Assembly: GCA_029012285.1 (NCBI GenBank)
Contig: JAQXLU010000071.1
Span: forward strand, 1 to 46,634
DNA length: 46,634 nucleotides
Direction of reading: 5' to 3'
DNA from: Clostridiales bacterium
Lineage (GTDB): Bacteria > Bacillota > Clostridia > Christensenellales > Aristaeellaceae
The position numbers were made by a program, and so were the translations under genes. Positions 1 through 46,634 of this stretch are shown piece by piece (within the stretch, counting starts at the first letter, position 1; each line of letters opens with the position of its first letter). The notes under the pieces are model-generated. The model was not told the origin of the DNA. It saw only the letters and a program-made list of their open reading frames with translations, and ran no database searches.

Positions 1-68
1 CTCTCTTCCTTTACAACAATATTGCAGACCCTATTATATCAGGTATTTCCCGAAAAAGCTACTGTCAA
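1..68 (-). promoter_or_regulatory. Leftward promoter and RBS of a gene beyond the left edge
   Basis: On the minus strand a TATAAT hexamer (33-38) preceded by TG one base upstream forms an extended -10 box. An AAAGGAAGAG sequence near 2-11 would be the ribosome binding site of a gene starting just left of the window. A perfect TTGACA (63-68) lies 24 bases upstream of the -10, too far for a normal pair, so the extended -10 probably carries the promoter. Confidence 0.45.
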
Positions 69-255
69 ACCCTTTAATTTTCCTTTAGGGCAACACCGCA
101 TAATGGGACAAGGAGATTCGGCGAGGGATTTTGGCCCAGCCGAAAGTTCTGGAAATGCGGGAATACTTTGTGTATTTCCCATTTTCAGAATTGCGCGGAT
201 GGGGCAAAAGAACCGTCGAAGCCCGCAGCTCCCATTGTGCGGTGTTGCCATAATA

Positions 256-285
256 AAAAGGCTCCGTGGCGGAGCCTTTTGGGAA
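256..285 (-). terminator. Intrinsic terminator after hinT operon
   Basis: A 10-bp perfect stem (AAAAGGCTCC with GGAGCCTTTT, loop GTGGC) sits directly after the hinT stop codon on the minus strand and gives a T-rich tail leftward. It should end transcription of prmA-rsmE-mtaB-hinT. The rest of 39-255 shows no convincing gene. Confidence 0.85.
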
Positions 286-286
286 A

Positions 287-628
287 TTAAGCCATCTCCA
301 AGGTCAGGGGCTTGCCGCCCAGGATGTGGAAGTGCAGGTGCTGCACGGTCTGACCGGCATCGGGGCCGCAGTTGCTCACCACCCGGTAGCCGTTTTCCAG
401 GCCCTCGGCTTTGGCAATGCCGGGGATAACCTCAAAGATGTGGGCGACAATCCCACTGTTTTCCGGGGTGACGGCGGAGCAGTCGGCAATGTGCGCCTTG
501 GGCACCACCAGCACATGGGTGGGGGCCATGGGCGCGATGTCCCGGAAGGCATAGGTCTTGTCGTCCTCATACACGCGGGTCGAGGGAATCTCGCCGCGGA
601 TGATCTTGCAGAACAGGCAGTTTTCCAT
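287..628 (-). CDS. hinT: HIT family nucleotide-binding hydrolase (HinT-like)
   Basis: This 113-residue protein is a full-length histidine-triad protein, a cytoplasmic purine nucleoside phosphoramidase/AMP-lysine hydrolase family. The triad HLHFHILGG at about residues 97-105 holds the catalytic histidine. An N-terminal CLFCKI motif matches the zinc-site cysteines found in many bacterial HIT proteins. It is the last gene of a leftward operon, 21 bases after mtaB and directly before a terminator. The same neighbourhood (prmA, rsmE, mtaB, then a HIT gene) is common in Clostridia. The exact natural substrate cannot be told from sequence; the family call is firm, the symbol is by similarity. Confidence 0.9.
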   Translation of the reverse strand: MENCLFCKIIRGEIPSTRVYEDDKTYAFRDIAPMAPTHVLVVPKAHIADCSAVTPENSGIVAHIFEVIPGIAKAEGLENGYRVVSNCGPDAGQTVQHLHFHILGGKPLTLEMA

Positions 629-649
629 CAGGGTCAGTCCTTTCTGATT

Positions 650-1945
650 TTATATGATTTCACCCGTCATGCCCTCGGGGGAGGCGGCGGTGAGGCGCAC
701 GGTGACGAGCTTCCCCTGGGCGCAGGCCGGGCCATCCGGGATGGTCACGGGGATGTACTCCGGCGTGTAGCCATGCCAGCACCCATCGATCCGCTCCTCC
801 AGCAGCACGGTGGATTCCTTTCCCAGCCACTGGCGCTGATAGGCGTCGGCGGTTTCCTCTCCCAGGGCAATCAGCTCCCGGGTGCGGCGCTCCTTAACCG
901 CCTTGGACAGCTGATCCGGCATGACGGCGGCCTTCGTGCCCTCCCGGGGGGAGTAGGGGAAAACATGGATCTTGGCAAAGCCCACCGCCCGGATAACCTG
1001 GCGGGTTTCCTGATATTCCGCCTCGGTTTCGCCGGGGAAGCAGGTCAGCACATCGGTGGTAAAGGCGGCCATGGGGAAGGCCGCGCGCAGGTTGTCAACC
1101 GCCTGCATATACATGGTCATGTTGTAGCGGCGACCCATGCGAGCCAGCACGGTGTTGCTGCCGGATTGCAGCGCCAGGTGGAACTGGGGGCAGACCTTGG
1201 GCATGGCGGCCAGGGCCTGAGCGAAGGCCTCGGTGGCGATGGTGGGCTCCAGGCTGCCCAGGCGGATGCGTTGCACGCCCTCGACCTCATGCACCGCGCC
1301 GATGGCGTCCAGCAAGGTGGAGCCATCCTGGAGGTCCCGGCCGTAGCTGGACAGGTGGATGCCAGTCAGCACCAGCTCGGTGTAGCCTGCGTCCACCAGG
1401 CGCTGGGTTTCCTCCCGGATGCTGGAGATGCTCCGGGAACGGATGGGCCCCCGCACGCTGGGAATGATGCAGTAGGTGCAGTGATTGTTGCAGCCTTCCT
1501 GGATTTTGAGGGTGGCGCGGGTGTGCTCGTCCTGGGTGGTGATGGTCATTTCCTCAAAGGGGGTGGCGGCGTTCAGCTCGTTGACAGCGCAAATGCACAC
1601 GTTCTCCGCGACGGCCCTTTCCAGCAGCGACACCACCTGATTGCGGTGCTGCGTGCCGATGATCAGCCGCGCGCCGGTGCTTTGCAATTCGCTGGCCTTG
1701 CGCTGGGCCAGGCAGCCCGCCAGGACGATGTGGCTCTCCGGGCGTTCCCGGCGAAGGCGGCGGGTGAGCTGCAGGCTCTTCTTGTCCCCCGTGCCGGTGA
1801 CGGTGCAGGTGTTGATGACATACACATCCGCCTCGGCCTCAAAGGGAACGACCTCGTACCCCGCCGCGCGGAAAAGCTCCAGCATGGCCTGGGTATCGTA
1901 TTGGTTCACCTTGCAGCCAAGGGTGTGGAAAGCAACGGTTTTCAT
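650..1945 (-). CDS. mtaB: tRNA t6A37 methylthiotransferase MtaB
   Basis: MtaB converts N6-threonylcarbamoyladenosine at position 37 of ANN-decoding tRNAs to its 2-methylthio form, using S-adenosylmethionine and two iron-sulfur clusters. The start chosen gives MKTVAFHTLGCKVNQYDTQ, the standard N terminus; an in-frame ATG seven codons upstream would place the start inside the rsmE coding sequence. The N-terminal domain shows three cluster cysteines (LGCKVN, INTCTVTG, AGCLAQ), and the radical SAM triad is EGCNNHCTYCIIP. The C terminus fits a TRAM-type RNA-binding end. At 431 residues it has normal length. It begins four bases after the rsmE stop, so the genes are almost certainly co-transcribed. 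Confidence 0.93.
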   Translation of the reverse strand: MKTVAFHTLGCKVNQYDTQAMLELFRAAGYEVVPFEAEADVYVINTCTVTGTGDKKSLQLTRRLRRERPESHIVLAGCLAQRKASELQSTGARLIIGTQHRNQVVSLLERAVAENVCICAVNELNAATPFEEMTITTQDEHTRATLKIQEGCNNHCTYCIIPSVRGPIRSRSISSIREETQRLVDAGYTELVLTGIHLSSYGRDLQDGSTLLDAIGAVHEVEGVQRIRLGSLEPTIATEAFAQALAAMPKVCPQFHLALQSGSNTVLARMGRRYNMTMYMQAVDNLRAAFPMAAFTTDVLTCFPGETEAEYQETRQVIRAVGFAKIHVFPYSPREGTKAAVMPDQLSKAVKERRTRELIALGEETADAYQRQWLGKESTVLLEERIDGCWHGYTPEYIPVTIPDGPACAQGKLVTVRLTAASPEGMTGEII

Positions 1946-1949
1946 GGCT

Positions 1950-2684
1950 TCACTCCATATCGCCATAGAGGCAGAATAGGGCGCTCATCGCGCAGAGCCC
2001 TGCGGTTTCGGTGCGGAGGATGCGCGGGCCCAGGGTGACGGCGTGGCAGGCGGCTTGCTGCAGTTGCGCGACCTCCTCTGCGGACATGCCGCCCTCCGGG
2101 CCAATGACGATGGCCAGGTCGGTGACGTCCGGGTGCTCGTCGTGGTAGCGGGTAAGGGAGTACCCCCTCGCATCCTCCCAGGGGACGATGGTTCCGCCGT
2201 GCGCGGGCAGCCGCGATAGCAGCTGTCTGAAGGAGATGGGCTCGGACACGCGCAGCATCTCGCACCGCCCGGATTGCTTGCAGGCCTCACGGGCAATCTT
2301 CTGCCAGCGCTCCTGCTTTTTGCGGCCGTCCTTGGCGTCCAGCTGCACCACGCAGCGGCTCATCGCCACAGGGACGACCTCGCACGCGCCCAGCTCCACA
2401 GCCTTTTGCACAATCAGCTCCATCTTGTCCGCTTTGGGCAGCCCCTGGTACAGCGTGATGCGCAGCCGGGCCTCGGTGGAGGGCAGCTCGCCGGTGATGC
2501 GCACCAGCACGTCCCCCTCGGTGATGTGCGCAATTTCCCCGGCATAACGTTTGCCGGCGGCGAACAGCTCGCAGACCTCGCCCGGCTTCATCCGCAGCAC
2601 GCGGCTGGCGTGGCGGGCGTCCTCCTCGCACAGGTGCGCGTCGCTGCCTGTCACGCCCTGCTCGTCAGCATAAAAGCGGTGCAT
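1950..2684 (-). CDS. rsmE: 16S rRNA (uracil1498-N3)-methyltransferase RsmE
   Basis: RsmE methylates N3 of U1498 in helix 44 of 16S rRNA. The 244-residue reading starts MHRFYADEQ; a longer frame extends upstream only by running antisense-free through prmA in another frame and is not real. The protein has the N-terminal PUA-like part (HASRVLRMKPGE) and a C-terminal SPOUT knot with VIGPEGGMSAEE and LGPRILRTETA, the family signatures for SAM binding. Its ATG shares one base with the prmA stop codon (TGATG), which implies translational coupling. Normal family length; no anomalies. Confidence 0.93.
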   Translation of the reverse strand: MHRFYADEQGVTGSDAHLCEEDARHASRVLRMKPGEVCELFAAGKRYAGEIAHITEGDVLVRITGELPSTEARLRITLYQGLPKADKMELIVQKAVELGACEVVPVAMSRCVVQLDAKDGRKKQERWQKIAREACKQSGRCEMLRVSEPISFRQLLSRLPAHGGTIVPWEDARGYSLTRYHDEHPDVTDLAIVIGPEGGMSAEEVAQLQQAACHAVTLGPRILRTETAGLCAMSALFCLYGDME

Positions 2685-3637
2685 CAGTCCGGCCTCCTGG
2701 AAAGGATGGCGACCCACTCGCCCTTGCGGCGAATCTCCAGGATGGTGTACCTGGCCGCGTTCAGCGCATCCACCACGTCCTGCTCGCGCTCTTTGATGAT
2801 GCCGGAGCAGATGAACAAGCCGCCGGGGACGATGTGGCTGACCAGGGGAGCGGCGAACATGCAGATCACGTCCGCGATGATGTTGGCCACGCAGACCTCG
2901 CACACCCCGTCGGTGGATTCGAGCAGATTGCCCTCCACCGCGCGGATGATGTGCTCAAGGTGGTTGTGGGCCACGTTTTCCTTCGCCACCCGAACGGCGG
3001 TGGGGTCGATGTCGATGGCCAGTACGTCCTTTGCGCCCAGCATCGCCGCGCCGATGGCCAGGATGCCCGAGCCGGTGCCCACGTCGATCACGCTGTTCAC
3101 CTGCTGCTTAAGCATCACATCCTCCAGCAGCTCCAGGCACATGCCGGTGGTCTCGTGGGTGCCCGAGCCAAAGGCCATGCCCGGGTCGATCTCCATCACC
3201 AGATCGTCCGGTTGCGCGTCGTAGGCTTCCCAGGTGGGCTTGACCACCAATCGCTGTCCCGCGCGGAAGGGCTTGTAGAATTTCTTCCATACTTCCGACC
3301 AGTCCTCGTCGCGGACGTTCACCATGTCCATGTCCAGGCTGCCCAGGTCGATGCCCAAATCAGCAGCCTTGAGCTCCGCCATGCGGCTGCGCACCGCGCC
3401 AATGCGGTCGGAGAAACGCTCGTCCGGCTCAAACCAGGCATGCACCAGCACGTCCTCGGGCAATGTGTTGACCAGGTTGGGGTCAATGATCTCCCAGTAG
3501 CCGTTGGGCTTGTCGGGGTCGGGGATGTCAGCGCGGTCCTCCACCATCGTGCCGGACGCGCCCTCGTTCATCATGGCCTCGGACACGATGTCCGCGCCCA
3601 TAGTGGTGGTGTGTATGGTCAGCTCGACCCAATCCAT
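2684..3637 (-). CDS. prmA: Ribosomal protein L11 methyltransferase PrmA
   Basis: PrmA trimethylates ribosomal protein L11. The 317-residue protein has an N-terminal substrate-binding region (MDWVELTIHTTTMGADIVSE) and a class I Rossmann methyltransferase domain with motif I DVGTGSGILAIGAA and the acidic strand-2 motif DIDPTAV. The motif CVANIIADVI fits the catalytic NIxA-type segment of the family. It is the first gene of the leftward operon prmA-rsmE-mtaB-hinT and has its own promoter just upstream. An AGGAAGATGAG ribosome binding site precedes the ATG. Confidence 0.93.
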   Translation of the reverse strand: MDWVELTIHTTTMGADIVSEAMMNEGASGTMVEDRADIPDPDKPNGYWEIIDPNLVNTLPEDVLVHAWFEPDERFSDRIGAVRSRMAELKAADLGIDLGSLDMDMVNVRDEDWSEVWKKFYKPFRAGQRLVVKPTWEAYDAQPDDLVMEIDPGMAFGSGTHETTGMCLELLEDVMLKQQVNSVIDVGTGSGILAIGAAMLGAKDVLAIDIDPTAVRVAKENVAHNHLEHIIRAVEGNLLESTDGVCEVCVANIIADVICMFAAPLVSHIVPGGLFICSGIIKEREQDVVDALNAARYTILEIRRKGEWVAILSRRPD

Positions 3638-3662
3638 CTCTCATCTTCCTTTGCTGAATTTG

Positions 3663-3691
3663 ATTATATCCCAGCCTTTATTATAAGCCAA
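3663..3691 (-). promoter_or_regulatory. prmA operon promoter
   Basis: Minus-strand TTGGCT (3686-3691), 17-base spacer and perfect TATAAT (3663-3668), about 25 bases before the prmA ATG. It is divergent from the mscL promoter. Confidence 0.65.
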
Positions 3692-3721
3692 AAGAACATA
3701 CAGGTCAACCGTGGAAAACGC

Positions 3722-3750
3722 TTGCATCTCGCGCGCGGGTGTGTTATACT
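3722..3750 (+). promoter_or_regulatory. mscL promoter
   Basis: TTGCAT (3722-3727), 17-base spacer, TATACT (3745-3750); 44 bases before the mscL ATG. The -35 has the TTGCAN form seen in several other promoters of this window. Confidence 0.7.
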
Positions 3751-3794
3751 TTGCCTGGATACACCCGATTCTGTACGTTAAAGGAGAGAAAAAA

Positions 3795-4205
3795 ATGAAG
3801 AAGCTGCTGGAAGAGTTCAAAAAGTTTGCCCTGCGCGGCAATGTGATCGACCTGGCTGTCGGCGTGATCATCGGCGGCGCGTTCACCGCCATTGTCAACG
3901 CCGTGTCCAATGACTTCATCAAGCCCCTGCTGGCCTGGATCATGGGCGCAAAGCCGGAGGAGATCCTGATCGGTGAGGCCCAGTGGACCTGGAGCCTGGC
4001 CGCTTCCGAATTCGTGACCACCATCATCAACTTCCTGATCACCGCGCTGGTGCTCTTTGCCATCATCAAGGTGTTCAACAAGATCAGCACCATCGGCAAG
4101 AAGCCCAAGGCGCCCACCACCAAGAAGTGCCCCTACTGCCTGAGCGAGATCCCGATTGAGGCGACCAAGTGCGCGCACTGCACCTCCGAGCTGCCCAAGG
4201 CGTGA
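3795..4205 (+). CDS. mscL: Large-conductance mechanosensitive channel MscL with C-terminal zinc ribbon
   Basis: MscL is the homopentameric inner-membrane safety valve opened by membrane tension on hypo-osmotic shock. The start at 3795 follows AAGGAGAG by a few bases and gives MKKLLEEFKKFALRGNVIDLAVGVIIG, the classic amphipathic N helix and first transmembrane helix. The second helix is about residues 75-98 (FVTTIINFLITALVLFAIIK). Instead of ending after the cytoplasmic helix, the protein carries CPYC and CAHC spaced by ten residues (about 112-130), a rubredoxin-like zinc ribbon. Such ribbons are known in some MscL proteins of Gram-positive lineages, but are absent from the E. coli form. Monocistronic: own promoter and terminator. 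Confidence 0.95.
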   Translation: MKKLLEEFKKFALRGNVIDLAVGVIIGGAFTAIVNAVSNDFIKPLLAWIMGAKPEEILIGEAQWTWSLAASEFVTTIINFLITALVLFAIIKVFNKISTIGKKPKAPTTKKCPYCLSEIPIEATKCAHCTSELPKA

Positions 4206-4216
4206 AACCACAACAC

Positions 4217-4255
4217 AAAGCGGAGACCGTCATGACGATGGCCTCCGCTTTTTCG
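4217..4255 (+). terminator. mscL terminator
   Basis: AAAGCGGAG pairs with CTCCGCTTT, with an internal GTC/GAC stem, followed by a T run; 12 bases after the mscL stop codon. Confidence 0.8.
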
Positions 4256-4299
4256 TGTGGGAATGGGGGATAAGCGCCTGATGTCACAGGCAATCAGCC

Positions 4300-5463
4300 T
4301 TACTCCACGTCGATCTGCACCGCAGCAATCCACTCCGCAGTGACCTGCGCCGGCAGGGAAGCGGTCATGATGCCGTTGGTGTACACGATGACCTCCATGC
4401 CAGCCTCCAGGGAAGCCAGCTGGTCAGCGTCGGCGCGCACCAGCACGGTCGTGCCCTCGGCTTCCAGCACGAATTGGCCCTCGGTGATCTCCCCCACCAC
4501 GCCCGCATGGGTGTAGCAGGCAAGCTTCATGCCGAACACCTGGGCGGGCAGGGAGAAGGTCATCTGACCGTTGTAGGTCACATGGATGAAATCACCAACG
4601 GCGATCTCCTTGCCCTCGCGCAGGGTCTCGTCAGAGGTGTTCACCTGGATGGTCTGACCGTCGAAGGTCTCGATCATCACGAAGCCCTCGCTGATCTCGG
4701 TCACGATGCCGGACAGATCGTAGAGCTCCTGGGCGACGGGCAGGGCCAGCACCTCGGTGGCATTGACCAGGATGGCTTCCAGGCTGGCGGTCATCACGCC
4801 GTCGGTGATGACGATCACCTCCATCCCGGGCTCCACCTGGGCAAAGAGGAGCGCATCCTCCGGGATGGCCACGTGGTAGGGGATTTCCTCACCCGCCACG
4901 GTCATGGTGAAGCCGCCCTCCACCATCTCGGTCACCGTGCCGATGGTCTCCTGGCCGCGGATGTGCAGCGCGGTGAGCTGCGCGGGCAGGGAGCGGGTGG
5001 TCGCGCCGTTAAAGAACACATAGACAAACATGCCGTCCTGGATGCCCTCCAGCAGGGAAGCGTCCGCGTTCACCTGGTAGACATCCTCGCCGAAGGTCAT
5101 GGTGAAGCCCGTCTCGGTCAATTCGCTCACCAGGCCCATCAGCATGTGGTCACGCACAACCTGGGCGGTGATCTTCGCGGGCAGGGAACGGGTCATGATG
5201 CCGTTGTAGACGATCTCGATAAAATCGCCGATGGTTACGTCCTTGCCTTCAAACACGGTATCCTCGGTGATCTGGGCCTCTACGGTCAGCCCGTCGCGGG
5301 TCTGCACCAGGAGCAGATCGCTCTGCACGTCCATCACAAAGCCCTGGAGCAGCGTATATTCAGCCAGGTCGGTGTCGGGGATCTCGGCGTCCTGCTCGGC
5401 AAGGCCGGACAGGGAGGTCAGGGCTAGCAGCATCGCCAGCAGCATCAGGAACAGCTTCTTCAT
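4300..5463 (-). CDS. Secreted protein of five ~70-residue repeats, unknown function
   Basis: No family was recognised. The start at 5463 is set by a strong AAGGAGGTT site and a clean signal peptide (MKKLFLMLLAMLLALTSLSGLA); a longer in-frame start 21 codons upstream lacks both. The mature protein (~365 residues) is five diverged repeats, each ending in a similar strand block: GDFIEIVYNGIMTRSLPAKI, GMFVYVFFNGATTRSLPAQL, GMEVIVITDGVMTASLEAIL, GDFIHVTYNGQMTFSLPAQV and GMEVIVYTNGIMTASLPAQV. Between them lie alternating hydrophobic residues typical of small beta barrels (OB-like). No cysteine pairs, catalytic signature or anchor motif is evident. It follows the LysM gene on the same strand, so a cell-surface or wall role is plausible but unproven. 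Confidence 0.8.
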   Translation of the reverse strand: MKKLFLMLLAMLLALTSLSGLAEQDAEIPDTDLAEYTLLQGFVMDVQSDLLLVQTRDGLTVEAQITEDTVFEGKDVTIGDFIEIVYNGIMTRSLPAKITAQVVRDHMLMGLVSELTETGFTMTFGEDVYQVNADASLLEGIQDGMFVYVFFNGATTRSLPAQLTALHIRGQETIGTVTEMVEGGFTMTVAGEEIPYHVAIPEDALLFAQVEPGMEVIVITDGVMTASLEAILVNATEVLALPVAQELYDLSGIVTEISEGFVMIETFDGQTIQVNTSDETLREGKEIAVGDFIHVTYNGQMTFSLPAQVFGMKLACYTHAGVVGEITEGQFVLEAEGTTVLVRADADQLASLEAGMEVIVYTNGIMTASLPAQVTAEWIAAVQIDVE

Positions 5464-5618
5464 GTGTTTTGAACCTCCTTGGGTGTTGGTGGGCTTTTGT
5501 GCCTCACGCCATACATGACGTATCACCCAAGCGGTTTGTTCCCGGCGAAGTACAGCTTTTTTTGTTCAGGCTGCTCCCCGGGGCGGACATCATATGAAGA
5601 AATCCGCCGCTGGAAATC

Positions 5619-6305
5619 TCAGGGAATGTCGATGCAGCGCCCCGCGACGAAATCCGATGGGGCCAGGCAGGGATTGGCCCGCAGCAGTGCGGCCAGGGAG
5701 GTATTCAGCCGCAACGCCACGCTCTCCAGGGTTTCGTCCTTTTGGAGGATGTAGGTGGCGCCGTGGGGACAGGGCGTGCTTTCCTTCGGGACGCACAGCG
5801 TCTGCCCGGCGGTGAGCATGTCGATGTCCAGGCTGGGGTTGGCCTTTTCCAGGGTGTAACGGTTGACGTCCGCCCGCAGCTGAATGTCGGCGATGCTCTC
5901 CCCCTGGTGCACAGCGTAGCGGTTTTCCTCCGGGCATTCCCCCTCCTCGGTAGCGCCCTCGGGCGGCTTGGCGGGCTGGTCAAGGTTATCCGACATATCG
6001 GGATAAAATTCCTGGGGCGGCTCGACGGGTGCTTCCTCCGCGGGGGTCTCCGGGACGGGGGCTTCGGGCGCGGGCGCGGTCTCCGGAGCTTCTTGCTCCG
6101 GCGGCTTGTCGTCCTCCTCCATGGGGATGCACAGCACGTCGCCGACCATCAGCCGGGCCGGATTGATGTGGCTGTTGGCCTCCAGCAAATCCCTGAGGGG
6201 AATGCCCAGCCGGTTGGCGATGAGGTAGAAGCTGTCCCCCCGGCGGACGGTATACTCGTATCCGCAGACCTTATCCTGGGGTGCGCGGTGGGATTGATCG
6301 TTCAT
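5619..6305 (-). CDS. Three-LysM-domain protein
   Basis: The 228-residue protein has three LysM units, the ~45-residue fold that binds N-acetylglucosamine of peptidoglycan or spore cortex. They are YEYTVRRGDSFYLIANRLGI (near residue 18), YAVHQGESIADIQLRADVNR (near 130) and YILQKDETLESVALRLNTSL (near 182). Unit one is joined to the others by a Pro/Glu-rich linker of about 60 residues (many PEAP/PAEE runs). The start at 6305 follows GAAAGGAGC; the in-frame upstream ATG is less well placed. There is no signal peptide or hydrolase domain, so a spore-coat or morphogenesis-type role, where LysM proteins lack signals, is one option. Possibly co-transcribed with the repeat protein downstream. Confidence 0.85.
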   Translation of the reverse strand: MNDQSHRAPQDKVCGYEYTVRRGDSFYLIANRLGIPLRDLLEANSHINPARLMVGDVLCIPMEEDDKPPEQEAPETAPAPEAPVPETPAEEAPVEPPQEFYPDMSDNLDQPAKPPEGATEEGECPEENRYAVHQGESIADIQLRADVNRYTLEKANPSLDIDMLTAGQTLCVPKESTPCPHGATYILQKDETLESVALRLNTSLAALLRANPCLAPSDFVAGRCIDIP

Positions 6306-6408
6306 GGCGGATGCTCCTTTCACATGCGTTCGCTGCAAGCATATGCGTCCTTTGGCGGTGTATGCCAGGATGGCCCATTGTTTTCACGAGAAATTTACAA
6401 ATTGTCTG

Positions 6409-6436
6409 TTTACATTGATTGTTTTTGTGTTATACT
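6409..6436 (+). promoter_or_regulatory. Promoter of the Gln-rich protein-tilS-hpt-ftsH run
   Basis: TTTACA (6409-6414), 16-base spacer, TATACT (6431-6436); about 110 bases before the ATG of the Gln-rich protein, leaving a leader of ~105 bases with no obvious structure. Confidence 0.55.
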
Positions 6437-6548
6437 GTAAACTGTGGCGAGGTTCACGCTTTATTTGTCGTGGAAAAATCGCCCGGAATACCGCTTTGAC
6501 CCTCACATAAGACGATAGATCACAATATCAGAAAGGACAGGAACACGG

Positions 6549-8021
6549 ATGAATAACGGTCAGCCTCCCTATGGGGAGCCTTCTGCCTGGGGCCAGCAGG
6601 GCAATCCGGTGAATCCGATGAATCCGGTGCAGATGCCCGTGCAGCCCAATCCCTACGCGCAGCAGGGGTATGATCCGCGGGGCATTCAGCAAGGATTCTC
6701 CCAGCCCTTTGCGCCCGTGGAGACCTACGGCCAGCAGCAGCATCCCCAGCAGGTCTACCAGCAGCAGAGCTGGCAGCCCTACAACGCCAATCCGCCCCAG
6801 GGGCAGATGGCGGGCGGCTATCCCCAGATGGGCGTGAATCCGCCGTATTATGAGCAGCCCTATGCCCAGCAGACATATGCCCAGCAGCCCTATGCACAAC
6901 CCTATGCGCAGCCTGGTGGGAATCAGCCGTATGATGAGCAGCCCCAGCAAGCCTATCCCCAGTTCAATCAGCTGGGCCAGCAGGTGCAGCAGGGCTACGG
7001 CAACGGTTACAGCGGCTATTACAGCCAGCCGCAGAAGAAACGCTTCGAGATTCCCTTTGATGTGGTCGGCAAGCTGATCCTCTTCGGCATCCTGCCGGTG
7101 CTCTTCATCCTGGCAATGATCTTTTCCGCTCCGGCGCTCAAGTGGGTTTTCCTGGCGGGCGCGGCCGGCGGCATCATCATGATGTGGATGCGGGAGTTCA
7201 TCTCCCCCAACATGCGCGTCACCATGTCCCTGGTGCTGGGGGTGATGGCCGTGGTGGCACTGGTCGGCGCGCTGAACGGCGCGCCCGCAGACGCGCAGAA
7301 TCCCCCCGGCGCACCGGCCCAGAGCAACAACGTGACTCAATCCCAGGGCGGCACGGCCAATGGGCAGCCCCAGCAGGCGACGCCCTCCGTGGCCCCGGCG
7401 GTCACCCCTGCGCCGGAGGACGCTCCCGACGAGGCTGAGGAGCAGCTGATGTCCTTCTTCTACTACTGGGCCAACGGCAACCACGACGCGATGTTGGCCC
7501 GGACCGCGCCTTCTTGGCGCAATTCGGTGGAGAATCCCGCCAGCGCCCTGTATGTGTTGTTGCTCAACCGCTTGCCCCAGGAGGATTATGAGGTGACCGC
7601 GGTGTCCGGCGCGGAGAACGACGCGCTGCGCACCTACACCGTGAAGGTCACCATCGACAAGCAGGACGGCCGGGCGAAGATGGACCGTTACGCCTTCAAG
7701 GTGCTGATGAAGAAGGAGGACGGCATCTGGTATGTCGATCCCCAGTCCCTCTCATCCAACGAGAAGGAAACGGCCACCCAGACCGTGGCCTCTGCCAACA
7801 ACACGCCCACCCAGCCGCCGCTGTATACCGGTAACCCCGCCACGGTGCTCTACTACAACGCCAACGGCGGCGTGATGTACCACCTGGATCCCGACTGTCC
7901 CGACGTGGGCAAGAAGTACAAGCCCATGACGAGCTTCATGTACACCGATTTGGACAAATCGCCCTATAATGCCCTGCGCCCCTGCACCCGCTGCGGCGCA
8001 CCCATCCCGGACAATGATTGA
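6549..8021 (+). CDS. Gln/Pro/Tyr-rich membrane protein with C-terminal metal-binding-like motif
   Basis: Function unknown. Residues 1-160 are low complexity, rich in Gln, Pro, Tyr and Gly, with many YAQQ/YAQP units near residues 100-120. Residues about 170-240 hold three hydrophobic segments (VVGKLILFGILPVLFILAMI, ALKWVFLAGAAGGIIMMW, MSLVLGVMAVVALVGAL). After a second Gln/Pro linker comes a soluble domain (about 295-400) resembling an NTF2-like/lumazine-binding-like stress domain in length, a weak suggestion. The C terminus has YHLDPDC followed by RPCTRCGAP, the H-C-C-C pattern of the Ada-like metal-binding motif often placed at the end of secreted proteins. Its stop overlaps the tilS start by eight bases, so the two are translationally coupled. 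Confidence 0.8.
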   Translation: MNNGQPPYGEPSAWGQQGNPVNPMNPVQMPVQPNPYAQQGYDPRGIQQGFSQPFAPVETYGQQQHPQQVYQQQSWQPYNANPPQGQMAGGYPQMGVNPPYYEQPYAQQTYAQQPYAQPYAQPGGNQPYDEQPQQAYPQFNQLGQQVQQGYGNGYSGYYSQPQKKRFEIPFDVVGKLILFGILPVLFILAMIFSAPALKWVFLAGAAGGIIMMWMREFISPNMRVTMSLVLGVMAVVALVGALNGAPADAQNPPGAPAQSNNVTQSQGGTANGQPQQATPSVAPAVTPAPEDAPDEAEEQLMSFFYYWANGNHDAMLARTAPSWRNSVENPASALYVLLLNRLPQEDYEVTAVSGAENDALRTYTVKVTIDKQDGRAKMDRYAFKVLMKKEDGIWYVDPQSLSSNEKETATQTVASANNTPTQPPLYTGNPATVLYYNANGGVMYHLDPDCPDVGKKYKPMTSFMYTDLDKSPYNALRPCTRCGAPIPDND

Positions 8022-9336
8022 TGTCAAGTTCCTGCCCGGGCATCTGCTACTCGGCTTGTCCGGCGGGGCGGACAGCGTGGCGCTGCTGCTGCTGTTGCTG
8101 GACGTAGGCGCGCACTTGACGGCGGTACATGTGAATCACGGCTTGCGCGGCGCTGCCTCCGACGGGGATGAAGCCTTCGTGCGCGAGCTGTGCGCGCAGC
8201 GGAGGGTGCCCCTGCTGGTCTACCGGGCCACAGCGCCAGAGCATCCCAGCGAGGCCTGGGCGCGGGAGGTGCGCTACGGCTTCTTCCGCCAGGCGATGGC
8301 ACAGACCGGGGCGGATGCGCTGGTGCTGGCCCATCACCGGGACGACCAGGCGGAAACGCTGCTGCTCCACCTGCTGCGGGGTGCAGGCCTGACCGGGCTG
8401 ACCGGCATGGCGGTGCGCTCCAGGGTGGATGGCATGACCATCCTCCGGCCACTTTTGACGTCTTCCCGCGCGGAGCTCCGGGCCTACCTGGAGGAAAAGC
8501 ACCAGCCCTGGCGGGAGGATGCCTCCAATGGGGAAGCCCGCTACCTGCGCAACGCGTTGCGCCTGGAGGTGCTGCCCCGCCTGGAGCAGCTACTGCCTGG
8601 CGCAGCGGCGCACATCGCGCAGACAGCGGCGCTCCTGGCCGAGGACGAGGCCGCCCTGGCTTCCCTGACGGCGGGCTTCCTGAAGGAGCACCCCGGCGAT
8701 GCGCTGCCCCTGGCGGAGCTGTGCGCCCAGCCCGTGGGGCTGCAAAGACGCATCCTGCGTGCCTGGTGGGCAGGCATGACCCCGCCCGGCGAGGAACGCA
8801 GCCTGTCTGCGCCACAGACCGCCGACCTTCAGGCGTTGGTGGAAGCGCCTGCGTCCGCCAGGTGCAATCTGCCGGGAGGCTGGCATGCCCAGCGCGGCTG
8901 GACGCACCTGCACTTGCTTCCTCCGCAAGCCGCGCCCCGGATGCAGCCCCAAAGCGCGCTGCAAAGCCCGCTCCTGCGGGTAGAGGACTTTGCCGGAGAA
9001 ACCGGCGACGGGCAGGGAAGCCAGGTGTTCCCCCGGGCATGGCTGGAGGACTGCATCATCCGCACCCGGCAGACGGGCGACTTCATCCGCCCCTTCGGCA
9101 TGCCCGGCAGGCAGTCCCTCCAGGACTATCTGGTCAACCGCCGCATTGACGCAGCCTTCCGCGACCGGCTGCCCCTTCTTTGCCGGGGCAGCGAGGTGCT
9201 GCTGGTCGGCGGCGTGGGCGCGGGTCAGCTTCCCCGAATGAATGAAATGGACGATCCCGTGCTGCTGCGGTGGGCAACCCCCTTCCCCTGGCAGCGGGAC
9301 ATGAAGAAGGAGGAAATCCCCCATGATCGAAAATAA
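8014..9336 (+). CDS. tilS: tRNA(Ile)-lysidine synthetase TilS
   Basis: TilS attaches lysine to C34 of the CAU anticodon of a minor tRNA-Ile, using ATP, so that it reads AUA rather than AUG. The start at 8014 yields MIDVKFLPGHLLLGLSGGADSVALL; the PP-loop SGGADS near residue 19 is the ATP-pyrophosphatase signature, and VNHGLRGAASDGDEAFV and HHRDDQAETLLLHLLRG are the expected following motifs. The C-terminal substrate-binding domain is present (RPFGMPGRQSLQDYLVNRRI). It overlaps the preceding gene by 8 bases and hpt by 14 bases. This tilS-hpt-ftsH order is conserved in Firmicutes. Length (440) is normal. Confidence 0.94.
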   Translation: MIDVKFLPGHLLLGLSGGADSVALLLLLLDVGAHLTAVHVNHGLRGAASDGDEAFVRELCAQRRVPLLVYRATAPEHPSEAWAREVRYGFFRQAMAQTGADALVLAHHRDDQAETLLLHLLRGAGLTGLTGMAVRSRVDGMTILRPLLTSSRAELRAYLEEKHQPWREDASNGEARYLRNALRLEVLPRLEQLLPGAAAHIAQTAALLAEDEAALASLTAGFLKEHPGDALPLAELCAQPVGLQRRILRAWWAGMTPPGEERSLSAPQTADLQALVEAPASARCNLPGGWHAQRGWTHLHLLPPQAAPRMQPQSALQSPLLRVEDFAGETGDGQGSQVFPRAWLEDCIIRTRQTGDFIRPFGMPGRQSLQDYLVNRRIDAAFRDRLPLLCRGSEVLLVGGVGAGQLPRMNEMDDPVLLRWATPFPWQRDMKKEEIPHDRK

Positions 9337-9889
9337 CGCCAAAATCTATGAGGATTTGAAGAGCATCCTGGTCACCCGGGAGGAAATCGCCGAGGCAGTG
9401 GACAAGCTGGGCAAGCAGATCGCCCAGGATTATCAGGGCAAGGAGCTGCTGATGGTGGGCATCCTCAAGGGGAGCGTCGTGTTCTTTTCCGACCTGATGC
9501 GCGCCGTCGATCTGCCGGTCAAGACCGAGTTCATGGCGGTGTCCAGCTACGGCGCGGCCACCAAGACCAGCGGCGTGGTCAACCTGGTGAAGGATCTGAC
9601 CGTGGACATCACCGGCATGCATGTGCTGATCGTCGAGGACATTGTGGATTCCGGCATGACCCTCAGCTACCTGAAGAAGTATCTGTCCACCCGTGGCGCG
9701 GCTTCCATCAAGATCGCCACGCTGCTGGATAAGCCCGAGCGCCGACGGGTCGATCTGCAGGCGGACTACTTCTGCTTCACCATCCCGGATGAATTCGTCG
9801 TCGGCTATGGCCTGGACTACGCGGAAAAGTACCGCAATTTGCCCGACATCGGCGTTTTGTCCCCCCGGGTGTACGCGCCGGAGGCGTAA
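9323..9889 (+). CDS. hpt: Hypoxanthine phosphoribosyltransferase
   Basis: This purine-salvage enzyme joins hypoxanthine or guanine to PRPP to give IMP or GMP. The 188-residue protein contains the PRPP-binding loop VLIVEDIVDSGMTL at about 101-114, the early GILKGSVVF motif, and DFCFTIPDEFVVGYGLDY-like C-terminal base-binding residues (here YFCFTIPDEFVVGYGLDYAE). The ATG lies inside the 3' end of tilS, preceded by GAAGGAGG within that gene. Synthesis with tilS and ftsH fits the conserved Firmicute arrangement, in which Hpt in Bacillus also influences ftsH expression; that extra role is not visible here. Confidence 0.95.
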   Translation: MIENNAKIYEDLKSILVTREEIAEAVDKLGKQIAQDYQGKELLMVGILKGSVVFFSDLMRAVDLPVKTEFMAVSSYGAATKTSGVVNLVKDLTVDITGMHVLIVEDIVDSGMTLSYLKKYLSTRGAASIKIATLLDKPERRRVDLQADYFCFTIPDEFVVGYGLDYAEKYRNLPDIGVLSPRVYAPEA

Positions 9890-9983
9890 AAGTCGTACCC
9901 CTGAATGATAGATAGGCGCATCAGCGCGTATAGATAAGGCGGGCCATGATGGGCGCTGCCGGATGACAAGGAGGACTCTGATT

Positions 9984-11981
<1,998 letters not shown>

Positions 11982-11985
11982 CGCC

Positions 11986-12822
11986 ATGACCCCCGATCTG
12001 CACATGCATACCACCGCCTCCGACGGCGTGCTGTCGCCCCTGTCGCTGGTGACCTTCGCGGCGAAACGCGGCGTGACCCACATGGCGGTGACCGACCATG
12101 ACACCTTTGACGGGGTGGACAGCCTGCGCGGCATGCAGACGCCCATCCCCGTGCTGACCGGCGTGGAGCTTTCCATGGCGGATATGAAGGGATTGCACCT
12201 GCTGGGCTACGGCTTGAGCGATGCGCCGGAGTTGCGGCAAACCGTCCGCAGCCTGGCGCGCAAACGGCTCAGCCGTGCCGCCCGCATGGTGGACAAGCTC
12301 CGCGCGCTGGGTTTGCCGCTGGATGATCAGGCGCTCTTTGAGAGGTGCGCAGGCACGGTGGGCAGGCCGCATATCGCCCGGGCGATGGTCGAGCGGGGGT
12401 ATGTTGCCACCGTGAAGGAAGCTTTCGACCGCTACATCGGTGACGACTGCCCGGCCTATGTGCCCAACGAGCGCCTGCACATGGCCGAAGCGCTGCCTCT
12501 GATGCGCCGCTGCGGCTTTGTGCCCGTGCTGGCCCATCCCGCGGAGCTGGAGACGGATGACGTGACCCTGCGCGCGCTGCTGCAAAGCTGGCAAAAGCAG
12601 GGCCTGATGGGCGTGGAGGTGTATCACCCGTCCCAGGAAAAACGTGGCTTTGCGCCGCTGGATGCTGCTGTGCGCCGCATGGGGTTGCTCGTCACCGGCG
12701 GCAGCGATTACCACTGCGACGATCAGCGCCACGGTCAGCCGGGCTGCACCGCCCTGCACTGGCATCACGCGGAGGCGGACGTCGCGGCCCTGATGCGGGC
12801 CATGCAAGAGATGAACAAGTGA
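11986..12822 (+). CDS. PHP-domain phosphoesterase (YciV/RNase AM-like)
   Basis: The 278-residue protein belongs to the PHP metal-dependent phosphoesterases related to E. coli YciV (RNase AM, 3',5'-bisphosphate nucleotide phosphatase). It starts DLHMHTTASDGVLSP, the first metal-binding motif, followed by AVTDHDTFDGVD, TGVELSM, VLAHPAEL and GSDYHCDD, the further ligand motifs in their usual order. The insert VGRPHIARAMVERGYV is typical of the subfamily. It begins four bases after ftsH ends, so it is part of that transcript. The likely role is nucleotide or RNA-end processing; the exact substrate is inferred only from family. Confidence 0.88.
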   Translation: MTPDLHMHTTASDGVLSPLSLVTFAAKRGVTHMAVTDHDTFDGVDSLRGMQTPIPVLTGVELSMADMKGLHLLGYGLSDAPELRQTVRSLARKRLSRAARMVDKLRALGLPLDDQALFERCAGTVGRPHIARAMVERGYVATVKEAFDRYIGDDCPAYVPNERLHMAEALPLMRRCGFVPVLAHPAELETDDVTLRALLQSWQKQGLMGVEVYHPSQEKRGFAPLDAAVRRMGLLVTGGSDYHCDDQRHGQPGCTALHWHHAEADVAALMRAMQEMNK

Positions 12823-12853
12823 GCATAAGCTTACAAGGAAGGGAGGGAACGCC

Positions 12854-14878
12854 ATGAACGATGGCAACAATCAAGGGGAACGCCACCGCCGCGCGCAGCG
12901 CACGATGGATCCCATCCTGGATGAACCGTCCATGAGCGCTCCCTCGCCCATGCCGGGGAAGCCCGCTGGCGCCCATGCCCGTCAGACTGGGCGCAGGGCC
13001 TCCCAGATGCAGCCGAAGCAGCAGGAGGCGCGCGTGTCCGCCCAGCAGGGCTGGTCAACGCCCCAGCAGACGGCAGCGCCCCAGCAGCCCTACGGCTACC
13101 CGGTGCAGCCGGTGTATCCGCCAAGGCCCAGCCAGGGCATCCCTGGCGGTCAGCTGCCGCCCCAGCAGTACGGCGCGTGGCAGCAGGGGTACAGCCCCGC
13201 GCCCCAGCAGGCGTGGCAGCAGCCCTACCAGCAGCACGCCGGACGTGGCTGGTCCCAGCCCTATCCTGTACAGAACCAGCAGCCCCAGCCGCAGAACCAG
13301 TGGCAGGGCGGCTACAGCGTCAACCCGTGGGAGGATGGCTATCCGCCCATGCAGGACAGCTCGCAGCAGCCCAGCGGGAGCATCCCCGGCATGCCGCCGG
13401 TGCATCCACGCCCCAGCCGCAATACCATCCTGAAGCTGGTGGCAGCAGCCATCGTCCTGGTGATCGCGGTGTGCGTGGTTGTGGGGACGATCAACCACCG
13501 GAGCGAAAAGCAAGCGCTCTACGCCTCGGTCGCAGCCTATGACGACCGCTACTGCCAGGGCGTGTATGTGGACGGCATCCACCTGGGCGGCATGACCCGC
13601 GAGGAAGCCCAGGCTGTGGTGCAGAAGAACGCCCAGCTCAAGTGCGACGAATGGAATGTCAGCCTCGTCACCTCAGAGAACGAGTATGTGGGCGAGATTA
13701 ACTCTTACCACCTGGGCATGACTGTCCATGTGGAGGATGTGTTGGACGAGGCCTGGAAGCAGGGCCACACCGGCAGCACGGCAGAGGAACGCTACGCTGC
13801 CATGAACGCGCTGCTGGAAACGCCTTACTACGCCATCACCGCCATGCCCAGCGGCAGCACTGAGGCGGTGGACAGTATCCTCAACGCCATCGCGGAAAGT
13901 GTGTATGTCCCCGCGACGAACGCCTCCGCCATCTTTGAACCGTGGAAGGTCAATCCCTTCACCATCACCCCAGAAACCGTGGGCCGGTATCTGGACGTGG
14001 CTTCCATCAAAAACCAGGTGTATGATATGCTCTCCCGCATGGAGTCGGGGGTTGTCATCGTCGCCCCCACGCCGCTGTACCCCTCCATCACCCAGGCGGA
14101 TGTGGAGCGCCAAACCTCGCTGATCGGCACGCACTACACGGCGATTTCCACCACCTCCACCGAAAACCGGGTGATGAACATCAAGCGCGCGTGCGAGCTC
14201 ATCAACGGCACGGTCATTGCCCCGGGCAAGAACTTCTCCTTCAACGACGTGGTGGGCCCGCGCACGGCGAAAACCGGCTTCTACAAGGCCATCGAGTACG
14301 CCTACGGCAAGCAGGTGGAGGGCTACGGCGGCGGCATCTGCCAGGTCAGCTCCACCATCTATGTGGCGGCTGTCCGGGCGAATCTGGACATTCTTAAGCG
14401 CACCCAGCACGCCCTGGAGGTCAACTACACCCCCTTCGGCCTGGACGCGACCGTCAACTACGACGGCAAAAAGATCGACTTTGTGTTCCAGAACAACACC
14501 GGCGGCAATCTGTACATCGTCACCAAGGTGATGAAAAAGCCGAAGGTGGACAACAACCACTCCCTGGTGGTCTGCGAGATCTACGGCCCCGCGCTGGAAG
14601 CTGGCGTGACCTACGACCTGATTGCCACCAAGACGGAGGTGCCCATCCCCGAACCCACCACTGTGCCGGACAAGAAGGCGGAATATGTGGTGTACACCGA
14701 CGAGACCTACACGGTGAATGGCTCGGTGGGCTACGAGGTGGACAGCTACAAGGTCAAGTATGTGGATGGTAAGGAGGTGGATCGCACCTTCATGTACCAT
14801 GATACCTATGCGGCGGTGCAGCCGATCATCTATGTGGGTGTGAGCGAGCGGCCGCTGGAAACGACAGAACCCTGGTGA
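12854..14878 (+). CDS. VanW family protein with Gln-rich N-terminal region
   Basis: The 674-residue protein has a Gln/Pro-rich cytoplasmic-side region (about 1-185, many QQPYQQ-like runs), one transmembrane helix (about 190-213, LKLVAAAIVLVIAVCVVVG), then an extracellular part with a peptidoglycan-binding-4-type repeat region (VDGIHLGGMTREEAQ at about 240) and a VanW domain (about 440-560: APGKNFSFNDVVGPRTAKTG and GYGGGICQVSSTIY). VanW proteins are common wall-associated proteins of Gram-positive bacteria with no established activity; their name comes from a vancomycin-resistance cluster but does not by itself imply resistance. GGAAGGGAGGG precedes the ATG. Its low-complexity N terminus resembles that of the protein at 6549-8021, six genes upstream in the same run. 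Confidence 0.9.
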   Translation: MNDGNNQGERHRRAQRTMDPILDEPSMSAPSPMPGKPAGAHARQTGRRASQMQPKQQEARVSAQQGWSTPQQTAAPQQPYGYPVQPVYPPRPSQGIPGGQLPPQQYGAWQQGYSPAPQQAWQQPYQQHAGRGWSQPYPVQNQQPQPQNQWQGGYSVNPWEDGYPPMQDSSQQPSGSIPGMPPVHPRPSRNTILKLVAAAIVLVIAVCVVVGTINHRSEKQALYASVAAYDDRYCQGVYVDGIHLGGMTREEAQAVVQKNAQLKCDEWNVSLVTSENEYVGEINSYHLGMTVHVEDVLDEAWKQGHTGSTAEERYAAMNALLETPYYAITAMPSGSTEAVDSILNAIAESVYVPATNASAIFEPWKVNPFTITPETVGRYLDVASIKNQVYDMLSRMESGVVIVAPTPLYPSITQADVERQTSLIGTHYTAISTTSTENRVMNIKRACELINGTVIAPGKNFSFNDVVGPRTAKTGFYKAIEYAYGKQVEGYGGGICQVSSTIYVAAVRANLDILKRTQHALEVNYTPFGLDATVNYDGKKIDFVFQNNTGGNLYIVTKVMKKPKVDNNHSLVVCEIYGPALEAGVTYDLIATKTEVPIPEPTTVPDKKAEYVVYTDETYTVNGSVGYEVDSYKVKYVDGKEVDRTFMYHDTYAAVQPIIYVGVSERPLETTEPW

Positions 14879-14942
14879 TACCACCGGGGAGGGAAGGAAC
14901 ACGGCTTTCCCGGCAGCATCAACAGCGGTCAGATGAAATCGA

Positions 14943-14971
14943 TTGACAGGAGCAGCCGATCATGATATACT
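14943..14971 (+). promoter_or_regulatory. Strong promoter of the rsgA leader
   Basis: Perfect TTGACA (14943-14948), 17-base spacer, TATACT (14966-14971) with an extended TG element at 14963-14964. This is one of the two strongest-looking promoters in the window. Transcription would start near 14978, giving a leader of about 290 bases before rsgA. Confidence 0.85.
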
Positions 14972-15020
14972 GCTCCTGTCAAGCCACAGTTCCAGATATC
15001 GGGAAGAGGAGGTAATGAAC

Positions 15021-15095
15021 ATGATGATGAAGCTTGTGAATGTCAGCCGTCATATGGTGTTGATGGTTACCTCGGTGCTTGCCGCACAGCGTTGA
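15021..15095 (+). CDS. 24-residue leader peptide upstream of rsgA
   Basis: A short ORF beginning MMMKLVN and ending VLAAQR, preceded by AGAGGAGG (15005-15012) with an eight-base spacer. An in-frame ATG at 15015 is too close to that site. The ORF lies between a strong promoter and an intrinsic terminator, and its stop codon falls in the loop of a 7-bp hairpin (15084-15102). This is the usual arrangement of a leader peptide that senses ribosome stalling or charging. No run of one amino acid suggests amino-acid attenuation; methionine and valine are frequent (6 Met, 5 Val). Confidence 0.65.
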   Translation: MMMKLVNVSRHMVLMVTSVLAAQR

Positions 15096-15153
15096 GCTGT
15101 GCCTGTTTGTGCAAACAAGCATGTCCGCGGTGTCATCACCGTGGGCATTTTTT
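15084..15153 (+). terminator. Attenuator-like hairpins and intrinsic terminator before rsgA
   Basis: Three structures follow the leader ORF. Hairpin A: GCACAGC/GCTGTGC (15084-15102, loop GTTGA containing the stop codon). Hairpin B: TGTTT/AAACA (15104-15117). Terminator: a 12-bp stem 15121-15132 with 15137-15148, loop TCAT, then six T (15148-15153). TGCTTG at 15077-15082 is complementary to CAAGCA at 15117-15122, a possible alternative pairing reaching the base of the terminator. A further hairpin CGCCAGG/CCTGGCG lies at 15168-15197. Confidence 0.75.
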
Positions 15154-15266
15154 GTGCATGTGGCAAACGCCAGGTGCTGGAGAATGGCCGCCTGGCGCTA
15201 TTTGGTTGTGGCTTGCGTGCGGCAGGGCGGCAGAGGACGGACGCTTTTTGAAAGGAGACTGCCAGC

Positions 15267-16235
15267 TTGAATTTCGTCAAAGCACGGATCATCAGAGTGA
15301 ACAGAGGTCAGTATACGGTCAGCCTGAATGGCCGGGAGGTCGCGGCGGCGCTCGCCGGGAAGCTCCGCCACAAGGGCATCTACCCCGTGATTGGTGACTA
15401 TGTGGGCGTTCAGGAGGTTGCAGACGGTGAAGCGGTGATCCACGAGGTCATGGAAAGGTTCAGCTACCTGTGCCGTCCGGACAGCTGCGGACATGCCGAT
15501 GGCTATGTCAAGACGCTGCTGGAGCAGCCCATGGTTGCCAATATTGATTATCTCTTCATCATCACATCGCTCAACGATGATTTCAGCGTCAATCGGATCG
15601 CGCGGTTTGCGGCAACGTCCATCCAGGGGGGCTGTAAGCCGGTCATCATCCTCACCAAGGCGGATCTCTGTCCCAACAGGGAGGAATTCCTGGCGCAGGT
15701 CCGCAGCATGAACAATACCTGGGATGTGTTCTGTGTCAGCTCCTATACGGGCGAGGGCATGGATGAGGTGAGGAGGTACCTCCGGCCCGGGATCACCATC
15801 GGGCTGATGGGGTCGTCCGGCGTGGGCAAGTCCACCCTGGTGAACACCCTTGCGGGGCGCGAGGTCATGAAGGTCAGCGCCATCCGCGAGAAGGACGCCA
15901 AGGGAAAGCACACCACGACCCACCGCGAGCTCTTGGACATCAACGGCACCTATTTCATAGATACGCCGGGCATGCGCGGCTTCGGCCTGGGCGATACGGA
16001 GGAGGGGCTTAACGAAACCTTCGAGGACATTGCGGAGCTGGTACAATGCTGCCGTTTCAACGATTGCAGCCACACCAGCGAGCCGGGCTGCGCCATCAAG
16101 GCGGCCTTGAAGGACGGCACGCTGTCGCCAGAGCGCTGGCAGCTCTATTGTGATCTCATGCAGGAGAGCAGCCGCTCGAAGTCGATGGCATTGAAAAAGA
16201 AGATTGCTATACAGAAAAAACGGATGGGGCTATAA
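15267..16235 (+). CDS. rsgA: RsgA-type circularly permuted GTPase
   Basis: RsgA is a late 30S assembly factor whose GTPase is stimulated by the small ribosomal subunit. The 322-residue protein has an N-terminal OB fold (about 1-75), then G motifs in permuted order: G4 TKADL (about 130), G5-like SSYTGEG, G1 GSSGVGKST (about 176), G3 DTPGMRGFG. The C-terminal zinc site is CRFNDCSHTSEPGC. The start is TTG at 15267, nine bases after AAAGGAG. Most genomes have rsgA near a PP2C/PrkC pair; here it instead sits behind a leader ORF and terminator and is followed by a kinase-like gene, so this may be a second, inducible paralogue. That is inference. Confidence 0.9.
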   Translation: MNFVKARIIRVNRGQYTVSLNGREVAAALAGKLRHKGIYPVIGDYVGVQEVADGEAVIHEVMERFSYLCRPDSCGHADGYVKTLLEQPMVANIDYLFIITSLNDDFSVNRIARFAATSIQGGCKPVIILTKADLCPNREEFLAQVRSMNNTWDVFCVSSYTGEGMDEVRRYLRPGITIGLMGSSGVGKSTLVNTLAGREVMKVSAIREKDAKGKHTTTHRELLDINGTYFIDTPGMRGFGLGDTEEGLNETFEDIAELVQCCRFNDCSHTSEPGCAIKAALKDGTLSPERWQLYCDLMQESSRSKSMALKKKIAIQKKRMGL

Positions 16236-16318
16236 GTGACCGGCGCAATGCTGGGGAGAACGAAATCCCTGGATGGCGGGGGAGACAGCCATAAATCGAG
16301 CATGTGACGGAGGTGTAC

Positions 16319-16807
16319 ATGGGAAAGGTATACTTGATATGCGGAAAAATATGCAGCGGCAAATCGTATTATGCCAAGACGCTGAAGGAGAAGCATCATG
16401 CGGTCATTCTGTCAACAGATGAGGCAACTTATGCTTTGATCCATAATGAGCAGGGTGAATTCTATGATGTCTTTGCCCAGCGCGTCAATCGTTATCTGGC
16501 AAGGAAAGCGGTGGAGATCTGCCAGGCAGGCGCGAATGTGATCCTGGACTGGGGGTTTTGGACAAGGGAAAACAGAACCGCCATCTCGGCGTATTTCAAA
16601 TCACATGGGACAAGCTGCGAATGGCACTATATTGATATCGATGATGATACCTGGAAGCGCAACATCGAAGAACGCAATCAAAGAATCGAGGAAGGGAATG
16701 GAGGTTCTGACTTCTATGTGGATGCAGGGCTGCTGAACAAGCTGCTCTCCATGTTTGAAACGCCTGACAGAGATGAGATGGATGTCTGGTATCAGTTGAA
16801 GCGCTGA
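16319..16807 (+). CDS. P-loop kinase-like ATPase (AAA_33/zeta-like)
   Basis: A 162-residue protein with a Walker A motif GKICSGKS at residues 9-16, a conserved acidic STDEATY after strand two, ILDWGFWT as Walker-B-like strand, and a Arg-rich lid region (WKRNIEERNQRIEEGN). This layout is that of small P-loop kinases of the AAA_33 group, which includes chloramphenicol phosphotransferase-like, zeta-toxin-like and RNA-end kinases; the substrate cannot be assigned. The ATG at 16319 follows CGGAGG. It lies 83 bases after rsgA with no terminator between, so it probably shares the attenuated transcript. A bidirectional terminator follows. Confidence 0.75.
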   Translation: MGKVYLICGKICSGKSYYAKTLKEKHHAVILSTDEATYALIHNEQGEFYDVFAQRVNRYLARKAVEICQAGANVILDWGFWTRENRTAISAYFKSHGTSCEWHYIDIDDDTWKRNIEERNQRIEEGNGGSDFYVDAGLLNKLLSMFETPDRDEMDVWYQLKR

Positions 16808-16874
16808 CTTCCGATTTGCCAGATAGCAGAACGCCCATCAGCACAGGCATTTCCCGCTCATACTGATGGAAGCA

Positions 16875-16906
16875 AACAAAAAAGCGGCCGAAGCCGCTTT
16901 TTTGTT
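16875..16906. terminator. Bidirectional terminator between kinase gene and fba
   Basis: A near-perfect stem AACAAAAAAGCGGC/GCCGCTTTTTTGTT with loop CGAA gives T runs on both strands between two convergent genes. Confidence 0.9.
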
Positions 16907-16914
16907 GCCAATGA

Positions 16915-17853
16915 TTAGGCCTTGCCGTTGCAGCCCAGGACATCGACGATCTTGTGGGTCACCATGTCCTTCACAGCCTGACGGGCGGGCTTGAGCCACT
17001 GGCGGGGATCGAAATGATCCGGATGCTCCGCGAAGTACTTGCGCACGGACGCGGTCATGGCCAGACGGATGTCGGAGTCGATGTTGATCTTGCAGACGGC
17101 CATCTTGGCAGCCTGGGCCAGCTGTTCCTCGGGGATGCCGATGGCGCCGGGCATGTTACCGCCGTACTGGTTGATCTCAGCGACGAACTCCTGGGGCACG
17201 GAGGAAGCGCCGTGCAGCACGATGGGGAAGCCGGGCAGGCGCTTGGCACACTCCTCCAGCACGTCAAAGCGCAGCTGGGGCGTGGTGCCGGGCTTGAACT
17301 TGTATGCGCCGTGGCTGGTACCGATGGCGATGGCCAGGGAGTCGCAGCCAGTCTTGGACACGAACTCCTCCACCTCCTCGGGGCGGGTGAACATTTCCTT
17401 GCCGGACTCGACCATCACCTCGTCCTCCACGCCGGCCAGGGTGCCCAGCTCAGCCTCGACCACAGCGCCGTGATCGTGGGCGTATTCCACCACGCGCTTG
17501 GTCAGCTCGATATTCTCCGCAAAGGGCTTGGAGGAAGCGTCGATCATCACGGAGGTGAAGCCGCCGTCGATGCAGCTCTTGCACAGCTCGAAGGAATCGC
17601 CGTGATCCAGGTGCAGCGCGATCGGAATATCGGGATTCTCAGCGGCGGCAGCCTCCACCAGCTTCACCAGGTAGGTGTGGTTGGCGTAGTTGCGCGCGCC
17701 CTTGGACACCTGCAGGATCACGGGTGCCTTCAATTCGCCCGCGGCCTCGGTGATGCCCTGAATGATTTCCATGTTGTTCACGTTGAAAGCGCCCACGGCA
17801 TAGCCGCCATTGTAGGCCTTCTGGAACATTTCCTTGGTCGTAACGATCGCCAT
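16915..17853 (-). CDS. fba: Class II fructose-1,6-bisphosphate aldolase
   Basis: This zinc-dependent aldolase splits fructose 1,6-bisphosphate into dihydroxyacetone phosphate and glyceraldehyde 3-phosphate in glycolysis and runs in reverse in gluconeogenesis. The 312-residue protein shows HLDHGDSFELC (zinc and catalytic residues near 81-88), VEAELGTLAGVED, TSHGAYKF and VLHGASSVP, the metal- and phosphate-binding motifs of the class IIB Firmicute enzymes. Related tagatose/ketose-bisphosphate aldolases share these motifs, but length and the GAYKFKPG segment favour Fba. AGGAGG precedes the ATG. It is a single-gene unit. Confidence 0.93.
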   Translation of the reverse strand: MAIVTTKEMFQKAYNGGYAVGAFNVNNMEIIQGITEAAGELKAPVILQVSKGARNYANHTYLVKLVEAAAAENPDIPIALHLDHGDSFELCKSCIDGGFTSVMIDASSKPFAENIELTKRVVEYAHDHGAVVEAELGTLAGVEDEVMVESGKEMFTRPEEVEEFVSKTGCDSLAIAIGTSHGAYKFKPGTTPQLRFDVLEECAKRLPGFPIVLHGASSVPQEFVAEINQYGGNMPGAIGIPEEQLAQAAKMAVCKINIDSDIRLAMTASVRKYFAEHPDHFDPRQWLKPARQAVKDMVTHKIVDVLGCNGKA

Positions 17854-17898
17854 TGGGATAACCTCCTATCACTGTCGTGTACAGATGCGTACAGTATC

Positions 17899-17927
17899 AT
17901 TATAACACAAGTCGCGCGTGGTGAAAA
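17899..17927 (-). promoter_or_regulatory. fba promoter
   Basis: Minus-strand TTTTCA (17922-17927), 17-base spacer, perfect TATAAT (17899-17904); about 45 bases before the fba ATG. Confidence 0.6.
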
Positions 17928-17973
17928 GGGGGAATGAAAAAGATTTCACAAATTCTGCAAATAGGAGAGACTC

Positions 17974-18864
17974 TCATCTCCGGCGGAGGAAGGATAGCTG
18001 CGTTTCCGAGATAATGACGCTGACGAAGATGAGCGCGAAGCCCGCCCCCAGCTGGAGGGTGAGGCTCTCCCGGCCCAGCAGCACGGAGAAGAACACCCCG
18101 AACACGCTCTCCAGGCTGAGCAGGATGGCGCTCTGGCTGGGCGGGGTCAGGCTTTGCCCGACGGATTGCAGCACCAGCGTCAGCGCGGTGGCAAAGACGG
18201 TCAGGTAGAGCAGCTGGGGCCAGATGGCTGGGGCAGGGAAGGCCGCGCCACGCTCGGTGAGCAGCGTGCAGCCCCAGGACAGCGCCGCCACCACGGTAAA
18301 CTGCACGATGGTCAACGCGATGGGGTCATCGCTGTGGCCCGTGCCGTTCTTTTCGCCAAAGCGGCTCAGGGCCAGGATGTGCAGCGCGTAGAACAAGCCG
18401 GAGAGCAGCGTCAGCGCCTCGCCCTTGCCCAGGCGCAGGTCGCCGGACAGGGAAATCATCCCGATGCCAGCGACGCACAGTACCGCCGCGATCCAGTTGT
18501 AAGCGCTGGGGCGTTTGCGATAAAAGCTCCAGGCCAGAAAGGGGGTCATCACGCAGTACACCGCCGTGAGGAAGGCGTTTGTGCCGGGGGTGGTGGTCAT
18601 CAGGCCGAAGGTCTGCGCGGCGTAGGCGGAGAGCAGCAGCACCCCGCACACCGCGCCGTGGCGCAGCAGCGAGGTGCCGCCGCGCAGCAGCCGCTTGTGG
18701 AAGATGAGTGATAGCAGCAGCCCCGCCAGCGTGAAGCGGATGGCCAGCAGCTGGAACACGGGCACGTCCGCCACCGCATCCTTCATCACGATGAACGAGC
18801 TGCCCCATATGATGGCGGCCGTCAGCAGTGCTAAACGGCCGCCCAGTGAATGTTTGTTATCCAT
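17974..18864 (-). CDS. EamA/DMT-family transporter
   Basis: A 296-residue integral membrane protein with ten predicted hydrophobic helices in two EamA repeats. The first repeat starts LLTAAIIWGSSFIVMKDAV, the second NWIAAVLCVAGIGMISL onward; LLSLESVFGVFFSVLLGRESLT is the typical end of the second repeat. Members export or import amino acids, nucleosides or other small metabolites; the substrate here is unknown. It begins nine bases after the HerA-like ATPase gene stop, so it is co-transcribed with it, though no functional link is obvious. Confidence 0.88.
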   Translation of the reverse strand: MDNKHSLGGRLALLTAAIIWGSSFIVMKDAVADVPVFQLLAIRFTLAGLLLSLIFHKRLLRGGTSLLRHGAVCGVLLLSAYAAQTFGLMTTTPGTNAFLTAVYCVMTPFLAWSFYRKRPSAYNWIAAVLCVAGIGMISLSGDLRLGKGEALTLLSGLFYALHILALSRFGEKNGTGHSDDPIALTIVQFTVVAALSWGCTLLTERGAAFPAPAIWPQLLYLTVFATALTLVLQSVGQSLTPPSQSAILLSLESVFGVFFSVLLGRESLTLQLGAGFALIFVSVIISETQLSFLRRR

Positions 18865-18873
18865 CGGTATCCC

Positions 18874-20802
18874 TTACTTCTTCTTGTTGAACACGCCCAT
18901 GATGCTACGGGTCAGGGTCTTGGTGACCTCGCGGGTGACGGTGTTCAGCGCGGTATTCTGGATGCGGCCCACTACGGAGTCGTTCTTGCGGGCACGGGCG
19001 GCGCGTTCCTCGCGCAGCTCATCGTTGCGCTTGCGGCGCTCCTCGGCCTGACGTTCCTTTTCGGCGCGGGCGGCTTCCTTGGCGGCCTTTTCGGCGGCGG
19101 CCTGCTGCTGGGCCAGCTCCCGGGCGGACATGGCGCGACTGGCGGAGGGCGCGGTGGACTGCGCAGCGGGCACATAATTGCCCGTGGCGGGGTCAAGCTG
19201 CATGGCCATCATCTGCTGCTTGTACTGGCCCGTGACCGGGTCGAACACCATCACCGGCATCTGCTGGACGGACGGCATCTGCTGGACGGGCGCCGTCTGC
19301 TGGACGGACGGCATCTGCTGGACGGGCGCCGTCTGCAAGGTCGGCGTGGGCTGGGAAGCGGCGGTCATCTGCGGCAGCTCCCGCTGGACATAACCGCCGG
19401 TGGCCGGGTCAAACACCATGAAGCCCTGGGGCTTGGTCACGGTGGGGGCAGCGGTGGACACCTGGGGCGCGCTCTGCATCACAGGGGTCGCTTGCCACGC
19501 GGGCTGCCAGGTCGTCTGCTGTTGGAATGCGGCGGCCAGCTGCTCGTAGGCGCTCTGACGGTCGATGGCCTCGTCGTACACACCGGCAAAGCAGCTCGTG
19601 CTAAGCTCCTGGGCGCGCAACTCGTCGCTGATGGCGTTCATCGAGGACTGGGGCGGCAGGATCATTGCCCGCTCTACCACGCCGGGCGCGCCATCCTCAT
19701 CCAGGAAGGAGAGCAGCGCCTCGCCGGTTTTCAGCTGGGTGATGGCTTCCTCGGTGTTGAAGCTGGGGTTGGCGCGGAAGGTCTGGGCAGCGGTGCGCAC
19801 GGCCTTCTGATCCAGCGGGGTGTAGGCGCGCAGGGCATGCTGGATGCGGTTGCCCAGCTGCCCCAGGATGGACATGGGGATGTCGCAGGGGTTCTGTGTG
19901 ATGAAGTACACGCCCACCGCCTTGGAGCGGATCAGGCGCACCACCTGCTCCAGCTTTTCCAGCAACGCGGGGGAGCAGTCGTTGAACAGCAAATGGGCCT
20001 CGTCAAAGAAGAACACCATGCGGGGCTTGTCCAGATCGCCGGCCTCGGGCAGCAGCTCGTAGAGCTCGGAGAGCATCCACAGCATGAAGGTGGAGTACAT
20101 CTTGGGGTGCTGGAAGAGCTCGTCCGCAGCCAGGATGTTGATCACGCCCTTGCCGTCCCCGGAGAGCTGGAGCCAGTCGGCAATGTCCAGGGCGGGCTCA
20201 CCGAAGAAGCCGTCGCCGCCCTCGTCCTCCAGCACACCGATGGCGCGCTGGATCGCCCCCACCGTGGCGGAGGAAATGTTGCCGTAATCCAGCGTGTACT
20301 GCCGGGCGTTCTCGCCGACGTAGGCCAGCATGGCCTTGAGGTCCTTGAGGTCCAGCAGCAGCATGCCCTCGTCATCCGCGATGCGGAAGAGGATGGACAG
20401 CACGCCCGCCTGGGTGTCGTTCAGACCCAGCATCCGGGAGAGCAGCGTGGGGCCCATTTCGCTCACCGTGGTGCGTACGGGATGCCCGTGCTTGCCATAC
20501 ACATCCCAGAACACCGCGGGAAAATCGCAGTACTGGAAGCTGGGCACGCCGCACTGCACCAGGCGCTTGCCAATGCTGTCGCTGTGCTGGCCCACCTCCA
20601 CCATGCCGGAGAGGTCGCCCTTGACGTCCGCCAGGAACACCGGCACGCCCATCTGGGAGAAGCCCTCGGCCAGCACTTTGAGGGATACCGTCTTGCCCGT
20701 GCCGGTCGCGCCTGCGATCAGGCCGTGGCGGTTGGCCATCTGCGGCAGCAGGAAAACCGGCTGCTCGCCCGTGCCGACCCAAAACCTATTTTCGTATAGC
20801 AT
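18874..20802 (-). CDS. HerA-like ATPase of the DUF853 (YjgR) family
   Basis: A 642-residue P-loop ATPase of the HerA/FtsK-like superfamily. Residues 1-440 carry Walker [14 protein letters not shown] (about 32-44), [12 protein letters not shown], and Walker [16 protein letters not shown], followed by [12 protein letters not shown] and the [19 protein letters not shown] segment diagnostic of DUF853 proteins. After that the sequence is low complexity: a 12-residue repeat ([12 protein letters not shown]) and three [10 protein letters not shown]-like units, then an Ala/Glu/Arg-rich coiled coil (about 570-625). E. coli YjgR has a shorter tail. The physiological role of the family is unsettled. GGAGG precedes the ATG. 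It is in a leftward run with the glycosyltransferase and EamA genes. Confidence 0.88.
19257..19336 (-). repeat. 36-bp tandem repeat inside the HerA-like gene
   Basis: Just over two copies of a 36-bp unit encode [12 protein letters not shown] in the linker of the DUF853 protein. The copies differ by very few bases, indicating recent slippage expansion of a coding linker. Confidence 0.8.
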
Positions 20803-20828
20803 GTAAAAACCTCCGATCCTTTGTGGTG

Positions 20829-21791
20829 TTACGTTTCTTCTTCATCCCAGGTGCGCTCTGATATGATGTATCGTGGCCTGGCCTTGACCTCCAGGTAGAT
20901 CTTCCCGATGTATTCGCCAATGACGCCCAGGAACAGGCATTGCACGCCGCCCATGAAGCACACGATGCACGCCAGGCTGGCCCAGCCGGCCACGGACTTG
21001 CCCATCAGCGCCGCCACCACGGCCCAGATGATGCCCACAAAGGACAGGCACATGATGATGAACCCCGTGAAGAACACCATGCGGATGGGCTTGACCGACA
21101 AGCTGGTGATACCGTTGAACGCCAGGGCCAGCATCTTCCGCAGGGGATAGTGGCTCTCCCCGGCCAGGCGTTCATGGCGCTCGTAGTATACGCTGCTGGA
21201 TTTGAACCCCACCAGCGGGATCATCCCCCGCAGGTAGAGGTTGACCTCCTTGAAATTGGCGAACTCCTTCAAAACCCGGCTGGAAATGAGGCGGTAGTCG
21301 GCGTGGTTGAACACCACCTCCACCCCCATGGCGGCCAGGAGCTTGTAGAAGCCCTCCGCCGTGAAGCGCTTGAAGAAGGTGTCCGTATCCCGCTTGGAGC
21401 GAACGCCGTAGACCACCTCGCTGCCGCTGAGGTACTCATCCACCATTTTGTCCATGGCGTTGATGTCGTCCTGACCGTCGCAGTCGATGGAGATGGTGAT
21501 GTCGCAGCGCTCCTTGGCTTCCATCAGGCCGGCCAGCACCGCCGCCTGATGCCCGCGGTTGCGGCTCTGGGCGATGCCGAGGAAGTGCTCGTCGGCCTTG
21601 GCCAGGTCGCAGATGATCTCCCAGGTTTTGTCGCGGCTGCCGTCGTTGACAAACAGGATGCGGCTGTCGGGGCTGATCTTTTCCTGCGCGGTCAGCTGCT
21701 TGAGCTTCTCCAGAAACATCCCGCTGGTGATGGGCAGCACGGCCTCCTCGTTGTAACAGGGGATCACGATGTACAGAATGGGTTTTTGCAT
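20829..21791 (-). CDS. GtrB/DPM1-like family 2 glycosyltransferase
   Basis: A 320-residue membrane glycosyltransferase that would transfer a sugar from a nucleotide donor to undecaprenyl phosphate. The start at 21791 follows CGAGGAGGG and gives [20 protein letters not shown]; the longer frame upstream crosses the promoter. The GT-A domain has [20 protein letters not shown], and [14 protein letters not shown] (the DXD region). Two C-terminal transmembrane helices (about 230-250 and 265-285) match the GtrB/YkcC/CsbB group. Such enzymes supply lipid-linked sugars for decoration of wall polymers. It lies 26 bases before the HerA-like gene. Confidence 0.9.
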
Positions 21792-21822
21792 GCAAACCCT
21801 CCTCGCAGTGCCTTTTGACAGC

Positions 21823-21852
21823 ATTATAGCATGTTTCCTGGGGGATGGCAAG
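21823..21852 (-). promoter_or_regulatory. Glycosyltransferase promoter
   Basis: Minus-strand TTGCCA (21847-21852), 18-base spacer and TATAAT (21823-21828), with a TG one base upstream of the -10. It abuts the capA terminator. Confidence 0.65.
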
Positions 21853-21853
21853 A

Positions 21854-21882
21854 AAAAACCGCCGTGCGCGGGCACAGCGGTC
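21854..21882 (-). terminator. capA terminator
   Basis: Minus-strand stem ACCGCTGTGC/GCACGGCGGT with loop CCGC and six T, eight bases after the capA stop codon. Confidence 0.85.
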
Positions 21883-21890
21883 AAGTGAGA

Positions 21891-23066
21891 TTATTTGGTT
21901 TCTGGCCATGACAGCGGGTATTCCTCCACGGCGTAGGTGCAGTGCTTGCGGCCGTTTTCCTTCAGCGTGTTCAGGATGCTGTCGATGGTGCTCGCGGCGG
22001 TCAGCGGGGTGGGGATGAAGTCGTTCTTGTCCGCCCGGGAGGAAATGCGAATGGGGATGATGATGAAGCCCTCGTTGGTGATCTCCTGGCCGTTTTCGCC
22101 CTCGCGCACGCGGAAGCGGGTCTGGAGCAGGAAGGAGGTCATGTCGCTGGGCTTGGAGTTGCCCGCAAAGCAGAAATTGCCCAGGCTGTAGGCGATGTAC
22201 ACGCCGTTATACTGCTCGATGGGCTGAATACGGTGGCTGTGATGGCCCAGCACCAGGTCGGCGCCGCTGTCCACAGCCAGGTGGCCCATCTTGATCTGAT
22301 TGTTGGTGGGGTAATACATCAGTTCGTTGCCCCAGTGGAAGCTGACGATGACGATGGGATACATCTCCTTGGCGGAACGGATGTCCACGGGGACGGTATC
22401 CCACAGCTGATCGTAGCGGTCGATGCACAGGTAGGAGAGCATGGCAATCTGAATGCCCTTGATCTCGATCACGCCGAGCTGTCCGTCGCCCGACCAGACC
22501 ACCCCGGCATTGCTCAGGTGGGTCTGGGTTTCGATGTAGGCGTCCTCGCCATGGTCGTACACATGGTTGTTTTCCAGGGAGACAGCCTCCACGCCGTTCT
22601 CTGTCAGCATGGCGACGTATTCCGGCGGGGCGGAGAAGAGGAACTCGTTGTTCTTCTTGGAGGAGGGGATGTGGGTGCTTTCGGTCAGCGTGCCCTCGAA
22701 GTTGACGATGGTCAGATCGTCCGCCAGGAGGATATCGCGGATGTTCTTCATCGCGAAATGGTAGTCTCCACCGTGCTTTTTCAGCTCGGTTTCCCATATG
22801 CTGGTAGACTTGCGCGAATCGCCGCCGACGGTGAAATCGCCCGTGCCGGTGATGGTGATGAGGATGGAGCCGTCCTCCTCGTAGATGCTGGGAGCCTCTG
22901 GCTCCAGGACGTTCTTGGCTGCCTCCGGGCCGGTGTAAATGTCCGAGAGCAGCTCATCATCCAGGCTGGAGAGCATGTCCTCCAGCGACCACTCGTCCTC
23001 CTCCTCGGCCAGGGCCGGGCACAGAAAAAGCATCAGGGCAAACAGCAGCAGGATAAATCTTCGCAT
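21891..23066 (-). CDS. Secreted CapA family protein
   Basis: A 391-residue exported protein of the CapA family (metallophosphoesterase-like fold), named after the poly-gamma-glutamate capsule protein but widespread in Firmicutes with varied and mostly unknown roles. The signal peptide is MRRFILLLFALMLFLCPALA. Family motifs are ITGTGDFTVGGD near residue 72, VNFEGTLTES, VSLENNHVYDHGEDAY, SFHWGNE, and the pair LVLGHHSHRIQP and YIAYSLGNFCF. The genes of a gamma-PGA synthase (CapB/CapC) are not nearby, so capsule synthesis should not be assumed. It starts 20 bases after the aminotransferase gene and ends the lrp-aminotransferase-capA operon. Confidence 0.9.
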   Translation of the reverse strand: MRRFILLLFALMLFLCPALAEEEDEWSLEDMLSSLDDELLSDIYTGPEAAKNVLEPEAPSIYEEDGSILITITGTGDFTVGGDSRKSTSIWETELKKHGGDYHFAMKNIRDILLADDLTIVNFEGTLTESTHIPSSKKNNEFLFSAPPEYVAMLTENGVEAVSLENNHVYDHGEDAYIETQTHLSNAGVVWSGDGQLGVIEIKGIQIAMLSYLCIDRYDQLWDTVPVDIRSAKEMYPIVIVSFHWGNELMYYPTNNQIKMGHLAVDSGADLVLGHHSHRIQPIEQYNGVYIAYSLGNFCFAGNSKPSDMTSFLLQTRFRVREGENGQEITNEGFIIIPIRISSRADKNDFIPTPLTAASTIDSILNTLKENGRKHCTYAVEEYPLSWPETK

Positions 23067-23086
23067 TGGTGCTTCACCTCCTGGGG

Positions 23087-24265
23087 TTACAGGCCTTTGA
23101 CAAACTTGTCCATGCGCTCCAGGGCAATGTTCAATTTGTCGATGCCGGTGGCGTAGGAGCAGCGGATGTGCCCCTCGCCGGATGCGCCAAAGGCAGTGCC
23201 GGGCACGCAGGCGATCTTCTGTTCAAACAGCAGCCGGTTGCAGAATTCCTCGCTGCTCAGCCCGGTGGACTTGATGGACGGGAACACATAGAACGCGCCG
23301 CGGGGCTCAAAGCAGTCCAAACCCATGGCGCGGAAGCCCTCCACCATCAGCCGGCGGCGGCGGTCATAGCTCTCGCGCATCTTGCGCACGTCCTCGTAGT
23401 CGTTCAGGCGGTTGCTGCGCAGCGCCTCCAGCGCGGCCACCTGGCTCATCCGGCTGGCGCACATGATGCCGTACTGATGGATTTTGAGCATCACGGTGAT
23501 GATGGCCTCCGGCCCGCAGGCAAAGCCCACGCGCCAGCCGGTCATGGCGAAGGCCTTAGAGAAGCCGTTGAGGGTGATGGTGTAATCCCACATACCATCC
23601 AGGGAGGCAAAGGACACATGCTGCTTGCCGCCGTAGGTGAGCTCAGCGTAGATTTCGTCGTTGAGCACCATGATCTGCTTCTCGCGGATCACCTCGGCAA
23701 TGGCCTCCAGGTCGGCCCTTTCCATGATGCCGCCGGTGGGGTTGTTGGGGTAGGGCAGGATGAGGCATTTGGTGCGCGGGGTGATGGCGTCGCGCAGTGC
23801 CTGGGGGGTGAGGCGGAACTCATCCTCTGCCCGGGTGACGATGGACACCGGCGTCCCGCCTGCGAAGATGACACTGGGGGCGTAGCTGACATAGCTGGGC
23901 TCGGGCACCAGCACCTCATCGCCGGGGCCGACCATGGCGCGCAGAGCGATGTCGATGGCCTCCGACGCGCCGACGGTGACGAGGATATCCTTCTTCGGGT
24001 CGTACTTGACCTGGAAGCGATGCTCCATGTAGAACGCGATTTCCTCCAGGAGCTTGGGCAGACCCCGGTTGGCGGTGTACTGGGTTTCGCCGTCCACGAT
24101 GGAATTGATCGCCGCATCGCGGATATGGTAGGGGGTGATGAAATCCGGCTCGCCCACGCCCAGGGAGATGGCGTCCTTCATCGTGGCGGCGATGTCAAAG
24201 AAGCGACGGATGCCGCTGGGCGGCACGGCTGCGACCGCCTGGTTGATGAAACGATCGTACATCAC
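23087..24265 (-). CDS. Class I/II PLP-dependent aminotransferase
   Basis: A 392-residue fold-type I aminotransferase close to the MalY/PatA/AspC-like group. The PLP lysine lies in LNGFSKAFAMTGWRVGF (about residue 236). Other markers are the N-terminal SLGVGEPDFITP, GASEAIDIALRAM, LPYPNNPTGG and the arginine in HIRCSYATG. It overlaps the upstream lrp-like gene by four bases (ATGA), so the two are translationally coupled, a pairing seen often in Firmicutes. The substrate, probably an aromatic or aspartate-type amino acid, cannot be set from sequence. Confidence 0.9.
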   Translation of the reverse strand: MMYDRFINQAVAAVPPSGIRRFFDIAATMKDAISLGVGEPDFITPYHIRDAAINSIVDGETQYTANRGLPKLLEEIAFYMEHRFQVKYDPKKDILVTVGASEAIDIALRAMVGPGDEVLVPEPSYVSYAPSVIFAGGTPVSIVTRAEDEFRLTPQALRDAITPRTKCLILPYPNNPTGGIMERADLEAIAEVIREKQIMVLNDEIYAELTYGGKQHVSFASLDGMWDYTITLNGFSKAFAMTGWRVGFACGPEAIITVMLKIHQYGIMCASRMSQVAALEALRSNRLNDYEDVRKMRESYDRRRRLMVEGFRAMGLDCFEPRGAFYVFPSIKSTGLSSEEFCNRLLFEQKIACVPGTAFGASGEGHIRCSYATGIDKLNIALERMDKFVKGL

Positions 24266-24753
24266 GGGGAGATCACCAGCCTGTTGTCGGTGGAATCCCC
24301 CTCAAAGACGATGCCGTCCTCCTTGTAGCGTTTGAGGACGAAGCAGGTCTGGGTGCCGGTGACCTGATCCAGCGCGCTGAGCTTGGAGGAAACGAACAGC
24401 GCCAGCTCCTTGAGCGTGCGCCCCTCCACCAGAACCAGCAGGTCATACTCGCCGCTCATCAGGTAGACGGATTTGACCTCCTCAAACCGGTAGATACGGG
24501 CCGCCACCTCGTCAAAGCCCCTGTCGCGCTGGGGCAGCACGTTCACCTGGATCATCGCCTCCACGCGCTCGCGGTCGGTCTTGTCCCAGTTGATGGTGGG
24601 GGCGTAGTGCAATATGATGCGCTCGCTCTCCAGACGGTCGATGGTTTCCGCAACCACCTCGGGGGTGGCGCCCAGCATGACAGACAGCTTTTCCAACGGC
24701 AGACGGCAATCCTCCCGGAGCAGATCCAGCAGCTCCGTTTCAAACTTGGTCAT
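24262..24753 (-). CDS. Lrp/AsnC family transcriptional regulator
   Basis: A 163-residue regulator with an N-terminal winged helix-turn-helix (LLDLLREDCRLPLEKLSVMLGATPEVVAETIDRLESERII, about 7-48) and a C-terminal RAM/AsnC ligand-binding domain (about 70-145, VKSVYLMSGEYDLLVLVEG). It has its own promoter and its stop overlaps the aminotransferase start by four bases. It probably controls this operon in response to an amino acid, which is the family rule; the ligand is unknown. Confidence 0.9.
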   Translation of the reverse strand: MTKFETELLDLLREDCRLPLEKLSVMLGATPEVVAETIDRLESERIILHYAPTINWDKTDRERVEAMIQVNVLPQRDRGFDEVAARIYRFEEVKSVYLMSGEYDLLVLVEGRTLKELALFVSSKLSALDQVTGTQTCFVLKRYKEDGIVFEGDSTDNRLVISP

Positions 24754-24790
24754 CGGGAATCAACCTTTCTTCGATGGTGATAACGGTATT

Positions 24791-24819
24791 ATTGTACAAC
24801 ATCGGCAAATGATGTGCAA
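24791..24819 (-). promoter_or_regulatory. lrp-aminotransferase-capA promoter
   Basis: Minus-strand TTGCAC (24814-24819), 17-base spacer, TACAAT (24791-24796), about 37 bases before the lrp-like ATG. Confidence 0.65.
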
Positions 24820-24827
24820 GGCCTTCT

Positions 24828-25856
24828 TTATTCAATGAACATCGCATCCCCGAAGGAGAAGAAGCGATACCGTTCCTCCACGGCTTCGCGGTACACATCC
24901 AGGGCGGTTTCGCGGCCCATGAAGGCGCTCACCAGCATCAGCAATGTGCTCTGGGGCAGGTGAAAATTGGTGATGAGCGCGTCCACTGCCTTGATCCTCT
25001 TGCCGGGGTAGATGAAGATGGCGGTGTCCCCCGCGCCGGCATGGATCACGCCGTCCTCGGTGGCGACGGTTTCCAGCGTCCGCACGGAGGTTGTGCCCAC
25101 GCAGATGATGCGCCCGCCCGATGCGCGGATGGCGTTGAGGGTGTCAGCGGCCTCCTGGCTGACCTGGTAGTACTCGCTGTGCATCACATGGGCGTCGACG
25201 TCCTCCACCGTAACCGGGCGGAAAGTGCCCAGCCCCACATGGAGCGTCACCGGGACGATGGTCACGCCCATTTGGCGCACCCTTTCCAGCAGCTCGGGGG
25301 TGAAGTGCAAGCCTGCGGTGGGGGCGGCGGCGCTGCCCTCGTTCTTTGCGTAAACGGTCTGGTAGCGCGTGCGATCTGCCAGCTTCTCGTGGATGTAGGG
25401 CGGCAAGGGCATTTCGCCCAGCCGGTCAAGGATCTCCTCAAACACGCCGTCGTACATGAACCGCACGATGCGTCCGCCGGTTTCCGCCACGCTGCTGAGC
25501 ACCTCACATTTCAGCAGCCCGTCCCCGAAGGAGCAAACCGCCCCCGGCTTGAGCCTGCGGCCCGGCTTGACCAGCGCTTCCCAGTCCGTGGCGGTTTCCC
25601 GGCGCAGCAGCAGCACCTCCACGGGCACGCCGGTGTCCTCCTTCACACCCAGCAATCGGGCGGGGATGACCTTCGTCTCGTTGATGACCAGCGCGTCACC
25701 GGCGTGGAGGTAATCCACAATATCATAGAAATGCCTGTGCTCCCGGGTGCCGTCCTTGCGGTGGACGACCATCAGCCGCGAATGATCGCGGGGCTCGACG
25801 GGGGTCTGGGCGATCAGCTCCTCGGGCAGGTAGTAGTCAAAATCAGCGGTTCTCAT
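24828..25856 (-). CDS. queA: S-adenosylmethionine:tRNA ribosyltransferase-isomerase QueA
   Basis: QueA moves the ribosyl part of S-adenosylmethionine onto preQ1 in tRNA to form epoxyqueuosine, the penultimate step of queuosine synthesis. The 342-residue protein has the expected N terminus ([29 protein letters not shown]), the [15 protein letters not shown] motif, [24 protein letters not shown] and [11 protein letters not shown], and [15 protein letters not shown] near the C terminus. It starts 21 bases after the acetyltransferase gene. tgt is not in the window. Confidence 0.95.
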
Positions 25857-25877
25857 GGGTTCTCCTCATTCATTGAT

Positions 25878-26429
25878 TTACAGCTGCTTCTGCATGATGA
25901 ACAGGGCGCACATACTGCCGTTCTCCTGGCGGATGGCGTTGGGGTGCATGCCGACGATGCGGAAGCCCATCTTCTCGTACAACCCGCGGGCTCTTGCGTT
26001 GCCCTCGATGAATTCCAGCTCCATGTGGGTCACGCCCTCCCGCGCCCGGGCGAGGGCCTCCATCTCCCGGAACATGGCGCTGCCGATGCCGTTGCCCCAG
26101 TAAGCCTTGCGCAGCGCGATGGCCACGGCGCAAAGGTGCCTTGTCTTGATGCGGCCATTGAAGCGCAGGTGGCAGTTGCCGGCGATGTGTCCGTCCACCT
26201 CGCACACGAGCATGCATTCGTCGGGGGATTCCACCACGTTGCGCAGGAAGCGTTCTTCTCCCTCCACCGTGTAGGAAATCTCCTCCGGGGTGCGCAGGAC
26301 GAAGGGCGTATCGGCGGCGGTATCGTGCAGATACTGCACCAGGTCCGCCGCATCCCTTTCAGGGTCGGGGGAACGAAGGATGCCGGTGCGGCCATCCTTG
26401 AGCAGAAAGGTCACAGGGGAGAAAAGCAT
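25878..26429 (-). CDS. GNAT family N-acetyltransferase
   Basis: A 183-residue protein with the GNAT acetyl-CoA fold: motif A is VAIALRKAYWGNGIGSAMFREM (the pyrophosphate loop variant RxxxxGxG/A near 118-126), followed by LEFIEGNARARGLYEKMGFRIVG, the conserved C-terminal motif. The ATG at 26429 is preferred because GGAAGGTGAGG lies just before it; an upstream in-frame start would add 17 residues. The acceptor is unknown; SpeG-like and RimI-like members share this appearance. Leftward, first gene of the pair with queA. Confidence 0.85.
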   Translation of the reverse strand: MLFSPVTFLLKDGRTGILRSPDPERDAADLVQYLHDTAADTPFVLRTPEEISYTVEGEERFLRNVVESPDECMLVCEVDGHIAGNCHLRFNGRIKTRHLCAVAIALRKAYWGNGIGSAMFREMEALARAREGVTHMELEFIEGNARARGLYEKMGFRIVGMHPNAIRQENGSMCALFIMQKQL

Positions 26430-27066
26430 ACGGAACACCTCACCTTCCAACAAATGCAGCAAGCCTTTGATTTCTTGCAAGCATCAAAAAGTTTTACAAT
26501 CATGGACAACATCGTTCACCCCGGGGGAACTCCCTCAGTCAGCGAGCCTGCTCGCTGCCAGATCCCTCACGGAGGGAGTCTTTGGCTGGAAGAGCTGATA
26601 AGGCCGATCACGTAACTCCCTTCCCCCGTCCCCCAGCGGCTGCCCCGTAGGGCACACAAGGGCAGGAACGGTGCCACCCCCAATAGCCGACCTTGAACCC
26701 ACACAAAAGGCGCGAGGGGGGCGTCGAACGCCATCCTCTGCCTTCCCCCGGCGGCTTTCCACCGCTTTCGATGCGCGAAAGCGGCCTACGACATACATCA
26801 CAATAAACAGCCTATCACAATTCAGCAAGCATCACAATAGCAGCTGTGACCGCTGCCTGGGTTGTTTTGTTCCCATCCACCTTGCAGAATAGCGTTGCTA
26901 TATCTGGCTCTTTTTGGCAGGTTGGGCTGTTTCGCGAATCTTTGATTCGCGAAAGGCGCGTGTGGGTGTTTTCGGGCTGCGGCCCGGGGTCTCCGACGGC
27001 CAGGGGCGCCGCCCCTGGACCCTGCAAGGGGCTTAGCCCCTTGACCCGTTTTCGCTTCGCGTGGGG
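26430..27066. repeat. Gene-free stretch of hairpins and dispersed repeat copy 1
   Basis: No convincing gene in 637 bases. It contains a nested hairpin at 26529-26579 (ACTCCCTC/GAGGGAGT around CAGCGAG/CTCGCTG); a repeat (about 26865-27000) including the perfect palindrome TTCGCGAATC-TTT-GATTCGCGAA (26931-26953); and two GC hairpins CCAGGGGC/GCCCCTGG (27000-27018) and AAGGGGC/GCCCCTT (27026-27042). The repeat reappears diverged and on the other strand at about 40009-40145. Short open frames across it are translations of repeat DNA. Confidence 0.8.
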
Positions 27067-28440
27067 TTAGTCCGAGAGGGCTTGGCGGCCGTGGTCAATG
27101 GCGATTTGCACCATGTCCGGGGCGGGTGCGCCGGGAATGCGCCGCTTTTCCACGCAGGAGAGCATCGACAGCTCCTCAAACACATCCTGCTCGAATACGG
27201 GATGGAAGGCCTTCAATTCGTCCAGGGTCAGGTCAAGGAGCGCCTTGTTCTCATTCAGACAGTGCGCCACCAGACGGCCTACCACCGCGTGAGCGTCGCG
27301 GAAAGCCACGCCGTGCTTCACCATGTAATCCGCCGCATCGGTGGCATTGGTGAATCCGCCGGATGCACCCTTCTCCATCACATCCTTGCGGAAGGTACAG
27401 GTCTTGAGCATCGCGGTGAAAATGGTCAGCCCCTTCACCAGCGTGTCCCGCGCGTCGAAGAAGGCCTCCTTGTCCTCCTGCATGTCCTTGTTGTAGGCCA
27501 GGGGGATGCCCTTCATCACCGTCAGCAGGGCCATCAGATCGCCGTAGACCCGGCCCGTCTTGCCCCGGATGAGCTCAGCCACATCGGGGTTCTTCTTCTG
27601 CGGCATGATGGAAGAGCCGGTGGCGTAAGCGTCATCCATCTCCACAAAGCGGAACTCATTGGTGTTCCAAAGGATCAGCTCCTCGCAGAAGCGGGAGAGA
27701 TGCATCATGCAGGTGGAGGCGGCGGAGAGGAAATCCAGCAGGAAATCCCGGTCGGACACGCCGTCCAGGCTGTTCTCCGTGATGGCGGAGAAGCCCAGCA
27801 GCTCAGCCACCCGCTCGCGGTTGAGGGGATAAGTGGTGCCCGCCAGCGCGCCAGAGCCCAGGGGCATCACGTCCGCCGCGTCGTAGGCGTTGCGGAAGCG
27901 CTTGCGATCCCGCAGGAACATCTGGAAATAGGCCATCATGTGGTGCGCCAGGGTGATGGGCTGCGCCTTTTGCATGTGGGGGTAGCCGGGCATGATGGTG
28001 TGCAGATTGTCCTGGGCGATGTCCAGCAGGGTGGTCAGCAGCTCATTGAGCATCGTCTCAGTCTCCCGGCAGGCCAGCTTGGCGTACATGCGCACATCCA
28101 GGGCGACCTGGTCGTTACGGCTGCGCCCGGTGTGCAAGCGCTTGCCTGCCTCGCCGATGCGCTGGGTCAGCAGGGTTTCCACATTCATGTGGATGTCCTC
28201 CGCGTCCACCATCCATTCGATTTTGCCCGATTGTACATCCGCCAGGATGCCCTGCAGGCCCTCGACGATCCTGTCCGCGTCGGCCTTGGGGATGATACCC
28301 GTTTCGCCCAGCATCGTCGCATGAGCGATGGAGCCGGTGATGTCCTGCTCCGCCAGGCGCTGGTCAAAGGATATGGAAGAATGGAAATCGTCCATCAGAT
28401 GATCGGTGGCTTTGGTAAATCGTCCGCCCCATAGCTTCAT
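27067..28440 (-). CDS. argH: Argininosuccinate lyase
   Basis: ArgH splits argininosuccinate into arginine and fumarate, the final step of arginine synthesis. The 457-residue protein belongs to the fumarase/aspartase superfamily; the signature loop is GSSIMPQKKNPDVAELIRG with the catalytic serine, and HTGRSRNDQVALDVRMY and the TTYPLNRERVAELLGF region are conserved. It starts MKLWGGRFTKATDHLMDDF, the normal start, after GGAGGAATCCCCT. It is divergent from argG, with both start sites in a 212-base shared region. Confidence 0.95.
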   Translation of the reverse strand: MKLWGGRFTKATDHLMDDFHSSISFDQRLAEQDITGSIAHATMLGETGIIPKADADRIVEGLQGILADVQSGKIEWMVDAEDIHMNVETLLTQRIGEAGKRLHTGRSRNDQVALDVRMYAKLACRETETMLNELLTTLLDIAQDNLHTIMPGYPHMQKAQPITLAHHMMAYFQMFLRDRKRFRNAYDAADVMPLGSGALAGTTYPLNRERVAELLGFSAITENSLDGVSDRDFLLDFLSAASTCMMHLSRFCEELILWNTNEFRFVEMDDAYATGSSIMPQKKNPDVAELIRGKTGRVYGDLMALLTVMKGIPLAYNKDMQEDKEAFFDARDTLVKGLTIFTAMLKTCTFRKDVMEKGASGGFTNATDAADYMVKHGVAFRDAHAVVGRLVAHCLNENKALLDLTLDELKAFHPVFEQDVFEELSMLSCVEKRRIPGAPAPDMVQIAIDHGRQALSD

Positions 28441-28478
28441 AGGGGATTCCTCCTTGCTTGCAGCGTATTCAACATCCT

Positions 28479-28484
28479 ATTATA
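28479..28484 (-). promoter_or_regulatory. argH extended -10 promoter
   Basis: Minus-strand TATAAT preceded by TGA (TGATATAAT), 39 bases before the argH ATG. No good -35 is seen at 16-18 bases upstream, so it probably relies on the extended -10 or an activator. Confidence 0.55.
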
Positions 28485-28561
28485 TCAGAAACCGTCGTTC
28501 AGGGGAAGGGGTGAACGGAAAAAGTCCATCGGGCGCGCTGGATACAGAATGCAAGGGAAAG

Positions 28562-28601
28562 ACAGAATAAAAACAAAAAGCATCTTGCATTTTTATTCAC
28601 A
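28562..28601 (+). promoter_or_regulatory. Candidate ArgR/AhrC operator (ARG boxes) at argG
   Basis: CTTGCATTTTTATTCACA (28584-28601) matches the reverse complement of the Bacillus ARG-box consensus (CATGAATAAAAATKCAAK) at 16 of 18 positions and overlaps the argG -35. A weaker opposite-orientation match sharing GAATAAAAA lies at 28562-28579, four bases away. Paired ARG boxes a few bases apart are the usual ArgR hexamer site. Confidence 0.6.
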
Positions 28602-28613
28602 CTGGCGTATAAT
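28585..28613 (+). promoter_or_regulatory. argG promoter
   Basis: TTGCAT (28585-28590), 17-base spacer, perfect TATAAT (28608-28613), 40 bases before the argG ATG and overlapped by the ARG-box-like site. Confidence 0.75.
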
Positions 28614-28652
28614 GCCGTCTGTCAACAGATCACAAACCCGAAAAGGAGAAGA

Positions 28653-29867
28653 ATGGATATGGCAAAGATGCGTGTGCTGCTGGCTTACTCCGGCGGCCTG
28701 GATACGTCCATTATTGTGCCGTGGCTCAAGGAGAATTACGACTGCGACGTGGTGTGCGTGGCGGGCGACGTGGGCCAGGGCGAGGAGCTGGAGCCCCTGC
28801 ACGAGAAGGCTGCCAAGTGTGGCGCGGAGAAGCTCTATATCGCCGATCTGCGCAAGGAATTTGTCGAGGACTTCATTTGGCCCACCCTGAAGGCCGGCGC
28901 GGTGTACGAGGGCAAGTACCTGCTGGGTACGTCCTTCGCCCGTCCGCTGATCGCCAAGCGCCTGGTGGAGATCGCCCATGCGGAAAACTGCACCGCCATT
29001 TGCCATGGCTGCACCGGCAAGGGCAATGACCAGGTTCGCTTTGAGCTGACCATCAAGGCCTTTGACCCCAACATGAAGATCATCGCCCCCTGGCGCATCT
29101 GGGACATCAAGACCCGCGAGGAGGAGATCGAATACGCCGAGGCGCGCGGTATCCCTGTGCCCGTGAAGAAGGATCGTCCCTACTCGATGGACCGCAACAT
29201 CTGGCACATCAGCCATGAAGGCGCTGACCTGGAGGATCCCTGGAACGAGCCCCCGGCTGACCTGCTGCTGACCATGGTGACCCCCGAGAAGGCGCCCGAC
29301 GCCCCCGAGTATGTCACCATCGACTTTGAAAAGGGCGTGCCCGTGGCCATCAATGGCGAGAAGCTGGAGGCCATCGAGCTGCTGACCAAGGCCAACGAGA
29401 TTGCCGGCCGCAACGGTGTGGGCTGCGCTGACCTGGTGGAGAACCGCCTGGTGGGCATGAAGTCCCGCGGCGTGTATGAAACCCCCGGCGGCACCATGCT
29501 CTACGCCGCTCACAGCATCCTGGAGTCCATCACCCTGGATCGCCAGACCAGCCACTACAAGGAGCTGGTGGCCGGCAAGTTTGCCGAATTGGTGTACGAC
29601 GGCATGTGGTACACCCCCCTGCGGCAGGCGCTGTCCGCCTTTGTGGATTCCACCCAGGAGGCCGTCAATGGCACCGTGAAGCTCAAGCTCTACAAGGGCA
29701 ACTGCATCAACGCGGGCGTGAAGTCCCCCAACAGCCTGTACCTGGAGGAAATCGCCACCTTTGGCGACTCCAAGGATCTCTACAGCCACAAGGACAGCGA
29801 GGGCTTCATCAATCTGCTGGGCCTGCCCATGAAGGTCAAGGCCATGGTGGAGCAGAAGAACAAGTAA
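28653..29867 (+). CDS. argG: Argininosuccinate synthase
   Basis: ArgG joins citrulline and aspartate with ATP to form argininosuccinate. The 404-residue protein shows the ATP-pyrophosphatase P-loop [15 protein letters not shown] (about residues 11-25), [13 protein letters not shown], and [13 protein letters not shown]-like and [14 protein letters not shown] motifs. Two in-frame ATGs (28653, 28659) flank the optimum distance from AAGGAGA; the first is given here. Together with divergent argH it forms the last two steps of arginine synthesis; other arg genes are not in the window. Confidence 0.95.
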
Positions 29868-29880
29868 ACAAACGACCAAC

Positions 29881-29910
29881 AAGCCCTCCGGCGCGATGCC
29901 GGAGGGCTTT
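29881..29910. terminator. argG terminator (convergent region)
   Basis: Stem AAGCCCTCCGGC/GCCGGAGGGCTT with a five-base loop, 13 bases after the argG stop codon. The T tail is short on both strands. Confidence 0.7.
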
Positions 29911-29927
29911 GTGATGTGGCTGATGGC

Positions 29928-30572
29928 TTATTCGTCCCCCTGGAACACCGCGCCGCACTTTTCAGCGAAGGCCACCGGGTCGATGAAGGCGAAGCGCACC
30001 TTGTTCATCGCCTGCCGGGTGAAGGAAACGGTCAGCAGCGGCTTGTCGCCCTGCATGGCACAGACGTCCACCTCCAGGATGGGCAGCGCGGCCATCAGAT
30101 CGCGGGCGGTCCGCAGGGCCATTCCACACAGGTACTCTCGCGGGTCCTTTTCCAACAGGTCGGGGCGGGGGGTGAAGGTGGCCCGGAGCAAATCGGCGTT
30201 CACTGTGGTCACATCCAGCGCGGAAACATAGGGGGTCAGGTCGGCCATGGGGTTGTCCGCTTGCAGCACGGCCAGGTAAGCGCCCAGGTCTCCCTGAAGC
30301 ACCCCTGCGGCGTATCGGTGGTACATGGCCCATTTGTCCGGCGGGGTCAGACCATCGGTGGGGGTGGGGGAGACCAGGATGTCCGTCCAGTCGATGGTCT
30401 CATCGGCGGTCTTCCATAGCTTGCGGAAGGGCGGCAGGGAGGGCTTGGGCGCCGCGTCCTGCACCTCTGCGGGCTTCAGGGGGACGGTGCGATTTTCGTC
30501 TGACGCCGTGTCGTACAGGTCGCCCACGATGCTGGACATGCCCTTGAGCAGGCTGCGACGAAGATCACTCAT
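29928..30572 (-). CDS. Unknown 214-residue protein, partner of the ClpB-like ATPase
   Basis: No family recognised. It is acidic to neutral, with no signal peptide or membrane segment. An N-terminal 50 residues rich in Pro and charged groups lead into a compact region (about 65-210) with YHRYAAGVLQGDLGAYLAVL, FTPRPDLLEKDPREYLCGMA and a C-terminal FAFIDPVAFAEKCGAVF. Its ATG overlaps the stop of the ATPase gene by eight bases, so the two are made together. By position it is a candidate substrate, adaptor or regulatory subunit of the ATPase; that is inference only. Confidence 0.75.
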   Translation of the reverse strand: MSDLRRSLLKGMSSIVGDLYDTASDENRTVPLKPAEVQDAAPKPSLPPFRKLWKTADETIDWTDILVSPTPTDGLTPPDKWAMYHRYAAGVLQGDLGAYLAVLQADNPMADLTPYVSALDVTTVNADLLRATFTPRPDLLEKDPREYLCGMALRTARDLMAALPILEVDVCAMQGDKPLLTVSFTRQAMNKVRFAFIDPVAFAEKCGAVFQGDE

Positions 30573-32457
30573 GGCATTCCTCCTCCTTTCCTACGCGGCA
30601 GCGGACACAGGCGGGCCGCAGGTGCACGTCGAAGTGCTCGATGGTCACCTCTGCGTCGCTGACGACGGCATGATCGAACAGCCAGCGGCTGAGGGGATTG
30701 ATCAGCAGCGCTTCGACCTGGTTGCCCACGCCGCGTCCGCCGTTGGACAGATCTGCCAGGGCCTCGGCGGCGAGCTCCTGGTAGGCCTCGTCCGTGATGG
30801 TCAGGCGAATGTGCTTCTGCTCCTCCAGGCGGCGGATGATCTTGTTCACCTGAGCCTTGAGGATGGCCTGGCCTGCCTCCTGCCGGATGAAGTCGAACAC
30901 CACGATGTTTTCGCCAATGCGGTTGAGGATCTCCGGTCGGCCCAGCTCCAGCTTGAAGTGATCCTCCACGGCCTGGCGCAGGCGCTTTTCCACCTCGGGA
31001 TAATTCATTTCCATGGTGACGTTCTGGTAGCGGTGGCCGAATTCGTCCTTGACGTACATGCCCAGGTTGCTGGTGAAGATGATGATGGTTTCGGAGAAGT
31101 ACACCGTGTTGCCCTGTCCGTCGGTCAGGCGGCCGTCCTCCAGGATCTGCAGGAACTTGTCCAGGATGGAGGAATGGGCCTTCTCGATCTCGTCAAAGAG
31201 CACGATGGCGAAGGGGTTCTTCTTGATGGCGTTGGTCAGCTGTCCGCCGGCTTCGTAGCCCACATAGCCGGGCGGTGCGCCCATCAGCTTCTGATCGGAA
31301 TGGGGCTGGGCGTATTCAGACATGTCAAAGCGGATGCAGGCGCTCTCGTCACCAAAGAGCTTTTCCGCCAGGGCTTTGGCGGTTTCCGTCTTGCCCACGC
31401 CCGTGGGGCCCGCATAGAACAGTACACCCTTGGGCTTGGCGGTGGAGGAGGACAGCCCGTTCATGCCGGTGACGGCGCGCTTCACCACGTCTAAGGTGCG
31501 CTCCAGGGCGGCGTCCTGGCCCTTGATGCGCTTCTCGAAGTCCGCCTTGGCGCTCCTCAGGCTGTCCATGGACAGATTGGCCCAGGGGTTCTCTTTGATG
31601 CCGTACTTGTACAGGTCAACGATGGTGCACAGATCGCGGATGGGCGTCTGCTCCTTTTTGGACAGGTGGCGCATCGCGTCCAGCTCGGTGAAGGTCAGCC
31701 CTTCGGTGAGGCCGACGAACTTCTCCCGCAGCCGGGATAGCTCCTCCGGGTGCGCATCGTAGAAGGGCATGTCGGTGCGATACACCGTCGCGTCGAAGAA
31801 GGTGGGCCACGCCTTGCCGGAGATGAGGCGCTTGCGCTCCTCCCGGTCGGGTGCTTCGATGCGGATGGTCTTGCACAGCGGGTTATTCAGGTAGAACCAC
31901 GTCGGCAGATCGTTGAGCTTGGACACCAGCAGGATCAGCAAGTTCTGCCGCTTGCCCATGGGGGTGCGCACGGTGGCGGAGGACATGGCGGACTGCATCA
32001 GCAGGTTGAAGCTGTTCACGTCATGCTGATCCATCCGCTCGGGGGTGATGATGTAGTGGCTGGCCAATTCCATCACCACGGCGGTGGCGGCGGCGGTCTG
32101 GCTCATGGCGCGGCGGATGATGTTGGGGGCTGTCTGTTGCCCGTTGCCCTTGAATTCTGCCGGAATCGCGCCGGACTTTACCTCGCAGCCGTTCTTGCGG
32201 GCGAAGGCGGTCAGCATATCCGGCGCATAAGGGTTCATGAAGCCGACCAGGTTGGAGTAGAACACGATCTGCTCATAGCCGTTGTCGGACAGGTAGCCAT
32301 TCAGGTATTCAGGGAGGGAAACCAGGCTGTCCTCCGGGATGGAGCCTTCCACTGGATACCGGCATTGATCCAGCACATTGCCCTCCAGGATGAGAAGGGG
32401 CTTGACTGCGCTGAACAATTCCAGCTCCCGGTGCCATTTGGAGATCAGGGGCGTCAT
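30565..32457 (-). CDS. AAA+ ATPase with ClpB-D2-like C-terminal module
   Basis: A 630-residue protein with two AAA-like halves. The C-terminal half (about 310-620) is a full ClpA/ClpB D2-type module: Walker A GPTGVGKTETAKALAE (about 350), pore-loop GYVGYEAGGQLTNAI, Walker B AIVLFDEIEKAHSSIL (about 417), sensor 1 IIIFTSN, and arginine finger region GRPEILNRIGENIVVF, plus a D2-small domain. The N-terminal half has an AAA-like pattern but LLILEGNVLDQ replaces a Walker A, so it is probably non-catalytic. It lacks the Clp N-domain and the ClpP-binding IGF loop, so it is more likely a disaggregase/remodelling ATPase than a protease partner. Coupled to the 214-residue gene. Confidence 0.85.
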   Translation of the reverse strand: MTPLISKWHRELELFSAVKPLLILEGNVLDQCRYPVEGSIPEDSLVSLPEYLNGYLSDNGYEQIVFYSNLVGFMNPYAPDMLTAFARKNGCEVKSGAIPAEFKGNGQQTAPNIIRRAMSQTAAATAVVMELASHYIITPERMDQHDVNSFNLLMQSAMSSATVRTPMGKRQNLLILLVSKLNDLPTWFYLNNPLCKTIRIEAPDREERKRLISGKAWPTFFDATVYRTDMPFYDAHPEELSRLREKFVGLTEGLTFTELDAMRHLSKKEQTPIRDLCTIVDLYKYGIKENPWANLSMDSLRSAKADFEKRIKGQDAALERTLDVVKRAVTGMNGLSSSTAKPKGVLFYAGPTGVGKTETAKALAEKLFGDESACIRFDMSEYAQPHSDQKLMGAPPGYVGYEAGGQLTNAIKKNPFAIVLFDEIEKAHSSILDKFLQILEDGRLTDGQGNTVYFSETIIIFTSNLGMYVKDEFGHRYQNVTMEMNYPEVEKRLRQAVEDHFKLELGRPEILNRIGENIVVFDFIRQEAGQAILKAQVNKIIRRLEEQKHIRLTITDEAYQELAAEALADLSNGGRGVGNQVEALLINPLSRWLFDHAVVSDAEVTIEHFDVHLRPACVRCRVGKEEECHE

Positions 32458-32578
32458 AGGGAAACCTCCTGTGTATCATTTGTATGTATTGTACCACGGG
32501 ATGGGTGCGGCTGCAAGGAAAAAGCGCGCTTTCACCCCGCGGCGGCGAACAGAATTGCACGTTTTGGGCAAAACAGCC

Positions 32579-32620
32579 TTCTCAAAATCGGTCAACGGGT
32601 TTACAATGTCGTTGACCGAT
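32579..32620 (+). promoter_or_regulatory. Promoter and autoregulatory operator of the tetR-ABC operon
   Basis: TTCTCA (32579-32584), 17-base spacer, TACAAT (32602-32607). A perfect 11-bp inverted repeat, ATCGGTCAACG (32587-32597) and CGTTGACCGAT (32610-32620), spans the -10 and start region with a 12-base centre. It is the expected place for TetR self-repression. Confidence 0.7.
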
Positions 32621-32641
32621 CCGGTTGATGGAGGTGACGCG

Positions 32642-33253
32642 ATGAACGAACGGTTCTTTTCCCTGCCTGAGGAAAAGCAGCAGGCGATCCTCAACTCGGG
32701 CTATCGGGTGTTTTCACAAAACGCCTATAAGCACAGCCCCATGAGCGAGATTGCAGAGGCGGCAGGCATCAGCAAGTCCCTGCTCTTTCACTATTTCCAC
32801 AACAAGAAGGAGCTGTACATGTTCCTGTGGGACAAGTGCGCCCAGATCACCATCAGGTATTTGAAGGACCACGGGTGCTATGAGCAGCAGGGCCTGTTCG
32901 ACGCCATGGAGCGGGGCATGCGGGCGAAGATGGAGATCATCCGCCGCTATCCGGACATGGCGAAATTCACCATCAAGGCCTTCTACGAGAAGGACGAGGA
33001 GGTCGCCCCGGCCATTCAGGAGAGCTTTCAGCGGTACTTCCGCATGAAGGCGGAAACGGCGCGCCCCGGTATCGACCCGGAGCAGTTTGTCCCCGGGCTG
33101 GACGTGGCGATGATGTACCGGGAGATGTACTGGGCGGCGGAGGGCTTCCTGTGGGAAATGGTGCAGCGGGGGAATGTGGATGCGGCCCAGATGGAAAGCG
33201 GCTTCCAGTCCCTGATGCGCTTCTGGAAAAGCATCTATTTACGGAAAGGGTGA
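32642..33253 (+). CDS. TetR family transcriptional regulator
   Basis: A 203-residue TetR-type repressor. The start at 32642 follows ATGGAGGTG. The N-terminal helix-turn-helix is at about 25-48 (MSEIAEAAGISKSLLFHYFHNKKELYMFLW), the hallmark of the family; the rest is a helical ligand/dimer domain with no recognisable ligand motif. It is the first gene of an operon with an ABC exporter and lies behind an operator-like inverted repeat, so it most likely represses the exporter until an inducer binds. The inducer is unknown. Confidence 0.9.
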   Translation: MNERFFSLPEEKQQAILNSGYRVFSQNAYKHSPMSEIAEAAGISKSLLFHYFHNKKELYMFLWDKCAQITIRYLKDHGCYEQQGLFDAMERGMRAKMEIIRRYPDMAKFTIKAFYEKDEEVAPAIQESFQRYFRMKAETARPGIDPEQFVPGLDVAMMYREMYWAAEGFLWEMVQRGNVDAAQMESGFQSLMRFWKSIYLRKG

Positions 33254-33258
33254 CAGCG

Positions 33259-34137
33259 ATGGAGATCATCAAAACATCAAGGCTAACCAAGTATTACGGC
33301 AAGGCTCGGGGCATCATCGACCTGAACCTGACGGTCAATCAGGGGGAGTTCTTCGGCTTCATCGGGCCAAACGGCGCGGGCAAATCCACCACCATCCGCA
33401 CGTTGCTGGGGCTGATCACGCCCACCTCCGGCAGCGCTCTGGTGTTTGGCAAGGACGTCACCAGGGAGAAAAACGCGATCCTCCGGCGCTGCGGCTATTT
33501 ACCCTCGGAGGCGATGTTCTATTCCGGCATGCGGGTCAAGGATGTCCTGACGCTGTCCGCCGATATGCGCAGGCAGAATTGCGCCGCCGAAGCCAAGCGA
33601 TTGTGCGAGCGCTTGCAGCTGGATGTATCCCGGAAGGTGGAGGAGCTCTCCTTTGGCAACCGGAAGAAGGTGGGCATCGTCTGTGCATTGCAGCATCAGC
33701 CGGAGCTGCTGGTGCTGGATGAACCCACCAGCGGCCTTGACCCGCTGATGCAAAAGGAGTTCTTCGACATCCTCTGGGAGCGGAACCAGCAGGGCGCGAC
33801 GATCCTTTTGTCCAGCCATGTGCTGTCGGAGATACAGCGCAACTGCACCCGGGCGGCCATCATCCGCGACGGTAGGATCATCGCGTGCAGCAGCGTGGAG
33901 GAGCTGGCGAAGACCCGTGCCCGCCGGGTGACGGTGCACGGCACGGCTGATCTCACGTCGCTGCCCGGCGTGCGGGACAGGGTGGAAGCGGAGCATTCCG
34001 TCAGCTTCCTGTACAGCGGTGATATCAGCAGCTTGCTGCGCGCCCTGGCAAGCGGCCAGGTGGATGATTTGACGGTGACCGAGCCGGAGCTGGAGGAGGT
34101 ATTCCTTCATTACTACGAAAAGGACGGTGATGTGTGA
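33259..34137 (+). CDS. ABC transporter ATP-binding subunit
   Basis: A 292-residue ABC ATPase. Motifs are Walker A IGPNGAGKSTTIRT (about 39-46), Walker B LLVLDEPTSGLDPLMQ, the D-loop SGLD and H-loop LLSSHVLSEIQR. The signature motif is LSFGNRKKVG, a deviation from LSGGQ that is common in ABC-2 drug/antibiotic-type exporters. The C-terminal extension (about 215-290) is typical of the same group. It begins five bases after tetR and shares its last bases with the permease gene (TGATG). Confidence 0.92.
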   Translation: MEIIKTSRLTKYYGKARGIIDLNLTVNQGEFFGFIGPNGAGKSTTIRTLLGLITPTSGSALVFGKDVTREKNAILRRCGYLPSEAMFYSGMRVKDVLTLSADMRRQNCAAEAKRLCERLQLDVSRKVEELSFGNRKKVGIVCALQHQPELLVLDEPTSGLDPLMQKEFFDILWERNQQGATILLSSHVLSEIQRNCTRAAIIRDGRIIACSSVEELAKTRARRVTVHGTADLTSLPGVRDRVEAEHSVSFLYSGDISSLLRALASGQVDDLTVTEPELEEVFLHYYEKDGDV

Positions 34138-34922
34138 TGACACTGGTGAAGCACGAGCTGCGGCAAGGCCGCGTTTCCCTGTTGATCTGGACGGCTGCGA
34201 TCGGCTTCTTTGTCGCGGTCTGCGTATTGATGTTCCCGGAGATGAAGGGGCAGATGGCGGGCGTCAACGCGATCTTCGCCTCCATGGGTGCCTTTACCGC
34301 AGCCTTCGGGATGGATAAATTGAACTTCGGCACACTCATCGGCTTCTATGCGGTGGAGTGCGGCAACATCCTGGGGCTGGGCGGCGCGTTCTTCGCGGCG
34401 CTGTGCGCGGCGGGGATGCTCAGCAAGGAGGAAAAGGACAAGACCGCCGAATTCCTGCTGACCCACCCGGTCAGCCGCGTCCGCATTGTGACGGAGAAGC
34501 TGCTGGCCGTGCTGGCGCAGATCACCGTGCTCAACGTGGTGATCTACGGGCTGTCTGTGGCGTCCATCGCCGCCGTCGGGGAAGCCGTCCCCTGGAAGGA
34601 GATCAGCCTGATGCACCTGGCCTACTATTTGCTCCAGCTGGAAATGGCGGGCATCTGCTTTGGCATATCGGCCTTCCTGCGTAAGGGCAGCCTGGGGGTG
34701 GGCCTGGGCATTGCCACGATGCTGTACTTCCTCAACCTGGTGGCCAACATCGCTGATGTGGCCTCCTTCCTCAAGTACATCACGCCCTACGGCTACTGCG
34801 AGGGCGCGGACATTGTGGCAAGCGGCAGTCTCAACGCCACCTATGTGCTCATCGGCGCAGCGATCGGGCTGTGCGGCATTGCGCTGGCCTATCTGAAATA
34901 CACCCGCAAGGACATCCGCTGA
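34137..34922 (+). CDS. ABC-2 type permease
   Basis: A 261-residue membrane protein with six hydrophobic segments in the ABC-2 pattern: VSLLIWTAAIGFFVAVCVLMF, GNILGLGGAFFAALCAAGML, VLAQITVLNVVIYGLSVASI, YYLLQLEMAGICFGISAFLR and others, ending VLIGAAIGLCGIALAYLKYTRKD. The EEKDKTAEFLLTHPVSR loop is characteristic of ABC-2 permeases. ATG at 34137 overlaps the ATPase stop. It forms the exporter with the ATPase; substrate unknown, possibly a drug or peptide. Confidence 0.9.
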   Translation: MTLVKHELRQGRVSLLIWTAAIGFFVAVCVLMFPEMKGQMAGVNAIFASMGAFTAAFGMDKLNFGTLIGFYAVECGNILGLGGAFFAALCAAGMLSKEEKDKTAEFLLTHPVSRVRIVTEKLLAVLAQITVLNVVIYGLSVASIAAVGEAVPWKEISLMHLAYYLLQLEMAGICFGISAFLRKGSLGVGLGIATMLYFLNLVANIADVASFLKYITPYGYCEGADIVASGSLNATYVLIGAAIGLCGIALAYLKYTRKDIR

Positions 34923-34944
34923 TTCCATACCCCTCACATGAGAG

Positions 34945-34979
34945 ATGGTGTAACCCAGTTCATTGGGCTACACCATTTT
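34945..34979 (+). terminator. tetR-ABC operon terminator
   Basis: Stem ATGGTGTA/TACACCAT continuing as CCCA/TGGG around a mismatch, with TTTT at the end; 23 bases after the permease stop. Confidence 0.75.
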
Positions 34980-35009
34980 ACTATGCAGCTGGCGCGTCCG
35001 TCCGCGCCG

Positions 35010-35309
35010 TTACTGCGCGTCGCGGAACTGGTCGTAGAAGCTGGTGAATTCCTCGCCGTCCACCTCGGGGGCAGCGTCCTCGTCGCTATCGGCGTAGGGG
35101 TGACCGCCGCCCTGCTGCGCCTTCCTGTGGCGGAAGATCGCCACCAGGATCAGCGAAGCGACCAGGAGGAAGCCTCCCATGGACAGCAATAGCCCCAGGA
35201 TGCCGCCCAGCAGCCCGAACACAAACGATACCGCGCCCCAGGCCAGGCTAAGCGCCATTTTCACCATGCCGAACGCGAAGGAAAAGATACCGCCAATCAA
35301 CTCAAACAT
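35010..35309 (-). CDS. Small membrane protein, unknown function
   Basis: A 99-residue protein. Residues 1-60 are almost continuously hydrophobic and Gly/Leu-rich (two membrane helices, roughly 5-30 and 33-60), followed by an RHRK stop-transfer patch and an acidic soluble tail (DSDEDAAPEVDGEEF). It resembles phage-shock or holin-like small membrane proteins only in general shape. TAGGAGGTAG-like sequence precedes the ATG. It is divergent from the orphan HTH gene. Confidence 0.7.
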   Translation of the reverse strand: MFELIGGIFSFAFGMVKMALSLAWGAVSFVFGLLGGILGLLLSMGGFLLVASLILVAIFRHRKAQQGGGHPYADSDEDAAPEVDGEEFTSFYDQFRDAQ

Positions 35310-35414
35310 GTCATTCTACCTCCTGTTGACAGTGCCTATGATAGCATATTTCCCTTTGTGAAACCAGTGTAAATTGATTAGAAAAGGATGAGGAGGGCTT
35401 AATCTGGCGGACAT

Positions 35415-35443
35415 TTGACAAAGCGGGACGATTCCCATATAAT
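35415..35443 (+). promoter_or_regulatory. Perfect consensus promoter of the orphan HTH gene
   Basis: TTGACA (35415-35420), exactly 17 bases, TATAAT (35438-35443): both hexamers match the sigma-A consensus fully. The ATG is 35 bases downstream. Confidence 0.85.
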
Positions 35444-35478
35444 GCTGAATAAACAGAATCTGCAAGCGAGGTGTTGTG

Positions 35479-36963
35479 ATGCAGCAGTTCGAGACATTCG
35501 GGGAATGCCTCAAGCGGGTGCTGAAGGAGGAGAAGCTGTCCGCGTCGGAGGCAGCGCGGCTGGTGGGCTTCCGCAGCCGCAACAGCATGTTCCGCATCCT
35601 GTCCGGAGAGACCGGGTATGAGCTGAAGCAGCGCTTTGTGCAATCCCTGCAGCAGGCCCTGGGCAACGCGTGGCCACAGGAGCGCTGGACGCAGCTGCAG
35701 GAGGCGCTGATCAAGGAGCACCTGGGCCCGCAGCGCTATGAGAGCCATCTGGCCTTCCGGCGAATGCTCTATGGGCTGGAGCGGGACGAAGCACCCTACC
35801 TGGTACACCTGGAAGGGCCGGAGGGACAAGCCCTTACCCGGCCGCTCAGGGACGTCCTGTGCGAGGTCGTGCGTTCCGAGCGGGTGGAGATCGTTGTGAC
35901 CGGCTGCTACGACAGCGCGCTGATGGCGTTGCTGGCTGAAATGTGCGGTGAGGCCGGCGCGCAGGGGCGGCTGGTGCTTAGGCAATACATTGATGCGGCG
36001 GAGGAGACGATCAGCCAGCACATCCTTGGCATCCTGCCGCTGGTGGCCAAGCCCTGGTATAACGCCCGCCTGGTCAACCCCGGTGATTGTCCGGCGGAGA
36101 TGCTGGCCATCTACCGGGCGAGCACCATTCATTTGAACCGCTGGGATGTGCAGGGACGTCAGCATGCGTCCACGTTCCTCCTTTACGACAAGCGGGATTT
36201 CATCCTCATCAATCAGTGCATGAGGAACAACCTGTTCATCCACGTCATTGACAAATGGCGTTTCCAGCTGGAATTGCTCAAGCCCATGACTGCGACAACC
36301 GACGGCGGCCCGGAGACGTTTGTGGAATACACCAGGCAGTATGGACAACTGGAGGAGGATTGTGTCATCCTGAGCATCAAGCCGGATGTGCATTTCAACT
36401 GCATCCCGCCATCCGTGCTGGAGCCAGCGATCATCGAGGGCTTTGAGCAGTCCGGCATGGCCGCGGGGGAGGAGCTGGAAGCGCTGATGGGCGTGCTTTG
36501 GAACATTCATGAGGGGCGCTTTAACAACATGCTGGAGAAGCGTAAGCCCACCCATCTGGTCTATAGCCTGCCGATGATGGAGCGCTTCATGCGCACGGGC
36601 GTGCAGAGCGATCAATTCTTCATCCAGCGGGCCTACACGGTGGAGGAGCGGCGGGCGTGCATCCGTGTACTGCTGGATGCGATGCGGACCCATCCCTATT
36701 TCAACATCCACTTCCTCAAGGAGGATATGCCGGCGCCCCGCTATGAGATCAGCTACTATGAGGGCAAGGGCGTGATGCTCATGGACGCCTACACAAACTA
36801 TGCGTTGGACGATGACCATTCCCAGGCGCTGATCATCCTGCCCGCCTTTATGGAGGCGTTCAAACGGTACTTCATGGAGGAGCTGCTGGAAAACCATGTG
36901 CTCTCCCGCTGCGAGACCATCCGCGCCCTGGAGCACCTGTTGGTTATGAATGTCCAGGAATGA
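35479..36963 (+). CDS. Orphan 494-residue protein with N-terminal HTH
   Basis: No family was recognised beyond an N-terminal Cro/C1-like helix-turn-helix (about 8-38: CLKRVLKEEKLSASEAARLVGFRSRNSMFRILSG), which may bind DNA. ATG at 35479 follows GCGAGGTG. The rest (about 60-494) is a soluble alpha/beta region without membrane helices, with a VEIVVTGCYDSALMALLAEMCGE segment and several aromatic-rich stretches near 330-420 (RPTHLVYSLPMMERFM type). It is transcribed from a perfect consensus promoter and ends 138 bases before marR. It could be a large ligand-sensing regulator; no direct target is evident. Confidence 0.75.
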   Translation: MQQFETFGECLKRVLKEEKLSASEAARLVGFRSRNSMFRILSGETGYELKQRFVQSLQQALGNAWPQERWTQLQEALIKEHLGPQRYESHLAFRRMLYGLERDEAPYLVHLEGPEGQALTRPLRDVLCEVVRSERVEIVVTGCYDSALMALLAEMCGEAGAQGRLVLRQYIDAAEETISQHILGILPLVAKPWYNARLVNPGDCPAEMLAIYRASTIHLNRWDVQGRQHASTFLLYDKRDFILINQCMRNNLFIHVIDKWRFQLELLKPMTATTDGGPETFVEYTRQYGQLEEDCVILSIKPDVHFNCIPPSVLEPAIIEGFEQSGMAAGEELEALMGVLWNIHEGRFNNMLEKRKPTHLVYSLPMMERFMRTGVQSDQFFIQRAYTVEERRACIRVLLDAMRTHPYFNIHFLKEDMPAPRYEISYYEGKGVMLMDAYTNYALDDDHSQALIILPAFMEAFKRYFMEELLENHVLSRCETIRALEHLLVMNVQE

Positions 36964-36982
36964 TGGTGATAAACACATCTTT

Positions 36983-37030
36983 TTGTGTACAAGCGCTATT
37001 GTCATTTTTCGCCATATATGGTAATATAAT
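36983..37030 (+). promoter_or_regulatory. marR promoter with palindrome-like site
   Basis: TTGTCA (36999-37004), 17 bases, TAATAT (37022-37027) overlapping a TATAAT at 37025-37030. Just upstream, TTGTGTACAAG (36983-36993) differs by one base from the palindrome found twice after marR (see 37589-37612). Confidence 0.6.
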
Positions 37031-37100
37031 AAGAAAGAAGGGCGCTTTGCCAGACATGGACTGTGCCCGATAAGCTGATGTACGGAGGATGATTGACCCC

Positions 37101-37580
37101 ATGGCGAAACATTGGACGGATGATGAGGCGCTGGTAGACGCTGTATCAAAGAATTTGTATGACGCTTTGCCCCGCCTGCCCAGGCGACTGATTCACGTGG
37201 ATGCGATCACCCGGGCATTTGAAATGCCCTTTTCACAGATACAGATCCTGTGCATGCTTTCTGAACGGGAGATGACGATTGGCGAGATCAGCATGAGCCT
37301 GGGGATTGCCAAGCCCAACATCACGCCCCTGCTGGATGCCATGGCCGCGCGCGGCGTGCTGGAGCGCAGCCGGAGCGAAACGGATCACCGCATTGTGATT
37401 GTGCGTTTGCTGCAAAAGGGCCAGGAACTGGCCGGGTTGATCCAAGCGAGCATCGCCGGACAGGTGAAGGAATGGCATGACGACTTCAATCTGAGCGAGG
37501 TCAAGCGGCTGAACAATGCCCTGGCCTGCCTGGTGGATGCAGCCAGCCGCCTGTCCGAGGGCGAAGGAACGGATCAATGA
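37101..37580 (+). CDS. MarR family transcriptional regulator
   Basis: A 159-residue MarR-type regulator with winged helix (about 45-110: SQIQILCMLSEREMTIGEISMSLGIAKPNITPLLDAMAARGVLERSRSETDHRIV), where the ETDHR wing residues are conserved. GGAGG precedes ATG 37101 by 12 bases; an ATG at 37089 overlaps that site and is less likely. Helical ends form the dimer interface. No structural gene follows on the same strand; palindromes on both sides suggest autoregulation. Ligand unknown. Confidence 0.88.
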   Translation: MAKHWTDDEALVDAVSKNLYDALPRLPRRLIHVDAITRAFEMPFSQIQILCMLSEREMTIGEISMSLGIAKPNITPLLDAMAARGVLERSRSETDHRIVIVRLLQKGQELAGLIQASIAGQVKEWHDDFNLSEVKRLNNALACLVDAASRLSEGEGTDQ

Positions 37581-37588
37581 ACCAACTG

Positions 37589-37612
37589 CTTGTATACAAG
37601 GTTGTATACAAG
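37589..37612. promoter_or_regulatory. Two tandem TTGTATACAA palindromes after marR
   Basis: Perfect 10-bp palindromes at 37590-37599 (extended to 12 bp as CTTGTATACAAG) and 37602-37611, centres 12 bp apart, starting 9 bases after the marR stop and before its terminator. They resemble MarR-type operators, though operators usually lie in promoters; no downstream promoter is obvious. Confidence 0.6.
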
Positions 37613-37630
37613 GAAGAACAAGAATAAGAA

Positions 37631-37667
37631 AGCTGGCAGACACGCGCTTGTGCCTGCCAGCTATTTT
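37631..37667 (+). terminator. marR terminator
   Basis: 13-bp stem AGCTGGCAGACAC/GTGCCTGCCAGCT (one mismatch) with loop GCGCTT and ATTTT tail. Confidence 0.85.
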
Positions 37668-37730
37668 GATGCTGTGACCGGGGACAGGTGTATCTGAATC
37701 ATCACCAGCGGATGAAATGATTGTTTCGCC

Positions 37731-38384
37731 TTATTTCCCGGTGAGCTGCTCCAGGGCGGTGAGGGCCGCAGCCTGCTCCGCCTGCTTCTTTGTCTTGCCG
37801 ACCCCGCGGGCCAGCTCGCGGCCGTAGCGGTACACGGCGGCTTCAAAGGTGCGGTTGTGGGGCGGGCCGTCCTGCGCCACGATGGCATAGGTGGGCGCGT
37901 CCCCGCCATCCTTTTGCAGATGCTCCTGCAACGCCCCCTTGGAATCCTGCATGGGGCGGTGCACATCCTCCGGCTTGGGCCAGCACCGCTTGACGATGCT
38001 CCGGGCGGCGTCCAGCCCGCCGTCCAGGTATACGGCGGCAAGGATGGCCTCCATGGCGTCGCAAAGGACGCTGGGCTTGTCGCGTCCGCCGGTGAGGGCC
38101 TCGCCCTTGTCCATCAGCAGCGCCTCGCCTACGTTGAGGCTACGAGCCACCTGGCTCAGCGCCGCCTCGCATACCAGCAGCGCGCGCAGATGGGTCAGCT
38201 GCCCCTCCCGGCAATCGGGATGGGTCTTGTAGAGAATGTCGGACATGATGTATTGCAGCACCGCATCGCCCAGGAATTCCAGGCGCTGGTTATCCTCCGC
38301 GCCCATGGAGGGGTGGGTCAGGGCGCGCCTGAGCAGGGCCGGATCCTTGAACTGATAGCCCAGCGTGTTCATCAGCTTCTGCAT
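37731..38384 (-). CDS. rnc: Ribonuclease III
   Basis: RNase III cleaves double-stranded RNA in rRNA precursors and some mRNAs. The 217-residue protein has the signature RLEFLGDAVLQYIMSD (about 34-49), the second metal-binding DAMEAILAAVYLDGG (about 108-122) and a C-terminal dsRNA-binding domain (about 146-214, ending GKTKKQAEQAAALTALEQL). It belongs to the plsX-acpP-rnc cluster common in Firmicutes. It is followed by 150 bases up to the marR region. Confidence 0.95.
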   Translation of the reverse strand: MQKLMNTLGYQFKDPALLRRALTHPSMGAEDNQRLEFLGDAVLQYIMSDILYKTHPDCREGQLTHLRALLVCEAALSQVARSLNVGEALLMDKGEALTGGRDKPSVLCDAMEAILAAVYLDGGLDAARSIVKRCWPKPEDVHRPMQDSKGALQEHLQKDGGDAPTYAIVAQDGPPHNRTFEAAVYRYGRELARGVGKTKKQAEQAAALTALEQLTGK

Positions 38385-38404
38385 GCTTCTCTCCTTTTAG
38401 CAGC

Positions 38405-38490
38405 CTGCATCCATGCGGAAAAGGGCATGTCCGCCCTCTTGCGGATGAATACGGCCAAGGGCCGCCCTCCCGGCAAACCGGGAGGGCAGT
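38405..38490 (-). other. Hairpins between acpP and rnc
   Basis: A 10-bp GC stem GCCCTCCCGG/CCGGGAGGGC (38467-38490) and a second stem (AGAGGGC/GCCCTTT, about 38424-38448) lie in the acpP-rnc gap on the minus strand. Neither has a leftward T run, so they look like processing or stability structures rather than a terminator. Confidence 0.5.
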
Positions 38491-38496
38491 CGCTTT

Positions 38497-38724
38497 TTAC
38501 TTATGAGCCTCGATGTACTTGACCACGTCGCCCACGGTCTTGAGCTTCATGATCTGGTCGTCCTCGACGATGATGCCGTAGTTGTCCTCCAGGTCCATAA
38601 TCATGACCATGACGTTGGCGGAATCCGCGCGCAGATCCTCGATCAGGCGGCTGTCGGCAGTGATGGAAGCCTCGTCCACCTTCAGCTGCTTGGCAATCAT
38701 CTTCTTGACGGTTTCAAAAACCAT
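38497..38724 (-). CDS. acpP: Acyl carrier protein
   Basis: A 75-residue ACP that carries growing fatty acyl chains on a 4'-phosphopantetheine arm. The serine for attachment is in ADSANVMVMIMDLED at about residue 36; the usual DSL is DSA here, which is unusual but leaves the serine and flanking acidic residue intact. The acidic helix II and the hydrophobic VKKMIAKQLKVDEASI start are typical. Position between plsX and rnc supports the fatty-acid ACP rather than a polyketide one. Confidence 0.92.
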   Translation of the reverse strand: MVFETVKKMIAKQLKVDEASITADSRLIEDLRADSANVMVMIMDLEDNYGIIVEDDQIMKLKTVGDVVKYIEAHK

Positions 38725-38775
38725 GTTCGTGTCCTCCTTGATGATAAAGTATGAATGTATGGCAAGTCGGATGAC

Positions 38776-39786
38776 TTACTCGCTTTGTTGGGGGGCGATG
38801 CTCGCCACGCCCTTTTCGATGATCTCCACCACATGCCCGTCGATCATCTTGACGACCTGGCCGATGGCGCAGGAGAAGGCATGGGCGTTGGAGGAGCCAT
38901 GGGCCTTGACCACCGCACCCTGCACGCCCAGCAACGGCGCGCCGCCGACCTCGGTGTAGTCCATCAGCTTTTTGACCCGGCGGAAGGCAGGCTTGGCGAT
39001 CATGCCGCCGATGGCGCTGACGGGGTCCGCCTTGATCTCCTGCTTGATGATGCCGAACAGCGTGCCGGCCACGCCCTCCATGAATTTGAGAATCAGGTTG
39101 CCGCAGAAGCCGTCGGTGACCATGACGTCCGCCACATCGCCGGTGATGTCCCGGGCCTCGACATTGCCCACAAAGTTGTAGGGGGCTTTTTCCATCAGCG
39201 GGTAGGTATTCTTGACCAGCGCGTTGCCCTTCTCGGATTCCGCGCCGATGTTCACCAGGCCCACGCGGGGGTTCTCCATGCCCACCACGCCGCGCATGTA
39301 CGCATCGCCCATCACGCCGAACTGCACCAGGTATTCCGGCAGGCAGTCCACGTTTGCGCCGCAGTCGATGAGCAGGAAGTACCCGCGCCCATTGGGCATC
39401 AGGGGGGCCAGCGCGGGCCGCTCAATGCCGCTTATGCGTCCCAGGCGGAACATACCGCCCGCCAGCACCGCGCCTGTGGAACCAGCGGACACAAAGCCGT
39501 CCACCTGCTTGTCCCGCAACGCCAGCATCCCCTTGACGGTGGCGGAATTGGTTTTGCGACGCACGCCCATCACGGGGGATTCATCGTTGGTGATGATCTC
39601 CGGCGCGTCCAGCAGCGCGATGCGATGGCGCACATCGTCGCAGTTCACCAGGTACTTCTCGATTTCGGGGATGACGCCGGCCAAAACGATCTCGATTTGC
39701 GGATAGCGGCGTAGCGCCTCGATGGCGCCTTCCACCGGGGCTTGGGGGGCGAAATCGCCGCCCATCGCATCGACGAAAATCTTCAT
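38776..39786 (-). CDS. plsX: Acyl-phosphate phosphate acyltransferase PlsX
   Basis: PlsX transfers acyl groups from acyl-ACP to phosphate, giving acyl-phosphate for PlsY in phospholipid synthesis. The 336-residue protein starts MKIFVDAMGGDFAPQAPVEGA and has MAALRDKQVDGFVSAGSTGAVLAG-like motif, LLIDCGANVDC and VTDGFCGNLILKFMEG. It has its own promoter and precedes acpP by 51 bases. Confidence 0.95.
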   Translation of the reverse strand: MKIFVDAMGGDFAPQAPVEGAIEALRRYPQIEIVLAGVIPEIEKYLVNCDDVRHRIALLDAPEIITNDESPVMGVRRKTNSATVKGMLALRDKQVDGFVSAGSTGAVLAGGMFRLGRISGIERPALAPLMPNGRGYFLLIDCGANVDCLPEYLVQFGVMGDAYMRGVVGMENPRVGLVNIGAESEKGNALVKNTYPLMEKAPYNFVGNVEARDITGDVADVMVTDGFCGNLILKFMEGVAGTLFGIIKQEIKADPVSAIGGMIAKPAFRRVKKLMDYTEVGGAPLLGVQGAVVKAHGSSNAHAFSCAIGQVVKMIDGHVVEIIEKGVASIAPQQSE

Positions 39787-39819
39787 GAGTCATGCCTCCA
39801 GCTTGCTTGGAATCAGCTT

Positions 39820-39849
39820 ATTTTACCATAATGAAGCGTGAATTGGCAA
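39820..39849 (-). promoter_or_regulatory. plsX promoter
   Basis: Minus-strand TTGCCA (39844-39849), 18-base spacer, TAAAAT (39820-39825), about 34 bases before the plsX ATG. Confidence 0.55.
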
Positions 39850-39869
39850 GGGGTTCATTTGAATAAGGT

Positions 39870-40160
39870 GAAACATGGGAGGGCGAAGCCGAATGGGTGT
39901 CGAGCGGATTGAAGCCCCTTCGCGGGGTGGAGGGACAATTCAACATCGTTTGATGCATTGCCTTCGGCAACTGCCCGCCGGGCAGCCGCAACTGCACGAT
40001 GCCCATCCCCGTCGGAGACCCCGGCCGCAGTTCGAAAACCGCCCCATGCGCATTTCGAGAATCAAAGATTCGCGAGACAGCACAACCCACCCCAAAAGAA
40101 CCCGACACAACAACACGCCCCCGCAAGGTGGATGGAAGCAGACTACGCCATGATGGCTTG
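39870..40160 (+). repeat. Dispersed repeat copy 2
   Basis: Gene-free stretch between plsX and degV. From about 40009 to 40145 it aligns, on the opposite strand, with 26865-27000: shared blocks are GTCGGAGACCCCGG, the TTCGAGAATC-AAA-GATTCGCGAG near-palindrome (40054-40076) and GCAAGGTGGATGG. As in copy 1 it is flanked by a GC hairpin (CTGCCC/GGGCAG, 39971-39985) and a second small one (GCCCC/GGGG near 39915). No gene is supported. Confidence 0.75.
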
Positions 40161-40191
40161 CACAGTTGCTTTACTGGGCACGCAGGCTTTG

Positions 40192-40221
40192 AAAAAAATC
40201 AGGCGAATGGCTCGCCTGATT
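40192..40221 (-). terminator. degV terminator
   Basis: Stem ATCAGGCGA/TCGCCTGAT with four- to five-base loop and a seven-T tail leftward, next to the degV stop codon. Confidence 0.85.
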
Positions 40222-40223
40222 GC

Positions 40224-41099
40224 TCAGCTATGGGGGCGGACGCTCAAACCGATGCCCAGCGCGCCCTCGCCGATGTGGCAGGATACGCCCATCGACAAAT
40301 CGTCGTACAGGATGGGCATGCCAGGGAAGGCGGCCTCGATCTGGCGGAGCCATTTCGCGGTGGTGTCAGCGTCTGCTGTACCGGCGGCCAGCAGGGAAAC
40401 ATCCCCGCGGGACTGGGCCTCCTGGAAGCGGATGGCCAGGTCGGAGCGGATGGATTCCAGCATGATTTCGCAGGCCTTGTGCATGCCGCGAGCCTTTTTG
40501 TAGGATTCCAGCTTGCCGGTTGCTAATTGCAGGATGGGCTTGATGTGCAACAGCGTGCCCACGGTGGCTGCGGTGGAGGAAATGCGACCGCCGCGCTTTA
40601 GGTGCTCCAGGGTTTCCACCGCGATGTAGACGACAAAATCGTTGCGGGCCTCCTCCAGGGCGGCCTTGCAGGCAGCGGCAGAAAGCCCCTTGCCGACCAG
40701 CTCCATGGCGTCCAGTACGCTGCGGTGCAGGGGGGTGCCGACCCGGCCGTTATCCACCACAAAGACGCGGCCTGCATAGGGGGCTTCCTTCGCCAGGGCA
40801 ATGGCGGTTTGGCAGGAGTTCGACAATCCGCTGGAAATGGGCATGTACAGGAGGCTCTCGTACTCTTCCAGCAGCTTGTCCCACAGTTCCACCACGGCGG
40901 CGGGGGCTGGCTGGGAGGTACCGATGTGCGCCCCTGCCCGCTGGTAGCCGAAGAATTGTTGCCTGGTGATGTTGACCCCCTCGAAGTACTCCTGCCCGTC
41001 AATCTCAAAGGGCATGGGCAGCACGTGCACGCCAAGCAGGGCGGCCTCGGCAGGGGAGATGCTGGAATGGCTGTCGGTGACGATGGCGGTTTTCTTCAT
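40224..41099 (-). CDS. DegV family fatty-acid-binding protein
   Basis: A 291-residue DegV protein. This family binds a fatty acid between two domains; FakB members present it to the FakA kinase. Motifs are TDSHSSISPAEA (about 7-18), TSQPAPAAVVELWDKL, PISSGLSNSCQTA (about 90), VDNGRVGTPLHRSVLDAME and GTLLHIKPILQL. Promoter upstream, terminator downstream, so monocistronic. Whether it is a FakB requires FakA elsewhere. Confidence 0.9.
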   Translation of the reverse strand: MKKTAIVTDSHSSISPAEAALLGVHVLPMPFEIDGQEYFEGVNITRQQFFGYQRAGAHIGTSQPAPAAVVELWDKLLEEYESLLYMPISSGLSNSCQTAIALAKEAPYAGRVFVVDNGRVGTPLHRSVLDAMELVGKGLSAAACKAALEEARNDFVVYIAVETLEHLKRGGRISSTAATVGTLLHIKPILQLATGKLESYKKARGMHKACEIMLESIRSDLAIRFQEAQSRGDVSLLAAGTADADTTAKWLRQIEAAFPGMPILYDDLSMGVSCHIGEGALGIGLSVRPHS

Positions 41100-41131
41100 C
41101 GCGGCGAACCTCCGAGCGTAGAATCAACCTT

Positions 41132-41160
41132 ATTTTACCATGTTGAAGGGCTGATTGCAA
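41132..41160 (-). promoter_or_regulatory. degV promoter
   Basis: Minus-strand TTGCAA (41155-41160), 17-base spacer, TAAAAT (41132-41137). Confidence 0.65.
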
Positions 41161-41202
41161 CTCAACACCCGTTGACATTTCTGTCATACGCGGGCGAAAA
41201 CG

Positions 41203-42078
41203 TCAGATAAAGCTCTCATCCTGGCAGAAAACGGGAACGAAATCGGTGGAGGCGCTCTCCGGCTCCTGCAGGTAGCCGGGCAGATCAAGGAAACGCATAT
41301 GGTCACGGACGCGGCGGTATTCCCGCTCGGTGATGGGCCGGTCCAGGCCACGGATCGTGACCCCGTTCATGGGGATGTACTGGCGCATCAGGCTGACGGG
41401 CGTTCCCGGCAGCGTTTGCGCCACCCAGTTCAGCAATTCGATGGACTCGCTGGTCAGCCCGGGCAGGATCAGGTGGCGGATCAGCGTGCCCCTGGTCATT
41501 ATGCCATCCGCATCGTAGGTTGGCAGCCCGGTTTGGCGCACCATCTCCGTGATGGCGGCGGAGGCCTGCGCAAAGTAATCCGGGGCCTTGGCGCACAGTC
41601 GGCCCATGGCCTCGGAACGGTGCTTGAGGTCGGGGAGGTACACGTCGATCACGCCCTCCAGGCGGCGCAGGCTCTCCACCGTTTCATACCCGGAGGTGTT
41701 CCACACCAGCGGCAGCGGCGGATGGTAGATGCGCAGCGTTTCCAGAATCTGCGGGATATAGGGCGTGGCGGTGATGAAGGAGATGGTCTGCATGCCCGCG
41801 TCCACCAGGCGGCGCAGGGAATCCGCCAGCGCGGCGGGGGTGAAGTCCCGACCGGCGTTGCGGTGGCTGATGTCGCCGTTCTGGCAATAGGCGCAGCGCA
41901 GCGTGCAGCCGCTGAAAAACACCGCGCCGGTGCCATTGTGGCCGGAGATGGGCGGCTCCTCCCACAGATGGGGCTGGATGCGGGCGATGCGCATGGTTTC
42001 AGGCAGTTGGCAAAAGCCCTGGCCCTGCGTGGGGGTGCGCAGCGCGCTGCAACGCCGGGGACATAGGGTGCAGTTCAT
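41203..42078 (-). CDS. PflA-like radical SAM protein
   Basis: A 291-residue radical SAM enzyme. The cluster triad is FSGCTLRCAYCQN (about 55-62), preceded by an N-terminal CTLCPRRC set of cysteines that may bind a second cluster or zinc. GGDIS-type and RMLIRHLILPG motifs and the YIPDLKHRSE strand fit the COG1313 (PflX-like) group, related to pyruvate formate-lyase activating enzymes. The start at 42078 is a proper ATG after AGGAGGCTCGC; a very long open frame upstream is antisense to proS and is not coding. Substrate unknown. Confidence 0.85.
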   Translation of the reverse strand: MNCTLCPRRCSALRTPTQGQGFCQLPETMRIARIQPHLWEEPPISGHNGTGAVFFSGCTLRCAYCQNGDISHRNAGRDFTPAALADSLRRLVDAGMQTISFITATPYIPQILETLRIYHPPLPLVWNTSGYETVESLRRLEGVIDVYLPDLKHRSEAMGRLCAKAPDYFAQASAAITEMVRQTGLPTYDADGIMTRGTLIRHLILPGLTSESIELLNWVAQTLPGTPVSLMRQYIPMNGVTIRGLDRPITEREYRRVRDHMRFLDLPGYLQEPESASTDFVPVFCQDESFI

Positions 42079-42159
42079 AGGCGAGCCTCCTTGGTGACGG
42101 TTCGTCCTATGGTAGCACGTTTTCGGCCAGGGAGCAAGCACGGCTTTGCAAATTCGTGC

Positions 42160-42188
42160 TTGCATCCGAGGGTCTGCCGTGCTATAAT
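42160..42188 (+). promoter_or_regulatory. proS promoter
   Basis: TTGCAT (42160-42165), 17 bases, perfect TATAAT (42183-42188), upstream of the T-box leader. Confidence 0.8.
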
Positions 42189-42194
42189 GACAAA

Positions 42195-42441
42195 GACGCT
42201 GAAGGAGAAAGCGCCATCCTCCGTTCCACAGAGAGACTGCCAGGGGTGTGAGGCAGCCGTCCGGGGGATGAACCGCTCCCGTCTCCCGAGTCCGCAGGAG
42301 AACCCGCCCGGCGCTTGACGGGGCGAAATCCTGCCGGGTGCTCCCGATACAGGGCAGGCGAGGGCGCGTAAAACGCGCTGAAGCAAGGTGGTACCGCGAA
42401 GCTACACTTCGCCCCTGCGCAAAAGGGGGCGGAGTTTTTTT
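42195..42441 (+). promoter_or_regulatory. T-box riboswitch, tRNA-Pro type, before proS
   Basis: A T-box leader senses uncharged tRNA and turns on the synthetase. The T-box core AAGGTGGTACCGCG is at 42385-42398 and is followed by a terminator (42406-42441; ACTTCGCCCCT with AGGGGGCGGAGT and seven T). The distal AGAGAG...GGTG element of stem I is near 42225-42260. GAACCGCTC at 42270-42278 is the likely specifier strand, with CCG (42273-42275), a proline codon, matching the downstream gene. The specifier position is inferred from spacing. Confidence 0.88.
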
Positions 42442-42468
42442 CTGCCCTGCATAAGAAGGAGAATCATC

Positions 42469-44196
42469 ATGAAGCTGAAAAACCTGGTGTCCAAGCGCTA
42501 CAAGGAAACCCCTGCTGATTGCCAGATTGCCTCCCAGGCGCTGATGATGCGCGGCGGCTACATCAAGCCCGTGGGCAACGGCATCTATACCCTGTTCCCG
42601 GTGACGCGGCGCATCACCGCCAAGATCGAGAAGATCATCCGCGAGGAGATGAACCGCATCGACGGGCAGGAGCTGCTCTTCCCCGTGGCGATGCCGGCCT
42701 CCATCTGGCGCGAGTCCGGACGCTATGACGCGATCGGCTCGGAGATGCTGCGCTTCAAGGATCGCGGCGATCAGGACATGGTGCTGGGCATGACCCACGA
42801 GGAGGCCTCCGTGCACTTTGTGCGCGATGTGGCCGACTCCTACACCCAGTACCCCTTCATGATCTACCAGATTCAGACCAAGTTCCGCGACGAGCCCCGC
42901 TGCCGCGGCGGCTTGATCCGCGTGCGTGAGTTCACCATGAAGGACGCCTACTCCTTCCACACCTCCCAGGAGGACCTGGAGCGCTACTACATGATCTGCT
43001 ACGATGCGTACAACCGCATCTTTGCCCGGGCGGGCGTACCCGAGGTGGTGGCGGTGGCCTCTGACAGCGGCATGATGGGCGGCAAGGTGTCCCATGAGTA
43101 CATGCTGCTGACCCCCTGCGGCGAGGATACCATCGTGCTCTGCCACGACTGCGATTACCGCGCCAACATGGAAGCCGCGCCCTGCATCGTGAACAACGAG
43201 GCGGGCCAGAGGGCTGAACTGACTCGGGTGGCAACGCCCAATGTCAAGACCATCGAGGAGCTGTGCGCCTTCCTGGGCGTCCGGGCTGACCGGACCTGCA
43301 AGGCCGTCGTCTACCAGGAGAACCTGACCGACAAGTACGTCGTGGCCTTCCTGCGCGGCGATTTGGACATCAATGAAACCAAGCTGCGCAATTACCTCAA
43401 GGCCGAGATTCATGCTGCGGAACTGACGGCGGAATCCCCCCTGTGCGCGGGCTTTATCGGCCCGGTGGGCATCTCCAAGGACGTGCGCGTGGTGTTCGAC
43501 ACCAGCCTCAAGGGCATTGAGAGCCTGGTCTGCGGCGCGAACGAGCCTGATACCCACATGACTGGCCTCAACATCGCCCGCGATGTGGGTGAGGTGGAAT
43601 ACGCCGATGTGGCGAAGGCCTATGACGGCGGCATTTGCCCCGTGTGCGGCAAGCCCAGCATCTACACCTCCCGCGGCATCGAGGTGGGCAACATCTTCCA
43701 GCTGGGCACCAAGTACACCGAGAGCATGAACATGACCTATGTGGATCAGGATGGCTCGCTCAAGCACCCGATCATGGGCTGCTATGGCATCGGCGTGGGC
43801 CGCCTGGCGGCCTCCGTGTGCGAGGCACACCACGATGATTACGGCCCCATCTGGCCCATGTCCATCGCGCCCTGGCAGGTGCATTTGTGCTCCATGCGCG
43901 CGGACAATGAGGAGGTCGCAGCCATGTCCCAGAAGATCTACGACGAGCTGACCGCCAGGGGTGTGGAGGTTATCTGGGATGATCGCCCCGTCAGCGCGGG
44001 CGTGATGTTTGCCGACGCCGATCTCTTCGGCGTGCCGGTGCGCGTCATTGTCAGCCCCAAGGGCCTCAAGAACGGCACCATCGAGATTTCCTCCCGCGAC
44101 AAGTCCATGAAGGAAATCAAGCCTGTGGATGAAGCGGTTGATTTCATCTACAGCTACGTGGTGGACGAGCTGGCGAAGCTGGATTGCAAGCTGTAA
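42469..44196 (+). CDS. proS: Prolyl-tRNA synthetase (bacterial type)
   Basis: ProS charges tRNA-Pro with proline. The 575-residue enzyme is class II: motif 1 region near GGYIKPVGNGIYTLFPVTRRI, motif 2 FRDEPRCRGGLIRVREFTMKD and motif 3 GCYGIGVGRLAA. The large insertion between motifs 2 and 3 (about 230-400) is the editing-type domain of bacterial ProRS that clears alanyl-tRNA-Pro. The C-terminal anticodon-binding domain is present. ATG at 42469 follows AAGGAG. It is regulated by the T-box upstream. Confidence 0.97.
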   Translation: MKLKNLVSKRYKETPADCQIASQALMMRGGYIKPVGNGIYTLFPVTRRITAKIEKIIREEMNRIDGQELLFPVAMPASIWRESGRYDAIGSEMLRFKDRGDQDMVLGMTHEEASVHFVRDVADSYTQYPFMIYQIQTKFRDEPRCRGGLIRVREFTMKDAYSFHTSQEDLERYYMICYDAYNRIFARAGVPEVVAVASDSGMMGGKVSHEYMLLTPCGEDTIVLCHDCDYRANMEAAPCIVNNEAGQRAELTRVATPNVKTIEELCAFLGVRADRTCKAVVYQENLTDKYVVAFLRGDLDINETKLRNYLKAEIHAAELTAESPLCAGFIGPVGISKDVRVVFDTSLKGIESLVCGANEPDTHMTGLNIARDVGEVEYADVAKAYDGGICPVCGKPSIYTSRGIEVGNIFQLGTKYTESMNMTYVDQDGSLKHPIMGCYGIGVGRLAASVCEAHHDDYGPIWPMSIAPWQVHLCSMRADNEEVAAMSQKIYDELTARGVEVIWDDRPVSAGVMFADADLFGVPVRVIVSPKGLKNGTIEISSRDKSMKEIKPVDEAVDFIYSYVVDELAKLDCKL

Positions 44197-44206
44197 GCCA
44201 GCTAAC

Positions 44207-44235
44207 TTGCAATCCATCGGGCAATTCGATATAAT
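44207..44235 (+). promoter_or_regulatory. recO promoter
   Basis: TTGCAA (44207-44212), 17 bases, TATAAT (44230-44235), 64 bases before the recO ATG. Its start point falls inside the proS terminator hairpin, see 44237-44265. Confidence 0.7.
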
Positions 44236-44236
44236 A

Positions 44237-44269
44237 GGGCTGTGCGCCGCGTGCGTACAGCCCTTTTCA
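44237..44269 (+). terminator. proS terminator overlapping recO start site
   Basis: GGGCTGT (44237-44243) pairs with ACAGCCC (44257-44263) and is followed by TTTT. Read-through from proS forms the full hairpin, whereas transcription starting near 44242 lacks most of the 5' arm, so it may only stop proS transcripts. Confidence 0.65.
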
Positions 44270-44298
44270 TGCCCGATGACCCAAAGGAGGGAGTCTCC

Positions 44299-45054
44299 AT
44301 GCGCCAAACCGAGCGCACCGCCATCGTGCTGCGTTACGCCAACTATCGCGATAACGACCGCATGCTGACCCTGTTCAGCCCGACCCAGGGACGCATGGAA
44401 GCCCTCGCTCGGGGATGCCGCAAGCCGCGCTCGCCCATCCTTAACGCCAGCGAAATGTTTGCCCTGGGGGACTTCGAGCTGTACCAGAAGGGCGCACACC
44501 TGACGGTGGTTTCCGCCAACCTGGTGGAGACCTTCTACCCTCTGCGCCAGGACTTTGACCGCCTCGCCGTGGGCACCTATCTGCTAAGCGTGACCGAGGG
44601 CTTCATTCAGCCCGGTGTACCGGCGCAGGAGCTGTTCATGCTGCTGCTGCACACCCTGTCCCGCCTGACCTTCTCCGACCAGCCCTGGAAGCCGCTGCTC
44701 GCCGGATTCCTGCTGCACCTGTCCGCCTGCGAAGGCTTCAAGCCCCGATTGATGCACTGCGTGCATTGCGCCAGGCGGCTGGCAGGGGAGGAATCCACCT
44801 GGTTTGATCCGGTGGAGGGCGGTTTGATCTGCCGCGACTGCCACCAGCCCAGTCACATGCCCGTATCCGCCGCCCAGGCCCACTGGATGCGCAAGATGCT
44901 GACCGTTGGCAGCGCCGCCTGGGTGGACACCCCCGACTGCACCGCGCCCTTCCAGCTTTTGCGCCGCTATGTGGAATCCCGCCTGGACAGGCCCGTCCGT
45001 GCCGCTGATATGCTGCCGGATGCCAATCAGCCTGGCCAATCCTGGAATGAATGA
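44299..45054 (+). CDS. recO: DNA repair protein RecO
   Basis: RecO helps RecF/RecR load RecA on single-stranded gaps and anneals strands. The 251-residue protein has an N-terminal OB fold (IVLRYANYRDNDRMLTLFSPTQGRMEALARGCRK) and a C-terminal helical part with a zinc finger (CVHCARRL ... GGLICRDC, about 155-190). AAAGGAGGG precedes the ATG. Normal length. Confidence 0.93.
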   Translation: MRQTERTAIVLRYANYRDNDRMLTLFSPTQGRMEALARGCRKPRSPILNASEMFALGDFELYQKGAHLTVVSANLVETFYPLRQDFDRLAVGTYLLSVTEGFIQPGVPAQELFMLLLHTLSRLTFSDQPWKPLLAGFLLHLSACEGFKPRLMHCVHCARRLAGEESTWFDPVEGGLICRDCHQPSHMPVSAAQAHWMRKMLTVGSAAWVDTPDCTAPFQLLRRYVESRLDRPVRAADMLPDANQPGQSWNE

Positions 45055-45098
45055 CATCGCTGACGCATCGCCGATGCCGAAGAAGCAAAACAGCCCCC

Positions 45099-45127
45099 TT
45101 GCATAAACGTGCGGCTTGTGCTATAAT
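45099..45127 (+). promoter_or_regulatory. tRNA-Ser promoter
   Basis: TTGCAT (45099-45104), 17 bases, perfect TATAAT (45122-45127), upstream of both tRNA-Ser copies. Confidence 0.75.
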
Positions 45128-45162
45128 ACGCATGTTGCCCTGTGATACGGGGCGGCGCAGAT

Positions 45163-45204
45163 GGAGCGGTATCGAAGCGGTCATAACGGGACTGACTCGA
45201 AATC
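45163..45204 (+). pseudogene. 5' fragment of tRNA-Ser
   Basis: The first ~42 bases (GGAGCGG, D-arm, and CTCGAAA anticodon loop) match the intact gene at 45344 with a few changes, then similarity stops. The anticodon stem is broken (two to three mismatches) and no T arm or 3' acceptor follows, so it cannot be a functional tRNA. Confidence 0.8.
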
Positions 45205-45343
45205 GTGAATCCCTCGCGGAACACGGCTGCGGGAAAATCCTGACGCCGCAAGGCTTTGCGGGCTGCAAAGGCTCGAATTGAATAACCTGTTCTCTCCTGT
45301 TGTTCTCTCCGATTTCCCGGAGAGTGCGGCAGAGGATATATAC

Positions 45344-45432
45344 GGAGTGGTATCGAAGCGGTCATAACGGGGCAGACTCGAAATCTGTTGGCCCTTCCGG
45401 GTCCGTGGGTTCGAATCCCACCCACTCCGCCA
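45344..45432 (+). tRNA. tRNA-Ser(CGA)
   Basis: Full cloverleaf of 89 bases with encoded CCA: acceptor GGAGTGG/CCACTCC, anticodon loop CTCGAAA giving CGA, long class II variable arm, T arm GTGGGTTCGAATCCCAC. Reads UCG serine codons. Confidence 0.95.
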
Positions 45433-45438
45433 ACATTC

Positions 45439-45468
45439 GGCCAAGTGACATGTGTTGCTTGGCCTTTT
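45439..45468 (+). terminator. tRNA-Ser terminator
   Basis: GGCCAAG (45439-45445) pairs with CTTGGCC (45458-45464) and is followed by TTTTCC; it lies between the tRNA and the integrase 3' end. Confidence 0.7.
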
Positions 45469-45471
45469 CCT

Positions 45472-46634
45472 TTATGGGCTCGAATCCTCCGGGGAGGCGA
45501 AGCCCAGACCGCGCAGCATGGCGTCCGCCGTGCTGCTTTTGCTTTGCGCATCCAGATGCGCGTAGATGTTCGCCGTGGTACTGAAATCGCTGTGCCCCAG
45601 CCACTCCTGAATCTGCTTGAGCGGCACATGGTTTGCAAGCAGGAGGCTGGCACTTGAGTGCCGCAGATCATGGAAGCGGATGCGGCGCAGGCCGTTCCTC
45701 TCCAGCACCTGCTCAAAGTGGCAGGACAGGTACTCTGGGCGGATGCGCGCGCCCATCTCACTGACGCAGATGTAGCCCTCGTAGCCGCGGATGTAGGAAT
45801 CCCCGCAGAGCCGCCGGTTCTCCGCCTGCTCTGCCCTCAGCCGGAGTAGCAGCTCCCGGATGGGCGGCGTCAGCGGCAGCGTGCGCCGGCTGGACTTGGT
45901 CTTGGTCGTGTCCCGCGCGACGATGGTGTAGCGCCCGTCTACGTTGCAGCCGGTCACCGTGTGCTGAATCGTGATCGTCCCGCTGTCAAAGTCGATGGCG
46001 TCCCACTTGAGGCCAAGAACCTCGCTGCGGCGCAGGCCGTAGAAAGCCGCCAGCTTCACCGGCGCCTCAATCAGCAGCCCGCTCACGCAGTCGAACAGGC
46101 GGTTCATCTCGTCCCTGTCGTAGAAGCCCGGCTGGAAGCCGTTCTTCCGGGGCCTGTCCACTTTGTCCGCGGGGTTCACGTTGATCAAGTCGGTCTTGAT
46201 CGCGTACTTGAGCGCCCGGTGGATGACGGCGTGGTAATGGATCACCGTGTTCGGCTTCACCCGCTTCATCTGCGCGGAGTAGAAGTCCTGAATGTGCCGG
46301 GCCGTCAGTTCCTTCAGCGTCACGCCCTTCTCCCGGAACCACGGCAGAAGGGGGTACCTCAACATCCCCTCATAGGAGCTGTACGTCGTGATGGCGATGG
46401 TGCCCTTTGCGATCTGCAGCCACCGCTCGAGGTAGTCCGCAAACAGCTCGTCCGGCGCTGCGGAGGATACGTCCTCCTTCGGAATCTCGAAGCCCTTGCG
46501 CTGCTCTGTCAGGAACGCTTCGGCCTTCTTTTTGTTGCCCTTCACGGGATACCCCGTGGGAATCCACTTGGTTTTGCGCTTGTTGTTTGAATCCTTGTAG
46601 CTGAGAACGGCGTAGAAATAGCCGTTCTTCTCCT
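45472..46634 (-). CDS. int: Tyrosine site-specific integrase, 5' end beyond window
   Basis: The reading frame continues to the right edge, so the N terminus is missing; the first visible residues (GYFYAVLSYKD, KRKTKWIPTGYPVKG) are the AP2-like DNA-binding domain. Then follow a SAM-like core-binding domain (about YSSYEGMLRYPLL to YHAVIHRALKYAIK) and the catalytic domain with Arg in YGLRRSEVLGLKW, HDLRHSSASLLL (His and Arg), WLGHSDFSTTANIYAHL (His and the Tyr nucleophile). This is the Tn916/ICE-phage type that inserts at a tRNA 3' end. It adjoins tRNA-Ser, so it probably belongs to an element inserted there. Confidence 0.92.
   Translation of the reverse strand, partial: EKNGYFYAVLSYKDSNNKRKTKWIPTGYPVKGNKKKAEAFLTEQRKGFEIPKEDVSSAAPDELFADYLERWLQIAKGTIAITTYSSYEGMLRYPLLPWFREKGVTLKELTARHIQDFYSAQMKRVKPNTVIHYHAVIHRALKYAIKTDLINVNPADKVDRPRKNGFQPGFYDRDEMNRLFDCVSGLLIEAPVKLAAFYGLRRSEVLGLKWDAIDFDSGTITIQHTVTGCNVDGRYTIVARDTTKTKSSRRTLPLTPPIRELLLRLRAEQAENRRLCGDSYIRGYEGYICVSEMGARIRPEYLSCHFEQVLERNGLRRIRFHDLRHSSASLLLANHVPLKQIQEWLGHSDFSTTANIYAHLDAQSKSSTADAMLRGLGFASPEDSSP

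Follow-up and report, generated by a model that had tools for sequence, protein, structure and literature searches.

Upstream of a gene for an RsgA-type GTPase in a Clostridiales genome, a promoter, a short reading frame and an intrinsic terminator follow one another, and the question raised by this locus is whether expression of the GTPase gene depends on what ribosomes do on its leader. Leader attenuators built around an upstream open reading frame (uORF) mark genes reserved for ribosome trouble, including those for ABC-F proteins, Erm, TetM and HflXr. The region was analysed within the window, that is, the whole stretch of 46,634 nucleotides of contig JAQXLU010000071.1, and was compared with the corresponding loci of relatives.

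Architecture of the leader region

The sole promoter-like site detected in positions 14700-15500, where 0.3 would be expected, is a forward-strand sigma-A type promoter (TTGACA-17-TATACT; 14943..14971) that agrees with the consensus at 11 of 12 positions and carries an extended -10 element, with TG preceding the -10. The Shine-Dalgarno sequence of the leader, GAGGAGG (15006-15012), forms the core of strand 1 (15000..15019, forward strand), the 5' side of the anti-antiterminator, and is followed on the same strand by a uORF of twenty-four codons plus TGA (15021..15095; ATG at 15021, TGA ending at 15095) with the peptide MMMKLVNVSRHMVLMVTSVLAAQR. Within this uORF lies strand 2 (15063..15085, forward strand), containing GTTACCTCGG, which is a partner of strand 1 or, as 15067-15083, of strand 3. 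A forward-strand hairpin with a 7-bp stem (GCACAGC-GTTGA-GCTGTGC; 15084..15102) includes the stop codon of the uORF within its loop. Strand 3 (15118..15133, forward strand) is both the 5' arm of the terminator and the antiterminator partner of strand 2 (-14.1 kcal/mol), while the intrinsic terminator (15121..15153, forward strand) comprises a 12-bp stem (15121-15148) and a run of six T (15148-15153), with a stability of -21.1 kcal/mol. Promoter, Shine-Dalgarno sequence, 24-codon frame, stop-codon hairpin and 12-bp terminator with six T had all been marked in the initial annotation, and each was found again at the position given there. The Shine-Dalgarno sequence of the downstream gene, AAAGGAG (15251..15257, forward strand), was located by eye. 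The 296-nt leader region folds more stably than 200/200 of its shuffles (z -3.0). A scan of the window against Rfam at gathering scores returned one tRNA and no regulatory RNA family, and the same scan of 20 chosen relative loci gave zero matches.

Two perfect 13-bp arms form an inverted repeat (14943..14982, without strand) that encloses the entire promoter, a feature absent from the initial annotation. It has one exact occurrence in the genome and is a candidate operator of a dimeric regulator, and control may therefore be two-layered. A dimeric repressor bound to this palindrome could even be the real switch, with the leader merely trimming noise. The perfection of the repeat, its span over the promoter and its uniqueness in the genome would fit such protein-mediated control, but inspection by eye revealed no such palindrome at the promoter of any of the relatives L037, L006 and L038, though the leader is present there, and control by palindrome and by leader can coexist. 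Repression as the real switch is thus considered very unlikely.

The leader peptide MMMKLVNVSRHMVLMVTSVLAAQR does not include the RLR motif of macrolide-type leaders. Methionine makes up five of its twenty-four codons, with MMM at the start of the uORF, as would suit attenuation by methionine charging. However, the uORFs of the nearest relatives L037, L006 and L038 contain no Met run and the regulated gene is not biosynthetic; this explanation, which deserves hardly any credence, was dropped because the feature is not conserved. More generally, the uORF peptides of the listed relatives have no codon run in common, making a charging attenuator unlikely, in line with what had been judged from the window before.

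RsgA2 and its canonical counterpart

The gene downstream of the terminator, rsgA2 (15267..16235, forward strand), starts with TTG at 15267 and encodes a divergent RsgA paralogue, with matches to PF03193 (3.2e-46) and to the RsgA N-terminal domain (RsgA_N, PF16745; 1.4e-6), a TIGR00157 score of 163.8 bits (cut-off 100), and P-loop and Zn-knuckle motifs recognised by eye. A P-loop kinase with an AAA_33 domain (16319..16807, forward strand) is encoded by the probable second gene of the operon, so that the order of a TTG-started rsgA and a P-loop kinase, as first described, is confirmed. The conjecture that the GTPase is a paralogue was likewise correct: the canonical rsgA of the same genome is encoded on contig C63 and is 29 % identical, and rsgA2 is therefore not the housekeeping copy.

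Using a limit of E 1e-45 or better, rsgA2 matches were obtained in 75/300 family, 75/391 class and 83/398 phylum genomes, in samples that overlap one another; in the sampling near this lineage, between about one fifth and one quarter of genomes carry the paralogue. A lower-scoring canonical match also occurs in 12/13 paralogue-bearing genomes checked, the exception being G021. In a quick tree of 124 rows, 16/18 canonical rows form one clade on a long branch (support 100), with the remaining 2/18 placed among long, unreliable rows, and the window rsgA2 is sister to that of L037 (support 100). End branches exceed 5 in seven paralogue rows and a branch of 9.3 is common to L058-L060; such long-branch rows were probably read in the wrong frame. 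A second rsgA2-like copy (L035; G000:C147, 225-718, minus strand) is ~71 % identical, with the matched pieces in two frames. No leader is seen upstream of it, a coding-like stretch extending up to the copy, and it could represent decay, contamination or an assembly error.

Twenty reading frames downstream of rsgA2 were chosen out of 54; the APH kinase fold is encoded by seven of them, a GNAT acetyltransferase domain by six and a MATE protein by one. Since APH and GNAT folds cover drug-modifying enzymes but many others too, these neighbours give only a hint of a drug-resistance role for RsgA2. In the nearest sub-clade (L044, L052-L056) a methyltransferase-like reading frame, by eye, often stands directly before rsgA2 without a leader of its own, and an APH-fold kinase follows rsgA2 in several of the same loci (L044 tested). 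Further upstream in the window, a VanW / peptidoglycan-binding protein is encoded (12854-14878), with no evident link to the operon.

Recurrence of the leader among relatives

A locus was scored as carrying the leader if a strong-SD uORF and then a terminator occurred within 450 nt upstream of the gene. This arrangement was found at 47/99 rsgA2 loci in a first set and 39/80 in a set fetched later; a count over 178 rsgA2 loci gave 85, versus 16/178 of their shuffles, and in dinucleotide shuffles it was seen in 13/297. None of 20 canonical rsgA loci (eighteen distinct, one duplicate and one distant fragment) showed it, while it preceded 11/137 other frames of at least 150 codons from ~215 kb of this genome, the window's own case excluded (Fisher p 3e-15 for 85/178 versus 11/137). 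Compared with shuffles or with other frames, the combination is enriched ~5- to 11-fold at rsgA2. A terminator alone within 400 nt was present at 46/100 rsgA2 loci, compared with 3.5 % of shuffles and 1/20 canonical loci. Either of two leader definitions, one of which was picked after part of the data had been seen, applied to 106/178 rsgA2 loci, 17/178 shuffles and 0/20 canonical loci, leaving 72/178 rsgA2 loci with neither. The ordered promoter, Shine-Dalgarno sequence, uORF and terminator, originally recognised as an attenuator-type arrangement, are hence present in the window, and the uORF with Shine-Dalgarno sequence and terminator recurs at rsgA2 loci above controls.

Absence of the leader from close relatives had been named in the initial annotation as grounds for abandoning an attenuator, and this ground does not apply. 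The leader is kept as promoter-like site, uORF and terminator at L037, L006 and L038 and as uORF and terminator at L166, and its architecture is met again across the rsgA2 family, though the closest dense sub-clade (L044-L063) lacks it in 17/19 loci that were scored, many of which, by eye, directly follow another reading frame. Leader peptides differ between groups while the architecture is kept. In a sub-group consisting of L094, L095, L097, L081, L080, L110 and L217, stretches like TAAAACCGAATA follow the uORF stop and AACCTTTCGTGAATACTG stands before the terminator. Allowing one mismatch at most, the latter motif had nine matches in 291 class genomes, seven of them upstream of rsgA2; the stray matches L161 and L163 lie in other sequence without a reported rsgA2 match and were set aside. 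The members of this sub-group that were scanned against Rfam gave zero matches, and the sub-group may represent a new RNA family. Viral contigs, scanned for the exact motif, and plasmids, searched distantly with the L094 and window leaders, each returned zero matches. A MAG with the label uncultured proteobacterium contains a relative of rsgA upstream of which a strong-SD short ORF was noticed by eye (L039, ~2600-2690).

Alternative pairings of the leader

Three helices compete for the same strands in the window: the anti-antiterminator 1:2 (15000-15019 with 15063-15085; -19.6 kcal/mol), the antiterminator 2:3 (15067-15083 with 15118-15133; -14.1 kcal/mol) and the terminator 3:4 (-21.1 kcal/mol). 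Pairing of strands 1 and 2 stands out against shuffles (z -3.8), and in 16/22 relatives with uORFs of eighteen to thirty codons the best partner of the Shine-Dalgarno sequence begins 38-48 nt after the uORF start. Covariation, which had been suggested as a check, was assessed by comparing each leader's own pairing with partners swapped between leaders (20,000 permutations, floor p 5e-5), leaving out twelve near-copies and L069, which has no firm terminator; the remaining kinship of the loci inflates the p values. The Shine-Dalgarno sequence paired better with its own downstream region (n=68, p 5e-5, the permutation floor) and, among long uORFs, with its own fixed +30..+66 window (n=21, p 5e-5). 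The terminator arm likewise preferred its own +30..+66 uORF window (p 0.0023) and its own whole spacer (n=68, p 5e-5), with the control pairing of terminator arm and Shine-Dalgarno region also reaching p 0.013. These tests support the predicted anti-antiterminator and antiterminator pairings across relatives, and mutually exclusive anti-antiterminator, antiterminator and terminator helices are found by computation in the window and by covariation in relatives. Against shuffles of the downstream region, Shine-Dalgarno pairing reached p 0.05 in 20/78 leaders, where ~4 are expected, and the window is among seven leaders at the floor of p 0.01. In the short-uORF group (n=35) no antiterminator partner emerged, either in the 3' half of the uORF (p 0.15) or in the spacer (p 0.057), and a partner of the terminator arm inside these uORFs is not supported.

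Leaders were also folded with and without a ribosome. When folding extended only to the terminator 5' arm, a start-bound ribosome raised arm pairing by at least 0.2 in 9/34 leaders, several of which are close kin, as for instance in L072 (0.38 to 0.87). In the window, arm pairing falls from 0.73 to 0.56, as other upstream strands can hold the arm. The finished terminator was kept (at least 0.88) in 32/34 leaders folded without a ribosome; with a ribosome on codons 1-3 it was lost in L006 and weakened in L051 and L065, and in those 3/34 only. Equilibrium folding of full leaders was discarded as a discriminator of on and off states, which it fails to separate because the finished terminator dominates, and truncated folding did better, though not for the window. 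Since the window's own folding shows no start-stall switch, the switch is argued from covariation and from relatives.

The persistence of the terminator in nearly all leaders, with or without a ribosome, together with the failure of start occupancy to favour the window antiterminator, is what would be expected if the terminator were constitutive insulation, the short ORF a product of chance and rsgA2 weakly expressed by read-through from the promoter. Such an origin would not, however, explain the enrichment of the leader at rsgA2 over controls, the covariation of the Shine-Dalgarno sequence and the partner strands, or the translation-attenuator layout which takes the place of the terminator at some loci, and insulation is considered quite unlikely.

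Translational form and terminal SD-like element

At thirteen rsgA2 loci without a terminator the uORF ends in a GGAGGT-like strand, and in 12/13 an anti-SD and then the rsgA2 Shine-Dalgarno sequence lie downstream of the uORF. Own uORF ends pair with the spacer better than swapped ones (p 0.00025) and better than shuffles (mean z -2.8; L089 is the exception at +0.3), and the anti-SD was judged by eye to cover the rsgA2 Shine-Dalgarno sequence as well. By their sequence these thirteen loci appear to fit a translation-attenuator version of the same logic, twelve of them well. The rsgA located beside pnp in Listeria monocytogenes, presumably lmo1332, is placed among the paralogue rows of the tree and has a uORF with a shorter version of the translational layout.

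Of the short uORFs (n=35), 23 contain GGTG, in every case in frame, and twenty of the 23 have it at a distance of exactly 13 nt from the stop, compared with a mean of 11.4 (maximum 20) in codon-order shuffles and 10.2 (maximum 19) in dinucleotide shuffles. Complementarity of the short uORFs to the assumed sequence of the 16S 3' end is -9.99, codon shuffles giving -6.33 (sd 0.40). Strong-SD uORFs in which GGT precedes the stop by 13 nt were found at 61/180 loci versus 12/900 shuffles and 0/20 canonical loci, the place of the GGT having been fixed after the short-uORF analysis on partly the same loci. A spacing of 13 nt would suit a ribosome sitting at the stop codon. The window uORF does not contain this terminal SD-like element.

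Proposed mechanism of rsgA2 control

The leader elements recur across relatives and their 1:2 and 2:3 helices covary, and the leader is likely to attenuate transcription in a ribosome-dependent way, as the leaders of vmlR and hflXr do, with rsgA2 being turned on by a ribosome that is held close to the start of the uORF. Transcription would start near 14978, as judged from the -10, and a ribosome would load on the uORF, which is presumably translated. During normal translation the ribosome would pass over strand 2 (uORF codons 15-22) and end at the stop codon, and after its departure strand 2 would fold back onto the leader Shine-Dalgarno sequence (1:2). In both cases strand 2 could not hold the terminator 5' arm, so that 3:4 would form and RNA polymerase would stop before rsgA2. 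A ribosome held at or near the uORF start, whether by slow or drug-blocked early elongation or as a non-productive initiation complex, would occupy the Shine-Dalgarno sequence and leave strand 2 free to pair with the terminator 5' arm (2:3), whereupon rsgA2 and the kinase gene would be transcribed. Start-proximal stalling would then be the signal, which ribosome-directed antibiotics or translation stress may supply, and RsgA2 would subsequently act on 30S subunits or stressed ribosomes, giving a putative feedback from ribosome status to 30S maturation. The recurrence of similar leaders at rsgA2 in many relatives suggests that cells make RsgA2 when ribosomes stall.

Alternatively, the leader may sense free or stuck 30S subunits rather than stalled elongation, with a 30S subunit on the leader Shine-Dalgarno sequence competing with the internal anti-SD strand, and with RsgA2, a 30S factor, being switched on when non-productive 30S complexes are in excess. 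Sensing of 30S subunits would agree with the nature of strand 2, which mimics an anti-SD and has the leader Shine-Dalgarno sequence as its partner, with the sufficiency of start-codon occupancy in those leaders that respond in folding, and with the additional SD-like GGT that many uORFs carry 13 nt upstream of their stop. The window uORF is, however, without that terminal element, and 30S sensing and early-elongation stalling look alike at the level of sequence; we regard sensing of 30S subunits in place of stalling as unlikely.

A wider interpretation, offered tentatively and with less than even confidence, is that RsgA2 constitutes a class of GTPase so far overlooked, inducible and serving to protect 30S subunits or to rescue ribosomes. 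Its leaders would read ribosome occupancy of the uORF via internal anti-SD strands, and in many members the additional SD-like site that precedes the uORF stop by 13 nt would park a terminating ribosome or 30S subunit there, placing a 30S factor under the control of the state of 30S subunits.

Returning to the ribosome-dependent attenuator, its recurrence across the paralogue family points to this widespread GTPase as a factor that probably responds to translation stress or to drugs, and the rsgA2 leader offers a reporter for finding the signal it answers. Here, furthermore, occupancy of a leader by 30S subunits may regulate a factor that itself acts on the 30S subunit.

Comparison with known attenuators

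In translation attenuators of the ermC type, a uORF strand, an anti-SD and the Shine-Dalgarno sequence of the gene alternate in pairing. The thirteen terminator-free rsgA2 loci share this logic, whereas the gene and the leader peptides differ.

The closest parallel among duplicated GTPases is hflXr with its leader rli80 in Listeria monocytogenes. There hflXr forms a separate clade beside a second hflX not involved in resistance, many Firmicutes carry both duplicates, and the neighbourhood of the resistance copy is the less conserved (PMC6310831). Like rsgA2, hflXr duplicates a GTPase that acts on ribosomes, stands well apart from the other copy in the tree, and is preceded by a uORF with terminator, antiterminator and anti-antiterminator (PMC6310831). 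The two differ in that HflX acts on 50S/70S ribosomes and RsgA on the 30S subunit, that the rli80 uORF has an RLR motif and the window uORF none, and that antibiotic induction and resistance were shown for hflXr and are conjectural for rsgA2.

The vmlR leader of Bacillus subtilis also combines anti-antiterminator, antiterminator and terminator helices, and initiating ribosomes are described as stalling on its uORF, with both transcription and translation attenuation (PMC9226507). By analogy, stalling of initiating ribosomes may operate on the rsgA2 leader, and both attenuator forms, as predicted from sequence, would likewise occur across rsgA2 loci. The vmlR system differs in concerning an ABC-F gene with a 3-codon uORF, most rsgA2 uORFs having 8-30 codons, and in its anti-antiterminator, for which the partner in rsgA2 leaders is the leader's own Shine-Dalgarno sequence.

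Duplicated or drug-related RsgA proteins have been encountered elsewhere. The RsgA/EngC proteins SCO6149 and SCO5211 of Streptomyces coelicolor are listed among paralogue pairs in which WblC activates one partner, whose level increases with tetracycline (PMC7157823); in contrast to the leader proposed for rsgA2, control there is by the transcription factor WblC/WhiB7, itself uORF-attenuated, and not by a leader on the gene. Staphylococcus aureus rsgA mutants are listed as drug-tolerant (PMC10117726). Within the open-licence PMC papers searched, no report of an RsgA/YjeQ gene under a uORF attenuator was found, and the rsgA2 leaders are here classed with the uORF attenuators, the kind of gene that they would control being new among the targets.
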